Assembly: GCA_963680875.1 (NCBI GenBank) | Contig: OY804579.1 | Location: 16,445,506-16,509,505 of the forward strand | Source of the DNA: Bathymodiolus brooksi | Taxonomy: Eukaryota > Mollusca > Bivalvia > Mytilida > Modiolidae | DNA length: 64,000 nt | Direction of reading: 5' to 3' | Part shown: positions 1 through 64,000 of the stretch, piece after piece | How the letters are laid out: each line of letters opens with the position of its first letter | Numbering within the stretch: the stretch's first letter is position 1 | Notes under the pieces: model-generated | Database searches by the model: none | What the model was told of the DNA's origin: nothing | Seen by the model: the letters and a program-made list of their open reading frames with translations, nothing else | Made by a program: the position numbers and the translations under genes

Positions 1-94
1 GAGCCCCGGTTGGGTCAAACCAAAGATTATAAAATTTGTATTTGTTGCTTCTCCACTAAGCACCCAGCATTAAGGAGAAAGAGCAAAGACTGGT

Positions 95-265
95 TGGCTC
101 GGAATCAGAATAATGTGTCCGAATGGAACGACATGTCTATCCGCGGACTGTTGTTTCAGTGAGATAGCACTATAAACATCCAACTCGGCATGTTGTTCTA
201 GAACAAAGCGGACCTCATCATCATCTCATTGAAAATTAACTTGTTCTCGCCATGATATAGCTAAA
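95..265 (+). repeat. Degenerate SINE-like repeat
   Basis: The stretch has the cadence of a widespread molluscan interspersed repeat (a segment ending in cagtgagatagcactataaa, then a short version of the gccatgatatagct module near 250). It is too diverged for firm family assignment. Recognition is from recall of such repeats, not from an alignment. Confidence 0.3.
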
Positions 266-699
266 AAACAACAATCACTCAAGAGAATCAGAATATAAAC
301 AGACTAAAAATTCATCAATGTCTGTAAATTATTTAAGCAACCTTTTTCTTTGAAAATATCTGTACAATCAGTGCTAATCACCACTGAAGTTGTGAGTTCC
401 AATCCCGGTCGTGTCGATTCAAGATTTCAAGAATCTATTAGCAATCTCGATCTCAGACGTCACACACATGTGTACAAGAGGACAATATACATGTATAATA
501 CATTCAAATGGCAAGACAGGACATAATACATATATATAAATACACACATAATATGGTAAGACATACTAATAACGTATATAAATACACACATAATATCACA
601 AATATTTCATAACTTTCTTTAAGAAAATAGCTAGTTTTTTTTATGTGCATGTACATGTACATTACAAATAGACAATAAACCACCAAATTTTGTCGAGGA

Positions 700-750
700 G
701 TACTCGATACAACATTATATTATAACGTTCGTCAGTGACTTGCGGCAGGT
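700..750 (+). repeat. Direct repeat, copy 1
   Basis: About 51 bases starting gtactcgatacaacattat and ending cttgcggcaggt recur at 833-883 with few changes. The spacing is 133 bases. Copy 2 runs straight into a SINE 3' module, so the pair may be a local tandem duplication of SINE-associated sequence. Confidence 0.6.
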
Positions 751-832
751 CGGTTGTGTACCTGTGGCAATAAAATCTCTGACAATCCTGCAGATACTCC
801 ATGGCCACCGTTTATTCTACATCAGGCGAAGT

Positions 833-883
833 GTACTCGATACAACATTATGTGATAAAGTTTGTCAGTGACTTGCGGCAGGT
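833..883 (+). repeat. Direct repeat, copy 2
   Basis: Second copy of the repeat at 700-750. It lies immediately before the SINE 3' module at 883-973. Confidence 0.6.
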
Positions 884-973
884 TCGTGGTTTTCTTCGAT
901 TTCCTCCAGTAATAAATGTGACCTCCACTTTATAACTGAAATATTGTTGAAAGTGGCGTTTAACACCCACAAC
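883..973 (+). mobile_element. SINE 3' module fragment
   Basis: Matches the 3' module of the better-preserved SINE at 57872-58125: cttcctccag, then a diverged middle, then gaaatattgttgaaagtggc, then gtttaacacc. Only the tRNA-unrelated 3' part is present, so the copy is 5' truncated. Confidence 0.6.
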
Positions 974-1885
974 CTTAACTCTTTTCTCTTTGATACCTTT
1001 GACATTTTTAGATAAATTTTACACACTTGTGTATTATCTACATGTGTATAATATGTAATATGCTACAGTTGTTTCCTTTTCCCATTATTTCAGAATAAGA
1101 TCATTATTCAAGGGTTTCAAATAGCTAAGGACAAAAGATAATAATCAAGATATTCCAACTGGAAAAGACTGACCCATGATGTAAATAATTGTACTATTGA
1201 TTTGGCTCTTATTGATTATTCTTAATTTACTGCTTTGGTGCTATTTTCATAGTAATTATCTGTTATTATATGAACTGCTAAGTATTTTTGTTTAAATGAA
1301 GCCATTGTTGGGTCCAAAAATATGTTGACTAGCAAACTTATTTTTTCACAGCTTTTCCATTCTTAAGTGAAAACATTAAGTTGAGTTTAATCTCTTATAT
1401 TTATGTATTATAACCATATCAATCAGATCTGAAACATCAACGTGCCAGTATATCAAACACCAATATTCAAATGTATTGATCTGTCTAACTGCCATCACAT
1501 GGAAATATGAAGATGGTATATAATATATGTTTGTTGAATGCAATACGATTATTGTATGCTTAGAGGGAAATTCAACATAGCTACAAACAGTAGCCTATAG
1601 TGAATAACATTTACATCTTGACAATTTATTGAAATTTTTCCATTTAACCAACTTGCCATATATGTTTTCTTAGTGTTGTTGCTTTGGTGTTGATTCATCA
1701 CAAACATGGCTGCTAAAAAACTAGTTGAGCAACTATACAGATGTCTCCTGTTAGCAAAGCCTAAATCTTATTTCCAACCACCCATTTTTTTCCAAGGCTT
1801 TCACATTGGGTCTGATAGGTTAGCTCGGCTCTCAGTACTTTCAGTGCTTTGATTTTAAATGTAACTGCCATATGCGTTTGCGTTA

Positions 1886-1965
1886 TGGTGTTTAACGCAA
1901 CTTTCAACAATATTTCATTGATATCGTTGCGGTCAGTTTTATCGGTGGAGGAAACCGGTGTCCGA
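1886..1965 (-). mobile_element. SINE 3' module fragment, inverted
   Basis: The reverse complement reads tttcctccaccgataaaact, then gatatcaatgaaatattgtt, then ggcgttaaacacca-like sequence. This is the same module as at 883-973 and 58020-58110. It is followed by a repeat tail (1985-2198) that recurs inverted at 12632-12755, so this tail and the SINE may have travelled together. Confidence 0.6.
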
Positions 1966-1984
1966 ATCCCGACGTGTCATACTC

Positions 1985-2198
1985 ACAAGCACTCGGGTAC
2001 ACTGATTTTCCTTATTTTCAATAAAATTAAATATTTTCCCTTTTAGTGCCTCTATTCTAACCTTCTCTACGCAGAATCACCTAGTTTTGACGTATTTTAC
2101 ACATTTTGAAACAACCCATAGAAAAAATGGGTTGTATTAAAATGTGTAAAATACGTTAAAATTAGGTAATTCTGCCACAGCCACAGGCACTTGTTTCT
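1985..2198 (+). repeat. Interspersed repeat split by a hairpin element
   Basis: This sequence matches the reverse complement of 12632-12755 (from the cactcgggtacac motif to acttgtttctatca). The copy here differs by carrying a 103-base hairpin insertion at 2072-2174, which is absent at the other locus. The 12632 copy therefore serves as an empty site. Confidence 0.75.
2072..2174. mobile_element. Hairpin MITE, 47-bp arms
   Basis: Two 47-base arms (2072-2118 and 2128-2174) are near-perfect inverted repeats around a 9-base loop. The arms start cagaatcacctagttttgac and pass through cgtattttacacatttt. The related locus at 12632-12755 lacks the hairpin, showing it is an insertion. There is no coding capacity. 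The superfamily cannot be set: a clean target-site duplication (TSD) is not obvious, though CCACAG is repeated at the right junction. Confidence 0.7.
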
Positions 2199-2202
2199 AT
2201 CA

Positions 2203-2373
2203 AAAGTGAAAACCCAAAAGATTACTGGAAATTGATCAATTCGCTAAAGGAGAGGAACACTGATATACCTGCAGTAGACCCTGTTGACTTCCGGGACCAC
2301 TTTGATAGTTTGAATTATATTCAAGATAAATTTGATTCTGTCAAATAAATCTGGAGGTCTTCAGCTTATTACA
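2203..2373 (+). pseudogene. LINE ORF fragment upstream of RT
   Basis: Reads approximately NPKDYWKLINSLKERN, then VDFRDHFDSLN. This is the linker that precedes RT in LINE polyproteins. A short deletion shifts the frame, and the final codons (NKSGGLQLIT) join in sense to NDML at 4966 on the far side of the 2374-4960 insertion. There is no start codon and it is not a functional gene. Confidence 0.7.
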
Positions 2374-2764
2374 CAGGGGGTCGAACCTATTTGGATGGAG
2401 AAGGGGTTATTTTGGTTGAAGACCAACAATATGGCGGAAAAAAACGTCAAATTTCCACACCGGTAGGTGCATTTTCTGCTATTGTCGGTGTTTTATTGAA
2501 ATGTGTGCTTTAATACCATAGCGTTTCGGCAACTTGATTATCAGTTATGACAATGTGTGTTTGTTTTAGGACATCGGTTTGCTCTAAAGAAAAAAAGCTA
2601 TTGACACAAAACCGACAGGCGAAACACGATATTTTTTGTCATGGATACATAAAAGGAACATTTCTGTACATTTTACGGATATAATGTTAGGTTTTTCGTG
2701 TTATATATGTTCACTGCTTTATTCTAATTAAATATGAATGTTCAATTATTGTATTTAAACCTAA
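2374..2764 (+). repeat. Left terminal inverted repeat of the 2.6-kb element
   Basis: Pairs with 4575-4960 on the opposite strand. Landmarks in order are CAGGGGGTCG, gaaggggttattttggttg, caccgacaatag (as complement) and tatttaaacctaa. Confidence 0.85.
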
Positions 2765-3399
2765 TATAACGAGTTTTTACCAATTAAGAATTGTTTTGGT
2801 TGGAAACTCGAGATACAAAATGTATATGACTTATTTTTGGTTTTGTTAAGACATTGAAAGAAAACTTTAACACTGGGTGTTTTGTCCCGTCAGAAGGCAC
2901 TACACAACTACCGTTAAGTCCTCATTTTAGAAATAAAATGCAGCAATTTATATACGAAATGAAATTTATAATTATTGTCTTAAATGTCACAAATGGGGCA
3001 TTTATTTACTCATCAGGACAGCCTTTCAAAAAATTAGCCCCCTTTTCCCAGTCTAATAGGGTTGTTTCTTTTTGCAAAGTGTTTCTGATGTTTGACAGTA
3101 ACACTTCGGTGGGGAATTTCTAGAGTTCAATGAAGTTGACATGCTGATCTTTCGTCGTTATTTTGGAAGTGAAGTGAATGGAATAAAGGTTAGAACAGTG
3201 ATCAAAATTCGTGACAATCCAGGGACAAAGACTTGATCAAAAGAACAGACAATAACTACAAACAACACAAAAAAATAACAACACAATATCGTTTGCATCG
3301 TTTTAATGACGCAGGAAATTCTATAGTAACAAGGAGAACATTAGAATGTCTCGCATGCCAACACATAGACGTTTTCTTGTTTAACGAATTCACTCAAAT

Positions 3400-4230
3400 A
3401 TTAGGTCATGGTCATATGGCATATGACAGACTGACATGTACTCCTAACAAGGTATCTTCATATCAAATATTGATAATCTAGGTCTTTACCTCACAAGATA
3501 TTCAATTAATTATAAATAAAGCAGCAGACGGTGGTACAATCATTCAACCACGAACATGATGCGAAGGTCAAATGGCATATGCCAGACTGACACGTGCTCC
3601 TAGTGATGCATCAGCATAACAATCATCAGCATACCAAATATTGTGACTGTAGGTTTTGAAACTTCTGAGATAAACATTAAACATGAAAAGCGTCCAGATT
3701 TCGATAAAATCATTCGACCATGGAAATAAGGTCAAAGCCAAATGTTATATGGAAGTCTGTCATGTATTCCTAGTGAGGCATCTCCATACCAAATAAATAA
3801 TTGTATAATACTTTTCGCGATATATTTAAAATCATGAACCTGGTCCTAGTCAGTCAACCATGAAATCAGTGTCAAGGTCAAAAGTTATGTGTCAGACTGA
3901 CATGTACGCTACGTGAGACATCTGGACCCGTTGTTCAAAAGATTTATCCGCTGGACAAAAGTTATCCACTAAATAAGTCTAGTTCAATCTATACAAGTTA
4001 TCCAGTGGATACATATTTATCCAGCGGATACAGTTTTGAACAACTGGGCCCTGCTTACAAAATATTTGAAGTCTAGCTCCTATAGTTTTTGAAATATGGA
4101 TTTATTCTCAGATTTCACAAAATCACTGAACCATGAAAATAAGGTCAAGGTCAAAGGTCATGATACTGGCGGATACTTTACATAGTAGCGCATCATTATA
4201 CCAAGTATGGGTAATCTTAGAAGCTTTATA
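3400..4230 (+). repeat. Degenerate ~150-bp tandem repeat with AGGTCA motifs
   Basis: Four to five decayed units begin near 3403, 3562, 3729, 3858 and 4140. Each has an aaggtca-rich start, then cagactgacatgt and ataccaaatat-like sequence. The last spacing is widened by a palindromic MITE. A related repeat with about 162-bp units is at 6490-6812. The small open frames here (2854-3123, 3233-3481, 4291-4578) have no protein character. Confidence 0.6.
3924..4051. mobile_element. Palindromic MITE
   Basis: The left end reads ggacccgttgttcaaaag. The right end is its approximate inverse, ttttgaacaactgggccc. Inner segments ttatccgctgga and tccagcggata also pair. It is about 128 bases, non-coding, and inserted into one unit of the surrounding tandem repeat. 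Confidence 0.7.
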
Positions 4231-4434
4231 CAGGAGTTTTCTTCATGAGATAACGACCTAAAACGCACGAAATGCAAATGTCTACTCGTTTTGCCTGATA
4301 TATTTTGCATTTATAGAGCAACTAGCAAATGTTTTAACAAATCTGAAATTATTTTTGCACCATATATTATGAACATTGTCGTTATCACTCTAAGAATTAT
4401 TTTAAGAAGACTAGCACCAACCATTTGTGTCGTT

Positions 4435-4574
4435 TATATGTCAAATACTCTGAATCAGATTTTTTTTTTCCTCCACCAAAATCAGAATATGTTTTTCAGC
4501 AACATTGGGAATCAGAATATTTTTTTAGAAAAAAAAAACATACCCCCCCCCCCCCCTCTTAAATGGTCAGTCCC
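4435..4574 (-). mobile_element. Truncated copy of the 5758-6023 MITE family
   Basis: Shares ctctgaatcagatt, ccaccaaaatcagaatat, cagcaacattgggaatcaga and the terminal taaatggtcagtccc with the inverse of 5758-6023. It includes a run of C. It lacks the other end. Confidence 0.7.
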
Positions 4575-4960
4575 TTAGGTTTAAATACAATAATTGAACA
4601 TTCATATTAAATTAGAATAAAGCAGTGAACATATATGACACGAAAAACCTAACATAGTATCCGTAAAATGTACAGATAAGGTCTTTTTATGTACCCATGA
4701 CAAAAAATAGCGTGTTCCGTCGGTCGGTTTTATGTGATTAGCTGGTTGTTGTTTTTTTTTAGGGCAAACCGATGTCCTAAAACAAACACACATTCAAGTT
4801 GCCGAAACGCTATGGTATTAAAGCACACATTTCAATGAAACACCGACAATAGCAGAGAAGGCACTTACAGGTGTGGAAATAATTTGACGTTTTCTTCTGC
4901 CATCTTGTTGGTCTCCAACCAATATAACCCCTTCTCCAACCAAATAGGTTCGACCCCCTG
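4575..4960 (-). repeat. Right terminal inverted repeat of the 2.6-kb element
   Basis: Inverted copy of 2374-2764, ending ggttcgaccccctg. The two arms differ by scattered substitutions and short indels, so the insertion is not very recent. Confidence 0.85.
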
Positions 4961-4965
4961 TTACA

Positions 4966-5757
4966 AATGATATGCTGACAGCAGGTCAGAATAGTTTAGC
5001 CCCCAGCCTCTTGAAGTTATTTAATAGTATTTTATCTTCTGGATTTTATCCGGATCATTGGTCAACAGGTTATCTAAGCCCTATTTTCAAGTCTGGAGAT
5101 CGATCAAAACCAGAGAATTACAGAGGCATATATATATAGCTATAACAGGATGTCTTGGAAAGTTACTAAACTCTATATTAAATAATAGGTTTGATGGCTT
5201 TCTATTGAAAAATAACATTATCTCCCCTGATCAAATCGGGTTTACTACAAAAAGTAGACCTGCAGATCATATATTCGTACTTAAAACTTCTATTGATAAA
5301 TATATCTATAAAAGGAAAAAAATATACACATGCTTTATCGATTTAAAAAAAGCTTTTGACTCAGTCATGCATGAAGCTATTTACATCTTTCATTTTATGA
5401 AGTTCTTAAAAACATGTATAGCAAATCAAAGCTTCATGTTAAAATTGGGAATATTCTCACAGATAACTTCACCTCCAAAATTGGGGTTAGACAGGTTGGT
5501 AATTTGAGCCCTAATCTGTTTTAATTTTTTATAAACGACCTCCCTAACTATTTTGAGGAAACTCCAGACCCAGCTATTATCAATAGTAGAAAAATTGATT
5601 GTTTACTTTATGCTGATGATGTTGTCATTGTCAACATCTCAGGATGGATTACAATGTAAACTAAATAAGCTTCAAGCATTCTGTGATGATTGGGGAATTG
5701 ATGTTAATCTTTCCAAGACTACAGCTATGATTTTTATTAAAACTGGTAAACATTTAA
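4966..5757 (+). pseudogene. LINE reverse transcriptase fragment
   Basis: Encodes fingers/palm of a LINE RT. After the insertion point come NDMLTAGQNS, the block SGFYPDHW, KPENYRG, SPDQIGFTTKSRPADHIF, CFIDLKKAFDSV (first catalytic Asp) and YADD (second motif, 5609-5620), then LSKTTAMIF. A two-base slip near 5129-5140 and further slips near 5400-5560 break the frame, and several palm segments are missing. It copies nothing today. It continues after the MITE at 6027. Confidence 0.85.
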
Positions 5758-6023
5758 GGGAACGACCATTTAACTTGAAGGGGAGGGGGGTTATGGTTTT
5801 TTTCTAAAAAAAATATTCTGATTCCCAATGTTGCTGAAAAAAATATTCTGATTTTGGTGGAGGAAAAAAATAATAATCTGATTCAGAGTTTTTGTCATAT
5901 AACCTAATGTTAAATTCTGGAAAAAAAAATTCGCGACAAAAAAATTAAATATTCTAACTCTTGTGTTGAACAAAAAACCATAACCCCTCCCCCCTCCCCC
6001 CTTCAAATTAAATGGTCGGTCCC
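5758..6023. mobile_element. 266-bp MITE with 3-bp TAA duplication
   Basis: TIRs GGGAACGACCATTTAA and its inverse (GGGACCGACCATTTAA from the right). Flanked by TAA at 5755-5757 and 6024-6026. Removing it restores the LINE frame (KTGKHL, then RKTFLF). A 3-bp TAA target is typical of PIF/Harbinger elements, so that superfamily is possible but inferred. A truncated copy is at 4435-4574. Confidence 0.8.
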
Positions 6024-6026
6024 TAA

Positions 6027-6433
6027 AGGAAAACCTTTTTATTTAGGAGCAAACCATTAGACTGTGTAAACCAATATAAATATCTAGGAATAACTTGAAC
6101 CCCATCAGGGTCCTTTAAAGAAGCCAAACTTGATTTATATAGAAAAGCACTTAAAGCCCTTTTTAAATAAGGGCTGACTATGTCTCCCTTGGACCCAGGA
6201 TCAGATCCTCATTGCATATATTTGATCACACCATAAAAGCTATATTGCTATATGGTGCAGAGATTTGGGGTTGTTAGATACCCCCCTCCTTTAAGCTGGA
6301 ACATTTGTGTGATTGGACAAAACAATCTACGTTATCTCCATCTTCTAAAATGGATTTACATTTTGTTAAAAGTATACTTGGCGTGCATATGAATAGTTCA
6401 AACTAAGAAGAACTGTTTTAGATACCTAAGACT
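6027..6433 (+). pseudogene. LINE post-RT fragment
   Basis: Reads NQYKYLGIT, SFKEAKLDLYRKALKALF, then IRSLLHIFDHTIKAILLYGAEIWG in shifting frames. This is the usual LINE segment downstream of RT. It has a stop after about residue 45 and frameshifts. It is interrupted at 6434 by a MITE. Confidence 0.75.
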
Positions 6434-6898
6434 TATGTCTCCCCTTAATGCGGCCATCTGTACAACAATAAGTTACACATTATGAGTTGAATGATACTAT
6501 TTAAAAAACAATTATTTGACCTTGAGGTCAAAGGTCAAGGTTCGACGATGGTCATTACGGTACGCGACACACCACCTTATGGTCATGCACCCACATACCA
6601 AATATCATTGACCTATCTCGAAAGACAAAAATGTTATGGCCCGGACAATAAAATACTATTTAAAAAACAATTATTTGACCTTAAGGTCAAAGGTCAAGGT
6701 CCCACACGAAGGTCATTACGGAATGCGACACACCGCCTTATGGTCATGCACCCACATACCAAATATAATTGACCTTTCTGGAAAGACAAAAAAGTTATGG
6801 TCCGGACAAGCTTCGCTGAGAAGAAGCAGAAGAAGCGGAAGCGGAAGAAAAAATCAGACTAAAACAATATGTCTCCCTTCGTTTGAAGGGGAGACATA
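6434..6898. mobile_element. 465-bp MITE with internal tandem repeat
   Basis: TIRs TATGTCTCCCCTT (6434-6446) and AAGGGGAGACATA (6886-6898), probably on a TA target. The interior is a two-unit direct repeat of about 162 bp (6490-6651 and 6652-6812). Each unit carries AGGTCAAAGGTCA and gtcatgcacccacatac. The open frames at 6491-6899 are products of this repeat, not genes. Confidence 0.7.
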
Positions 6899-7627
6899 AT
6901 TATGGAGTTATGTCTGAAGTAGGCAGATTGCCTATTATTTTAGATTACTTTAAAGCGACTATTGGATATTGGCATCGTCTAGAAAATATTTCCTCGGGCT
7001 TATTAAAAGACGCTTATTTGGACTCGAAAAAATCACATGAGGGGGAGGTCAATCATGGTTTTCTGCTCTTTCTAATATGTTTAATGTTTTGAAAACTCCA
7101 AGAGGTAACAAATGCAAATCATGTCCTATATCCTCTCTTAAGCATACTGTGAAAACAGAGTAAAATAAATATGTATGTAAGTACCTGGTACAATTTCAGA
7201 AATCAACTCATAAATGAAAATGGAAAATTGAGGACATATGTACAGATCAAAAAACAAACTTTGGCTTTGAGATATATCTTGATTTTATAAAGGACCCTAA
7301 AAATAGAAGATGTATTACTAAATTCAAAATTAGTTCTCATAAATTAAATATAGAGTCTGGTAGATATACTAAACCTATTACACCTTTAAATGAAAGAATT
7401 TGTGACAGATGTGATAAGCATGAAGTAGATGATGAAATAATTTTTTTCAATTATTGTACTCATATTTTAGAAGCAAGAAAAACATTATTTGATCTGATCA
7501 ATAAGTCTAATGTTAATTTTCAATCCCTGTCCTCTTTCCAAAACATTTTCTGGACTTTTAATTGTGAAAATATAAATATTTTGAATAATCTTAGTATTTT
7601 TCTCCTGGAGTCAGGTGTAACTTAAAA
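6899..7627 (+). pseudogene. LINE C-terminal fragment with Cys/His segment
   Basis: Continues the LINE: EVGRLPIILDYFKATIGYWH, then after slips FIKDPKNRRCITKFKISSHK and the segment RICDRCDKHEVDDEIIFFNY. The last has CxxC followed by Cys and His, as in many LINE C-termini. The frame ends at a TAA near 7625. The upstream portion has at least two frameshifts. Confidence 0.75.
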
Positions 7628-7841
7628 ACAACCTTAAAATAACATGATGGTTTTAATTGTTCTTTATCATTGAATTGTTCATTTTTATTACTGTATATGT
7701 CATCGAATCATGTATTATACTGTCTTTGCCCCTTGAGGGCCCTGATTGGTCAAATAAACTTGTACATTTTTAAAGTAAAATGAGATTTTATAAAAATAAA
7801 TACTTACCATCATAAACTCTGAGTTAGTCCATCTGCGCATG

Positions 7842-7941
7842 TCTGACAGGCGGAATCCCCAACTAAAAATATCATCCAATGAAACAAAGGAATGACCTTG
7901 TGCCCATAAGTCCCTGCCTTTATATCATCCATTTAATTTCC
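7842..7941 (+). repeat. DIRS element 1 inverted terminal repeat, left
   Basis: Starts tctgacaggcggaatcccca and ends atccatttaatttcc. Its inverse is at 12455-12556 with few changes. Confidence 0.85.
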
Positions 7942-8128
7942 TAAAGCAAGCATGAAACCGTAGGAATAAATCAGGGGGTGAAGGGGAGGCTATGAGGGAC
8001 CTTTAATTTATGATGGTAAGTATTTATTTTATAAAATCTCATTTTACTTTAAAAATGTACAATTTTATTACAATAAATACGTTACCATCATAAATTCTGA
8101 GTAAAATATAAAATTAAAAATACAGAAT

Positions 8129-9625
8129 CTAATGCAAAGCTGAATCCCCTGAACCAGAAGATGCAGGAGGAAAAACAACTCTTTGTGCCGAAACTAAGGG
8201 TCCCAAGGAATACAGACTCTGGGCTTGTGACGATACAGATTGCAGATATTGAGAACTGAAGGAACTTTCAGTTCTCCAGAAACCTGCAGATAAAACTTCA
8301 TCCAAAGAAGCATTATTGAAAAGAACCCAGGAGATAGAAATAGCTCTAACATCATTGGCCTTAACATGCATACTATTCAGAAGTTCTTCGTTAGAAGAAC
8401 TGTAAGCTAATTGAATAGTTTTGCAGATCAAAGTGGAAATGGCTTTAACAGACAAATCTTGTTTTCCCTTATTGATAGGAATAAATAACCTGGAATTTGA
8501 GGAGGTGCGACGACTATGAGTTCTCTGAAGATATAAGAGTAAGACTCGAATTGGGCATAGCACTTTTGAACTTGAATCATGAGGAAGGGCTGGAATCACT
8601 ATCGGTTCTGAACCTCGACCAGGAATTTGGTTTTTGGCTAAAAAGGCTGGATCAGTTAAGAGAGTAACAGAAGATTTATCTCTACTGAAACGAAGACAAG
8701 AATCGGAAGAGGAAAAGGCATGAATTTCACTTCTTCTTCTACCGGAGGCCAAGGCAAGAAGAAAACAGCACTTATAAGATAAAAACTTGATATCAACCTC
8801 ATCAGCGGGTTCAAAAGGGTGAGATTTAGAAGCAGACAAAACCAACCTCAAAGTCCAAGATGGAATTAAAACCCTCTGTCTTGGACGTTCAAGACTGAAA
8901 TTCTTAACCAGTAAGGAAATAAATTCATTGCTACCAAAATCTGGACCTCCAGACAAATGAATAGTTCTTGAAATAGCGGAACGATAACCCTTAATAGTAG
9001 AGGGTGATAAATCTTTCTCTTCAAAAAGGAAGATCAGGAAATCTGCTAGCTGCTGTACAGAGATTTGGTAAGGATTAACTTCCTTCTTACTACACCAATT
9101 ACATAAGATTGTCCACTTGGCATCATAGACGATGTTAGTGGAATCTCTGACTGCTCGGGAGAGATGTCTGGCTGCACCCTCAGAAAAGCCTCTCTTTTTG
9201 AAGCTATCCCTCAGAGAAGCCACGCGAACAGATGTAGCTTCTCTGGGTTGGGATGAAGAATCTTGCCCTTGAATTGGGAAAGAAGATTTTGTCTTACTGG
9301 AAAAGCCTGTGGGTGAGTGCAAGATAGGCGAAGAAGATCTGGAAACCAGGCTTGTTTGGGCCAAGCTGGAGCAATAAGAATGATCAGACATTGTTCTACT
9401 GAAATCTTCCGAAGAACTGCAGACAGGAACCTGAATGGAGGGAAAGCTTAAGCAAACAATCCTTCCCAGGGGAAACCCATGGCGTCTACCGCGTAGGCAT
9501 TTGGATCTGGAACCGGAGAAACGAACACTTGGAGTTTGTAATTGAGACTTGTCGCAAACAGATCTACATGTGGAGACCCCCATTGAAAGGTAATTGCCTG
9601 AAAAACTGATTGGAGAAGTTCCCAC
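8129..9625 (-). CDS. Tyrosine recombinase (YR) of DIRS element 1
   Basis: An open frame of 498 codons. It would cut and rejoin the circular cDNA intermediate to integrate the element. The first ~130 residues overlap the RNase H frame and a linker, so the true start is probably downstream. A core-binding region lies at about 160-225 (VYDAKWTILCNW, QLADFLIFLFEE, IKGYRSAISRTIHL). The catalytic domain holds ALASGRRRSEIHAFS (Arg near 297), KANDVRAISISW (second Arg near 427) and SSQYL (candidate Tyr 460). Element 2 has HDVR where this copy has NDVR, so the conserved His of HxxR is Asn here. The frame is open but may be catalytically impaired. Confidence 0.85.
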   Translation of the reverse strand: MGTSPISFSGNYLSMGVSTCRSVCDKSQLQTPSVRFSGSRSKCLRGRRHGFPLGRIVCLSFPSIQVPVCSSSEDFSRTMSDHSYCSSLAQTSLVSRSSSPILHSPTGFSSKTKSSFPIQGQDSSSQPREATSVRVASLRDSFKKRGFSEGAARHLSRAVRDSTNIVYDAKWTILCNWCSKKEVNPYQISVQQLADFLIFLFEEKDLSPSTIKGYRSAISRTIHLSGGPDFGSNEFISLLVKNFSLERPRQRVLIPSWTLRLVLSASKSHPFEPADEVDIKFLSYKCCFLLALASGRRRSEIHAFSSSDSCLRFSRDKSSVTLLTDPAFLAKNQIPGRGSEPIVIPALPHDSSSKVLCPIRVLLLYLQRTHSRRTSSNSRLFIPINKGKQDLSVKAISTLICKTIQLAYSSSNEELLNSMHVKANDVRAISISWVLFNNASLDEVLSAGFWRTESSFSSQYLQSVSSQAQSLYSLGPLVSAQRVVFPPASSGSGDSALH

Positions 9626-11036
9626 TCTGTATTGACTGGAGCTAGTGTTCTCGAAAGAGAATCTGCTAAAACATTGAGTTTCCCTGGAACATGACGAACT
9701 ACAAGATGTAGACGAAGATGATCACAAAGAAGAAGGATTTCTCTTGTTAAAAGGTACAGTTTGTAACAATGTGTTCCTCCCTGATTCTGCAAATATGCAA
9801 CCACTGTGGTGTTGTCCGATGCAAGAACAAGAGACTTGTTCTGTAGATGGGACTGGAAATGAGACAGTGCATGAAGAACTGCCTTCATTTCTAGGAAATT
9901 GATGTGCTCCTTCTGAAGATCTGAAGTCCATACTCCCGAGACTGAAAGACCGTCCATATAGTCTCCTCAACGTAGATTGGAGGCATCCGTGAACAGAGTC
10001 TGATTTGGGACTGGGAAGGACAGAAGTTGGCCTCTCAAAACGTTCCCTTGAACAGTCCACCATAGAAGATGAGGAGACAAATCCTGATGAATAATCGGAA
10101 CTGGAAAGTCCCAATCCTGAGAAGCTGGGCGCCAATGCTAGTGTAGATAAAATTGAAGTGGTCGAATGTGAAGGCGACCAAGTGAAACAACGTCCGCTAG
10201 AGAATTCAAAAGACCTAGCAGTTGTGAAAATTGGCGAGAAGTAACTGTTTTCTGAGACAGAAACAGATGAACTCTCGAACAAAGATTCTGAAACTTTTCC
10301 TGTGGAGGAAGAACTAAGTCCTGTTGAGTAAGGAAATGTTCGTCCTGAGAAGGAATCAGGTCTGACTTTTTCCATGAGATGAGAAACCCCAAAGAGAGAA
10401 ACAGTATGATGACTACATCGGTGTTGAGATAGAGTTTCTCGGGAGAGAGTTCCTTGATCAGAGAGTCGTTCAGGTAAGAATGAATCTGAATAGCCTGGGA
10501 ATGAAGCTATAGCTGCCTGCATAACGTTGGTAAAAACTAGTGCAGTCGACATGCCGAATGGAAGAGCTCTGAATTGGTAGACTCTGTTGTCCCAAACAAA
10601 CCGAAGGTATCTGCGGTATGAATGGCAAATAGGAATATGGAAATAAGCGTCTGAAAGATCCAGGGAAGTGGTCCACATACCTGGAAGAATCAAAGCTCTG
10701 ATAGAACGATTGGTCTCCATTTTGAAGTGGGGAACAACCAAGTAAGTGATGAGGATGGACAAGTCGATGACTGGTCTCATTCCCCCTGTCTTCTTCGGAA
10801 CAAGGAAGAGACGAGAATAAAATCCTGGATCTATCGATGATACAGGAACTTCTTCCACTGCCCTCTTTGCCAAAAGAGTATCTACTTCCTTCGACAGAAG
10901 TTGAAAATTCTGTGGGTCTGGAATATGAGACAGTGGAATAGGAACTGACGAGAGAGGAGGGTGTTCTCTGAATTGAAGAGTAAATCCCCCTCGAATTACT
11001 GACAGAATCCAACAATCTGAGGTAATATTTGTCCAT
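9448..11036 (-). pseudogene. RT-RNase H of DIRS element 1, broken
   Basis: RT motifs in order: GGMRPVIDLS, VPHFKMETNRSI, TTSLDLSDAYFHIPI (first Asp) and YQFRALPFGMS. An 8-base deletion relative to element 2 then shifts the frame before the YxDD motif. That motif reads YLND (10465-10476) instead of YLDD, so a catalytic Asp is lost. The thumb resumes as LGFLISWKKSDLIPSQDE. RNase H follows (9448-9957): LFTDAS, then an in-frame TGA where a Trp would be expected, LEMKAVLHAL, LASDNTTVVAYL and NVLADSLSR. The C-terminal HVDLFATSLNYK segment is typical of DIRS RT-RH proteins. Not functional. Confidence 0.88.
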
Positions 11037-11052
11037 TGTTTTAGAAAATGAA

Positions 11053-12307
11053 TTAACCTCCCCCTACTGGAATTTGAGAAAGAGGAGTTTTGTAATAAAC
11101 CTCTGGATTGGGTTCTGACAGCAACGTACGAGGGGGCAACTTCCTAGGTAGAAGGATTGGCCCTCTTGCCACCTCTAAAACTGCCCGGTTTAAACCTTCG
11201 GACTGAGAACTTCTTAGGACCACCTTTATTACCTCCATCAATAATCACTTTCCTTCTCTTCTTTTGAGAAGGAAAGGACAAACATCTAGCAGAAGAAGAA
11301 AAACTACCTCGCTTGGAATTATTATCAGAGAGGGAAACGTTCACTTTTACTGGAGCAGGGGTTTGACTGAGGAGGTGCTTCTGAAGGTCGTTAAGCGGCA
11401 AACCAAAAATCTTGTCGTCTAAAGGAGACTTAATAAGAGCAGCCTTGAGACTCTGAGACTCTTGCCTTCTCCAAAATTTCTGATCTTTTGGATAAGGTAC
11501 AGTTAGCTAAAGAACCCATGATTAATAACTGAGAGATACCTAATGCCTTGTCCACCTGTAAGAGAAAAGGTTTGACCTCAGCTGGAAGAGAGGAGTCCTT
11601 CAGTAAAGGAGCAACTGCAGACAAAAAAATGTTCGGCAGTACCTAAAACATGAGAAGCATTTCTGAGGAGATTCTCAGTTTTGGACGAGACAGACTGAGA
11701 AAGACGCAATCCATCAAGTGGTCTGGAATTAATGGAAGACGATAAAGCCTTGTCACAAGAGGGTACCAACTTACCCAAAGTAGAGTCAAATATATCATAA
11801 TCTTTAGAACGGAAATGCTCATTAAAAAAAGCAAGACCGAAACCACTGACTTTGGAAAAATGGGACTCATTAGCCACTATCCTGTCATTAATGATCTGAA
11901 GAGAATTAGATATATGGTTGGATTGTGGGAAACTAGTATGTGACTTACTAGTGTCCTGTGACCTACCAAAGTAAGCCTCTTTGGTATAGGAGGAGACTGA
12001 AAAGGTACATTGTTTACATCTCTCATAATAGTGTAAACGGAATCTCTGAGATCCTTCAACGAAGAAGGAGTATCCCAGCCTCAGGAGCCTTACTAGAATT
12101 GGTACCTCCACCATAACCGACAGAACCTACATGTTGGGTCTGCTGACCGGTACTACTAGTCACCGAAGTTAATACGTCGGTTGACTGACTAGTAGCATTA
12201 GGAAGTACTACCGAACTTACCGTAGCCGTAGGGTAGGGTAACGACCCATCCAAAAAAACATCACTGCCAGTAATGGCTTCGAAAGGGCTAGCAACATTAA
12301 ACTCCAT
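11053..12307 (-). pseudogene. Gag-like ORF1 of DIRS element 1, frameshifted
   Basis: Begins MEFNVASPFEAITGSDVF at 12307, then passes through at least four frames: VYTIMRDVNNVPFQSPP, a degenerate middle, KPFLLQVDKALGISQLLIMG, and a basic tail with KKRRKV and KKFSVRRFKPGSFRGGKR. Element 2 shows the same order in one frame, which is how the pieces were matched. The family's role (nucleocapsid-like RNA packaging) is inferred from position and the basic C-terminus. It has no zinc knuckle. Confidence 0.7.
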
Positions 12308-12454
12308 TTGTAGAGTTTCAAATACCTATTGTACACAAAAATACAAAGCAATGACAATATTGGGGATAACTACAATATTCTTACACTATTAAAATACAAT
12401 AATATCTTCTCTGTATAGTGTGAAAGCAAAACACATGGGTCTTCGTGCTCAGGT

Positions 12455-12556
12455 GGAAATTAAATGGATGATATAAAGGCAGGGACTTATGGGCACAAGG
12501 TCATTCCTTTGTTTCAGTGGATGATATTTTTAGTTGGGGATTCCGCCTGTCAGACA
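12455..12556 (-). repeat. DIRS element 1 inverted terminal repeat, right
   Basis: Inverse of 7842-7941. It ends ggggattccgcctgtcagac and then joins tattgtaataaaa directly. This skips the block seen in the left end, so the right terminus has a small deletion. Confidence 0.85.
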
Positions 12557-12570
12557 TTATTGTAATAAAA

Positions 12571-13651
12571 CTGTATTCTTGTATCAATAGAAAGGAAGAG
12601 GGAGGAAGCACCCCCCCCCCCCCCCATTGATAGAAACAAGTGCCTGTGGATTCTGCGTAGAGAAGGTTAGAATAGAGGCACTAAAAGGGAAAATATTTAA
12701 TTTTAATGAAAATAAGGTAAAATCACAGAGTGTACCCGAGTGCCTGTGGTCATACTGATATTTTCGTTTCTTTTCCTATTTTATGATTAAGTTAAAAAAA
12801 CAGTTCAAAAACTCTCCTGGTTTTGTTTCTTGTTGGATTTTCATTAAAATTGTACCAATAGAAAGAATTTTTCCTAGTTTCAGTTTGTATTCATATACAC
12901 TGGTAGTTGAGATTTAGATTTCGGAACTATTTTTTGGAAGGTAAAAAATCCGAGAGCCAAACCCGCCGCGGAAGAGATTCATAATACAATGTATATATGG
13001 TCTCGTAAGGTAATTTCGATAATAAGGAATTTTCGATAGCTATTTTCATTTGCACCTGCAAATCACACGCGACCACTTTTCCGGTATAGCATCGTGTGAT
13101 GGGTTTTCGTACTATTATCGATTTTCCGATATAGCGATTAACAGTGTTAACCCTTCATTCATATGACGATTGGAACTTTCAAAGAATGGCTAGTTAAATA
13201 TTTCTGTGTACATAAGATTGTTTTAAAAGCCATTCTTGTATTTTAATATACTCTCGATTATCTGGCAACTTTTGCTGTCATTAAAATGGCGTTATATGTT
13301 TTCGTATGAAGTAAAAACAGGGCCGATATACGGGATGGAAACGAATATATAATCCGGAAATGGCTGGTTTTTAAAATTTCATGGTTCTGGCCATCTACAA
13401 ATCATATTACATCTAAATAAAATAAAAGAATGTTTGAAAATGACCACTTTCAAAATTGTGTTTACTTCTGATGTTTTTTTAGTGTTGAAACCACATGCAC
13501 TGCAAGGTGACCTGTATTTTATATACATTGTAAGAAACAGGCAGATTTCAGTCAGCTCTTTTGTTTACAAGTACGATCAGTGACCACATGACAGTCACAT
13601 GAGAGGAAGAGCCGGTGTCTGAGAGGCAGACGACATAGTTCAATTTTATAT
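12571..13651. other. Non-coding interval between DIRS element 1 and the Gypsy element
   Basis: Starts with a poly-C run (12609-12626) and the inverted repeat copy at 12632-12755. The remainder is AT-rich with no open frame of note and no exon-like segment that I could support. Confidence 0.6.
12632..12755 (-). repeat. Interspersed repeat, intact (empty-site) copy
   Basis: The inverse matches 1985-2198 without the 103-base hairpin: tgatagaaacaagtgcctgt, gattctgcgtagagaaggtt, and gagtgtacccgagtgcctgt. It documents the pre-insertion state of the hairpin MITE site. Confidence 0.75.
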
Positions 13652-14653
13652 TGTGGCGAAATTGCAGTGGATTAACAATATTCTAATACGACATGCGGGT
13701 CCTAAATATCGTAGGGAGATACGCTGTACCTTGGTATTACATTTTATTTGCAAGCGGTAATGCTTACGATGTCTACTTTCACTTTCAATTGTTTATGCAG
13801 TAGGATAATTACGGAATAAAAACGATCGGTTATTTCCGGAATTAGGTAATGTTTCTGATCCGACTTATATAACATATTGAACCAATATTTGATCGATGAC
13901 AATGCATTAGAAATTTAGTGTACAATGGGGCAATGCAAAATTAGAATACTGATTAGAGTTAGATCGAGATTATTTTAGGTTAGAGATTATTCTAGTATAT
14001 AAGTAAGTGTTTTGAGAGATTGCCAGTTCTGAATAAGGGCTCGAAGTGATAACTTCAAGAGATTAGAATTACAGAAAGGTAATTAATAAATAGTTTATTC
14101 GCGATACTAAATAAGCTATTTAAAGAGTTGTTGGCTATTTCTGGATAAGAAGTAGGCTAATATATTCTTTGTGCCAATAGGTCAAGCCAAGAAGGACCCG
14201 GCAAGTGGCACCTCTGTGCTAGTGACACATTGGCCCTGAGAAAGAGCCAAGAGGCACTAGTCACAAACCGATTACCTTAAATACCTCTGGAGTATAAGGG
14301 AACCCGGACAGCAGGTACCTTGGGCTGCTGGTATCCTGACTCTGCATAAGGGTCAGGGGACCTTCAGTCACATAACCTCAATAAACACAACTGACCAATT
14401 GCAAGGCCATAGGTCCCGTACCATCCGACCTCTAGTACATTAAGTTATTTGGCAATTAGGGGTAGTAGTAAAACTAAGGATAGGGTTATAATTGTGCATA
14501 CACCAGGGGTTTAAGTACTTTTAGTCAGAAACGCTACCAAACAAAACCATTATAGAAGAACAGCAAATCCAGGGAAGTGACCTCGGTACGGACTCACGGG
14601 TACACGAGGTACCGTCTGGCGTGCAGGAAGTGGGAGACCCCCTGCACGTTACA
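13652..14653 (+). repeat. Left LTR, 1002 bp
   Basis: Begins TGTGGCGAAATTG and ends CACGTTACA. Contains aataaacacaac near 14380 as a candidate polyadenylation signal. Lacks a 119-base segment and a 9-base segment that the right LTR has. The internal sequence gaaattttggtggcagcggt follows directly and is the expected place of the primer binding site. I cannot assign its tRNA. Confidence 0.93.
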
Positions 14654-14716
14654 GAAATTTTGGTGGCAGCGGTGGGATTTGCTTTGTACACAGTAGGTCA
14701 AAGTTGCTAATATAAA

Positions 14717-15520
14717 ATGGAGAATTTAGATCTAAAAATTGCACAGATGGAAAAGGAGCTTAGGGACCGTATGACAGCAAGCGGTCCAGTTCAATCGACC
14801 CCAATACCCCAGTTTCAATTTCAGAGTGATTCAGGCGTAATGACCACAATGCCATCTAAACAACCAGATGATAAGAAAACACAATTTTTGCAAACCCCGA
14901 TAGGTTCTCAGTTCAATAGTGGGGCCAGGCCTAAAGAGAAGATAAAGGTCAAATCTTTAGTTGAAGATCAGATAGAGCAAAATGCTACTCCCAGAGTAAA
15001 ATCTGGTGTAATACCACAAATCTGTGGTAAGGGACAACGTAGAGATATAAGAGTTGCTACGTATGATGGCTCAGGTGACTGGAACGACTACCGGTCACAT
15101 TTTGAAGCGTGTGCGTCCATAAATTGATGGAGCGAACACGAAAAAGGTTTACACCTTGCAGCATCACTGAGAGGCCACGCCCAGGGGGTCCTTGGAGACT
15201 TGTCAGACGACAAAAAAGGTCACTACAACCATCTGGTTCGTTCACTTGAAGAGAGATTTGCACCGCCAAATCAGATGGAGTTATACAGGGTACAGTTAAA
15301 GGAAAGGAAGCAGAGGGCTTCTGAGTCACTTCCTGAATTGAGACAAGGAAGGAAATTTGAAGGGGGCAAAGCCCATTTACGAACTGTAGAAAATAACGAT
15401 ATAGAAACTTCTAAGGTGGTAAACAACTTAGCAAGTAAAATTGAAGATATGTACAAGACTATGAATGAACAATTGGCCAATATTAAGAAAGAATTAGATG
15501 AAGTTAAGAAAAAATAACGT
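14717..15520 (+). pseudogene. Gag of the Gypsy-type element, broken
   Basis: Starts MENLDLKIAQMEKELRD just after the likely primer site. It continues in one frame to RRDIRVATYDGSGDWNDYRS and stops at a TGA near 15125 (after CASIN). The same frame family resumes HEKGLHLAASLRGHAQGVL and SLEERFAPPNQMELYRVQLK, which is capsid-like in style. The segment after SLPELRQ appears fused across a deletion to a charged coiled-coil-like tail ending KKELDEVKKK. Not functional. Confidence 0.8.
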
Positions 15521-16364
15521 GAAACCAAAGACAAGTAATAAGTCAAACCCTGTGTGTTACAATTGTGGGATCCCGGGTCACTTTTCTAGAGAATGTTATT
15601 CAACAAGAAGAAATACGGGGAGGAATAGTCGTGGTAATGCAAGGCGTGTTTCTAGACGAAAATACAAGAGAAATAGCAGTTCATTGTACCTTGGTTCAAA
15701 TACAGTAAATAGTGAGGCAGGGCTTTATGTCGATTTGTTAATTAATGGTACACCTGCCAAGTTTCTTATTGATACAGGGGCTACGATAAGTTTATTAGCA
15801 GACTCCCTCTTTGAAAAGTCAAAATCAAGTTGCAAACCAAGGATACAACAGGTCACCCAAGATATAGTAGCGGCCAATGGGCAGCCTCTTAAAGTTACGG
15901 GAAAGGGTACATTTGCTATCAAGATAGGCGATTTTTACACCCCCATCGAAGGGATAATAGCAAATCTTTCCGTAGAAGGCATTTTAGGTCTAGACTTCCT
16001 AATTACAAATGGGTGTACGGTCGATGTTAAGAATGTGTTTTTAGCACGAGGTATCCAAAAGATGCCACTTTTATTACAGGGGAGATTAGGGGTGCATAGG
16101 GTAGCTGTCAAGGAGAATATTAGCATTGCCCCACAGTCGGAGGTTGTAATTCAGGGTGAAGTTATAGACAACTTACCAAATATTCGTGCCTCTGGCTTGA
16201 TAGAACCCGTAGAGGAATTTTTGGATAAGGGTAAAGCTCTCGTGGCTAAAACTGTGGTTACCAATGATAAAATAGTTCCAATAAGACTTGAACCCAAACG
16301 AAAATGTCCAAATACTTGGAGCTGGCACGGTAGTAGGGAATCTTACCGAAGTAGCAGTTATTAG
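15498..16364 (+). CDS. Nucleocapsid zinc knuckle plus protease (partial polyprotein)
   Basis: A 288-codon open frame. One CCHC zinc knuckle is at about residues 20-33 (CYNCGIPGHFSREC), followed by an Arg-rich stretch (about 36-60). An aspartic protease has its active site at LIDTGATISLL (Asp 92), a flap region near VTGKGTFAIKIG, and GLDFL near the C-terminal side. In family members this region is made as part of a gag-pol polyprotein. The ATG here is probably not a native start, since the frame is entered from gag. It overlaps the RT frame (16288) in another frame, consistent with a frameshift. Confidence 0.8.
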   Translation: MKLRKNNVKPKTSNKSNPVCYNCGIPGHFSRECYSTRRNTGRNSRGNARRVSRRKYKRNSSSLYLGSNTVNSEAGLYVDLLINGTPAKFLIDTGATISLLADSLFEKSKSSCKPRIQQVTQDIVAANGQPLKVTGKGTFAIKIGDFYTPIEGIIANLSVEGILGLDFLITNGCTVDVKNVFLARGIQKMPLLLQGRLGVHRVAVKENISIAPQSEVVIQGEVIDNLPNIRASGLIEPVEEFLDKGKALVAKTVVTNDKIVPIRLEPKRKCPNTWSWHGSRESYRSSSY

Positions 16365-17262
16365 TCAGGTATTAAATGACAATGGAGATAGTATGCTTGA
16401 TAGGGAACTCGGAAAATTATTAGAAAAATACAGCAGGATTCTTAGTAAAGAACAAAGCAAACAGGTGTCTGAATTACTTTTAGAATTCAAAGAACTATTT
16501 GCAGTTTCAGATTCCGACCTTGGCCATACTGATAGAGTCAAACACAAAATAGAAACTGGTGCTTCGAGACCACTAAAGCAGCCCCCTAGGCGAACTCCAG
16601 TCAGCCTCAGGGAGGAAGTTGACAAGGATGTCGAAAACATGTTGGAGAAGGGGATAATTGAACCCGCTGACGGTCATTGGTCCTCGGGGATAGTGCTTGT
16701 GAAAAAGAAAGATGGGACCACTAGGTTCTGTGTTGATTACCGATCGTTGAATGCATGCACGATCAAAGATGCATGCCCCCTGCCCCGAATAGATTATTCT
16801 TTAGAACAATTGTCAGGACATAAGTGGTTTTCCACGTTAGATCTTTGTTCGGGGTACTGGCAAGTGGAGATTGAAGAGTCAGATCGTCCCAAAACCGCTT
16901 TTGCCACCAGAAAAGGCCTTTATCAGTTTCGCCGTATGCCATTTGGCCTGGCCAATGCCCCTGCCACCTTTGAACGCCTTATGGAGAATGTTCTCGCAGG
17001 CCTACAGTGGGACATCCGTCTCATATATCTTGACGATATCATAGTCATGGGCAAGACTTTTGAAGAAATGATAGGTAATTTACGCAAAGTATTTCAAAAA
17101 TTGAAGGGCGCTGGTCTCAAATTTAAACCCAAGAAGTGTACGTTGTTTGCTAAAGAAGTTGCATTTCTTGATCATGTAATATCAGAAGCAGGTGTAGCTA
17201 CTGATCCAGATAAAGTCAAATGTATCAAAGAATGGCCGGTACCAAGTAACTCTCCGACCTAA
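16288..17262 (+). CDS. Reverse transcriptase domain of the Gypsy-type element (partial)
   Basis: A 324-codon open frame with an apparently complete RT core: VKKKDGTTRFCVDYRSLN, FSTLDLCSGYWQVEI (first catalytic Asp), YQFRRMPFGLANAPATF, YLDDIIVMG (17026-17037, two catalytic Asp) and LKFKPKKCTLFAKEVAFLDH. The start ATG is upstream of the domain and is probably not native. The frame ends early at 17262. The next segment (SFLGLCGYYRRYI-type sequence) is in another frame, so RT and RNase H are separated by a frameshift. The RT motifs are intact, but no full polyprotein can be made. Confidence 0.88.
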   Translation: MNPNENVQILGAGTVVGNLTEVAVISQVLNDNGDSMLDRELGKLLEKYSRILSKEQSKQVSELLLEFKELFAVSDSDLGHTDRVKHKIETGASRPLKQPPRRTPVSLREEVDKDVENMLEKGIIEPADGHWSSGIVLVKKKDGTTRFCVDYRSLNACTIKDACPLPRIDYSLEQLSGHKWFSTLDLCSGYWQVEIEESDRPKTAFATRKGLYQFRRMPFGLANAPATFERLMENVLAGLQWDIRLIYLDDIIVMGKTFEEMIGNLRKVFQKLKGAGLKFKPKKCTLFAKEVAFLDHVISEAGVATDPDKVKCIKEWPVPSNSPT

Positions 17263-17830
17263 GATCCTTTTTAGGCTTATGTGGGTATTATCGTCGGTAT
17301 ATTAAGAACTTTGCTGATGTGGCAAAATGTTTACATCAATTAACAGAAAAGGGTAGGGAATTTTTGAGGACAGATGAAAGTCAGGAAGCTTTTGGAAAAT
17401 TAAAAGAGAAATTAACACATGCTCCCATTCTTTGTCATCCCGATTTTTCCAACACGTTTATTTTGGACACCGATGCAAGTAACAAAGCTATTGGTGGTGT
17501 GTTATCTCAAGTAATTGATGGGGAGGAACGGGTCATTGCCTTCGCAAGTCGCACACTGTCCAAAACCGAACGCAGGTATTGTGTAACTCGAAAAGAGTTA
17601 CTTGTCGAAGTACAATTTATTAAACATTTCAGACATTTCTTATATGGAAGACAATTTCTGATCAGAATTCATCATAGTTCCTTGCAATGGCTTCTCCGAT
17701 TCAAAAATCCCGAAGGACAACTAGCCCTCTGGCTCGAGGTAATTAGTTCGTAAAATATGGTCATCAAGCACAGACCCAAGGTCCAACACCGCAATGCGGA
17801 TGCACTTAGCAGCATTCCATGTCACCAATA
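17263..17830 (+). pseudogene. RNase H of the Gypsy-type element, damaged
   Basis: Open from 17319 to a stop at 17751-17753. Motifs are FILDTDASNKAIGGVLS (first Asp), KELLVEVQFIKHFRHFLYG (Glu region) and IRIHHSSLQWLL, where Gypsy relatives usually have Asp before HSSL, so a catalytic residue is replaced by His. The connection segment HRNADALS (final Asp) lies beyond the stop. Role in the family: removal of the RNA strand during cDNA synthesis. Confidence 0.8.
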
Positions 17831-18099
17831 TCTCTTTGTAGAAAATTGGGAAACAACACCCGAAGTTGTCAAGACAATTAACATTCAGGACTCGGAGAAT
17901 GATGGGCTTGAGTTTAATATCAGAAAGTTGCAGAAGGAAGATCTTGACTTGAAAACTGTACTTCAATGGGTAAATGCTGGCTCGAAGTCATCATACTCCT
18001 CTGTGGGTAAATACAGTTATGTTGTTAAATCCCTCTGTACAAGACGGCGTTTTGTTCCGGGAGAACATGGATACAAATTCAAAATAAGTTGTCGTTCCT

Positions 18100-19365
18100 A
18101 TGAAGGAAAGACAGAAAATTCTTGAAATTGCTCATGATAATAAGACAGCTGAGATAAAGAAAACTTTGGCCCGTATTAAGGCTGAGTACTACTGGCCAGG
18201 CGTAAGGGGTGATACCTGGAGCTACATCTCAGGTTGTGGAATATGTAATAAGAGGAAACACCCAATTCCCAAACGCAAGTCTCCTATGCAAGTAGAGCAA
18301 TCAGGCTATCCAATGGAAAGGATAGCAATTGATATTCTGGGTGAGCTTCCGGACAGTGATGGCGGTAATAGGTACATTGTAGTCATCAGTGACTACTATA
18401 CTAAGTGGACGGAAAGCCATCCAATGCCAAATATGGAAGCCAGTACGGTAGCAAGCATCCTAATTACACAAGTGGTTACAAGGTTTGGTATCCCCTCTGT
18501 CATACATAGTGACCAGGGAGGCCAATTCGAAAGTCAGCTCTTCACTGAAATGTGCAGTCTGCTACAGATCCAGAAGACTTGCACAACTACATATCATCCC
18601 AAATCTGATGGTATGGTTGAGCGATTCAATAAAACTCTGGCCACTATGTTGACAGGTTATGTAAACGAATACCACTCCAACTAGGATATTCTCCTTCCCT
18701 ATGTAATGATGGCATATAGATCGCCCGAACACGAAACTACTGGCTATACTCATAATCGCCATATGCTCAGTCGCAAGGTCACAACACCACTAGATCTGAT
18801 ATATGAGTTACCGCAACAAGTTAAGTCGATTCCCCAGAATTAATGGGCTTGGGAACTGCAAGATTATATGAAAGCAGCCCACCAAATAGTTCAGGAACAT
18901 GTTTCTGGCCAAATCATGAGACAGAAGAAAATTCATGATAGAAATTCAAAGTTGATAAAGTATGAACCGGGTCAGATAGTGTATGTCTACTTCCCATTAC
19001 GTGCCCCTGGTCTGTCCCCAAAATTTACTAGCCAATGGCGGAGACCATACAAAGTTTTAACACAAAAATATCCTGTTAACTATGAAGTTGATTGTGGTAG
19101 AAATGGCAAAATGTAAGTCATACATACTGACCGGATGCGTCCCTGTCGAAACCAACTATTGAAAGGGGAGGAACAAATAGACCTGGAGATAAGAAGGTCA
19201 GACGTGGAAGATAGGCCTGTCACACTTTCAGATGAATGTAACACTGGTACCGTAGACGAAGCTCCTTAATATGAGGACGATAGCATTGAACGTACGACAG
19301 GTAATAGACCAAAAAGACAGAAAAAGACCCCAGAACGGCTGGCGGACTATGTTGTAGACTACCTG
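18100..19365 (+). pseudogene. Integrase of the Gypsy-type element, with stops
   Basis: The N-terminal zinc-binding region is reduced: AHDNKTAEIKKTLARIKAEY, with the second His missing through a short deletion, and CGICNKRK. The catalytic core is present: IDILGELPDSDGGN (first Asp), HSDQGGQFES (second Asp) and YHPKSDGMVERFNK (Glu). The frame is cut by TAG at 18682 and TAA at about 18841, 19114 and 19267. The C-terminal part (EPGQIVYVYFP, SQWRRPYKVL) reads on between stops to the end near 19365. No chromodomain seen. Confidence 0.87.
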
Positions 19366-19369
19366 TGAA

Positions 19370-20152
19370 ATATTATAGATAATTAAATATGTAAATAGGC
19401 TGTACTGTATGCTACAATGATTAATCAGTAAAAAGAAAAAAAAAGGTAAAAAGATACCTAAATAATCTACATCTTGTGTTTTGTTTTGTTTTCATGGCCA
19501 AAGCTAGATAGAGGAAAAGTCTTTCGAATGAGACTATAAACCGAGGCCCGTGTTCAGGAGCCGTCACAGCCTGTGCACGTTAAAGACCCCTCCTGCAGAG
19601 TTCGTTAAGAGTAGGCTCCTTGGGGCCGCTGCAGAGGCAAAATTTGTTGGGGACCCTAAACCATTATCTAGACCGTGACATTAAAATTGCAGAGGTCAGT
19701 AGACATTAAGATTTCGTAGGAGTTGCAAAATCATTGGTTAGGAAAATAATATTCTCGTTTTAATGTTCTGTTAAAGAGAGATGTGATGGATTAAGAAATA
19801 GTTGTCGATAGATGAAACACTGTATTACCCTTTGTCAGACGCCCGTATTTTTGAAATCGGAGTTACACCGTAAAGATGCTGAGGGGAGTAGAAACTGTTA
19901 GGGGTAGATTAAAGATCTACGAGTAGTACTGTATTTGATACCGATGTAGTTCGGATTTTGGAGTTAAACAGGCATAGTGGTGCCAAGGTAGTTTAACAGA
20001 CATAATGACGCCTTGGTAGTTCAACAGTTTCAGAGATTTACGCTGCCTATGCAGGTTGATGAGTTTGGGCCTGAGACATGGTCATTGGTCATGGTCGAAG
20101 TTCCCAGTAATAATAGAACATGCCAGGACGCATTTCTTTGAGGCGTGGGTAA
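19370..20152 (+). other. 3' untranslated region of the Gypsy-type element
   Basis: Between the last integrase stop and the right LTR. It has no open frame and no env-like coding. The small frame at 20030-20227 on the minus strand runs into the LTR and is spurious. Confidence 0.6.
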
Positions 20153-21282
20153 TGTGACGAAATTGTAGTGGGTTAACAATATTCTAATACGACATGCGGG
20201 TAAATATTTCTTTCCCCTAAAATACAATTGTGCCTATTTATAGAACAAAGAAAGGTGAGACGATTTGCGTAAAATACATAAGTTATGGTTCTCTTTTATC
20301 ACTTATAAGCTTTGTTTGGTCCTAAATATCGTAGGGAGATACGCTGTACCTTGGTATTACATTTCATTTGCAAGCGGTAATGCATTATTAGCTTACGATG
20401 TCTACTTTCACTTTCAATTGTTTATGCAGTAGGATAATTACGGAATAAAAACGATCGGTTATTTCCGGAATTAGGTAATGTTTCTGATCCGACTTATATA
20501 ACATATTGAACCAATATTTGATCGATGACAATGCATTAGAAATTTAGTGTACAATGGGGCAATGCAAAATTAGAATACTGATTAGAGTTAGATCGAGATT
20601 ATTTTAGGTTAGAGATTATTCTAGTATATAAGTAAGTGTTTTGAGAGATTGCCAGTTCTGAATTAGGGCTCGAAGTGATAACTTCAAGAGATTAGAATTA
20701 CAGAAAGGTAATTAATAAATAGTTTATTCGCGATACTAAATAAGCTATTTAAAGAGTTGTTGGCTATTTCTGGATAAGAAGTAGGCTAATATATTCTTTG
20801 TGCCAATAGGTCAAGCCAAGAAGGACCCGGCAAGTGGCACCTCTGTGCTAGTGACACATTGGCCCTGAGAAAGAGCCAAGAGGCACTAGTCACAAACCGA
20901 TTACCTTAAATACCTCTGGAGTATAAGGGAACCCGGACAGCAGGTACCTTGGGCTGCTGGTATCCTGACTCTGCATAAGGGTCAGGGGACCTTCAGTCAC
21001 ATAACCTCAATAAACACAACTGACCAATTGCAAGGCCATAGGTCCCGTACCATCCGACCTCTAGTACATTAAGTTATTTGGCAATTAGGGGTAGTAGTAA
21101 AACTAAGGATAGGGTTATAATTGTGCATACACCAGGGGTTTAAGTACTTTTAGTCAGAAACGCTACCAAACAAAACCATTATAGAAGAACAGCAAATCCA
21201 GGGAAGTGACCTCGGTACGGACTCACGGGTACACGAGGTACCGTCTGGCGTGCAGGAAGTGGGAGACCCCCTGCACGTTACA
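20153..21282 (+). repeat. Right LTR, 1130 bp
   Basis: Begins TGTGACGAAATTG and ends CACGTTACA. Compared with the left LTR it has an additional 119 bases (20201-20319) and an additional 9 bases in gcattattagc near 20382. The rest matches almost base for base. A weak purine-rich tract (gaggcgtggg) precedes it. Confidence 0.93.
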
Positions 21283-23800
21283 ATATAGCCCTTCTGGATT
21301 TTTTCGACAAAGTCGTATACGATCGCTTTTGACCTACCTTTGCTATGGACGCTGTTGCCTAGCAATTTTAAAGATGAAAATAATTTCTAACGTTTTGATT
21401 GGAGAATAATACAAATTTGGTAGGATTTCGGAGAACGGAGTTAAAATGCTTGCAGTGATTTTCCGACTGTGTTTTTTGGGCCGAATATCGGCCCCAGTCC
21501 CAATGTGAAAAAACTTTGTCCTCAATTTCATGGGGGGAAATTCCCAATAGCGTGGTGATAAAATTATTCGTAAAAACTGGTTAATAAAAAAGCTTTTTCA
21601 AATGACATTTTCACGCTTATGACCTGGTTTCTATTTGTTTTGATTAACCAAGCGAAATACTACGCACAAGATACCGATAACCAGTACAGTATATTAGGTC
21701 GCTTGATTTGTTTACCGGACTGCGATAAAACTTCAGAAAATGAAAGCGGAAATCTGTAGTATTTGGAATAAATGTTTATTTAAATAAATTTAATATAAAA
21801 TTTTAATAAAAACAAGTGACTTCGGCCTGTAATGTCTTCCATACCAATATTTTACATAGTACTGTATATTACACATACATCGATTTCTTTTTCCAATGGA
21901 AATAATTGCAACTATAAGTAAATAAATGTAAAACAAATACCGAGCAGTTACATGTATCCAGGATTAATATCATGGTGTAGTTGTTTTGGTACATTTTGTT
22001 TAGAAAAGGTGATTATAGCAGCAAGTGGTGGCACAGTGGTTAAGATGACCCTCAAACGTTTGCCGGTTCAACAGGAATTCATTTGTTCTACAGTCATTAT
22101 AAGCTATAAAGTCTTTCTAGTAATTATTTTCTAAATTTTGAAATCTATATAGATATTTGTTTTATCCAAGCAATTCTGGTTTTATTTTTGCATCCACAGT
22201 AGCAAGTACTTGTTTATCAGCCACATATAATGCATTTCTTTGTCTTTTCCAATCTGAAGATTGTTCAACACTTAATCAAGTAAAGACCAGTTTGAACAAT
22301 ATATAATAAGTTAAAACTTGGTCATTCCTCAAATAGGTGTTTGGTTTTTCTGCTTAGGGATCATGATGCTCTTCCCACACCAACATTGGCAACAAACCTT
22401 TAAAGAAAAATACAGACAAAGTTAAATAAAAATGAATAAAAAGAAATGCAATGTTTACTACGTCCACCGGTTTTATTGGCAGATACACCATGAATACCAA
22501 AAAAAAAAGACTAATTAGATGGCATTTTACTAACATATATGGTATTCTCATGGCGGCTTCCAGCGACCCAGAATGAGGAAATGAGTGTTAATAATTAAAC
22601 AAAATTTTATTGTAAGAAACAATTTTTAATAAATGAGAATAAATATTTCCTTCGTTACATTTTATATTTCCTCATGCTAAGTCATGAGCAGAACTCGTGC
22701 AAACATTATTGTTTCTGAAAATAATACTGTATAATTTTGGACCAGTTGCAAGAAGACAAAGAATTTCAAGGATAAAAAATTTACAATCAATTGTACTCAT
22801 AGAAAAGATGCATGTCAACTTGAAAACCATTTAAATTTTTCAAGATTTAATCTAATCTAATCTAATCACCAAACAGATTAATATATTAATTTCAATTCCA
22901 TTGAAAATATAATTGAAAGATTTTTCTTGAGTTTTGCTCCTGGCTTTAACAAACATACAACCGGAAGCCAGAAAATGGGCAAGGATAGAAAAAACCAAAA
23001 ACCACACGCATAAAAAACCAAAAACAAACAAACAAACATAAAACAAAAAAACCCCAAACAAACATAAAACAAAAGCATTCCTGATGATCTGTCAGTTCAA
23101 TGAAAAACTGGAGCATAAACTGTACAGGGGCACACACTATTATCATGGTTTGTACTCCCCCCCTCCCCCCCCCCCCCCCATGAATAAATACAGAACCTAG
23201 ATTTAAACTGACAAAAACAGGAAGAAAAAAAAATGTGTTGCATCAAAGATACTTACAAATCTATACAACACTGACACATACATGTACACATATTAAAAAA
23301 CATATTTTTTTTTCCTTCTCCTTGTCTCCACTTTTACATTTATTTTAAGCAAAATAACACACCTAAATAAATTATAATTAATCAAAAACTAATGAAACTA
23401 TTTTAAAGCCCACCACCATTTTTTCACTTACATAAAAGAAGAGAATACTACAAAAAAACAAAAAATGCTGTATCAGTGAATCCAACCTAACTTTCTAACC
23501 ATTTGTCATTTATTTTCCATAAAATTACTTACTAATTAAAATTCATTTGTATTTTTTCATCCCCAGTCCCCTCAAAAATTGGTCCACCCTTAATTTGATA
23601 ATTTTTTTAAAATTACAATTCCCATACATTTTTATGACCTTGAAATTCTAAAATTTATTTCCACCTCTAGACAACGTTTCATAAAGCACTCGTCAGATTT
23701 ACATGCAAATAAGTTTCTATTTTGTTAAGAAATAATTATGTGTGCATAAATTTTACGTTGTGGAACGGTACTCTAGTTATCTGCAATGAGCATGGTGTTG
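21283..23800. other. Non-coding interval
   Basis: AT-rich sequence with simple runs (poly-C at 23158-23178, A-rich 22980-23060). Frames at 21952-22134, 22354-22551 and the overlapping hydrophobic frames at 22852-23146 follow low-complexity sequence and show no domain. I found no exon with good splice sites. Confidence 0.5.
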
Positions 23801-23806
23801 TCATAA

Positions 23807-23932
23807 ATGACCTATTATCAGAATTGTTATCGTACTGAATGTAGAAAGTGTTGGAGTGAATGGAAGAAAAAACAAAATCCTATCCGCTGCATGTTTTGTA
23901 AAGCTGGATGCAAATCTACAAATCAAGTTTAA
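23807..23932 (+). CDS. Short cysteine-rich ORF, unknown
   Basis: A 41-codon ATG-to-stop frame. It has six cysteines spaced C-x4-C-x2-C-x12-C-x2-C-x3-C, with a Trp-x2-Trp in between (KCWSEWKKK, RCMFCKAGCK). The spacing could bind zinc, and its composition is unlike the surrounding AT-rich sequence. I do not recognise the family. It could be a terminal exon (no upstream exon was traced), a relic, or chance. Confidence 0.3.
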   Translation: MTYYQNCYRTECRKCWSEWKKKQNPIRCMFCKAGCKSTNQV

Positions 23933-24708
23933 TTGGTATAATAATTGTAAGTCTTGCAAGTAAATAAAACAATAAAAAAAGAGTATTTTTTAATGCAATA
24001 AGTAACATATTGAACACAGGCATGCTGACCACCGATGTAAATGACACAACTATGCACATGTGTATATGTTACCAATTACATTAATATATAATAATTCGAA
24101 AGATAATAAACATGAAAGAAATGTGGTGGTACTGAAATCAACTGGCCGACCTTAAAAAAGATAACAACCTAGTGTGAAATTTCAGTTACCACTTACCTAT
24201 AAAATATGTGATGGAGGAAAGAAATTCTGTTTACTTTGTGAGATCTACCTGTACCCCCTCCCCAAACCTTATATTCAATTCAAAAGTGTAGGCTTACAGA
24301 GCTAAAAATCTTGAAATTTTAATTTTAACATAACCAAAAAGGGTACAAATTTCAACAATTATCTAAGGTGAAAATTTCATGAGAATTTATCATGGTTGAG
24401 AATGAGAGTGATAGGACAATTAATTTTTTTCTTGCCAAATAAATTATAAAGTTTCAGAGTTTTGGCCTCAAGCAGCACTGAAGAGACATAAATTGTTGAG
24501 ATGTGCATTTGGTGCACTAAATTGATATTGGTATATTGTGTTTATGTTTAAAAAATCTCCAAACAACAGAATCATCAAAATGGAAAGGATTAATCTTACC
24601 ACTGTACAAAAAAAATTGAAATTTTAATATGCAAATTTAATGTTTCAATGTGTGAATGGACAGACTGCAGTATACCATAATATGCAAGACAGACATAAGG
24701 ATAACTGT

Positions 24709-25072
24709 CTAATCCATAGCTTCCTCTGTAGTAGAGGAATTACTTGCTGCAGTGTTGTCTGCAACCAGCAATTTCTCTACTACAGATTCAGACACTTCAG
24801 TAAGCGAAGTGTCCCCTTCCTCATCAAAAATCATATTGTGATGAGGAAGGGGGTACTGTTGCCTTACGCTGTTCGACCAACACCTTCATGGCACGGAGTT
24901 TGCGGTTGAGCTTGATAACATAATCCTCAGTCTTTTAGTTCTTGCATTTGATGCGTAATTCATTAAAAAAGAGGTTATTTGCACACTTGTACAGCATCTT
25001 AGTCATTTCATGCACTTTTGCGTTGGTACAGTCTGCATCAAACGGACATTTTTGGATTTCTAAACTTTCATT
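24709..25072 (-). pseudogene. Exon-like coding relic, unknown family
   Basis: On the minus strand an acceptor-like site (tttgtttatgtaacag) is followed by a frame reading NESLEIQKCPFDADCTNAKV, then HEMTKMLYKCANNLFFNELR. It hits a TAA at 24935-24937 and continues in frame as KTEDYVIKLNRKLRAMKVLV. A one-base slip near 24840 leads to DEEGDTSLTEVSESVVEKLL and ends at TAG (24709-24711). The acidic, Ser/Thr-rich tail and balanced composition look protein-coding. The internal stop and slip make it a pseudogene or an assembly/sequence error. No family recognised. Confidence 0.4.
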
Positions 25073-25789
25073 CTGTTACATAAACAAATTCTTTGGTAAA
25101 ACATATAGAAATAATGTCATGACGATTGCAATGAAATGTCAATCAGCACCCAGTACTTTGAATGACACATTCCATTCGCTGCTCACCATTGTCCATGTGT
25201 AACAAAAAAAACTTTTCCGGAAAAAGAAGGAATTTAGTTCGACTTTTTAAAGAAAGTTATTCGTTAATATTTGTGGTGTTTTTCCATGCTTTGTCGACAG
25301 TCCTTCGCAGTTGACATTTCTGTCAAAAGGGGTGATTTGTTAACGATTTTTTCAGACTTCTTGTGGTCAGTTATAACGGTTGAAGTAAGACACTTTCGGA
25401 CATGGCCCTCGCATTTCTAATATTTTAAAAATAAACTTTGACGCTTGTAAAATTTCTTCAAAAGTTGGCATTTCTGTCAAAATGAATGTTTAAAGACTTT
25501 TTTCATAATTTCGACTCCGTGATATCAAGTAAATATGACCGTTATTTCACGGCCTTGTTTGACCTTCAAGTTCCTTCACGTTTCGGGTATGTTTATAAGT
25601 TATTTTCGACGCTGGAAATCCTTTAAAAAGTTGTAACTTCTGTCAAAATGATTTGTCTACTGTTGTATAGGTGTACCAGTTAGTAAAATTTTTCGGGAGT
25701 GTTAAAAAAACCGCCATTACTTGAAATTGAGGGAACAGGAAAGGACGAAAACGAGACTAAAGAGGGAACACATGATTTGTTTTCCTTCA

Positions 25790-25853
25790 TAGTTTAAATC
25801 AAATTAATGTATAGTTTAAATCAAATTAATGTATAGTTTAAATCAAATTAATT
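25790..25853 (+). repeat. 22-bp tandem repeat, three copies
   Basis: tagtttaaatcaaattaatg recurs three times in a row at a 22-base period. No other signal nearby. Confidence 0.85.
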
Positions 25854-26020
25854 TAAGTAATTTAATATTAAATGAATATTTCTGATGCTGGAATGAAATA
25901 ATTTTCGTGATAGTTATTTTTATTAATGTGTCTAATTCGCTTAAACGTTTTTGATAATAGACGTGACTGAAATCCAAAATTTTTAAAGTAAAATTTGTTT
26001 TTATTAAATTAAATTAAATA

Positions 26021-26115
26021 AATACTTACCATCATAAATTCTGAGTATATCCTATTGCGTCATTCTAACAGCCGGAAAACCCCTATAGGCTAAAAATAGC
26101 CTCCATTCGGAAACC
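26021..26115 (+). repeat. DIRS element 2 inverted terminal repeat, left
   Basis: Pairs with 30726-30818. Shared segments include cattctaacagccggaaaa and atagcctccatt. Confidence 0.85.
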
Positions 26116-26399
26116 ATCGGTTGCCATTACCCATCCTAGTCATAGCTTTTCTAGCAAGTAATTTAACTAGATCAGGGATGAAGGGGAGAACGGGTGGGAC
26201 CTATAATTTATGATGGTAAGTATTTATTTACTTTAAAAATTTAGGATTTTATAACAATAAATACGTTACCATCATAAATTCTGAGTAACTCAGAATCTAA
26301 CTTAGAGCTGAATCCCAGAATCAGAAGAAACTGGGGGAAAATTGATTCTTTGAGCAGAAACTATAGGCCCAAGTGAAAATAGATTGTCCGCCTGAACAG

Positions 26400-27675
26400 A
26401 CATAGATCTCAGATAATGAGATAAGAAAGAACTTTCACCTCTCCAAAAACCGGCAGATGTGATGCATTATTAAATAATGCCCAAGAAGATGCAAGAGCTC
26501 TAACATCATGAGCTTTGACCTGGAATTTGTCAAGTATAACTTGACCCGAAGATTCGTATGCAAGAGAAATAGTCTTGCATTTCCAGGTAGAAATGGTTTA
26601 AACAGAGATCAGCGACACCCTTCTTAATAGGGATAAAAAGTCTTTTATTGGTACTAGAACGCAAAGAAGCTGTCCTAGTCAAATAAATAGACAAGATTCT
26701 TACCGGACACAGAGAAACAGAATCAGAGTCTTGGGGCAGCGCTGGTATATAAATAGGCTCTGCCCCTTTATCTGGTATCTGGTTTTTGCCTAGAAAAGCT
26801 GGGTCCGTAAGCAAAGTAACCGAAGACTTGTCTCTAGACAATCTAAGGCAAGAATTAGAAGTAGAAAAAGCATGAACTTCACTTCGTCTCCTGCCTGAAG
26901 CAAGTGCCAATAAGAAACAGCATTTGTAAGAGAGAAATTTCAAGTCTACCTCTTCTGCTGGCTCAAAGGGTGTCAGGTTGAGAGCTGATAATACTAGACC
27001 TAGGTTCCATTGAGGAACCAAAACCCTTTGTCGTGGCCTTTTAAGACTAAAGTTGCGAACTAGAAGGGAAATAAACTGATTATTTCCGAAATCTTCCCCA
27101 CCAGAAATATGAATAGTTCGAGAGATAGCAGATATGTACCCCTTTACAATGGAAGGGGCAAGACCTTTCACCTCAAATAGGAAGACAAGAAAATCCGCTA
27201 ATTGTTGGACAGAGATTTTGAATGGATCAATCTCCCTTCCAACACACCAATCAGAGAAGATTGTCCACTTTTCATCATAGACGATGCTAGTTGATTCTCG
27301 CACTGACCTGGTAGCTGTTTCAGAAAAGCCTTTCTGTCTGAGATTATCCCTGACAGAAACCAAGCGTGTAGAAGGAGTCTTTCTGGAGAAAGATGAACTA
27401 CGCCCCCTTTGAACTGAGTTAGAAGATTTCGTTTTAAGGGAAGCACTAATGGTCTGGCACAGGACAGACGCAGTAGATTTGCAAACCAAGCTTGTTTTGG
27501 CCAAGCTGGAGCAATAACTATGATCCTGCATTTCTCTCCTGTTATCTTGTGAAGAACAGGGGCGAGAAATCTGAATGGGGGGAATGCATAGGCGAACATT
27601 CCATCCCAAGATAGGCTCATTGCGTCCACAGCATAGGCTCTGTGGTTCTGGAACTGGGGAGACGAAAGTTGTCAC
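26400..27675 (-). pseudogene. Tyrosine recombinase of DIRS element 2, frameshifted
   Basis: Open from 27675 to 26530 (381 codons), overlapping the RNase H frame at its start. The core-binding region (IVYDEKWTIFSDWC, QLADFLVFLFEV, VKGYISAISRTIHI) and the first catalytic Arg (ALASGRRRSEVHAFS) are in frame. After KKGVADLC the frame slips. The rest of the catalytic site reads KAHDVRALASSWALFNNAS (His and Arg of HxxR) in a second frame and FWRGESSFLSHYL (candidate Tyr) in a third. All catalytic residues are present, but they cannot be made as one protein. Confidence 0.85.
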
Positions 27676-29067
27676 CTTGAAGTTCAGATTCGTTGCGAAT
27701 AGGTCTATATTGGGATTTCCCCAAATGAAGAACTATAGATTGAAAGACTGCCTGATGAAGTTCCCGCTCTGTATTGACTGGTGCTAAGGACCTGGAAAGA
27801 GAGTCCGCAAGAACGTTCAGACTGCCTGGAATATGTCTCACAACCAGACGAATCTGGAATTGAGAGCATATGATCAGAACATCCTTGTCCAGCTGATACA
27901 GAGCGTAACAATGTGTTCCTCCCTGATTCTTCAGGTAGGCTACCACTGTTGTGTTGTCTGTTGCCAAGACAATAGATAGGGACTCCAGACAAAGTTTGAA
28001 ATGAGAAAGAGCTAACAGAACTGCCCTCATTTCCAAAAGATTGATATGATCTTTCTGAAGGGTGGAAGACCACATCCCTGAAACAGTTTGACCCTCCAGA
28101 TAAGCTCCCCATCCCAGAAGGGAAGCGTCTGTGAATAGGGTCAGACTGGGAACTTGAGATGCCAGGGGAAACCCTGTCATGACATTTTCCCTCTGCAGCC
28201 ACCAAAACAGATGAGTAGAGACGTCCTAACTGTACTACATCTGCTAGAGAGTTGAGAAGACCTAGCAGTTGTGAAAATTGACGTGCAGTGACTGATGTTT
28301 TGGCCAGAAAGGTTAGAATAAACTGACGAAGAGCCAAAAATTTCTCCTCTGGAGGAAACACAAGACCCAAGTCCGTCCTGAAATGTTCTCCTAGGAAAAC
28401 GAAATCCTGAGATGGAATGATCTCCGATTTCTTCCAAGAAATCAGGAAACCTAGTTCTAGGAGGTCTATAACTGTCTGGGTATGAGACAAAAGAATGTCT
28501 GAGTTGAGTTCCTTGACAAGAGAATCGTCCAGGTAAGAATGAATAATCTGGATAGATAGTGTATGCAGGTGAGCTGAGACAACTTGAAAAATTTTGGTGA
28601 AGACCAAAGGAGCTATGGCTAACCCGAATGGGAGAGCTCTAAACTGAAAAACTTTGTTGTCCCACACGAAGCGAAGGTATTTCCTGAAAGCCACAGAAAT
28701 AGGGCAGTGGAAATAAGCATCTGTTAAATCGAGCGATGTCGACCACAGTCCTGGGAGAATAGAAGCCCTGATGGACCTGTTGGTCTCCATTTTGAAATGG
28801 GGAACCACAAGGTAAGTATTCAAAATAGAAAGGTCTATTACTGGTCTCATCCCCCCCCCTTTTTCTTGGGGACCAAGAAGAGGCGGGAATAAAATCATGG
28901 ACCCAGGGAAGAAGTTGGAACCTGTTATATTGCTGCCTTCTGCAACAGAACAGACATTTCCTCTGACAGACGTAGACGTTTGTGAGGATCCGAAGAGACT
29001 GAAAAAGGAATGGGAGACTCCGACAGAGGTGGCAATTGTTTGAACTGAAGTTCTAGTCCCTCCCGAA
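27617..29067 (-). pseudogene. RT-RNase H of DIRS element 2
   Basis: The RT frame includes GGMRPVIDLSILNTYLVVPH, TSLDLTDAYFHCPI, FQFRALPFGLAIAPLVFTK, HSYLDDSLVKEL (YLDD at 28524-28535) and LGFLISWKKSEIIPSQDFVF. The RT frame slips before RNase H. RNase H (28180-27617) has LFTDASLLGWGAYLEG, LLEMRAVLLALSHF, LATDNTTVVAYLKN and NVLADSLSR, so all four acidic positions are seen. The C-terminus slips into the YR frame at about 27690. In the family these activities make the cDNA that YR integrates. Confidence 0.87.
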
Positions 29068-30744
29068 TTATCGACAGAACCCATGAGTCTGAGGTTCTCT
29101 TTTCCCATTGAGTTGAGAATTGACACAGGGATGGAAGGAAGAGGTAGTTCCCTTCCTTCTTGAGCAGTCGATAACGTACGAGGGGGCAACGACATAGGGC
29201 CGAGGACCAGACTTCTGAGTACCCTTAGAACCAGACTTCTGAGCATGAGATGTTTTAGAAGAATTGGCATACTGTTTGCGACGAACAACCTTTCTCCTTT
29301 TTGCAGAAAAAGTAGGTGTAGGTTGATAACCAGAAGATGAGGAAGCAATTGTTCTCTTCCCATCATTCAACCTGACATTAACGCGAACAGACTTAGGAGC
29401 CTTGCTAACTTCTTCCTGGACTTTTTGGAGAGAAAGACCAAACATTTTGTCCGCAATAGAAGATTTTATAAGTGAATCCTTAAGAGTCTCATTAACAGAA
29501 GATTTGTCAAGAATCTCACTCCTCTTGGAAAGAGTAAGGTTGGCGAGAGCACCCGACACAAGAACTTGGGAAGTTCCTAAAGCTTTATCAAGTTGTAACA
29601 AGAGAGACTTGATTTCAGCTATACCTTCACCCTCTAGGTCCTGAAGAATGGCACCAGTGGCAGAAAGATACTGTTCTGCCGAAGCAAGTACCTGTGGCGA
29701 ATTACGAAGTAAATTCTCCGACTTTGATCAAGTAGCCTGAGAAAGTCCAAGACCGTCAACTGGTTTTGATCCCAACAAATTAGACATGGCTTTGTCACAA
29801 GTTGGGACCAACCTTCCCAGAGTAGAATTAAAGATTTGGTAATCCTTAACATTGTAAACTCCTGAGAATGAGGTAGGACCGAAACTCGAAAACTTGGAAC
29901 CAGAAGACTGTTTGTCTACAGAATCATTACTAATACTATCATTAATGATTTGTAAAGCAGCCAACACATGGTTAGATTCTGGAAAAGAGTTATATGTAGA
30001 TGAACTCTCCCGAATCAAACCACAAGAAGCCTCAAAATTGGAAGAAAGCCTTTTAGGCTTAGGAGGAGAGGCAAAAGGTACTTTTGCTACGTCCCTCATG
30101 AGGGTGTAGACCCTAGACCTTAAGTTCTCTTTAGAAAGAGAAGTACTGTCAGTCTCAGGAACAGGAGAACCATCAACGACTGTCTGATGAGAATTTGTAG
30201 CACCTGAAGAGGGTACCCTCTTCACTGTCTGAGAGTCAGTAGAGTGGTCAGATTCCTCTTCATCGAGGAACACCCTCTCCTGACTACCAGGTGCCACAGA
30301 AATTGCATCATCCTCCCTGTCCACCTCATCTTCCTGAGACTCAGGAGGAGGGACAGGGTCCACTCTAACTTTAGTGGAAGATTCCAGAACCGAAAGCCGC
30401 GAGTTTAGAGAATTAAACTCGGCCTTCATGGAATCTTTAAACCCACTAAAAAACTCCCTTACACTGTCTAAAGGGTCCTGACTAGTGGGACACAAACCTC
30501 CAGAAACAGCCTGGTTAGGAGCTCCTAAAGCAGCTGAAGGTTGCCAAGGATTACCAACAACGGGGTACTGAAACATCCAATGGGGTCTATTCCAATTGTA
30601 AGCAGTTGGAAACCCAGTAGACGAGAGAGAACCACTACTGATAATGGGTGGTCTGGTACTGGGAAGATTGATGCCCATCGACTGACCAGGTACAGGATTC
30701 AGGGAGTTATGATTAGGATGGGTAATGGAGGCTATTGTTAGCAT
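29068..30744 (-). pseudogene. Gag-like ORF1 of DIRS element 2 with one in-frame TGA
   Basis: ATG at 30744 (MLTIASITHPNHNSLNPVPG). One frame runs through a Pro/Ser-rich region, an acidic stretch (ESQEDEVDREDDA), SRVYTLMRDVAKVPFASPPK and KDYQIFNSTLGRLVPTCDKA to a TGA at 29728-29730. It then continues in the same frame through LLRNSPQVLASAEQYLSATG and LLQLDKALGTSQVLVSGALA to a basic tail with AKRRKVVRRKQ. I place its start here, not at the upstream ATG at 31038, because 30744 lies just inside the terminal repeat and the homologous element 1 frame also starts near its terminal repeat. Confidence 0.75.
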
Positions 30745-30818
30745 ATAGGGATTTTTCCGGCTGTTAGAATGACGCAATAGGATATACTCAGAATGTATGA
30801 TGGTAACGTATTTATTGT
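30726..30818 (-). repeat. DIRS element 2 inverted terminal repeat, right
   Basis: Inverse of 26021-26115. It ends atgatggtaacgtatttatt, matching the block also found at 26250 inside the left end. Confidence 0.85.
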
Positions 30819-30830
30819 TATAAAAGCTTC

Positions 30831-31110
30831 TGAATGATTTTAGCTTTCTGAAAGGGTGCTCCCCTAACAAAATCGATAAAAAAATCACACAGACGTTTTT
30901 TCCAATGGGAGAATAGTTCCAGAAACAGCAAGTCCCCGTAAGACACTGATCCCCATATAAAAGTATGTTTGTATAGTTATTGTAAACAGTAAATATGTCA
31001 TGTGATTTGTTAAAAATAAAAATGTCACGATGTTGCATAATTTGTTAAGAAATTGACCAGTAACGATGGAAGCACGGATAGGAAATAATATGCATCCCCT
31101 TTTTTTTTCT
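30831..31110. other. Short non-coding spacer
   Basis: AT-rich sequence between DIRS element 2 and a Helentron-like 5' fragment. The minus-strand frame reaching 31038 is only an upstream extension of gag and shows no coding character. Confidence 0.5.
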
Positions 31111-31630
31111 TAGCTCACCTGACCCAAAGGGTCATGTGAGCCTTTGTCATCACTTTGCGTCGGTCGTCCGTCCGTACACTGTGCAATTACTAAAAATATT
31201 CTCCTCTGAAACCACTTGGCCACTTGAGACCAAACTTTGGTGGAATGGTCCATGGGTGATCCCCTTCCAAAATTGTGTCCGACAGTCGCGACCTCCAACC
31301 AACATGGTCGCTGTTACTAAAAATAAAAAAGGGGGATGAAATTCAAAAAATCTTCATCTCTGAAACTACTGGGCCAATTGGAACTAAACTTTGCTTAGTC
31401 CTTTGATGACCCCCTTTCAAAAGTGTGTCCGGCAATCCCGACATCCAACCAACATGGCCACTGTTGCTAAAACAGAAAAGGTGGATGAAATTTTAATTGT
31501 TTTCCTCTTAAACTACTGGGCCAATCATGGATTCAAGCTTTGCTAAAATAATCCTTTAGTGATCCTCGTTCAAAATTTTGTCTGACAGTCCCGTCCTCGG
31601 GCCAAGTTCAGTGGACGCTGTTACTATTTA
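31111..31630 (+). mobile_element. Helentron-like element, 5' fragment
   Basis: Begins agctcacctgacccaaaggg (a near-perfect stem-loop with gggtcatgtgagc), then cgtcggtcgtccgtccgt and three decayed core units (ctctgaaaccactt..., caaccaacatggtcgctg). No 3' hairpin terminus is found before the sequence becomes unrelated at about 31630, so the copy is 3' truncated. Confidence 0.65.
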
Positions 31631-32324
31631 TTGACGATTCCTTGCACATTAAGTAGGATGCAAGGTTTTATACATGTCTTATCAAATCCTATAAAACCAA
31701 TATGTTTAGGTTATTTCAGTGAAATACTGTTCGTAGACTGAGAATATAATATTTGTGCTTCGTCGTACATCTTTTTTTTTAAAGATAGTTCTTGTTTCCA
31801 GCTACTTTATAAATGAAGTAAATTTTTAGCATTACAAAAAGTATGGTTCAGTAGGTAGATTCACTATTTTTGGTACTTACGTAAGTACGTACGTCTTTAA
31901 AAGCAACCTTGAACATTTTTGACAGATGTCACGTTGGAGTCCTGTTTACGTTCCAGAAATAGAAACCGGAAGACACGTCAAAAATAATGCGTGCGCTGTG
32001 GAAATAAAAATAAAAGATACGAAAACATATGACATACGAAATAACATACCGGGACGATATATTTCAGAAAGTGAAAGTAGATTTCAAGACAAAACTTGTC
32101 AAAAGTTGAAAAGAACTTAAGAAGGTCCCAATTTGGGACCAAACCAATAAATGTTTACAAACAATGCCTTTCAAGAAAATAAGAACTCTTTTTATCATAA
32201 CCTAACCCGAATAATCCAGTCGTTATACTACTCTCCCGCTATAGTCGCTGCATCCAGTGATAGTGCTGATAGAGGACGCAGTATCTGTATCTGTACGAGT
32301 TAATCATAAGACATAACCGTGTGT
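31631..32324. other. Interval with one small ORF
   Basis: Mostly AT-rich. A 64-codon frame at 31926-32120 is listed separately. A 25-base segment at about 32257-32285 (gtgctgatagaggacgcagt) recurs with changes at 32653-32680, on the other side of the palindromic MITE. Confidence 0.5.
31926..32120 (+). CDS. Small ORF, unknown, possibly an exon
   Basis: A 64-codon frame starting MSRWSPVYVPEIETGRHV, with charged, non-repetitive composition (IKIKDTKTYDIRNNIPGRYI, KLKRT end). The ATG follows tttttgacag, which could also be a splice acceptor. I do not recognise a family, and there is no supporting neighbour exon. It may be chance or a relic. Confidence 0.25.
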   Translation: MSRWSPVYVPEIETGRHVKNNACAVEIKIKDTKTYDIRNNIPGRYISESESRFQDKTCQKLKRT

Positions 32325-32650
32325 CAATCGTAGCTACTCGGCCATTCTCGCTACCCTGCAAATAACCTCGTATGCATTAGGCGAAAAATCTCACTACTTT
32401 TCACATGTCAGTTACATGATAGTTTGATGAAGTTATATTTTAAGCAATTTTCTATATTTCAATTAAAGTTTTAATTAGTTTTGCATGATTAGATTTTACT
32501 TAGTATGTCTTCCATATTGGATTTTCGTGGACTATATCTGTGTGCGGCTTAACTTAACTTAACTTCCGGCAAACAATTTAAGAAGAATTTCTACTATGTA
32601 CGTACGAGGTTATTTGCAGGGTAGCGAGAATGGCCGAGTAGTTACGATTG
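32325..32650. mobile_element. Palindromic MITE with ~50-bp TIRs
   Basis: The left TIR starts CAATCGTAGCTACTCGGCCA and runs through ttctcgctaccctgcaaata and acctcgta. The right end is its inverse, finishing GTAGTTACGATTG. The interior is AT-rich and non-coding. The same TIRs occur back to back, without the interior, at 42754-42828. Confidence 0.85.
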
Positions 32651-32736
32651 AAAGTGCCGATAGAGGGCGCAGTATTATTCCTGCTTATTTTCAGCCATTT
32701 TCCAACTTTTAATCTGCATGAAGTATTTTGATTATA

Positions 32737-32806
32737 TTTAACTCTGGTAGCTTGAATATCTCTAGCTATATATATATATATTGTCTGCAGAGTGTGCACT
32801 GTCATA
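32737..32806 (+). repeat. Repeat shared with 56362-56434
   Basis: aactctggtagcttgaatat, a TA-rich run, then attgtctgcagagtgtgcac. The same order is found in the same orientation at 56362-56434, 23.6 kb away. Confidence 0.75.
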
Positions 32807-32944
32807 ATAATGGTGAGAATAAAATGAAAATTTTATTAAATAACAATTCATACCCCATTTTAAAACTTACTTCCTCTTTCATCTCAAATTGTTTAGCAAT
32901 AAGAAAATCTTTATTACTGTAACTCATACTCCATGCAGATAATT

Positions 32945-33860
32945 TGTATAACAATAATTAGGATCATTTGAACTTGGCAACAATCACTAGGAAATAGAAA
33001 ATGCAAATATGCTCGTTTTTTTTGCAAATATAACAGGTAAAATGCAAATAATTAAAGATTACCAGTTTATTTTATATTAGCGTTTACCAGTTAGCAATTA
33101 AGCGAATTGTCTTGTTATATTTGCGTTTTTCCTTTTAAATTTGCATTGTCGTGGCTTTTTTGCGTTTTTCGTTTTAAATTTGCATTGTCGTTGCATTTTT
33201 GCGTTTTTCCTTTTAAATTTGCATTGTCGTGGCATATTTGCATTTTTCCTTTTAAATTTGCATTGTCGTGGCATATTTGCGTTTTTCCTTTTAAATTTGC
33301 ATTGTTGTGGCATTTTTGCATTTTTACCAGTTAAATCGCACGGTCATCTAAACCACCCGCTGAGTAGAGAGATTACGTAATACTGTAGTCGTCACTAACT
33401 CATTGAATATGATGATCTATAGTATTATATTATCTTGTATCTATATGTATTTATTTATTATTATTATTATTTATGTTATACTAGTCTGGCCCTTAATAAA
33501 TTTAGTGTATTCAATACACAATAATCCATCAATTGTTGCGTATTTGATTTTCATGTCGTGTTTTAACTTAATGCGATATTTATTAAGAAATGTGACTTTA
33601 AATGTATTAAAATATTAGCAAAGTGTGATACACGTACAGAATACGTATATACTGTTGTCACTAAATACGATTGATCAATAAATACAGGAATTTTTTTTTT
33701 AAATGTTTATATAATTCCCTGATAAATAGAAGAACAATCTATAATAGTATTATATTATTGTTTATCTATTTGTACCATTCTGGATGATAATAACTTTAGC
33801 TATTCAATACACAATAATCCATCAATCGTTGTGTATGCATGTTGTTTGTTGACATTCTAG
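32945..33860 (+). repeat. Left arm of a large inverted repeat
   Basis: From aattaggatcatttgaactt through ttcaatacacaataatccat. Its inverse is found in order but split: 33750-33850 pairs with 38215-38311, 33655-33752 with 46787-46866, 32980-33660 with 52488-53042, and 32945-32978 with 54806-54835. The continuity of this mapping shows one ancestral inverted repeat later opened by insertions on its right side. Confidence 0.8.
33121..33325 (+). repeat. 39-bp minisatellite, about five copies
   Basis: Units start at 33123, 33162, 33201, 33240, 33279 and (partial) 33318, exactly 39 bases apart. The core is ttttaaatttgcattgtcgt. The period is a multiple of three, so several frames on both strands stay open; these are not genes. 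The paired right arm (52840-52925) has only about two units. Confidence 0.92.
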
Positions 33861-35361
33861 TTTTAGTAATATTTTAAAAATTTAAATGTATAATAAGCTT
33901 GCTTGCTGTATTTATCCTTTCTTAAGAAAAGAATGTCATTATTCCTACAATGTAGTGTCAATTTATGTTTTCATCCGTATTTTTACATCCAACATTTTTT
34001 TTTATTGACATGTATGAGGTTACATAATATAGTCTCTGATCCATTCATACACTTTGCTAATAAGTAATATTTTCTTTACAATAGTTTATTTTTGTTAATA
34101 AAATAGACGAATTATTGAATAAAGATTTATATAAATGAAACGATTAAAATTGATTGCTAAAAAAAGTGTTATTATTAAATACCCGGATATGTTTGGATAA
34201 GAGAATAGCATTCGGGTCATCGAGGGGTCATGTAGTCTTGTGTTATAAATAATATTTTCTTTTGAAAAGTTTATTTTTGTCAATGAAATGTTGAATTACA
34301 AGAATAAAATGAGTATATTAATGGGTTGTGGAATTATTATTTTTTTTAAAGATTGAACATGTGGTATTTGCATCATCAAGTACATGTAGTTCAATAAAAA
34401 TATTGATTCAAATCTAATAAAAATGAAGTAAATTTATATTGATTTAAGAAGAAAAATTGAAATAAAGAAAAGTTACAAAATTAATGAGAAATGAAATAAT
34501 ATATTTTATGTAAGAGTAATGTATGGTCATTTTTTTTTTTGGTTAAAAAAATCCAATAGGAAAATAAACCATTAATTAAAATTTTAACAGAAATAATACA
34601 CCTTAAAACAGTAAAATATGTATACATTAAGGAAAGAAAATAGATCATATATATATATTCTTACAATGGAAATGAAGTTCTATTTTTAAAAGTTAATTTT
34701 TATAAGAAAATTATTTCTTTCATTATATACGTAACTTGACTTTTTTTTAATTATAAAAAATAGTGAAAAATCAAGCTTGGAGAGCATGTTTCAGGTTTGC
34801 TTATATAGTATTAATGTTTAATATAAATATTAATTATTATGTTTTCATATTTGATGTGTGTTTATATTGGTTTAAAATTAATAATAAATATTCAATATTA
34901 TATTTTCATATTTCATGTGTAATTTTATAGTTTTAGAGTTTAATAATACATATATTCATTAATTTGTTTTCGTATTTTATGTAATTCCATTTATGTAGAA
35001 AAAGCAAAAAAGAGAATCAAATTTACCTTTATTTACATGTGATTACCCTGATAATTCACCCTTAATTCCTCTTAATTAGGAAGGACACCATTCTTTGATA
35101 TTAGATATTATAAAATCTTGGCCTTGAGGGATACAGGAAATCATAAAATTTTATTACTTTGGTAATCCAATAATACACTTTAGCAGTAAACGCAACAGGT
35201 AGTACACCTGAGGAAAAGGCCTCTAGGCATGTAACTCTTGTGGGGAAAACAATTTTGTTCTCTCTGAATTATAGAAAATTCAATTGTTTTTACACTATTT
35301 CAACACATATTTTTATACAAGGCCTATAAAACAGATGTTTACAGAAGTGAATTTCATTTTT
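33861..35361. other. AT-rich interior of the large inverted repeat
   Basis: Very AT-rich sequence with no credible coding frame. Together with 37740-38214 it forms the space between the inverted arms, now split by the Helentron-like element at 35362-37739. No transposase seen. Confidence 0.5.
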
Positions 35362-37739
35362 TAGCTCACCTGACCCAAAGGGTCAGGTGAGCAATAGCCA
35401 TCACTTGGCGTCCGTCTCCGTCGTACGTCGTAAACTTTTTCAAAAATCTTCTCCTCTGAAAGTACAAGACCAATGGAAACCAAACTTGGTCTGAATCATC
35501 ACTAGGGTGTCTAGTTTCAAAATTGTGTCCGGTGATGCCGTGCACCAACCAACATGGCCGCTGTTACTAAAAATAGAACATATGGTAAAATTGCAGGTTT
35601 TGGGTAATAACTCAAAAACCGTTAATAATATCAAAAATCTGACATGGGGTAAAAATGATCAGCACATCAAGATCTACCTACCCTGCAATTTTGAAGTAAA
35701 TCTGATTGCCCATCTTGGAGTTATTGCCCTTTTTTCATCAAATTTGTAAAATTTTAATACTTTTCGTCTTATATTTCAAAAACTATAAGAGATAAAGGTT
35801 AACTTTAAATTGCAAAATTGTGCGGCATATCAAGATCTACCCACCCTGCAATTTTGAAGTAAATCCCATTACCCATTTTGGAGTTATTTCCCTTTTTTCA
35901 TCAAATTTTCAAAATTTTAATACTTTTCGTCCTTTATTTCAAAAACTATAAGAGACATGTGGTAAGTTGAAACTGCAAACATGTTCAGCATGTCAAGATC
36001 TACCTACCCTGCAATTTTGAAGTAAATCCCATTACCCATTTTGACCGATTATGCAAATTAGAAAAAAGGGGGGATGAAATTAAAAAAAATTCTTCTCCTC
36101 TGAAACTACAGAGCCAATGTCAACCAAACTTTGCTGAAATGATCGTTGGGTGGTCCCCTTTCAAAATTGTGTCCGTCAGTGCCGTCCTGTATCCAAGATG
36201 GCCACCATTACTAAAAATAGAAATTTCTTCAAATGGCCAAAACTGCTCTATTTTAAGCCAGAAAGTGCCCAAATTTGAACTGTATAAGCATAATGATGAG
36301 CCTTTTAACATATATTACGGGATTTTTTATGAACTATGAACTTTTGCCTATTTTGACCGATTATGCAAATTAAAAAAAAGGGGGGATGAAATTTAAAAAA
36401 TTTCTTCTCCTCTGAAACTACTGAGCCAATCTCAACCAAACTTTGCTGAAATGATCCTTGGGTGGTCCCCTTTCAAAATTGTGTCCGTCAGCACCGTCTT
36501 GTATCCAAGATGGCCGCCATTACTAAAAATAGAAATTTCTTCAAATGGCCAAAACTGCTCTATTTTAAGCCAGAAAGTGCCCAAATTTGAACTGTATAAG
36601 CATAATGATGAGCTTTTTAACATATATTACGGGATTTTTTATGAACTTTGAACTATTGCCTATTTTGAAATTAAGAAAAAAATCTTCTCCTCTGAAACTA
36701 TTGAGCCAATCTCAACCAAACTTTGCTGAAATGATTCTTGGGTGGTCCTCTTCCAAAATTGTGTCCCGCATTTCAGAACACCGACCAAGATGGCCGCCAC
36801 AGCCGAACTTAATTTAACATAGGACCCTATGGGAAATTCCCATAAACATCTTCTTGTCTGAAACCATTTGCTCAATAAGAACAAAATTTTGATGAAATAG
36901 TCATTGGATGGTTCTCTTCCAAAAATGTGTTCGGCGGTTCGGCCCTTCGATCAATTTTTTTTTTTTTTTTTTAAACTTTTCGTGTTATATTTCAAGAACT
37001 ATAAGAGATAGATGTTAAGTTTAAATTGCAAAAATGTGCACCATGTCGATATCTACCTACCCTGCAATTTTGAAGTAAATATGATTACCCATCTAGGAGT
37101 TCTTGCCCTTTTTTTCATCAAATTAAAAAAAAAATTAATACTTTTCGTCTTATATTTCAAAAACTATAAGAGATAAAGGTTAAGTTTAAATTGCAAAAAT
37201 TTGCAGCATGTCAAGATCGTCCTACCCTGCAATTTTGAAGTAAATTCCATTACCTATTTTGGAGTTATTGCCCTTTTTTCATCAAAATGTTCTCAATTTT
37301 AATACTATCATCTTATATCTCAAAAACTATTAGAGATAGAATGAAAGTTTAAACTGCAAAAATGTTCAGCATGTCAAGATCTACAAACAATTTCCCACAG
37401 TTAAAAATGTGCGACAACTGTGTGAAGAGTTATTCCTCTTGAAATGCATTTTTTTGTTGACTCACTGCTTTTGGTTACTCAAATAATCAAAGGGAAGCAA
37501 CTCTATTACAAAATGTGAAGTAGGAAAAGCTAAATTTGGAGAATCATTGACATATATGTTTTTTTACAGCAATTTTGATAACTTGCATTAAAGGGGGAAC
37601 CCCTGCCCAAATTTTTTGTAGAAGGGGTCTGCAATGACGAAGGCTACATTTGTTAATTTTTTTCACCGAAGTTATCAAGTTTTATTGACTGATGTTATTA
37701 TACCCAGGTGAGCTATACAGGCTCCTGGGAGCCTCTAGT
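35362..37739 (+). mobile_element. Helentron-like element B, complete, non-autonomous
   Basis: The 5' end agctcacctgacccaaaggg forms a perfect stem with gggtcaggtgagc (35364-35393). The 3' end is caggtgagc, then a 7-bp-stem hairpin aggctcctgggagcct, then CTAG, followed by T. The repeat of agctcacctg near the 5' tip against caggtgagc just upstream of the 3' hairpin is an asymmetric terminal inverted repeat, as described for Helentron/Helitron2-derived elements. The interior has about 313-bp and about 162-bp tandem units. No Rep/helicase frame. Confidence 0.7.
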
Positions 37740-38214
37740 TTAAAACGTTAAACTTAACGTAAAATATTCATATGAATAATTTCTTAGCTCCGAGCTTTGC
37801 TTTCAGATGCATACAAATCGATGTTTAACACTGTATATATTAGCGATTATTTAAAAAAAATATCCATATACATATTTTTTTTTTATCGAAAACAAGCCCC
37901 TAATAAATTTCAGAGTTATCGAAGCAAATCATGATTAAATTGGATATAATGTCGCACAATAGGGTACCCGATATGTAAGGCTTGAAGTAATTTACCATAT
38001 AACAATATGTTCGTAATGATGAACGGATGAACGGTAAGGCCACTAAAAGGCATCAATTGCCTGTAAAATAAATAAACATAAATTATAATGTTGAATCTCT
38101 GTGAAAATATAAAGGTTTACATTTAAATCAACATCAAATTGAAATAAATATGAGTGCATTGTTCTAGATCCTGAAAAACAAAATCAAGAAATCATATATA
38201 CATAACTTTTCTGT
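37740..38214. other. Non-coding spacer inside the large inverted repeat
   Basis: AT-rich. No exon or element recognised. It is followed by the first right-arm piece. Confidence 0.4.
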
Positions 38215-38311
38215 AAAATGCACAACGATTGATGGATTATTGTGTATTGAATAGCTAAAGTTATTATCATCCAGAATGGTACAAATAAATAAACAATAAT
38301 ATAATACTAAA
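38215..38311 (-). repeat. Right-arm piece 1 of the large inverted repeat
   Basis: Inverse of about 33750-33850 (gattgatggattattgtgta; attatcatccagaatggtac). It stops at ataatataatacta, where an 8.5-kb block is inserted. The arm resumes at 46787. Confidence 0.8.
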
Positions 38312-38315
38312 TTGG

Positions 38316-38545
38316 TCCTAATGCATCTGCCCTTGATGGCCTCTGTATCTGAATGATGCAAATTTCCTCCATGTACAGTTGCCATGAGGAGGACTTTAAT
38401 TTCATTTTGTTTAATCATTTCCAGTCTAAATGTCCTTTAGGCACCTGCCCTTGATGACCTCTGTATATGAATGGCATTGCTCTCATGCATGTACATTGGT
38501 CATGCGGAGGATGCTGGATCTGCCTTCTGTCATTGAATTAGCCCC
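38316..38545 (+). repeat. Two-unit tandem duplication, ~115 bp
   Basis: tgcccttgatggcctctgta and tgcccttgatgacctctgta head two imperfect units, with catgtaca and catgaggagga/catgcggagga following in each. Confidence 0.65.
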
Positions 38546-38620
38546 TGTAAATATAAAAGGGTTTATTTCTATTTCGGTGTTCAGATGAAGTTAATATCTT
38601 ATTAAATACCAACAAATGAT

Positions 38621-40123
38621 ATACCGTATAACCGGTAATTTCTGCGGTATTCTGTGGTCAACTCAGGACCGCAGAAATTAAAATCGCAGAATATTATGTA
38701 AAATATTATGTACAAAATACGTTTTCAAACTCTAACTCCGATTCCGCCATAAGTGTCAAATATTTAATTAGTCATAATTACTATATCCAGATAAGGTGTC
38801 AAACCACTAATTCACCAATCAGAGCTTGGAACATATACGAAAGTAGTCCCTTTTCAAGAAAAAAGTTCCTTTCACTTTGTAGTATTGTGAAAACTACTGA
38901 ATGGAATGGACTAATTAAAATTGATAATTGAAGTTAAATAAATAGGGATTATTTTGAGCCCAAATTTGATGGATTTAGTTGTATTTTAATACCTCTATGG
39001 AGGATTTGATGCATGACCTATAAATAGTGAATTTCTTGGGGATGACCAAGCTATTTTTAGAGTAGGTGCTTTCCGTAGCATGGCATTTCACTGCAAGATT
39101 TTAAACATGCCCTGATATTTTGACAGAACGTAGAGGAATCATGTACGTTTCAGAAAATATATGGTCTTCAAAAGGTTAAACTTAAGATAAAATGACCAGG
39201 TAGGCTCGAAAAAACACAAATTTAGTAGAAAACCTTAAAGAAATTAATTGGTGGTTTGACACCATAAGCAAAACCTGGTACTATATAAATGTTTACACAA
39301 CAATTAAAGGTTATTTAGCTGTGGCATGATGATTTTTACCTGTTAATTACAATTACTCCAGATCAAGAAATATGATTGTACCAAGCTGACACCGACAATA
39401 ATTGAAACAATCGCCTGATTCAATGTTTACAATCATAATAAAGTTTATTAAAGCATTATTTAAAATTGTTATTTCATAAATTGACATAATTTTTTTGTTT
39501 TTTTTAAATTGTTGTAGTAGCTTCGATTAAATAATATCAAACTGCGTGATCTCAGGATTCATCTATAAACCAAACAAATAGAAATGTACATGTACTGGTA
39601 GTAGAATTCCGGTTAACCTGAGTTTTTATGTCTACATTATACTAAAGGAATTGAATACAATTGCTTCTAATCATAATTCTTTTTAAAAAATTGTTATATG
39701 ATAAAGTATGAAAATTCGACATTAAAAATATATATCCGAAATATATCAAAGTTTATACCGATATCGATCCAACTGTTGACTTCATATTTCCTGTCAACAA
39801 AATAGATCGCGAAAACAGTGAAAAATTAGTTTCTCAAGACAAATTTGAAGTTAACCAAATGCGTATTCAGAAGTTGTAACGTTTGAAAACTTTCTAAAGA
39901 ACTAAAGATGTTTTTACTTCTAAGGATCACTGTAATGTGCAACAGTTGTTTATCGTAACATCGCTTCACTTGTTGCTTCCTGAATCCTGTAATACAAACA
40001 ATTTTTTTTTCGGTGCCAAGATTTACAATCCGCAGAAATAAAAATCCGCAAAAATTAAATGTTTTCTTTTTAGACCAAAACCGCAGAAATTTCACACTGC
40101 AGAAATTACCGGTTATATGGTAT
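38621..40123. mobile_element. 1.5-kb TIR element, GCAGAAATTA-rich ends
   Basis: The left terminus ATACCGTATAACCGGTAATT matches the inverse of the right terminus (ATACCATATAACCGGTAATT). Subterminal copies of ccgcagaaat/gcagaaatta occur at both ends. Probable target ATAT or TA. The interior segment 39508-39965 recurs as direct homology at 41560-41995, inside a different TIR element. The minus-strand frame at 39826-40161 has no known domain. Confidence 0.7.
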
Positions 40124-40174
40124 ATATTTTTTTGTTGTAATTGCTCAGTGGACTCTTCCAAATATTATACTCAT

Positions 40175-40315
40175 CAGAGACATATAGATCCCTCCAAGTG
40201 TATCAACGATCATACTCTCAGGTCGGACACAGAGTTTTGTCGGACTTCACTCTTAAAAATGTCCGACAAAATCCTCCCAGGTCGGAGTGAGAGTCTCCAC
40301 TCTCAGATAGTTAAA
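40175..40315 (+). repeat. GTCGGAC-rich inverted repeat, left copy
   Basis: ctccaagtgtatcaacgatc, atactctcaggtcggaca and repeated tccgac/gtcgga words. Its inverse is at 46500-46612. Within each copy gtccgac and gtcggac alternate, so it can also fold locally. Confidence 0.7.
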
Positions 40316-40978
40316 CTGTAAACAGGAAACATCCCCAAATTCTGCTAACCAATAAATTTGTGCATAAAGAAACATGCGTATCTTAGTAAAGCTGAAGTAA
40401 ATGAGTGATATGCAGTACGGAAAATATAGATATGTTAACGTCTGTCAATAATATCCATGAATAAAATGTATTAACATGCAGTACCCATGTTTTAAGTGCA
40501 CTAGAAGTGAATATTAATATTTCCCTAATGTACTCGCGACAATCGATGCCAAGGCCCGTTCACTTGCTTCAGACAGTTGCCGATATCGGGTGCGTTTGCT
40601 CTTTTACGTGTTTGCCAAATGTAGGGAGAACGAACCTGGGTAAATAATTCTAATTTTTACATTTATTTCTTTAAAGGCAAATTTGGATTAAAATTAATCA
40701 GTAAAATTTAAGTTTTATTTTGTTTATGGCGAATGGGTCATAAATCCGTAAATCCCGTTTTTTTTTCTTGAAAATTGGCAGTCTGCGGAGTCCTGATATA
40801 GGTGAAATAATATTTTATTAGTGTATTCTACGTTTTCTTTTACAGTTTACCTGTCAAAACATCACCCATCTCAGCATGTCGTCGCATCGTGCATTCATGA
40901 TATACAAATACACCTATCACAGGTGTGAAAAAAACCGTTGCTCAAGACTCCTTTCACTAAGACTTATAAACATAGATA
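40316..40978. other. Non-coding spacer
   Basis: AT-rich sequence between two DNA elements. No exon or repeat identified. Confidence 0.4.
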
Positions 40979-42228
40979 CAGTAGAGTTCGTTTATAACGA
41001 ACAGGCTTGTAACGAAATCAGGCTTATAGCAAAGTAAAGATAAATCCCCGGTCCCATCGCTATTTAAACAATGTATTTGTGAAGGCCTATTACAAATTTT
41101 TTATAACGAAATCAGGCTTATAACGAAGAGAATTTTAAACCCAAACAATGTTTTTATTACTCAAAATTGACATGATATAACAAAGAAAATTGCTGAACAA
41201 ACAAAGTGTTTATATAATACCTGTTTTCCGTTACGCACGGACGATCACATATTAGAATGGTCAGGTGCACTTGACACTTCCATTATTGATAATTGAAAAA
41301 TCAATGATCCCACCTTTGATGTTGTTAATGATGTCAATCAAGACTTCTTTAAAATATTCAAACAATAAAATGGGTATTAATGATGTGATTAACTAGTTGT
41401 CAATTACATGTGTAATAACACACATGCTAATTTATTGCATTAAAAATTAATAAAACGTAATATAAATTTTAATGAATGGATGCACAAGCTAAAGAAATTA
41501 AAAACAAAGTCATGTGTGAAATTAATTCATTCGCTATTGTTTATTTTTTCTTTGATGATAGACTCTTTAATTAAACAACAAACTGGATGGTCTCAAGGTT
41601 CATCTAAATACCAAAAACAAAAGAAATGTACTCGTTTTGAAATTTCGATTAACCTGAGTTTTTATGTGTATATAATACCAAAAAGAAACAATTATTTTTC
41701 AAATTCATATAAAAAAAAAGGAAAATGGCTACAATCTTAAAATTGGCCATTAAAAATATATATCCGAATTATCAGCATTATACCGATATCTATCCAAGTG
41801 TTAATACCCGACCTCATATTTCCTGTTTATAAAATAGATCGTGAACAAAGTTGAAAAAATGTTTCTAAGGAACATTTGAAGATACCAAAGAAGTATTCAG
41901 AAGCCGTAGTCTTTGAGAACTGTCTAAAGGATTAATTATTTTTTTACGATAAAGGCCCACTTTACTGTGCATCAGTTATCATAGTGTAATGAAACTGCCC
42001 GGGTCAGAACCAGATTTTTTTCTCTCTAAAATTATGCGACCTCGGTGGCTCGAACTACCGATAGCTAGAACAGATTTTGACAGTCCCTTCGAGTTCGAGC
42101 CAGCGAAGTTCTACTGTACGATTTTCAAAAGGGGAGGTAATTCTACATTGTTTCTCTTATAACGAACGATGCATATAACGAACTGAGATCGAGAGTCCCC
42201 TGGACTTCGCTATAAACGAACTCTACTG
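40979..42228. mobile_element. 1.25-kb pogo/Tc1-mariner-like non-autonomous element
   Basis: Ends CAGTAGAGTTCGTTTATAAC and inverse (ttcgctataaacgaactctactg), flanked by TA (40977-40978 and 42229-42230). CAGT-type ends on a TA target are typical of the pogo/Tigger branch. The interior has further ttataacgaa motifs and shares about 430 bp with the element at 38621-40123. The frame at 41480-41740 has no transposase features. Confidence 0.75.
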
Positions 42229-42743
42229 TAACTATTTTGCGTTTTCGATTTTCAAGCCGTCTTCCAATTTATTTGTACTTAAAAAATAAATTGATATCTT
42301 TTTGCTTATATAAGTGTATAAATATCTTAATAAAATAAATACATTTACGGTGAGAAATTATTATACGTCATGATATCGTTATTTAGGTAAATACTTATTA
42401 GACAGATTTTTTTTAAACCATTTTTAGCTCACCTGACCTAGCTGCAATAATGTAGCTCCTGTGACAAACTTGTGTCTCGGCAGAGCTACAGCGCGGTCCC
42501 ATTCGTCACAATGGAGCAAAAAAAAAGTTGCAGTTGAAACATAAAAACTCACTATTTACGCTTCAAACATTTCATTATAACAATTACTGATGATCCCAGT
42601 CCTTGTTAAATCGGTTTGGCTGAGAATTATATGCTTTTCAAAGTTAGCAACAACCTTGTTCAAATTTATCGATCGTTTTCCATAACCGGAAACTACGGAA
42701 GGCGGAACTTTTCTAAATATGGTATTTCTTATTACATGCTGAT
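42229..42743. other. Spacer with a Helentron-like 5' scrap
   Basis: At 42423-42445 tttttagctcacctgacct matches the Helentron-like 5' end but runs at once into unrelated sequence. The frame at 42556-42756 (minus) ends in the palindrome below and is not supported. Confidence 0.45.
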
Positions 42744-42753
42744 GTAAACATTC

Positions 42754-42828
42754 CAATCGTAACTACTCGGCCATTCTCGCTACCCTGTTATTTGCAGGGT
42801 AGCGAGAATGGCAGAGTAGTTACGATTG
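42754..42828. mobile_element. 75-bp hairpin element with 10-bp target duplication
   Basis: Near-perfect palindrome: CAATCGTAACTACTCGGCCA... around ttatttg to its inverse ending GTAGTTACGATTG. Flanked by an exact 10-base duplication GTAAACATTC (42744-42753 and 42829-42838). The arms are the TIRs of the MITE at 32325-32650. A 9-11-bp duplication suggests a Mutator-like mobiliser (inference). Confidence 0.88.
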
Positions 42829-43137
42829 GTAAACATTCACGCCTAAATCGCCAAATATGGTATCGACATCTAAATAGTGAGGCCGGAAATGACGAAATTC
42901 AAAATTTTCGAAGAGAAGATTTTTATTTTGTGGGAATTACATTCTAAAATACTGGTAGGTGATAAAAACTTGTTATAATAATGGACAAAAGGAAAGGTTA
43001 TGTCTTATTATTGATAAATGCAGGCGTCAGAAGCTCTGTAAGCGAGCACAAAAAATCTCGGCGGCTGCTCCATTACGTGTAATGGCATCCCGTTATAACC
43101 CTTGCGAGTAAGCGAGCATTTAGGGTTTTATTATTAG

Positions 43138-44750
43138 AACTAACCTGACCCAAAGGGTCATGTGAGCTATTGTCACCACTGAGCGTCCGTCGTCTGTCGT
43201 CCGTCCGTCCGTTAACTTTTCACATTTTAATCAACTCCTCTGAAACCACTGGGCCAATTTGAACCAAACTTTGGTGGAATGGTCCTTGGATGGCCCCCTT
43301 CCAAAATTGTGTCCGATATATACCGATTATGCAAATTAGGCATATTTTGATAAAAGATCACATTTAAATCTTCTCCTCTGAAACCGCTGAACCAAATTAA
43401 ACCAAACCTGGCAGGAATGGTCCCTGGGTGGGTCCCTTTCAAAATTGTGTCCGACAGTCCCGCCCTCCATTCAGGATGGCTGCTGTTACTAAAAATAGAA
43501 ATTCCTTCAATTGTCCATTGCTGCTTTAGTATCAGTCAAAATGAGCTCAAATTTTAACTGCAGCTACATGGTAAGGAGTAGTTTAACATATATTCTGCGT
43601 TTTTCTGTGAAATTTTTCTTTCAGCCGATTTATACCGATTATGCAAATTAGGCATATTTTGATAAAGGATCACATTTAAATCTTCTCCTCTGAAACCGCT
43701 GAACCAAGTTACACTAAACCTGGCAGGGATGGTCCTTGGGTGGGTCCCTTTCAAAATTGTGTCTGACAGCCCCACCTTCCATTCAAGATGGCTACTGTTA
43801 CTAAAAATAGGAATTTCTTCTATTGTCCATTGCTGCTTTAGTATAAACCAAAATGAGCTCAAATTTTAACTGCAGCTACATGGCAATGAGTAGTTTAGCA
43901 TATATATATTCCGGGGTTTTCTGTGAAATTTTTCTTTCAGCCGATTTATACCGATTATGCAAATTAGGCATATTTTGATAAAAGATCACATTTAAATCTT
44001 TTCCTCTGAAACCGCTGAACCAAATTAAACTAAACCTGGCAGGGATAGTCCTTGGGTAGTCCCATTTCAAAATTGTGTCCGACAGCTCCACCCTCCATTC
44101 AAGATGGCTGCTGTTACTAAGAATATAAATTTCTTCAATTGTCCATTGCTGCTTTATTATCAATCAAAATGAGCTCAAATTTTAGCTGCAGCTACATGAC
44201 AATGAGTAGATTAACATATATTCTGGGTTTATCCGTGAATTTTTTCCTTCAACCGATTTATACTGATTATACAAATTAGACATATTTTGATAAAAGATTA
44301 CATTTAAATCTTTTCCTCTGAAACCGCTGAACCAAATTAAACCAAACCTGGCAGGGATAGTCCTTGGGTAGTCCCATTTCAAAATTGTGTCTGACAGCTC
44401 CACCCTCCATTCAAGATGGCTGCTGTTACTAAAAATAGAAATTTCTTTAGTTGTCAATTTCCGCTCTATTACAAATCAAAATGAACTCAAATTTTAATTG
44501 CAGCTATATGGCAATGAGTAGTTTAACATATATTCTGGGTTTTTCTGTGAGATTTTTTCAACCAGTTTATTTCGTTTAGGAATATTATGTGATAAAAATC
44601 ACATCAAAATCTTTTGCTCAGAAATTTGAGTTGAAATGATCTTTGGGTGGCCCACTTTCAAAATTATGTGTAACACCCCCATTTTCTATCAACATTAGAT
44701 GTCAAATTGAAAACTAGGTGAGCGATTACAGGCTCCTGGGAGCCTCTAGT
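43138..44750 (+). mobile_element. Helentron-like element D, complete, non-autonomous
   Basis: The 5' end cctgacccaaagggtcatgt (stem slightly decayed) is followed by cgtccgtcgtctgtcgtccg. There are four core units of about 313 bp (gcaaattaggcatattttga at 43331, 43645, 43960, 44272). The 3' end is taggtgagcgattacaggct, hairpin aggctcctgggagcct, CTAG, T. The minus-strand frames here (43227-44457) are repeat products that resemble one another because the units do. Confidence 0.7.
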
Positions 44751-44949
44751 TGTCTTTTTAATTGATAACGGACCCAAGCTAAATAAATGAAATGTGACTT
44801 AATGTGTTAATTATATAAATCCTTGCCTTCTATAAATTTTAATTTCTTATCTAATTCTTATTCTTATTTAACAATTTGGTCAGGTTGTTATTTTCATTGA
44901 ATGGCATCTCAAAATAGATGGCTTCACAGTAGGGGCTCTTCCTGTGGTA

Positions 44950-45612
44950 GCATCCCAAATTGCCGATTCCCAGTTTGCCGAGTCCAATTAGCCGATTCCC
45001 AAATTGCCGACATATGAAAAATATTGTTATTGCAAGTAGAATAATGCTTCTAATTTATGAAGGAATATTGTAAATAATTAAATAAATATTTCTTTTGAAA
45101 TGGTCCGACATACAAGGGAGTTTAGATTATAGCATTAGAGCTCAAAGTCAAAAGGATACACGGTGGATTAGTCCTGCAGACAACCATGATTTCTGTCAAG
45201 ATGAAGGATACCAAGAAATAATTTCCAAAAAATATGCTCTGAATAATAATTAGCATAAACATGAGAGAATACACATTTTTTGTTTTGTAAATAGGTCCCA
45301 AATGTTGCATTTGAACGAGACTTAGTAAAACTCTAAATAAACATTTACTTATTTGTAGTTTATTTCCATTGTTCTTCAATTATTTGAGTAATGAGTATCG
45401 ACATCTCCTATTCATCAGTGCGTTTGATTATGGTTTTTCTAATTAAAATTGCACGAAAAATTACAGCTTTCAATAAAATATGTACACATCACCAATATTT
45501 TTTTTTAAATAAAAAATAATATTATGAAACTTTGTCATTTTTAACAAAAGTCGGCAATATGGGATTTGGCAAAATGGACTCGGCAATATGGGATTCGGCA
45601 ATCTGGTACTAA
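44950..45612. mobile_element. ~660-bp MITE with iterated TIR motif
   Basis: Left end: aattgccgattcccagtttg, then gccgagtcc, gccgattcccaaattgccga. Right end, inverted, repeats the same words (attgccgaatcccatattgc, cgagtccattttgcc). Each terminus is thus three to four copies of a 14-15-base word. The interior is AT-rich, and the frame at 45122-45379 is not supported. Confidence 0.7.
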
Positions 45613-46287
45613 TTCCTTCCTGTATGTTGGTTACATCCTGAATATTACAACTGACAGCTAATGCATGACAAACAATTTTAATCAGCCATCTTTATCATAA
45701 AATAATTTTTTTTAATCTTTATTTTGATGATGGCACCTAATTCCCATCACCTAATCCAAATTAGTATAGTAGAGGAGTACCATATTTTTCGGACGATAAA
45801 TCTAGATAAAAATGACGATTTTGTTTACAGTACAAAAAATGTATACCTTTATTTTGCTGTAGGTTTATTTCTGAATAAGAAGGCTTGTATCATCGATGTT
45901 CTTGTTTTTTTTTAAATAAAGCAATAAAAGTATACTAACAGGGGGTGCAATTCTGGGGATAAAATATTCAACATTCGAAAAAATCAATATTCAATGATTG
46001 AAGTGTTAGCGAAAATCAGTTCAATATTGTATTTTATGATAAAATATATACTATAAAAAAATGTATCTTGTTGAAAAAAATCACAGGGTGTATCGATTTA
46101 CAATATAAAATGATTACCACAAAATATCTAAATATAGCTATAGCCTTCCATCAAACAGGAGCATGTGCACGTTGTTGTAGTAAAAAATGGTGGTTGCAAT
46201 ACATCTCACAGTAAACTTGTAGAACAAGCTTTTTATACTAAATATACTGGAAAATAATTTATATCGATTTCGTTTATATGAGGCTAT
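45613..46287. other. AT-rich non-coding spacer
   Basis: The frame at 45724-45915 has no recognisable domain. Nothing else identified. Confidence 0.4.
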
Positions 46288-46330
46288 GGGTGTTTAAGCG
46301 TCACTTTTCAACAATATTTCAGCTATATAT
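46288..46330 (-). mobile_element. SINE 3' module scrap
   Basis: The inverse of gggtgtttaagcgtcacttt, caacaatatttcagctata equals the module at 58060-58105 with small changes. Confidence 0.5.
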
Positions 46331-46499
46331 TGAGCTACCCTTCCTGGCGCGAATATGGTGCAAGGTAGAAATACACTAGGGTATTTACGTACCCGGACAT
46401 TCTACATACCGGAAAGAAAGTACGCTTACAAATACGCATCGATCACAAAATGTTTGACATGTTCACCTCAAGAAATGTAAAAAAAATCTTTAAAAATCC

Positions 46500-46612
46500 A
46501 TGATGTCCGACCAATTAGTCGGACTTAGAGAGTGTTGACTCTCAAATTTGTCGGACATTTTGGGAGGAATATGTCCGACCTGAGAGTATGATCGTTGATG
46601 CACTTGGAGTGT
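46500..46612 (-). repeat. GTCGGAC-rich inverted repeat, right copy
   Basis: Inverse of 40175-40315 (gaggaatatgtccgacctga; gagtatgatcgttgatgcac). The pair encloses 6.2 kb, including the pogo-like element, Helentron-like D and the 660-bp MITE. Confidence 0.7.
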
Positions 46613-46786
46613 ACTGTAGATATGTTTAGTACTTATGTACCGATCTAATTTCTGCAAATTGCTTGTTTGTATACTGTTTATTACATTTATGTATTAGAAT
46701 GGTTTTTTTTGTAATATGAATCACTGTAATGACTCTGCCCCTTGCTGGGACCTTGATTGGCAATAAAATCTTATCTTATCTTATAG
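46613..46786 (+). mobile_element. LINE 3' end with (TCTTA)n tail
   Basis: Non-coding 3' end: gactctgccccttgctggga, ccttgattggcaataaaat, then cttatcttatcttata. The gccccttg...ccctgattgg pattern parallels the end of the LINE at 7720-7765. The tail abuts the resumed right-arm sequence at 46787 exactly, so this LINE may have carried or ended the inserted block. Confidence 0.65.
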
Positions 46787-46866
46787 ATTGTTCTTATATT
46801 TATCAGGGAATTATATAAACATTTAAAAAAAAAAATTCCTGTATTTATTGATCAATATAGTGTTTA
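46787..46866 (-). repeat. Right-arm piece 2 of the large inverted repeat
   Basis: Inverse of 33655-33752 (tatttatcagggaattatat; attcctgtatttattgatca). Confidence 0.85.
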
Positions 46867-47083
46867 CATATAAATTGGATATTTCTGTTGGATCGGACAA
46901 GGCGCGTTACGGCATTATATCATAAACAAAAATATTTATTGTTCATTAAGGTGCCTCATTACAATAATCAGAACTTTTAAAGCACAATAACTTTGACGCT
47001 GTACATACGCAATCCTGTGCTATAAAACAAGACATAAATAGCTTAATAGAGACCGATAGTTTAATATATACTTAATTCATTTT

Positions 47084-50000
47084 GAGCTCACATGGCCTTG
47101 TGAGCTATTGTCATCACTTTTCGTCCGTCGTCTGTCGTCCGTCCGTCAACATTTCACATTTTAATCTTCTCAGAAACCACTGGACCAATTGCAACCAAAC
47201 TTTGGTGGAATGGTCCTTGGATGACCCCCTTCCAAAATTGTGTCCAGTGATCCCGACTTCCAACCAAGATGGCCGCCAAGCTAAAAATAGAAAAAGGGGG
47301 GATGAAATTTTAATTGTCCATTGCTGCTTTAGTGTAAGTGAAAATGAGCTCAAATTTTAATTGCAGCTACATGGCAAGGAGTAATTTAACATATATTCCG
47401 GATTTTTCTGTGAAATATTTCTTTCAGCCGATATATACCGATTATGCAAATTAGGCATATTTTGATAAAAGATCACATTTAAATCTTCTCCTCTGAAACC
47501 GCTGAACTAAATTGAACCAAACTTGGCAGGGATGGTCCCTGGGTGGGTCCCTTTCAAAATGGTGTCCGACAGCCCCGCCCTCCATTCAAGATGGCTGCTG
47601 TTACTAAAAATAGAAATTTCTTCAATTGTCCATTGCTGCTTTAGTATGAGTCAAAATGAGCTCAAATTTTAACTGCAGCTACATGGCAAGGAGTAGTTTA
47701 GCATATGTTCGGGGTTTTTGCTTGAAATATTTCTTTCAGCCGATTTATACTGATTATGCAAATTAGGCATATTTTGATAAAAGATCACATTTAAATCTTC
47801 TCCTCTGAAACCGCTGAATCAAATTAAACCAAACCTGGCAGGGATGGTCCTTGGGTGGGTCCCTCTCAAAATTGTGTCCTTCAGCGCCGTCCTGTATCCA
47901 AGATGGCCGCCATTATTAAAAATAGAAATTTCTTCAAATGGCCAAAACTGCTCTATTTTAAGCCAGAATGTGCCCAAATTTGAACTGTATAAGCATAATG
48001 ATGAGCTTTGTAGCATATATTACAGGATTTTTTATGAACTTTGAACTTTTGCCGATTTTGACCGATTATGCAAATTAGAAAAAAGGGGGGAAGAAATTTA
48101 AAAAAAATCTTCTCCTCTGAAACTACTGAGCCAATCTCAACCAAACTTTGCTGAAATGATTCTTGGATGGTCCCCTTCCAAAATTGTGTCCGGTGATCCC
48201 GACTTCCAACTAAGATGGCCGCCAAGCTCAAAATAGAAAAAAGGGGGGATGAAATTTTAATTGTCCATTGCTGCTTTAGTGTAAGTCAAAATGAGCTCAA
48301 ATTTTAACTGCAGCTACATGGCAAGGAATAGTTTAACCTATATTCAATTAGGCATATTTTGATAAAAGATCACATTTAAATCTTCTCCTCTGAAACCGCT
48401 GAACCAAATTAAACCAAACCTGGCAGGGATGGTCCCTGGGTGGGTCCCTTTCAAAATTGTATCCGACAGCCCTGCCCTCCATTCAAGATGGCTTTGGTTA
48501 CTAAAAATAGAAATTTCTTCAAATGGCCATAACCGCTCTATTTTAAGCCAGAATGTGCCCAAATTTGAACTGTATAAGCATAATGATGAGCTTTTTAACA
48601 TGTATTACAAGATTTTTTATGATCTTTGAACTGTTGCCAATTTTGACCGATTATGCAAATTAGAAAAAGGGGGGATGAAATTAAAAAAAAATCTTCTCCT
48701 CTAAAACTACTGAGCCAATCTCAACCAAACTTTGCTGAAATGATTCTTGGATGGCCCCCTTCCAAAATTGTGTCCGGTGATCCGACTTCCAACCAAGATG
48801 GCCACCCAGCTCAAAATAGAAAAAGGGGGGATGAAATTTTAATTGTCCATTGCTGCTTTAGTGTAAGTCAAAATGAGCTCAAATTTTAACTGCAGCTACA
48901 TGGCAAGAAGTAGTTTAACATATATTCCGTGTTTTTCTGTGAAATTTTCCTTTCAGCCGATATATACTGATATATATGCAAATTAGAAAAAAGGGGGGAT
49001 GAAATTAAAAAAAAATCTTCTCCTCTGAAAATACTGGGCCAATCTCAACCAAACTTTGCTGAAATGATTCTTGGGTGGTCCTTCTTCCAAAATTGTGTCC
49101 GGCATTTCAGAACTCCGACCAAGATGGCCACCACAGCTGAACTTAATTTAACATAGGACCCTATGGAAAATTCCCGTAAAAATCTTCTTGTCTGAAACCA
49201 TTTGCTCAATAAGAACAAAATTTTGATGAAATAGTCATTGGATGGTATTCTTCCAAAAATGTGTCCGGCGGTTCGGCCCTTCGACCAAGATGGCCCCCAC
49301 AGCCGAACTTAGCTTAATATAAGACCCTAAGGGAAATTCACATAAAAATCTTCTCCTCAGAAACCACTGGGCCAATTGCAACAAAACTTTGGTGGAATGA
49401 TCCTTGGATGGCCCCCTTCCAAAATTGTGTCCGGTGATTCCGACTTCCAACCAAGATGGTCGCCAAGCTCAAAATAGAAAAAAGGGGGGGATGAAATTTT
49501 AATTGTCCATTGCTGCTTTAGTGTAAGTCAAAATGAGCTCAAATTTTAGCTGCAGCTACATGGCAAGGAATAGTTTAACTTATATTCAATTAGGCATATT
49601 TTGATAAAAGATCACATTTAAATCTTCTCCTCTGAAACCGCTGAACCAAATTAAACCAAACCTGGCAAGGATGGTCCCTGGGTGGGTCCCTTTCAAAATT
49701 GTATCCGACAGCCCCGCCCTCCATTCAAGATGGCTTTGGTTACTAAAAATAGAAATTTCTTCAAATGGCCAAAACTGCTCTATTTTAAGCCAGAATGTGC
49801 CCAAATTTGAACTGTATAAGCATAATGATGAGCTTTTTAACATGTATTACAGGATTTTTTATGATCTTTGAACTGTTGCCAATTTTGACCGATTATGCAA
49901 ATTAGAAAAAGGGGGGATGAAATTAAAAAAAAATCTTCTCCTCTGAAACTACTGAGCCAATCTCAACCAAACTTTGCTGAAATGATTCTTGGATGGCCCC

Positions 50001-52412
50001 CTTCCAAAATTGTGTCCGGTGATCCGACTTCCAACCAAGATGGCCACCCAGCTCAAAATAGAAAAGGGGGGATGAAATTTTAATTGTCCATTGCTGCTTT
50101 TGTGTAAGTCAAAATGAGCTCAAATTTTAACTGCAGCTACATGGCAAGAAGTAGTTTAACATATATTCCGTGTTTTTCTGTGAAATTTTTCTTTCAGCCG
50201 ATATATACTGATATATATGCAAATTAGAAAAAAGGGGGGATGAAATTAAAAAAAAAAATCTTCTCCTCTGAAAATACTGGGCCAATCTCAACCAAACTTT
50301 GCTGAAATGATTCTTGGGTGGTCCTTCTTCCAAAATTGTGTCCGGCATTTCAGAACTCCGACCAAGATGGCCACCACAGCCGAACTTAATTTAACATAGG
50401 ACCCTATGGAAAATTCCCGTAAAAATCTTCTTGTCTGAAACCATTTGCTCAATAAGAACAAAATTTTGATGAAATAGTCATTGGATGGTTCTCTTCCAAA
50501 AATGTGTCCGGCGGTTCGGCCCTTCGACCAAGATGGCCCCCACAGCCGAACTTAGCTTAATATAAGACCCTAAGGGAAATTCACATAAAAATCTTCTCCT
50601 CAGAAACCACTGGGCCAATTGCAACAAAACTTTGGTGGAATGATCCTTGGATGGCCCCCTTCCAAAATTGTGTCGGTGATTCCGACTTCCAACCAAGTTG
50701 GCCGCCAAGCTAAAAATAGAAAAAGGGGGGGATGAAATTAAAAAAAAATCTTCTCCTCTGAAACTACACAGCCAATTTCAACCAAACTTTGCTGAAATGA
50801 TCCTTGGGTGGCCCCCTTCCAAGATTGTGTCCGGCATTTCATACCTCCATCCAAGATGGCTGCCACAGCCGAACTTAATTTAACATAGGACCCTATAGGA
50901 AATTCCCATAAAAATCTTCTTGTCTGAAACCATTTGCTCAATAAGAACTAAATGTTGATGAAATAGTCATTGGATGGTTCTCTTCCAAAAATATGTCAGG
51001 CGGTTCGGCCCTTCAACCAAGATGGTCCCCACAGCCGAACTTAGCTTAACGTAGGACCCTATGGGAAATTCACATAAAAATCTTCTCCTCAGAAACCGCT
51101 GGGCCAATTGCAACCAAACTTTGGTGGAATAGTCCTTGGATGGCCCCCTTCCAAAATTGTGTCTGGTGATCCCGATTTCCAACCAAGATGGCCACCAAGC
51201 TAAAAATAGAAAAAGGGGGGATGAAATTAAAAAAAAATCTTCTCCTCTGAAACTACTGAGCCAATCTCAACCAAGCTTTGCTGAAATGATTCTTGGGTGG
51301 TCCTTCTTCCAAAATTGTGTCCGGCATTTCAGAACTCCGACCAAGATGGCCACCACAGCCGAACTTAATTTAACATAGGACCCTATGGAAAATTCCCGTA
51401 AAAATCTTCTTGTCTGAAACCATTTGCTCAATAAGAACAAAATTTTGATGAAATAGTCATTGGATGGTTCTCTTCCAAAAATGTGTCCGGCGGTTCGGCC
51501 CTTCGACCAAGATGGCCCCCACAGCCGAACTTAGCTTAACATAAGACCCTAAGGGAAATTCACATAAAAATCTTCTCCTCAGAAACCACTGGGCCAATTG
51601 CAACAAAACTTTGGTGGAATGATCCTTGGATGGCCCCCTTCCAAAATTGTGTCCGGTGATTCCGACTTCCAACCAAGTTGGCCGCCAAGCTAAAAATAGA
51701 AAAAAGGGGGGATGAAATTAAAAAAAAATCTTCTCCTCTGAAACTACTGAGCCAATCTCAACCAAACTTTGCTGAAATGATCCTTGGGTGGTCCCCTTCC
51801 AAAATTGTGTCCGGCATTTCATACCTCCATCCAAGATGGCTGCCACAGCCGAACTTAATTTAACATAGGACCCTATGGGAAATTCCCATAAAAATCTTGT
51901 CTGAAACCATTTGCTCAATAAGAACTAAATGTTGATGAAATAGTCATTGGATGGTTCTCTTCCAAAAATATGTCAGGCGGTTCGATCCTTCGACCAAGAT
52001 GGCCCCCACAGCTGAACTTAGTTTAACATAGGAGCCTATGGGAAATTCACATAAAAATCTTCTTGTCTGGAACCAGTTGCTCAATTGGAACCAAACTTTG
52101 ATAAAATAGTCAATGGATGGTCATCTTCCAAAATTGTGTCTGGTGGTCCCACCCTCTGACCAAGATGGCTGCACAGCTGTACTTAGTTTAACATTGGACC
52201 CTGTGGGAAATTCACATAAAAACCATCTCATCTGGAACCAATAGCTCAATTAAAACCAAACTTTGATGGAATAGTCATTGGATGGTCCTCTTCCAAATTT
52301 GTGTCCGGCAGTCACGCTCTCCCACCAATATGGTTGCCACAGTGCAGTTGCGTTGTTATTGAAAGCAGCTTTGATCCAGGTGAGCGATTACAGGCTCCTG
52401 GGAGCCTCTGGT
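47084..52412 (+). mobile_element. Helentron-like element E, 5.3 kb, higher-order tandem repeats
   Basis: 5' end gagctcacatggccttgtga, then ctgtcgtccgtccgtc. 3' end ccaggtgagcgattacaggc, hairpin aggctcctgggagcct, CTGG, T. The body is made of roughly 155-313-bp units of several types, each with cttctcctctgaaac, a gcccccttccaaaattgtgt-like block, a ccaagatggccgcc-like block and, in long units, cattgctgctttagt and gcagctacatggca. Higher-order copies: 48343-49470 and 49585-50712 (period 1242), and 50747-50940 and 51726-51920 (period 979). The many 60-90-codon frames are repeat products. Confidence 0.7.
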
Positions 52413-52487
52413 TTAGTAAATAGTTTCAGCATAGGTAATACAAGTTTAACGTATTTCTCGCATGATAATCAAAAACAAGTAATAGTG

Positions 52488-53042
52488 AAGTGACAACAGT
52501 ATATACATATTCTGTATGTGTATCACACTTTGCTAATATTTTAATACATGTAAAGTCACATTTCTTAATAAACATCGCATTAAGTTAAAATACGACATGA
52601 AAATCAAATATGCAACAATTGATGGATTATTGTGTATTGAATACACTAAATTTATTAAGGGCAAGACTAGTATAACATAAATAATAATAATAATAATAAA
52701 TAAATACATATAGATACACGATAATATAATACTATAGATCATCATATTCAATGAGTTAGTGACGACTACAGTATTACGTAATCTCTTTACTCAGCGGGTG
52801 GTTTAGATGACCGTGCGATTTAACTGGTAAAAATGCAAAAATACCACGACAAAGCAAATTTAAAAGGAAAAACGCAAATATTTCACGACAATGCAAATTT
52901 AAAAGGAAAAATGCAAATATAACAAAACAATTCGCTAGTTTAACTGGTAAACGCTAATATAACTGGTAATCTTTAATTATTTGCATGTTACCGGTTATAT
53001 TTGCAAAAAAACTAGCATATTTGTATTTTCTATTTCCTAGTG
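52488..53042 (-). repeat. Right-arm piece 3 of the large inverted repeat
   Basis: Inverse of 32980-33660, including the ttgatggattattgtgtatt block, an (ATA)n run, and about two units of the 39-bp minisatellite (52840-52925). It is interrupted at 53042 by a Merlin element. Confidence 0.88.
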
Positions 53043-54805
53043 AATACTTGTACAAAAAAATATACGAGTATTGTACAATACTCGTATACGAGTATTCTTG
53101 TTGTATTTTTGGTAAAAAAAGTAATAAATATTAGGATTTTTGTATAAAAAAAAAGAATTTAATAAAATTTTATGATTGGTGCCAGCTTGGGTTGTGTTTT
53201 TACAAGGTTTTTTGTTTATTGTGTTTGACAATGATGCCTCTGGGTCATTTACCTGTATTGTAGTGTGAAAGAATATAAAACTATATAACATTTTTATTAA
53301 TATTTTCAAGATATGAGCACATATGTTACAAGTAACAATAAATAAATAATTATTACATTAAGTCACTACAAACGTTCATATACTTCTATTGCTAGTAAAG
53401 AAAGCCTCATGTTGTCGATAGTTTTAACCTCCATGGGTTGACTTCTTGCCAGTTCTTCCATTGTATCTTTCTTCTCTGTATCGTCTGTTCTGGTGCGTTT
53501 GATGCTGTGACCAGTGTCAGGGTTGTCTACAAGAAGTTGTACTGCACATTTGTTGTCATAAGTTGATGAGTGTTCACGCCTTGGTAATTGACTTTATTTC
53601 TCGACTTCCACTCGCCAAATTGGTCTACCTGATGTACTTGTGGAGTGGGGAAACCACCGTCAAGAGTGCAGCAGATAGTACTGGTGTCTCACAAAAGACC
53701 ATAGTACAACTCTACCAGTACATGCGAGATGTCTGCAGCACCAAGCTACTGAACACCTCACCTGACACCTGACTTAGGCAGACCAGGAGTCGTTGTGCAG
53801 ATAGACGAAAGTCTATTTAACCACAAATCTAAATACCAAAGAGGCAGACAACCAGACAAAGAAACATGGGTCTTCTGGATTGCCGACACATCCACCAAAC
53901 CGGCAGTTACGTACATGTAGACTGTAGCAAAGAGAGATGCAGCAACTCTACTGCCAATCATCCAGAAAGTGGTACGACCTGGCTCCTTTGTTTACTCGGA
54001 TGAATGGCGTGCCTACCGACAGATACAACCCAAACTTGGTCTACAACATGAGACAGTCTAATCCCTTTTGGAGGCAGGCAATATCAGAAAACAACTCTGG
54101 CTTCGAATCCCAAAAGGGATTGGAGACAGTCAACCATTGGGTTAATTTCGTCGACCCATCTACAGGCGTCCACACCCGAAGCATAGAATCATATTGGGCC
54201 AAGACCAAGTACAAATTCAAGGTCATGAAAGGTGTAAGATCCGACGCTCTACCATCTTACTTAGACAAAAGAATGTGGAGAGACAGATGGGGAACTACCA
54301 CCAAAGATGCTTTCTACAACCTATGCAGACACATTTCAGAGCAGTACCCATTCTAAAGACAACATCAACCAGAAATATAGCAACAGCCCTTTAAAGGGCC
54401 ACCAAGATATCATAAAAAGAATCTCATTGTGTTATGTATCAAAAATAAATATGTATTAAAATGATTAAAAAAATTTGGAAAATATTGAAAATACCTTAAA
54501 TTAACTAAAAGCTTAATAATTTTATATTAGATCTAATTAGTATTGTTGTTGACAACATGTCAATCTTGTAAAAACACAAACCCAAGCTGTCAAAAATGAA
54601 ACCATGTAATTACTTTTTTTTATTCAAAAGTGATTTGAAAAGACATTAAATATCATCTATGTTTATTACTTATCATAAAAATATTATTTAATTTCAATAT
54701 TTATTATAACAATATTCTTTCTTTTTTTCAATTTTTTTTTACAATACTCGTATATTTTTTGTACGAGTATTGTGGACAATACTCGTATATACGAGTATTG
54801 TTGTC
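53043..54805 (+). mobile_element. Merlin DNA transposon, inactive
   Basis: About 1.76 kb inserted into the right arm of the large inverted repeat. The uninterrupted left arm (32970-32985) gives the empty site. Both ends carry AATACTCGTA/TACGAGTATT palindromic words (53043-53100 and 54741-54800), matching in inverted orientation. One transposase pseudogene lies inside. The empty-site comparison does not show the 8-9-bp duplication expected for Merlin, so one end has probably changed. Confidence 0.8.
53563..54356 (+). pseudogene. Merlin (IS1595/ISXO2-like) transposase, broken
   Basis: Opens with SRLPLAKLVYLMYLWSGE and a helix-turn-helix-like stretch (TTVKSAADSTGVSQKTIVQL). The stop after SPDT (53770) reflects a slip. 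The DDE catalytic domain continues in another frame: VVQIDESLFNHKSKYQRGRQ (first Asp), WVFWIADTS, a TAG at about 53919, and SFVYSDEWRAYRQIQPKLG (second Asp). After another slip come TGVHTRSIESYWAKTKYKFK (Glu), LPSYLDKRMWRDRWG and a C-terminus at 54353. Family role: cut-and-paste transposition. The N-terminal part upstream of 53563 is also degraded. Not functional. Confidence 0.88.
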
Positions 54806-54835
54806 GCCAAGTTCAAATGATCCAATAATTATTCA
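54806..54835 (-). repeat. Right-arm piece 4 of the large inverted repeat
   Basis: gccaagttcaaatgatcc and following bases are the inverse of 32945-32978. Homology fades beyond this point and marks the outer edge. Confidence 0.75.
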
Positions 54836-54853
54836 TGTTCATTTATTTACATA

Positions 54854-56259
54854 CAGTGAAACCGGACCCTGAGTAAACCGGAATCCTGTCCATTCCGATC
54901 TAAATTTCAAGTCCCCAGTTTTTTCCTTAATAATCTTTGTTAAAAATCATTGAATAAACCGGACACTGCACATTCCGAATTCCGGCCTTGACTTGCGGTC
55001 CCAATACGCTAATTACTGTTATAATTTATCTCCGTAAACCGGTCATGATCAGATCAATCAACCGTGTGTTTACATATATGTGAATATCGATCGATAGTAA
55101 ATTGAAGGGGCGTCCGAGGGGAAACGTATTGAAAGTGTTTAACGAAGTGTGTATATTAGCACACCTGTAATTAGTGATCACTGGTAACTCATGTGGCTAA
55201 TCTTTAAATGTTCATTAAATGTTAAACAAACATAGAATCAACACCTAAAAAGCGAAAGCTTAATCAAGATGAAATACCCGTATAACTTATAAGTGGTTTT
55301 TTTTCGCCGAGACGCTTTTAAAATATCCAACATGGGGGAATCCTTCCCGAAAACAATGCATATGTTGACAATGATCATAAATGAACAACAAACAATGCCT
55401 TATTATTTAAGTGATGAACTAGCATCCAAGCCATACAATCATAATTTGAGACAATTTATTGTTAATCGGATTATACTTTATAGTCTTCACACTCACAGCT
55501 GGGAGTAATCAAACTTCCAGACTTGACATAAAAAATGACAAATACATTTGATTTCTTTTTTCTTTTTATTTCAATCATTAAAAGCTTGTGTAAACACAGT
55601 CTGACAGTCTAATTATACACTAAGTAATTATGACACCTTTCATACATACACGCATTCAATCTTATCGACAGCATTATTGATTATTTTACGCACGGTTAGA
55701 TATAGTCACACTTTTATTTTTAGTTTATTTTCGTATCAACGTTTACTGGTTCAAAACACAACAGCACTAGAGAGTATTACAATAAATGTAATTCTCTGAA
55801 TAATTAAAAAGTATTATATGCATTTAATGACTTTGTGGAATAGTGTCCAAACAAGTAAAGCAATACGAAAATATTAGACAGTAGTAAGCGTGCACCCTCC
55901 TGCAAAATAAAGAATCTGGACAAAAAACCGTGCATTATGCATAAGAAATTACGATACTCAATTATTTCAAAACAATTCCTATTTTGAATTGTTAGTTAAG
56001 CAATTCAGACAATCTGAATATAATTCTAATATAACGGTCTATCCGCTAAACTTAGATTTTGGTTAAAACTCAGGATCGCAAAAATTAAGTATATCGCTAA
56101 AAAAATCAACCAATTTGGAAGAAAATCGCGAAATTTGGCTCCCGTGAAAAAAACCACTTGTACGGTAGTCAGAGAGTAGACACTGAATAAACCGACCCAC
56201 TGTCAATACCGGCCGTGAAACGTGGTCCCAATGGTGGCCAGTTTCCACAGGTTTTACTG
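54854..56259. mobile_element. 1.4-kb Tc1/mariner-pogo-like element, non-autonomous
   Basis: Ends CAGTGAAACCGGACCCTGAG and, inverted, CAGTAAAACCTGTGGAAACT, flanked by TA (54852-54853 and 56260-56261). Subterminal sequences rich in aaaccgg and accgg occur on both sides. The frames at 55293-55508 and 56063-56281 show no transposase motif. Confidence 0.7.
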
Positions 56260-56317
56260 TATTATGTATAATTTGTATCACATTTTATTATGTAATTGGG
56301 CTATAAAATAACCATAT

Positions 56318-56360
56318 CCTGTTGATGAGTTTGTGCCAATAAAAGAATTTGGATTTGAAT
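56318..56360 (+). repeat. LINE/SINE-like 3' tail
   Basis: tgatgagtttgtgccaataa, then aagaatttggatttgaattt. This is the style of a retroposon 3' end with a short simple tail. Element body not identified. Confidence 0.35.
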
Positions 56361-56361
56361 T

Positions 56362-56434
56362 TTAACTCCGGTAACTTGAATATCTCTACATTAGCTATAT
56401 ATTATATATTGTCTGCAGAGTGTGCACTGTCATA
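56362..56434 (+). repeat. Repeat shared with 32737-32806
   Basis: Direct copy: aactccggtaacttgaatat, TA-rich run, attgtctgcagagtgtgcac. Confidence 0.75.
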
Positions 56435-56861
56435 TTTATGTGTCGCTAAAATTCTGATCACTGACCATGACAGAAGTTAAAATTTTTGAAACTTTAATTA
56501 AAGGAGTTATCCGAGTACTCTTCTTAAAGACTTGTACACATTTTGCATTTGTAATTTCGAATGTTTTTTTAACCTTTGAAAGGTGTGGAACCTCGGCGAT
56601 GCTATCCCGGGGGTGTACATGATCATATATTAATATTGACATTTTTTTTATGAATGAATAATACATTTGACATGTTTATTAACTTTTATGAAAATCCAAT
56701 AATAACATTGAAGTGAGCGAGCAGCATTTACCATTTTATCAAGCTCAAAAGAAATTTTGAAACTTTAATGAACTTGTTTTTAGAATCCGTCAACTCTTTT
56801 AGTACGGTAATTTTATCTATGATACATTATCATCTAGAGCTTCACTATCTCTATGTACTAC
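56435..56861. other. Non-coding spacer
   Basis: AT-rich, with no supported feature. It ends at the TAC that borders the CAACGTTG element. The minus frame at 56436-56666 has no domain. Confidence 0.4.
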
Positions 56862-57046
56862 CCCAGCAGGCACACAACGTTGAATAAACGTTGAAACAAC
56901 GTTGTATTCCTACGTTGAATCAACGTTGATTTTGAGTTGGATATGGAAGTTGAAACAACGTTGAAATTTCAACGTTGAACCAACGTTACTTTTCAACGTT
57001 GATTAAACGTTGAAAAATGGTTGTTTTCATGTTGAATTTGGGTTCA
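56862..57046 (+). repeat. Left CAACGTTG terminal array
   Basis: At least eight CAACGTTG or close variants in both orientations (the word is self-complementary), spaced irregularly at about 12-40 bases. The outermost bases CCCAGCAGGCACA pair with the right end. Confidence 0.85.
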
Positions 57047-57871
57047 ATAAATAGACTCCCTTTTTCCATAGTATGCACTCTTCTTGCATCTTGTCTCTTT
57101 TTCTAAGCCATATTAGAACATAGTGATTTTATTGCTGCCTTTGTGTTCCTTAATATTCAGTTTGTATTGGTAGTTTTTATTTGGAATAAGAGGTTCTTCT
57201 TCTCATCATTATTCAATTACTGGTACTGTTATTGTATACATTGTAATAGTATATAATGTGGAGCTAGATGAAATATTTGTAATTTCCAATGTTACTGTTA
57301 CTATAGTTCCAATCATACCGTATGACAATATAGTGTAAAAAGGGGGACAGATAAAATGCCCCCCCCCCAAAAAAAACAAACTTAGAATTCTGCGAGTTAG
57401 AATAAATGTTGCATAAACTATATTTTGCAATTAACATGACAAATATAATAGAATAACATTGGTCATTAAAGATTACTGTTTAGGATAAGAGGTCCATAAA
57501 TGGGTGATCTTTGATTTTTATGAAATTTTACATGCAACTAGATTGTAAGGACCTGCATCCAGAATTTGAAAAATTAATACATGTTATAGGTTTTGAGATA
57601 TGATTCATCAACGATTTATACCCCGAAAATGAATCCAATTACATCATAATTTTTTTACCTATAAATTAGAACAATAAATTGCTGTTATATTTTTTTACAG
57701 AAAATCTGTAGGACACATACCTTTGGCATATAATGAAATTTTAAATTTTGTGAATTTTCTTAAGTTTCATGCAGTTTTAACCAAATATATAAAATATAAA
57801 TTGTTCAATATTTGGATGCTAGTCCTTACAATTTAGTTGCATGCAAAAGTTCACAAAATTCCAACAGATCC
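57047..57871. other. Non-coding stretch downstream of the minus-strand gene
   Basis: Contains a poly-C/poly-A run near 57358-57378. The frame at 57209-57430 covers low-complexity sequence and is not supported. Confidence 0.5.
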
Positions 57872-58125
57872 GGGGCCCGGGTGGGTCGTTGGATCTAACA
57901 GCTCATACAAGCCTATTACCAATATGGCGTGGGTTCGCGCCCAGCTTTGTAAATTACAAAAAAGGGCGCACTTGACTCGCAGTCGCAAGTGATAAAGCTT
58001 ACCAGTTGCTTGCCCAGTGTCGATGGTTCTCTCCGGCTTCCTCCACCACTAAAACTGGTCGCCATGATATAGCTGAAATACTGCTGAAAGTGGCGCTAAA
58101 ACACCAAAATCTAATCAAATCAACC
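57872..58125 (+). mobile_element. tRNA-related SINE, fairly complete
   Basis: The 5' head starts near gggcccgggtgggtcgttgg (A-box-like) and has gtgggttcgcgcccag (B-box-like, near GGTTCGANNCC). The body is gggcgcacttgactcgcagt. The 3' module is ggcttcctccaccactaaaa, gccatgatatagctgaaata, ctgctgaaagtggcgctaaa. Fragments of this module occur at 883, 1886 and 46288. The frame at 58006-58368 is a shadow. Confidence 0.75.
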
Positions 58126-58398
58126 AATAGATCCCCCATTTATGGACATCTTACATTGCGACATTTCAGACTTTACAAAGTTCACTCATATTTGTTGACT
58201 GTTTTAAACACAGGTTTCCTACAAAGTGACCAGGTTCAACGGTATATATACAAAATTAATTGGCTCAGCATTAAAGTATTGAAGACTGCAACATCATCAA
58301 AATCAATCAATCTTTATTTGTATACATGTATCATAAAATGTTCTCAGTTATTTAATGTATCATTATGATTAAATCAATAAATGATGTCTGACAGAATT

Positions 58399-59663
58399 TT
58401 AAGATCTGTTTCGTATTAAAAGTCTATCGTCTCCTCTGCCATAACCGCCTATCCTTTCTGGCGCAAGCTTCAAGAAATTGGCCGCACATTCGGTATTTTT
58501 TGCCTCATCTGTGCTATGACACGTCAGAAGAACTTCTGAAAATAAAAATTAACATTTCTAATATATACCTGAACTAACAAGTTAATGAGTTTATTGAAGT
58601 TTAATACACATTTGGCTTAAGTAAATGGTTTCTGTTGTACTCAAATAATCACAAGTTGAAATGTTAGTCTTTATACCCGAGTTCACATAATATCCAATTT
58701 GTTCTCATTTCTTTAATGTGTATGCCAACAAAATTGAAATGACTAGGTACACAAGACTGCTGCTACTGTAATTACCATAGTCCTTAATCTGTATATTGTT
58801 TATTTGGATTTCTTCGCATGATGTATATTTGCAGTTTACTTTTAAGGACAAAATAAAGCGCCATGTAAATTTCACTGCTACCGTTTAAAATTCATTACAA
58901 ATACCACCTCCCGTCCTAAAAAATGTTTTAATAATTTTAATATTTGCATAGTATCACAATCAATTATTAGATTATCAAATTAAATGCTAACTTTTTATAA
59001 GATATACTTATTAAAGATTTTACTTGAAGAACATCACAATTGAAAATCATAAAAAAATTTACAATCTTAATAATAATCACTAACCTTTGATTAGTTTACA
59101 TAAGCATGACTTTGCAAAAGGGAATGTATCCTGCTTGCCCTTCATGTTCATCCCGGCCATCAGTCCATTACTCATACATCTGAAGAAAGAAAATCAAATA
59201 CACAATGTATTATCTAAACCATTCCATGGAATTATACTGCGTTAAAATTGGATTGGTATAGTACTGACTGCAAACACAAAATGGACAGGATTTAACTAAT
59301 AGCTATAATGGTTACTGTAACTCCCATTCCCTTGGAATGATATTGCAAATATGTATTATTCTGCACCTTTAGCAAACTTGACTAGGGAAAAAAAACAAAC
59401 AATTAGCCTTCTTTGTGCGGACGACTGTTTGCCACACTTTCTTTTCTTAGATACTGAAATTTAATTTGTGACCTAGTATAATTGCTGTTCTCAAGTAAAA
59501 TTCTTATTTTGACTATTTAAAAGTTTTCTATGTACAATGTATTAAGTGAGTGATGTTAAACACAGCAAGTTATAATTCTTGTTAAGCAATAAACATACCT
59601 TGACATGGCCTTTTCAAGATGATTTTTAAAATCACTCCCTCCAATCTTGGTTATCAGGTGTTT
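58399..59663 (-). CDS. Spliced gene, DUF4806-like C-terminal exons
   Basis: Three exons on the minus strand join in phase through GT-AG introns. Exon A 59663-59599 (65 nt; acceptor ttcttacag, donor gtatgt): KHLITKIGGSDFKNHLEKAM. Exon B 59179-59085 (95 nt; acceptor tttcttcag, donor gttagt): CMSNGLMAGMNMKGKQDTFP, FAKSCLCKLIK. Exon C 58535-58399 (137 nt; acceptor ttttcag) ends in TAA: EVLLTCHSTDEAKNTECAAN, FLKLAPERIGG. The xIGGS...xxNWKG-like order resembles the end of DUF4806, a domain of unknown function common in invertebrates and in transposon-linked genes (from memory, not searched). No stop or slip occurs across 98 codons. Upstream exons are unresolved. It lies wholly inside the CAACGTTG unit. 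Confidence 0.6.
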
Positions 59664-61002
59664 CTGTAAGAAAAAAATGTGATGCCATTGATAGAACTGC
59701 ACTTTTATACTGTTTTGTAGATAGCTTGTGCCAGTCTTAAAAACACAAAACATGTTTCACATAATCAGAAAAAAACACAGGAAAAAGAAACAAATTTAAA
59801 TATTTTGTAATCATCCCACAAAGTTATGTGATAGTGTACTAGATTTTAAGCCTTTGCATGGTGTTAATATACACACTTTACGATCAATTGAGTCATGAAG
59901 CAAAGAAGTTTGACATTAAATAACAACAACAATTTTGGTAATTTCTTAGAAGTCTGTATAATTTCCAGTTTGCACTTTTCACATATGAAATTTTGTTGTA
60001 TGACCTACATGTATATGATGATCAACTTTTTGGAATTGTATCTTATAAGCCATCTTCTTTTTCCAACTTCGGTATATGTTGTACATTTTGTAACTTATTC
60101 TAGTGCTCTATAACTGTTGACAAAGTGGTTCAACAATCGGGCAACACCTTAATTAAAAAAAAATTGCATGGCAGTTGTTGACCCATACATACTGAAGTGA
60201 GTCAGTCGGTCAGCAAATTTACACATGTATTTTAATTCTGTATTTTACCAGCAAAAAATATAATAAAATGAAAAAAAGGTGCACATGGGACATAGATGCC
60301 CCTACTCTTATCAAAATCAAAGTTGACAGGCCTTTTGTGATTCTTAACACAGCCAAATTTCAAAACATTTGACCAAGTCCAAGGCAAACTCAAGTTATTG
60401 AAGGGAAACCAAAACATGGTGGAGGGAAAGACAGACGGACAAGGGTAAAACATAATGCAAAATTGGTCAACTAGAATAAGTAAATGCACACAAACCAATG
60501 TGTCCACAGTTGAACGACAACGAATAACTACCCCAAAATAGGGTGTCCCTATCGATAGTATACTTGCAGAAATAGTGTTTTAACATGTATAATCTGCTGT
60601 TTGTGGTTTTTTTCATTTTCATGAGTCACATTAACAGACAAGTAGGAAGTCACAAACCTATATATACACTTCAAACTGTTTTTATTTGGTAACTAGTTAA
60701 CTCGTACCACTGCAAACAGTTTAATAATAATTAATTAATTGGCTTTTAATATTGGCATATTTTTTTTGGGATGACAGTTGAAAGCAGTTTCAAAATAATT
60801 TTGATTAATAGATTTCTTTTGATCTTTATATTGTTATTTAATTAGGTAATCATGTTTTCTTAAGTCCTCGTTGAACTATAATTAAATTTACTAATTATCT
60901 ATTTAATGAGATGATTGAATTTTGAGTTTGATTTTAATGTGATAGCTTGGAATTTGTTGTGCTCAACACACGAGCCCTATCAAAGCCAACCCTTGTTATA
61001 AA
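59664..61002. other. Probable intron/intergenic sequence inside the 5.5-kb unit
   Basis: No exon could be supported on the minus strand here. An interspersed repeat fragment (about 60280-60460, with gacagacggacaagggtaaa) gives rise to the open frame at 60232-60507, which I do not accept as coding. The frame at 59895-60113 is likewise unsupported. Confidence 0.45.
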
Positions 61003-61210
61003 ATGTCATTCATTGGTGGTGTGTTTAATAACCAAAATGAGCGACGACAGTTGTATATGGTGCCACGCTCCTGTAATACCCCGTCAAGAGGCAGTAGAAT
61101 GATATTTGTTCAAGATGGCATCACAGATTGGAAAGTGTGGAAATATGGGATACGTTCAATATAATTACGAGTTGACTTTAAAACTTTTTAATTTTATTTG
61201 TGCAACCTGT
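61003..61210 (+). pseudogene. Zinc-finger-like exon relic
   Basis: From ATG 61039 the plus strand reads MSDDSCIWCHAPVIPRQEAV and then meets TGA. One frame over, directly after, come DICSRWHHRLESVEIW. Together these give the pattern CxxC...PRQEAVE-C-D-x-C-x-x-W-x-H-R, like the start of PHD-type fingers found in invertebrate transposon-linked proteins (recall, not a search). A two-base loss explains the slip. An alternative 53-codon ATG frame (61003-61164) overlaps it. The downstream cysteines are missing. Confidence 0.4.
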
Positions 61211-61484
61211 TTTGCCCACCCCCCCTTTTTTTTAATTCCCCAAAAGTCACAGCCCGTGCTTAAAATGTACATTCCTTAATTAATATGTTTGAATAAAGAT
61301 GTTTCCATTTTCTAAGTAATATTATTCGCTGTAACAAAAACTGAGGAATGCAAAGTCAAACAACAAACCATGCAACAATGTAATTTATTGACGTAATGTA
61401 AATCAAACACGACACGAGCACTGCTCTTTAACCAGAGTTTAAAACGAAAATCTTGGTGGTGGTGCTTTGTGATATGCAAATTAC

Positions 61485-61607
61485 CTCTTCAAAACAGTTT
61501 TCACCAAAAACAACACCTGGCTTCAGGATACTAAAAAATCTTTCTGCTTCTTCGTGTCTCTGTGTTGATATACGCGCTCGATATTTGAACCACTCGGCAA
61601 TGCGCAT
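61485..61607 (-). CDS. Candidate first coding exon of the minus-strand gene
   Basis: ATG at 61607 with an upstream in-frame TAA. It has 41 codons: MRIAEWFKYRARISTQRHEE, AERFFSILKPGVVFGENCFE, E. It ends exactly at a GT donor (gag|gtaatt) in phase 0, the phase in which exon A (59663) begins. It has protein-like composition in AT-rich surroundings. Whether it joins directly to exon A or through unseen exons is unknown. It may belong to another transcript. Confidence 0.45.
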
Positions 61608-62171
61608 GTGCGAATTTTGTTACTTCCCGTTTCTAGCCTGCGAAAATTTAAAAATGATATTTAAAACGAAATTTTACCTACTGATTCGATTAACAGTTCA
61701 ACGCATACATGGTGGTTACTAGTAGGAAGGAAGTCCCAGTAAGAGACTTATATTAAATTGAAACAGAGACATATTTGGCTCCGATTTAAATTAAGGGATA
61801 TGTCTGAGGAAAAAAAGGGGGGTGCATGAAAATAAAATTAGGAAGGGGTTGGCCTTAAAGTGAAATAGAGAATTTGCTCTTTGCATCAACTCCTTTATTT
61901 CTTTGACCATGCAGAGTTGCTGACTGCTAAGAACTGTTTTAGCCTTTCTTTAAATTTGTGAGAAATACTATTGCAAGGGGGGGTGGGGGTGGCGGCTTGA
62001 TATGGTGATTTTTTTTTTTAAAGTAAGTGTTGATATTAAAAGAGAGACATGGTAGGCGGTGTTTCATCCCAAAACATGAAATAAAGAGTTCTCTACCTTA
62101 AAAGGGCCTAGCCCAAGAGTTTCAAATACCCCCCCCCCCCTTTAATAGTTCATCCCCTTTGAACTGAGAAG

Positions 62172-62354
62172 GTTGAATGTTCAACGTTGAAACAACGTTG
62201 CTGTTTTCAACGTTGTTCCCACTACGTAATATCAACGTAGATTCAACTTGCAAATTCAACGTAGAAATTGTAACGTTGAAACAACGTTGAATTTTGGTTG
62301 TTCAACGTAACAACCAATTTTCAACGTTGATTCAACGTTGTTGTGCCTGCTGGG
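62172..62354 (-). repeat. Right CAACGTTG terminal array
   Basis: Inverse counterpart of 56862-57046: ttcaacgttgaaacaacgtt, caacgttgttcccactacgt, and terminal caacgttgttgtgcctgctg. Confidence 0.85.
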
Positions 62355-62559
62355 TACACTTCATCATAAGTTATTGATTTCTCCAGGCGTTCATGTGTAC
62401 TACACAAATCATGTGACTCAGAAAAGTATGGATTGTAAACAAGCAAAGAAAAACATCGGGGATTTATATGTAAATATTAAAAGTCGAGTTGACAGTTAAT
62501 GCCCCTGAAATAAATTTTAATGAATATCAAAATACACAGAAAAAAATTACGTTTTCTTT

Positions 62560-63200
62560 TTACCTATCGAAAATACCTAAGACCACCATATAGAATCACA
62601 CGATAACATCCCAGACAAAGGCCCAAGCCTACAACATGAAATAACATCACTCACAATATCTCTAACAGGTGTACAGAAACTGCTACATAACATCAATCTG
62701 CAATCACAGACTCACTGAGTTTTTTGGGGGTTGTTTTGGCTTTCAGAGGAGGAATGAAAGTAAAAAACAAAATTGAAAATGGTTACGAGATCCAAATCGC
62801 AACAAGATTACATGTGACCCAGACAACATCAGCAGCAAAAAACCTAAAGAATTAAATGAGCAAACAGCTGTCCAGTCACACTCTATTTAAAAGAATCAAT
62901 AGAAAGAGACATACATGTATTACACCCATAGACTTGAAGCACACAAACGTAGTTACAGATTACAGATCCATATCACGCGCATGTATCTGTTGCAAACTAA
63001 TGGCACACATCATCAACGAGCATAAACCATCTTGAGCAAAGCAACTTATTATATGACCTTCAGCATGGATTTTGTCAATGGAGGTCATGTGAAACACACC
63101 TCATCTTTCGTACAAGAACTTGAATCAAACAACAACAATGATATGCAAATTATAAATATAATGCTGTCTGCCTTTTATATGCACATAACGTCATAAGGAT
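62560..63200 (+). pseudogene. Degenerate LINE reverse transcriptase fragment
   Basis: In shifting frames: LTISLTGVQKLLHNINLQSQ (region before RT), then after an unrelated insert ITPIDLKHTNVVTDYRSISR, ACICCKLMAHIINEH, LLYDLQHGFCQWRSCETHLI and a decayed NIMLSAF where the first catalytic Asp block is expected. The order matches LINE RT fingers (YRPISLT...CK, QHGFRxxRSCxTQL). No YADD is recognisable downstream. This is a different family from the 2.2-7.8 kb LINE. Confidence 0.65.
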
Positions 63201-64000
63201 TCTGTCATTGATGGTGGCATTATTTGTAAACATAATAATATTTTGCATGGTGAAAGTGTATTAGTAACTTGCAGCTGTTCCATATACTGTTTGAATCTGA
63301 CTTGAGAACTCATAAAAACCAAAAGTATTCATACACACATTTCATCATATAAAGTCACCTATAAATGTTCTTTTTTCCTGTTTACACTAATGAAATAGAA
63401 CTTCCATCATGCATTGTTTCATCCACAACAGTTGAAATATTCAAGGACAGCTCAAATCTGCAACATCATATACAGTGGAAGCCTCAGGGAACAGCTCAGT
63501 CCGGCTGTTCTTAGTAAAATCGTATAACCTTTATTACTGTACCGGGTAATCGTTGTTGGTATTCCTATGGGATTGGATTGTTTTTATTATTTTTATCAGA
63601 AATCCCTCAATTCATCCATGGAAATCTCATATAATTTCAAAAAGATTTTTCTCCTCGCAAATATTGATCATATCCAACAATATGTGACATTCAAGGGAAA
63701 ATGCAATTTCTGCAATAATCATGATAATGTTGAGTAATGTCCCCCATCTTAATAAATCTATTTCCATAACAGTTATGCTTTGTGGAGCTAATGGAGAGAG
63801 ATGGAATATAATGACTGGATTATTCGGGTTATGAACACCTTTAATTACATCATAAAATTTATAATTTTTTGCAATTTGTGGAACTTTTCAACTTGTATGT
63901 TTAAAAATAATGAGGTGATAAAAATGTTTGCTTCAACAACTGACAGAAAAATTATTTAGGAGTAAATTTTGAAAATTATATCCAACAAAATCTTTAAATG
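63201..64000. other. AT-rich end of window, nothing identified
   Basis: Possibly continues the decayed LINE for a short distance. No exon, repeat or RNA gene could be supported. Confidence 0.4.

Follow-up and report, generated by a model that had tools for sequence, protein, structure and literature searches.

A very recently active transposon with palindromic end arrays and a probable passenger exon chain

The 5493-bp segment at positions 56862..62354 of the 64-kb window (the whole stretch of DNA analysed) is confirmed to be a real and very recently active mobile element. It most likely belongs, as a young copy, to a family of non-autonomous class II transposons with terminal inverted repeats (TIRs) that is served by a transposase in trans and whose exons are a decaying passenger, a reading to which we assign a probability of roughly three in four. 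In this scheme, a transposase supplied from another genomic locus would recognise the CCCAGCA tips and, as the layout suggests, also the evenly spaced ACGT palindrome arrays next to them. The element would be cut out and then inserted with duplication of 2 bp, or sometimes 3 bp, of target sequence. The interior would comprise the last exons and the polyadenylation signal of a gene that was possibly BEN/DUF4806-like. No autonomous partner was found, which leaves mobilisation in trans as an inference.

The tips, flanks and end arrays were found at the coordinates given in a first-pass annotation of this DNA. The 13-bp TIR CCCAGCAGGCACA occupies 56862..56874 on the plus strand and recurs on the minus strand at 62342..62354, and the trinucleotide TAC, duplicated from the target, lies outside each tip on the plus strand (56859..56861 on the left and 62355..62357 on the right). 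The left subterminal array (56875..57013) contains six copies of CAACGTTG and 10 ACGT cores separated by gaps of 11, 11, 13, 11, 35, 14, 11, 13 and 11 bp, and the right array (62181..62341) contains six copies of CAACGTTG and 11 ACGT cores with gaps, from the tip inwards, of 11, 19, 21, 11, 14, 24, 11, 14, 15 and 11 bp. The word CAACGTTG thus occurs 12 times in the window, six times at either end of the element and nowhere else, compared with a mean of 0.69 and a maximum of 3 in 100 shuffles of the window; ACGT appears only three times in 4300 bp of interior. Neighbouring cores in these arrays usually lie 11, 13–14 or 22–25 bp from each other. Across both end types described below, 33 of 87 gaps are exactly 11 bp and a further 21 are 13–14 bp, although 11-bp spacing would also be expected, without any binding protein, from an array that had grown out of an 11-bp tandem unit.

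Other loci carry both termini as one unit. A count of the 18-mer CCCAGCAGGCACACAACG over the 2.0-Gb genome gives 77 occurrences (its reversed control is absent), and both tips enclose the same interior at eight loci. The copies in the window, at L016 and at L023 differ from one another by only one or two substitutions in 5.49 kb (one between the window copy and either of the others) and by the lengths of two C runs, and those at L024 and L029 are two substitutions apart. The flanks of the first three yield no mutual BLAST match at 1e-5, and among six compared copies there are only two flank matches, one of 183 bp (L022/L023) and a weak one of 76 bp (L024/L029). The presence of near-identical copies at two other loci with unrelated flanks argues for very recent movement of the element. 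Wherever the tips pair cleanly, which is the case in 11 elements, the flanks are identical, over 2 bp in nine (TG, TA, TT, AT, AA, GT, AT, CT and AG) and 3 bp in two (TAC and CAG). This count omits L041 (TG), whose flanks are those of L009, and two short tip pairs that contain mismatches, of which L025 is flanked by TT on both sides and L042 has no duplication. Two further loci, L017 and L021, have the tips and arrays in common with the element and contain a different interior, as expected if the ends alone matter. A sibling lineage resembles the element in its interior but is bordered by arrays of TAACGTT[A/T] and tips of CCCAGCAAACA.

Inverted repeats (present in other copies also), a target-site duplication and near-identical copies at unrelated sites are the marks of a class II TIR transposon. 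As in CACTA/EnSpm elements, the TIR is short, the target duplication is 2–3 bp of free sequence, dense subterminal repeats fill the last 150–400 bp of each end, and non-autonomous copies share mainly their ends. However, the tips read CCCAGCA rather than CACTA or CACTG, and the repeats are 8-bp palindromes. Tc1/mariner, ISL2EU and Mirage elements duplicate TA, whereas the 2-bp duplications seen here vary in sequence. Similarly, PIF/Harbinger elements use a 3-bp target, TWA or CWG, whereas nine of the 11 elements have only 2-bp identity and the other two have TAC and CAG. Literature searches (Repbase lay outside their scope) on CAACGTTG together with transposon, CCCAGCAGGCAC, CCCAGCAAACA, subterminal repeats in molluscs, DUF4806 and DUF6589 gave no description of these ends among the matches listed. 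The copies form a cleanly bounded family of DNA transposons that is apparently still mobile and has no assigned superfamily. Its palindrome arrays are unusually regular, and two array ‘dialects’ accompany one interior, which makes it possible to test which protein reads the array and whether its specificity changes with the dialect.

No transposase domain was detected by Pfam in the exon chain or in the ten other open reading frames (63–130 aa) of the window copy. Two candidates at related loci were also considered, and both look like separate nested elements. The DUF6589-like protein of L017 lies in a 3.49-kb insertion with its own inverted ends (CAGTCGGA...) and an ATG duplication, situated within a CAACGTTG-ended element. 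It was rejected because of this nesting and because L021 (junction read) and L027 (alignment) show no interruption at the insertion site; at the same site, L011 contains about 0.85 kb of other sequence. The unit encoding a P-like transposase and PIF1 in L013, L014 and L043 was set aside because it is flanked by its own 560-bp inverted repeats. It lies 2–4 kb from a CCCAGCAGGCACA tip, and only the terminal part of the L017-type end is held in common.

Three exons predicted on the minus strand have GT-AG borders and agreeing phases, and together they read 98 codons to a TAA stop, as originally described. Exon B (59599..59663, 65 nt) has acceptor CTTACAG and donor GTATGT, exon C (59085..59179, 95 nt) has acceptor TTCTTCAG and donor GTTAGT, and exon D (58399..58535, 137 nt including the stop) has acceptor TTTTCAG and is followed by a polyadenylation-like AATAAA at 58313..58318. 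Because the chain begins at an acceptor, its 5ʹ end is missing. A possible 5ʹ exon A (minus strand, 61485..61607), with an ATG and a phase 0 donor, GTAATT, would join in phase to give 139 aa, but it is doubtful because indels break its frame in five of the eight copies. The proposal that these exons belong to the bordered unit held up in genomic context: the last exon lies inside, in the expected orientation, at 31 of 77 tips (29 at 1.5–3.0 kb and two at 9–12 kb) and at none within 12 kb outside; at the other 46 it was not scored as present. Most rows for the last exon (89 of 119) lie away from the exact 18-mer. Among eight such places, two have TAACGTT[A/T] ends and six, without a clear tip, make up the remainder; L032 is one of the eight, and AAATAAAG, from the region of the polyadenylation signal, is present there too.

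The exons show no sign of purifying selection between the window and L024 copies (two synonymous and 18 nonsynonymous differences; pS 0.033, pN 0.076). Moreover, pN equals or exceeds pS in all six comparisons among four lineages, over 297 exon positions and without a significance test. Divergence is 6.7% in the exons versus 4.3% elsewhere. A few sites may still be under selection, as may the exons have been before the subfamilies diverged. Nevertheless, the suggestion in the first-pass annotation of an autonomous element encoding its own protein fits poorly with the lack of a selection signal, the lack of a transposase domain and the frequent breakage of exon A. The best reading of the exons is a decaying, 5ʹ-incomplete and possibly BEN/DUF4806-like relic that rides as a passenger, and as such they illustrate how intron-bearing gene pieces are carried and then decay in such elements.

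A possible, if rather doubtful, origin of the exons is the capture of a host gene fragment (transduplication) by a common ancestor of the CAACGTTG and TAACGTTA lineages. The chain is complete at its 3ʹ end and incomplete at its 5ʹ end, retains introns and a polyadenylation signal, and has its last exons in both end types, as such an event might leave it; but no intact source gene was found among the 150 of 301 candidates that were scored, and a protein search with the consensus of exons B–D gave no relatives. The search with all joined exons gave three matches, all through exon A and all from JGI/ENA contigs.

The description of the chain as DUF4806-like survives as a weak lead from two copies and not for the window copy itself, whose joined exons gave no match to this profile. 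For the L024 reading, DUF4806 ranks first of 24736 Pfam models (14.6 bits, E 0.043), and for the L009 reading it comes second after linker histone (12.4 bits), both scores being below the gathering cut-off of 25. These two matches are not independent because the copies are related (97.4% identical). They cover profile positions 35–78 of 90, and the first 34 positions have no counterpart in the exons found. Three of the five readings tested (the window reading, the four-lineage consensus and a 60-residue piece of L028) yielded no match. A genome search with PF16064 returned zero matches, but its controls were detected in 0 of 14 genomes, so the result carries no weight. Other matches of the frame (RPN11_C in the window and L028 readings, linker histone and EFG_IV), and one to Hydrophob_seed in another open reading frame (E 0.011), fall below cut-off and were judged to be due to chance. 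The whole chain might be no more than a frame that happens to be open in non-coding transposon DNA, given that its exons are short (22–45 codons), unconstrained and without homologous proteins. We consider this unlikely, since three acceptors and two donors match consensus and agree in phase, AATAAA lies downstream, and the residue order, judged by eye without an alignment, is one that we take to be DUF4806-like.

TnpA acts on the subterminal repeats of CACTA elements, and a quite improbable alternative would cast the BEN/DUF4806-like protein in a similar role, binding the CAACGTTG arrays of an autonomous or semi-autonomous element whose transposase perhaps comes from elsewhere. Evenly spaced palindromic arrays at both ends would suit such a factor, as would the leading Pfam rank of DUF4806 for the L024 reading and the retention of all five splice dinucleotides of exons B–D in seven of eight copies. 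Published work indicates that the BEN domain of NAC1 selects a palindrome and that BANP and BEND3 prefer unmethylated CpG. Against this role, pN is not lower than pS between mobile subfamilies, the frame of the L024-type copies (also recently mobile) is 8 codons shorter at its end, the exon C acceptor is gone from L028, whose exon D has also gained 2 bp by insertion, and the DUF4806 similarity is partial, below cut-off and confined to two readings. A very improbable extension would be a transposon clan whose helically phased ACGT arrays are bound by an element-encoded BEN/DUF4806-like protein that switches specificity between CAACGTTG and TAACGTTA in lineages with the same interior; if true, the CACTA TnpA/subterminal-repeat system would have a counterpart in animals, and BEN-type DNA-binding domains might derive from such elements.

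Against the passenger reading, the 98-codon frame with its intact splice sites has stayed open in the youngest lineage, an outcome that neutral decay permits without requiring it. The element also contains an interspersed repeat (57884..58109) in which ARAGORN detects no tRNA; the repeat also occurs alone at other loci, with 82–88% identity in L007, L019 and the L023 flank.

Both tips and the same interior were found at eight loci of the Bathymodiolus brooksi genome (the window copy, L010, together with L009, L016, L022, L023, L024, L028 and L029), in agreement with the first-pass annotation, which had described positions 56862-62354 of the window as a palindrome-bordered mobile unit carrying an intron-containing DUF4806-like gene. 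The borders proposed for this 5493-bp copy are likewise borne out by 13-bp inverted tips with TAC flanking both sides. Across the whole genome (2.0 Gb in 136 contigs), an 18-mer from the left tip occurs 77 times, versus 0 for its reversed control. Long stretches were taken around 27 of these 77 tips, representing 26 loci, and 3-kb stretches around 5 further tips. L041 is a ninth locus with both tips and the same interior, but its immediate flanks are common to L009. L017 and L021 carry both tips and the terminal arrays with a different interior, and each remaining stretch has a single recognisable tip, except L011 (two tips pointing in the same direction), L025 and L042.

The window copy differs from L016, and also from L023, by 1 substitution and the lengths of two C runs, and the flanks of these three copies yield no mutual BLAST match at 1e-5. 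Among six copies compared, the only flanking stretches in common are one of 183 bp in L022/L023 and a weak one of 76 bp in L024/L029. Just 2 substitutions separate L024 from L029, a second young pair that stands at 95.5% against the first group. Exon D gives identical match scores to the query at five loci, on contigs C5, C1, C2, C6 and C10. Clean tip pairs are present in 11 elements; the target duplications are identical flanks of 2 bp in nine (L009 TG, L022 TA, L023 TT, L024 AT, L028 AA, L029 GT, L017 AT, L021 CT, and AG for the element formed jointly by L033 and L032) and of 3 bp in two (window copy TAC, L016 CAG), with no fixed target word seen among the 11. This count leaves aside L041 (TG, its flanks being those of L009), L025 and L042. 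The latter two loci hold MITE-like sequences with CCCAGCAGGCAC-type tips, one tip mismatched in each: L025:686-793 (108 bp) has TT/TT flanks, and L042:7703-7807 (105 bp) is without a duplication.

Exons B (59599-59663), C (59085-59179) and D (58399-58535) on the minus strand read 98 codons with GT-AG borders and agreeing phases, as claimed, and AATAAA lies downstream at 58313-58318 on the same strand. All five splice dinucleotides are intact in seven of the eight copies, the exception being L028, which has lost the exon C acceptor. A doubtful upstream exon A (61485-61607), which supplies an ATG, joins in phase; its frame is intact in the window copy, L016 and L023 and broken by indels in L009, L022, L024, L029 and L028. 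Exon A also matches, in whole or in part, JGI and ENA contigs (P0001-P0003; P0001 at 89% identity across about one-third of the query), and thus related copies are present in other sequenced samples.

That the exons belong to the unit was further examined with a genome-wide table of 150 rows (150 of 301 candidates scored), 119 of which were taken as exon D. Among the matches listed, exon D lies inside the element in the expected orientation at at least 31 of the 77 tips (with a distance of 1.5-3.0 kb for 29 and of 9-12 kb for 2), is found outside it within 12 kb of a tip at none of the 77, and is missing from the inside at 46. The single case of opposite orientation is consistent with the tip at the right end of L009. 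At least 30 of the 119 rows are tied to the 18-mer, and among the other loci examined two, L032 and L040, have TAACGTT[A/T] ends.

Synonymous and nonsynonymous differences number 2 and 18 between the window copy and L024, 2 and 21 for window copy and L009, 1 and 10 for window copy and L028, 2 and 9 for L024 and L009, 3.5 and 13.5 for L024 and L028, and 3 and 17 for L009 and L028, such that pN equals or exceeds pS in all six comparisons. Divergence from the window copy in exons versus the rest is 6.7% versus 4.3% for L024, 7.7% versus 4.6% for L009, and 3.7% versus 3.3% for L028. The exon frame is probably dispensable for recent moves, because no constraint on it was seen in these six comparisons, the L024-type frame meets a stop 8 codons early, and exon D of L028 carries a 2-bp insertion.

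The likeness to DUF4806, named in advance among 24736 Pfam families, is weak: the L024 and L009 readings give matches, but both fall below the gathering cut-off of 25 bits. DUF4806 is the best hit for L024 (14.6 bits, E 0.043) and stands behind linker histone (0.18) for L009 (12.4 bits, E 0.2); these are related copies (97.4% identity), and the matches span profile positions 35-78 or 36-78 of 90. The window reading, a four-lineage consensus and a 60-residue L028 piece gave no DUF4806 match. Such similarity is suggestive, not proof, of a DUF4806-like frame.

The window contains 12 copies of the word CAACGTTG, 6 per element end (0.69 in shuffled sequence). ACGT cores number 10 at the left end and 11 at the right, each within 150-170 bp, and the 4300-bp interior has only 3. 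PMC7764960 describes selection of the palindrome ACATGT by the BEN domain of NAC1, and PMC11472053 a preference of BANP and BEND3 for unmethylated CpG motifs; a palindrome with a central CpG would fit a putative BEN-type reader. ACGT gaps pooled from the window copy, L024, L017 and the L033/L032 element are 11 bp in 33 of 87 cases, 13-14 bp in 21 and 22-25 bp in 12, as raw, non-independent counts (the arrays of the window copy and L024 are homologous). The 11-bp gap is also favoured in the L033/L032 ends, where TAACGTT[A/T] replaces CAACGTTG. This spacing could set sites along one helix face for a putative cooperatively binding protein; an array that had grown by repetition of an 11-bp tandem unit would be spaced in the same way.

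The L033/L032 element (5.9 kb, tips CCCAGCAAACA, TAACGTT[A/T] arrays, AG on both sides) represents a sibling lineage; it is 85.9-91.9% identical to the window copy in aligned interior blocks, and L040 has the same right tip. The CCCAGCA tip is absent from the 2.4-2.6 kb taken of each of L034, L036, L038 and L039. L035 and L037 carry CAACGTTG words and align nearly to the left end of the window copy, with no recognisable tip.

No transposase source for the window-type element was found among the candidates examined. Ten further ORFs of 63-130 aa in the window copy have no transposase match, their sole weak match being Hydrophob_seed (E 0.011, below cut-off). At L014:1653-4413, and likewise in L013 and L043, one reading resembles a P-like transposase (TNP-like_RNaseH_N at E 0.0011, which is below cut-off) and its neighbour a PIF1-like helicase (E 4e-12). 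This pair was set aside as the mover because it is enclosed by its own long inverted repeats (560 bp, 93% identity). The DUF6589-like gene of L017 was rejected as part of a nested 3.49-kb element (positions 1738-5222 of L017, the locus at C1:68395300-68404600) with inverted ends CAGTCGGAGAGCAAAC/GTTTGCTTTCCGACTG and an ATG duplication. Its protein has 90 public-data relatives at E <= 0.01, including one named Mytilus coruscus and one cluster representing 512 sequences; for one relative, P0005, the match to PF20231 (E 0.02) stays below the cut-off. We take the anatomy of the window-type element to be closest to CACTA/EnSpm, which combines a free 2-3 bp duplication with dense subterminal repeats; however, the element lacks the CACTA tip and is therefore not placed there.

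Other repeats were encountered within and around the copies. The window copy lacks a 1.49-kb insertion present at L009:1733-3219, which has CAGTGCCTGAAATG as inverted ends and a duplication of GATTCA. At 57486-58153, an imperfect 25-nt inverted repeat (TAAGAGGTCCATAAATGGGTGATCT) encloses an interspersed repeat (57884-58109), presumably SINE-like from its look, in which ARAGORN found no tRNA. A larger stretch around the element has probably been duplicated between C16 (L041) and C14 (L009), because the immediate flanks are the same. One CCCAGCAGGCACA end recurs in eight copies, at C1:2.67-4.56 Mb (L002-L008) and C17:4.18 Mb (L043), whose flanks (gtaaattcatta) are identical or almost so, and these form a larger repeated unit.
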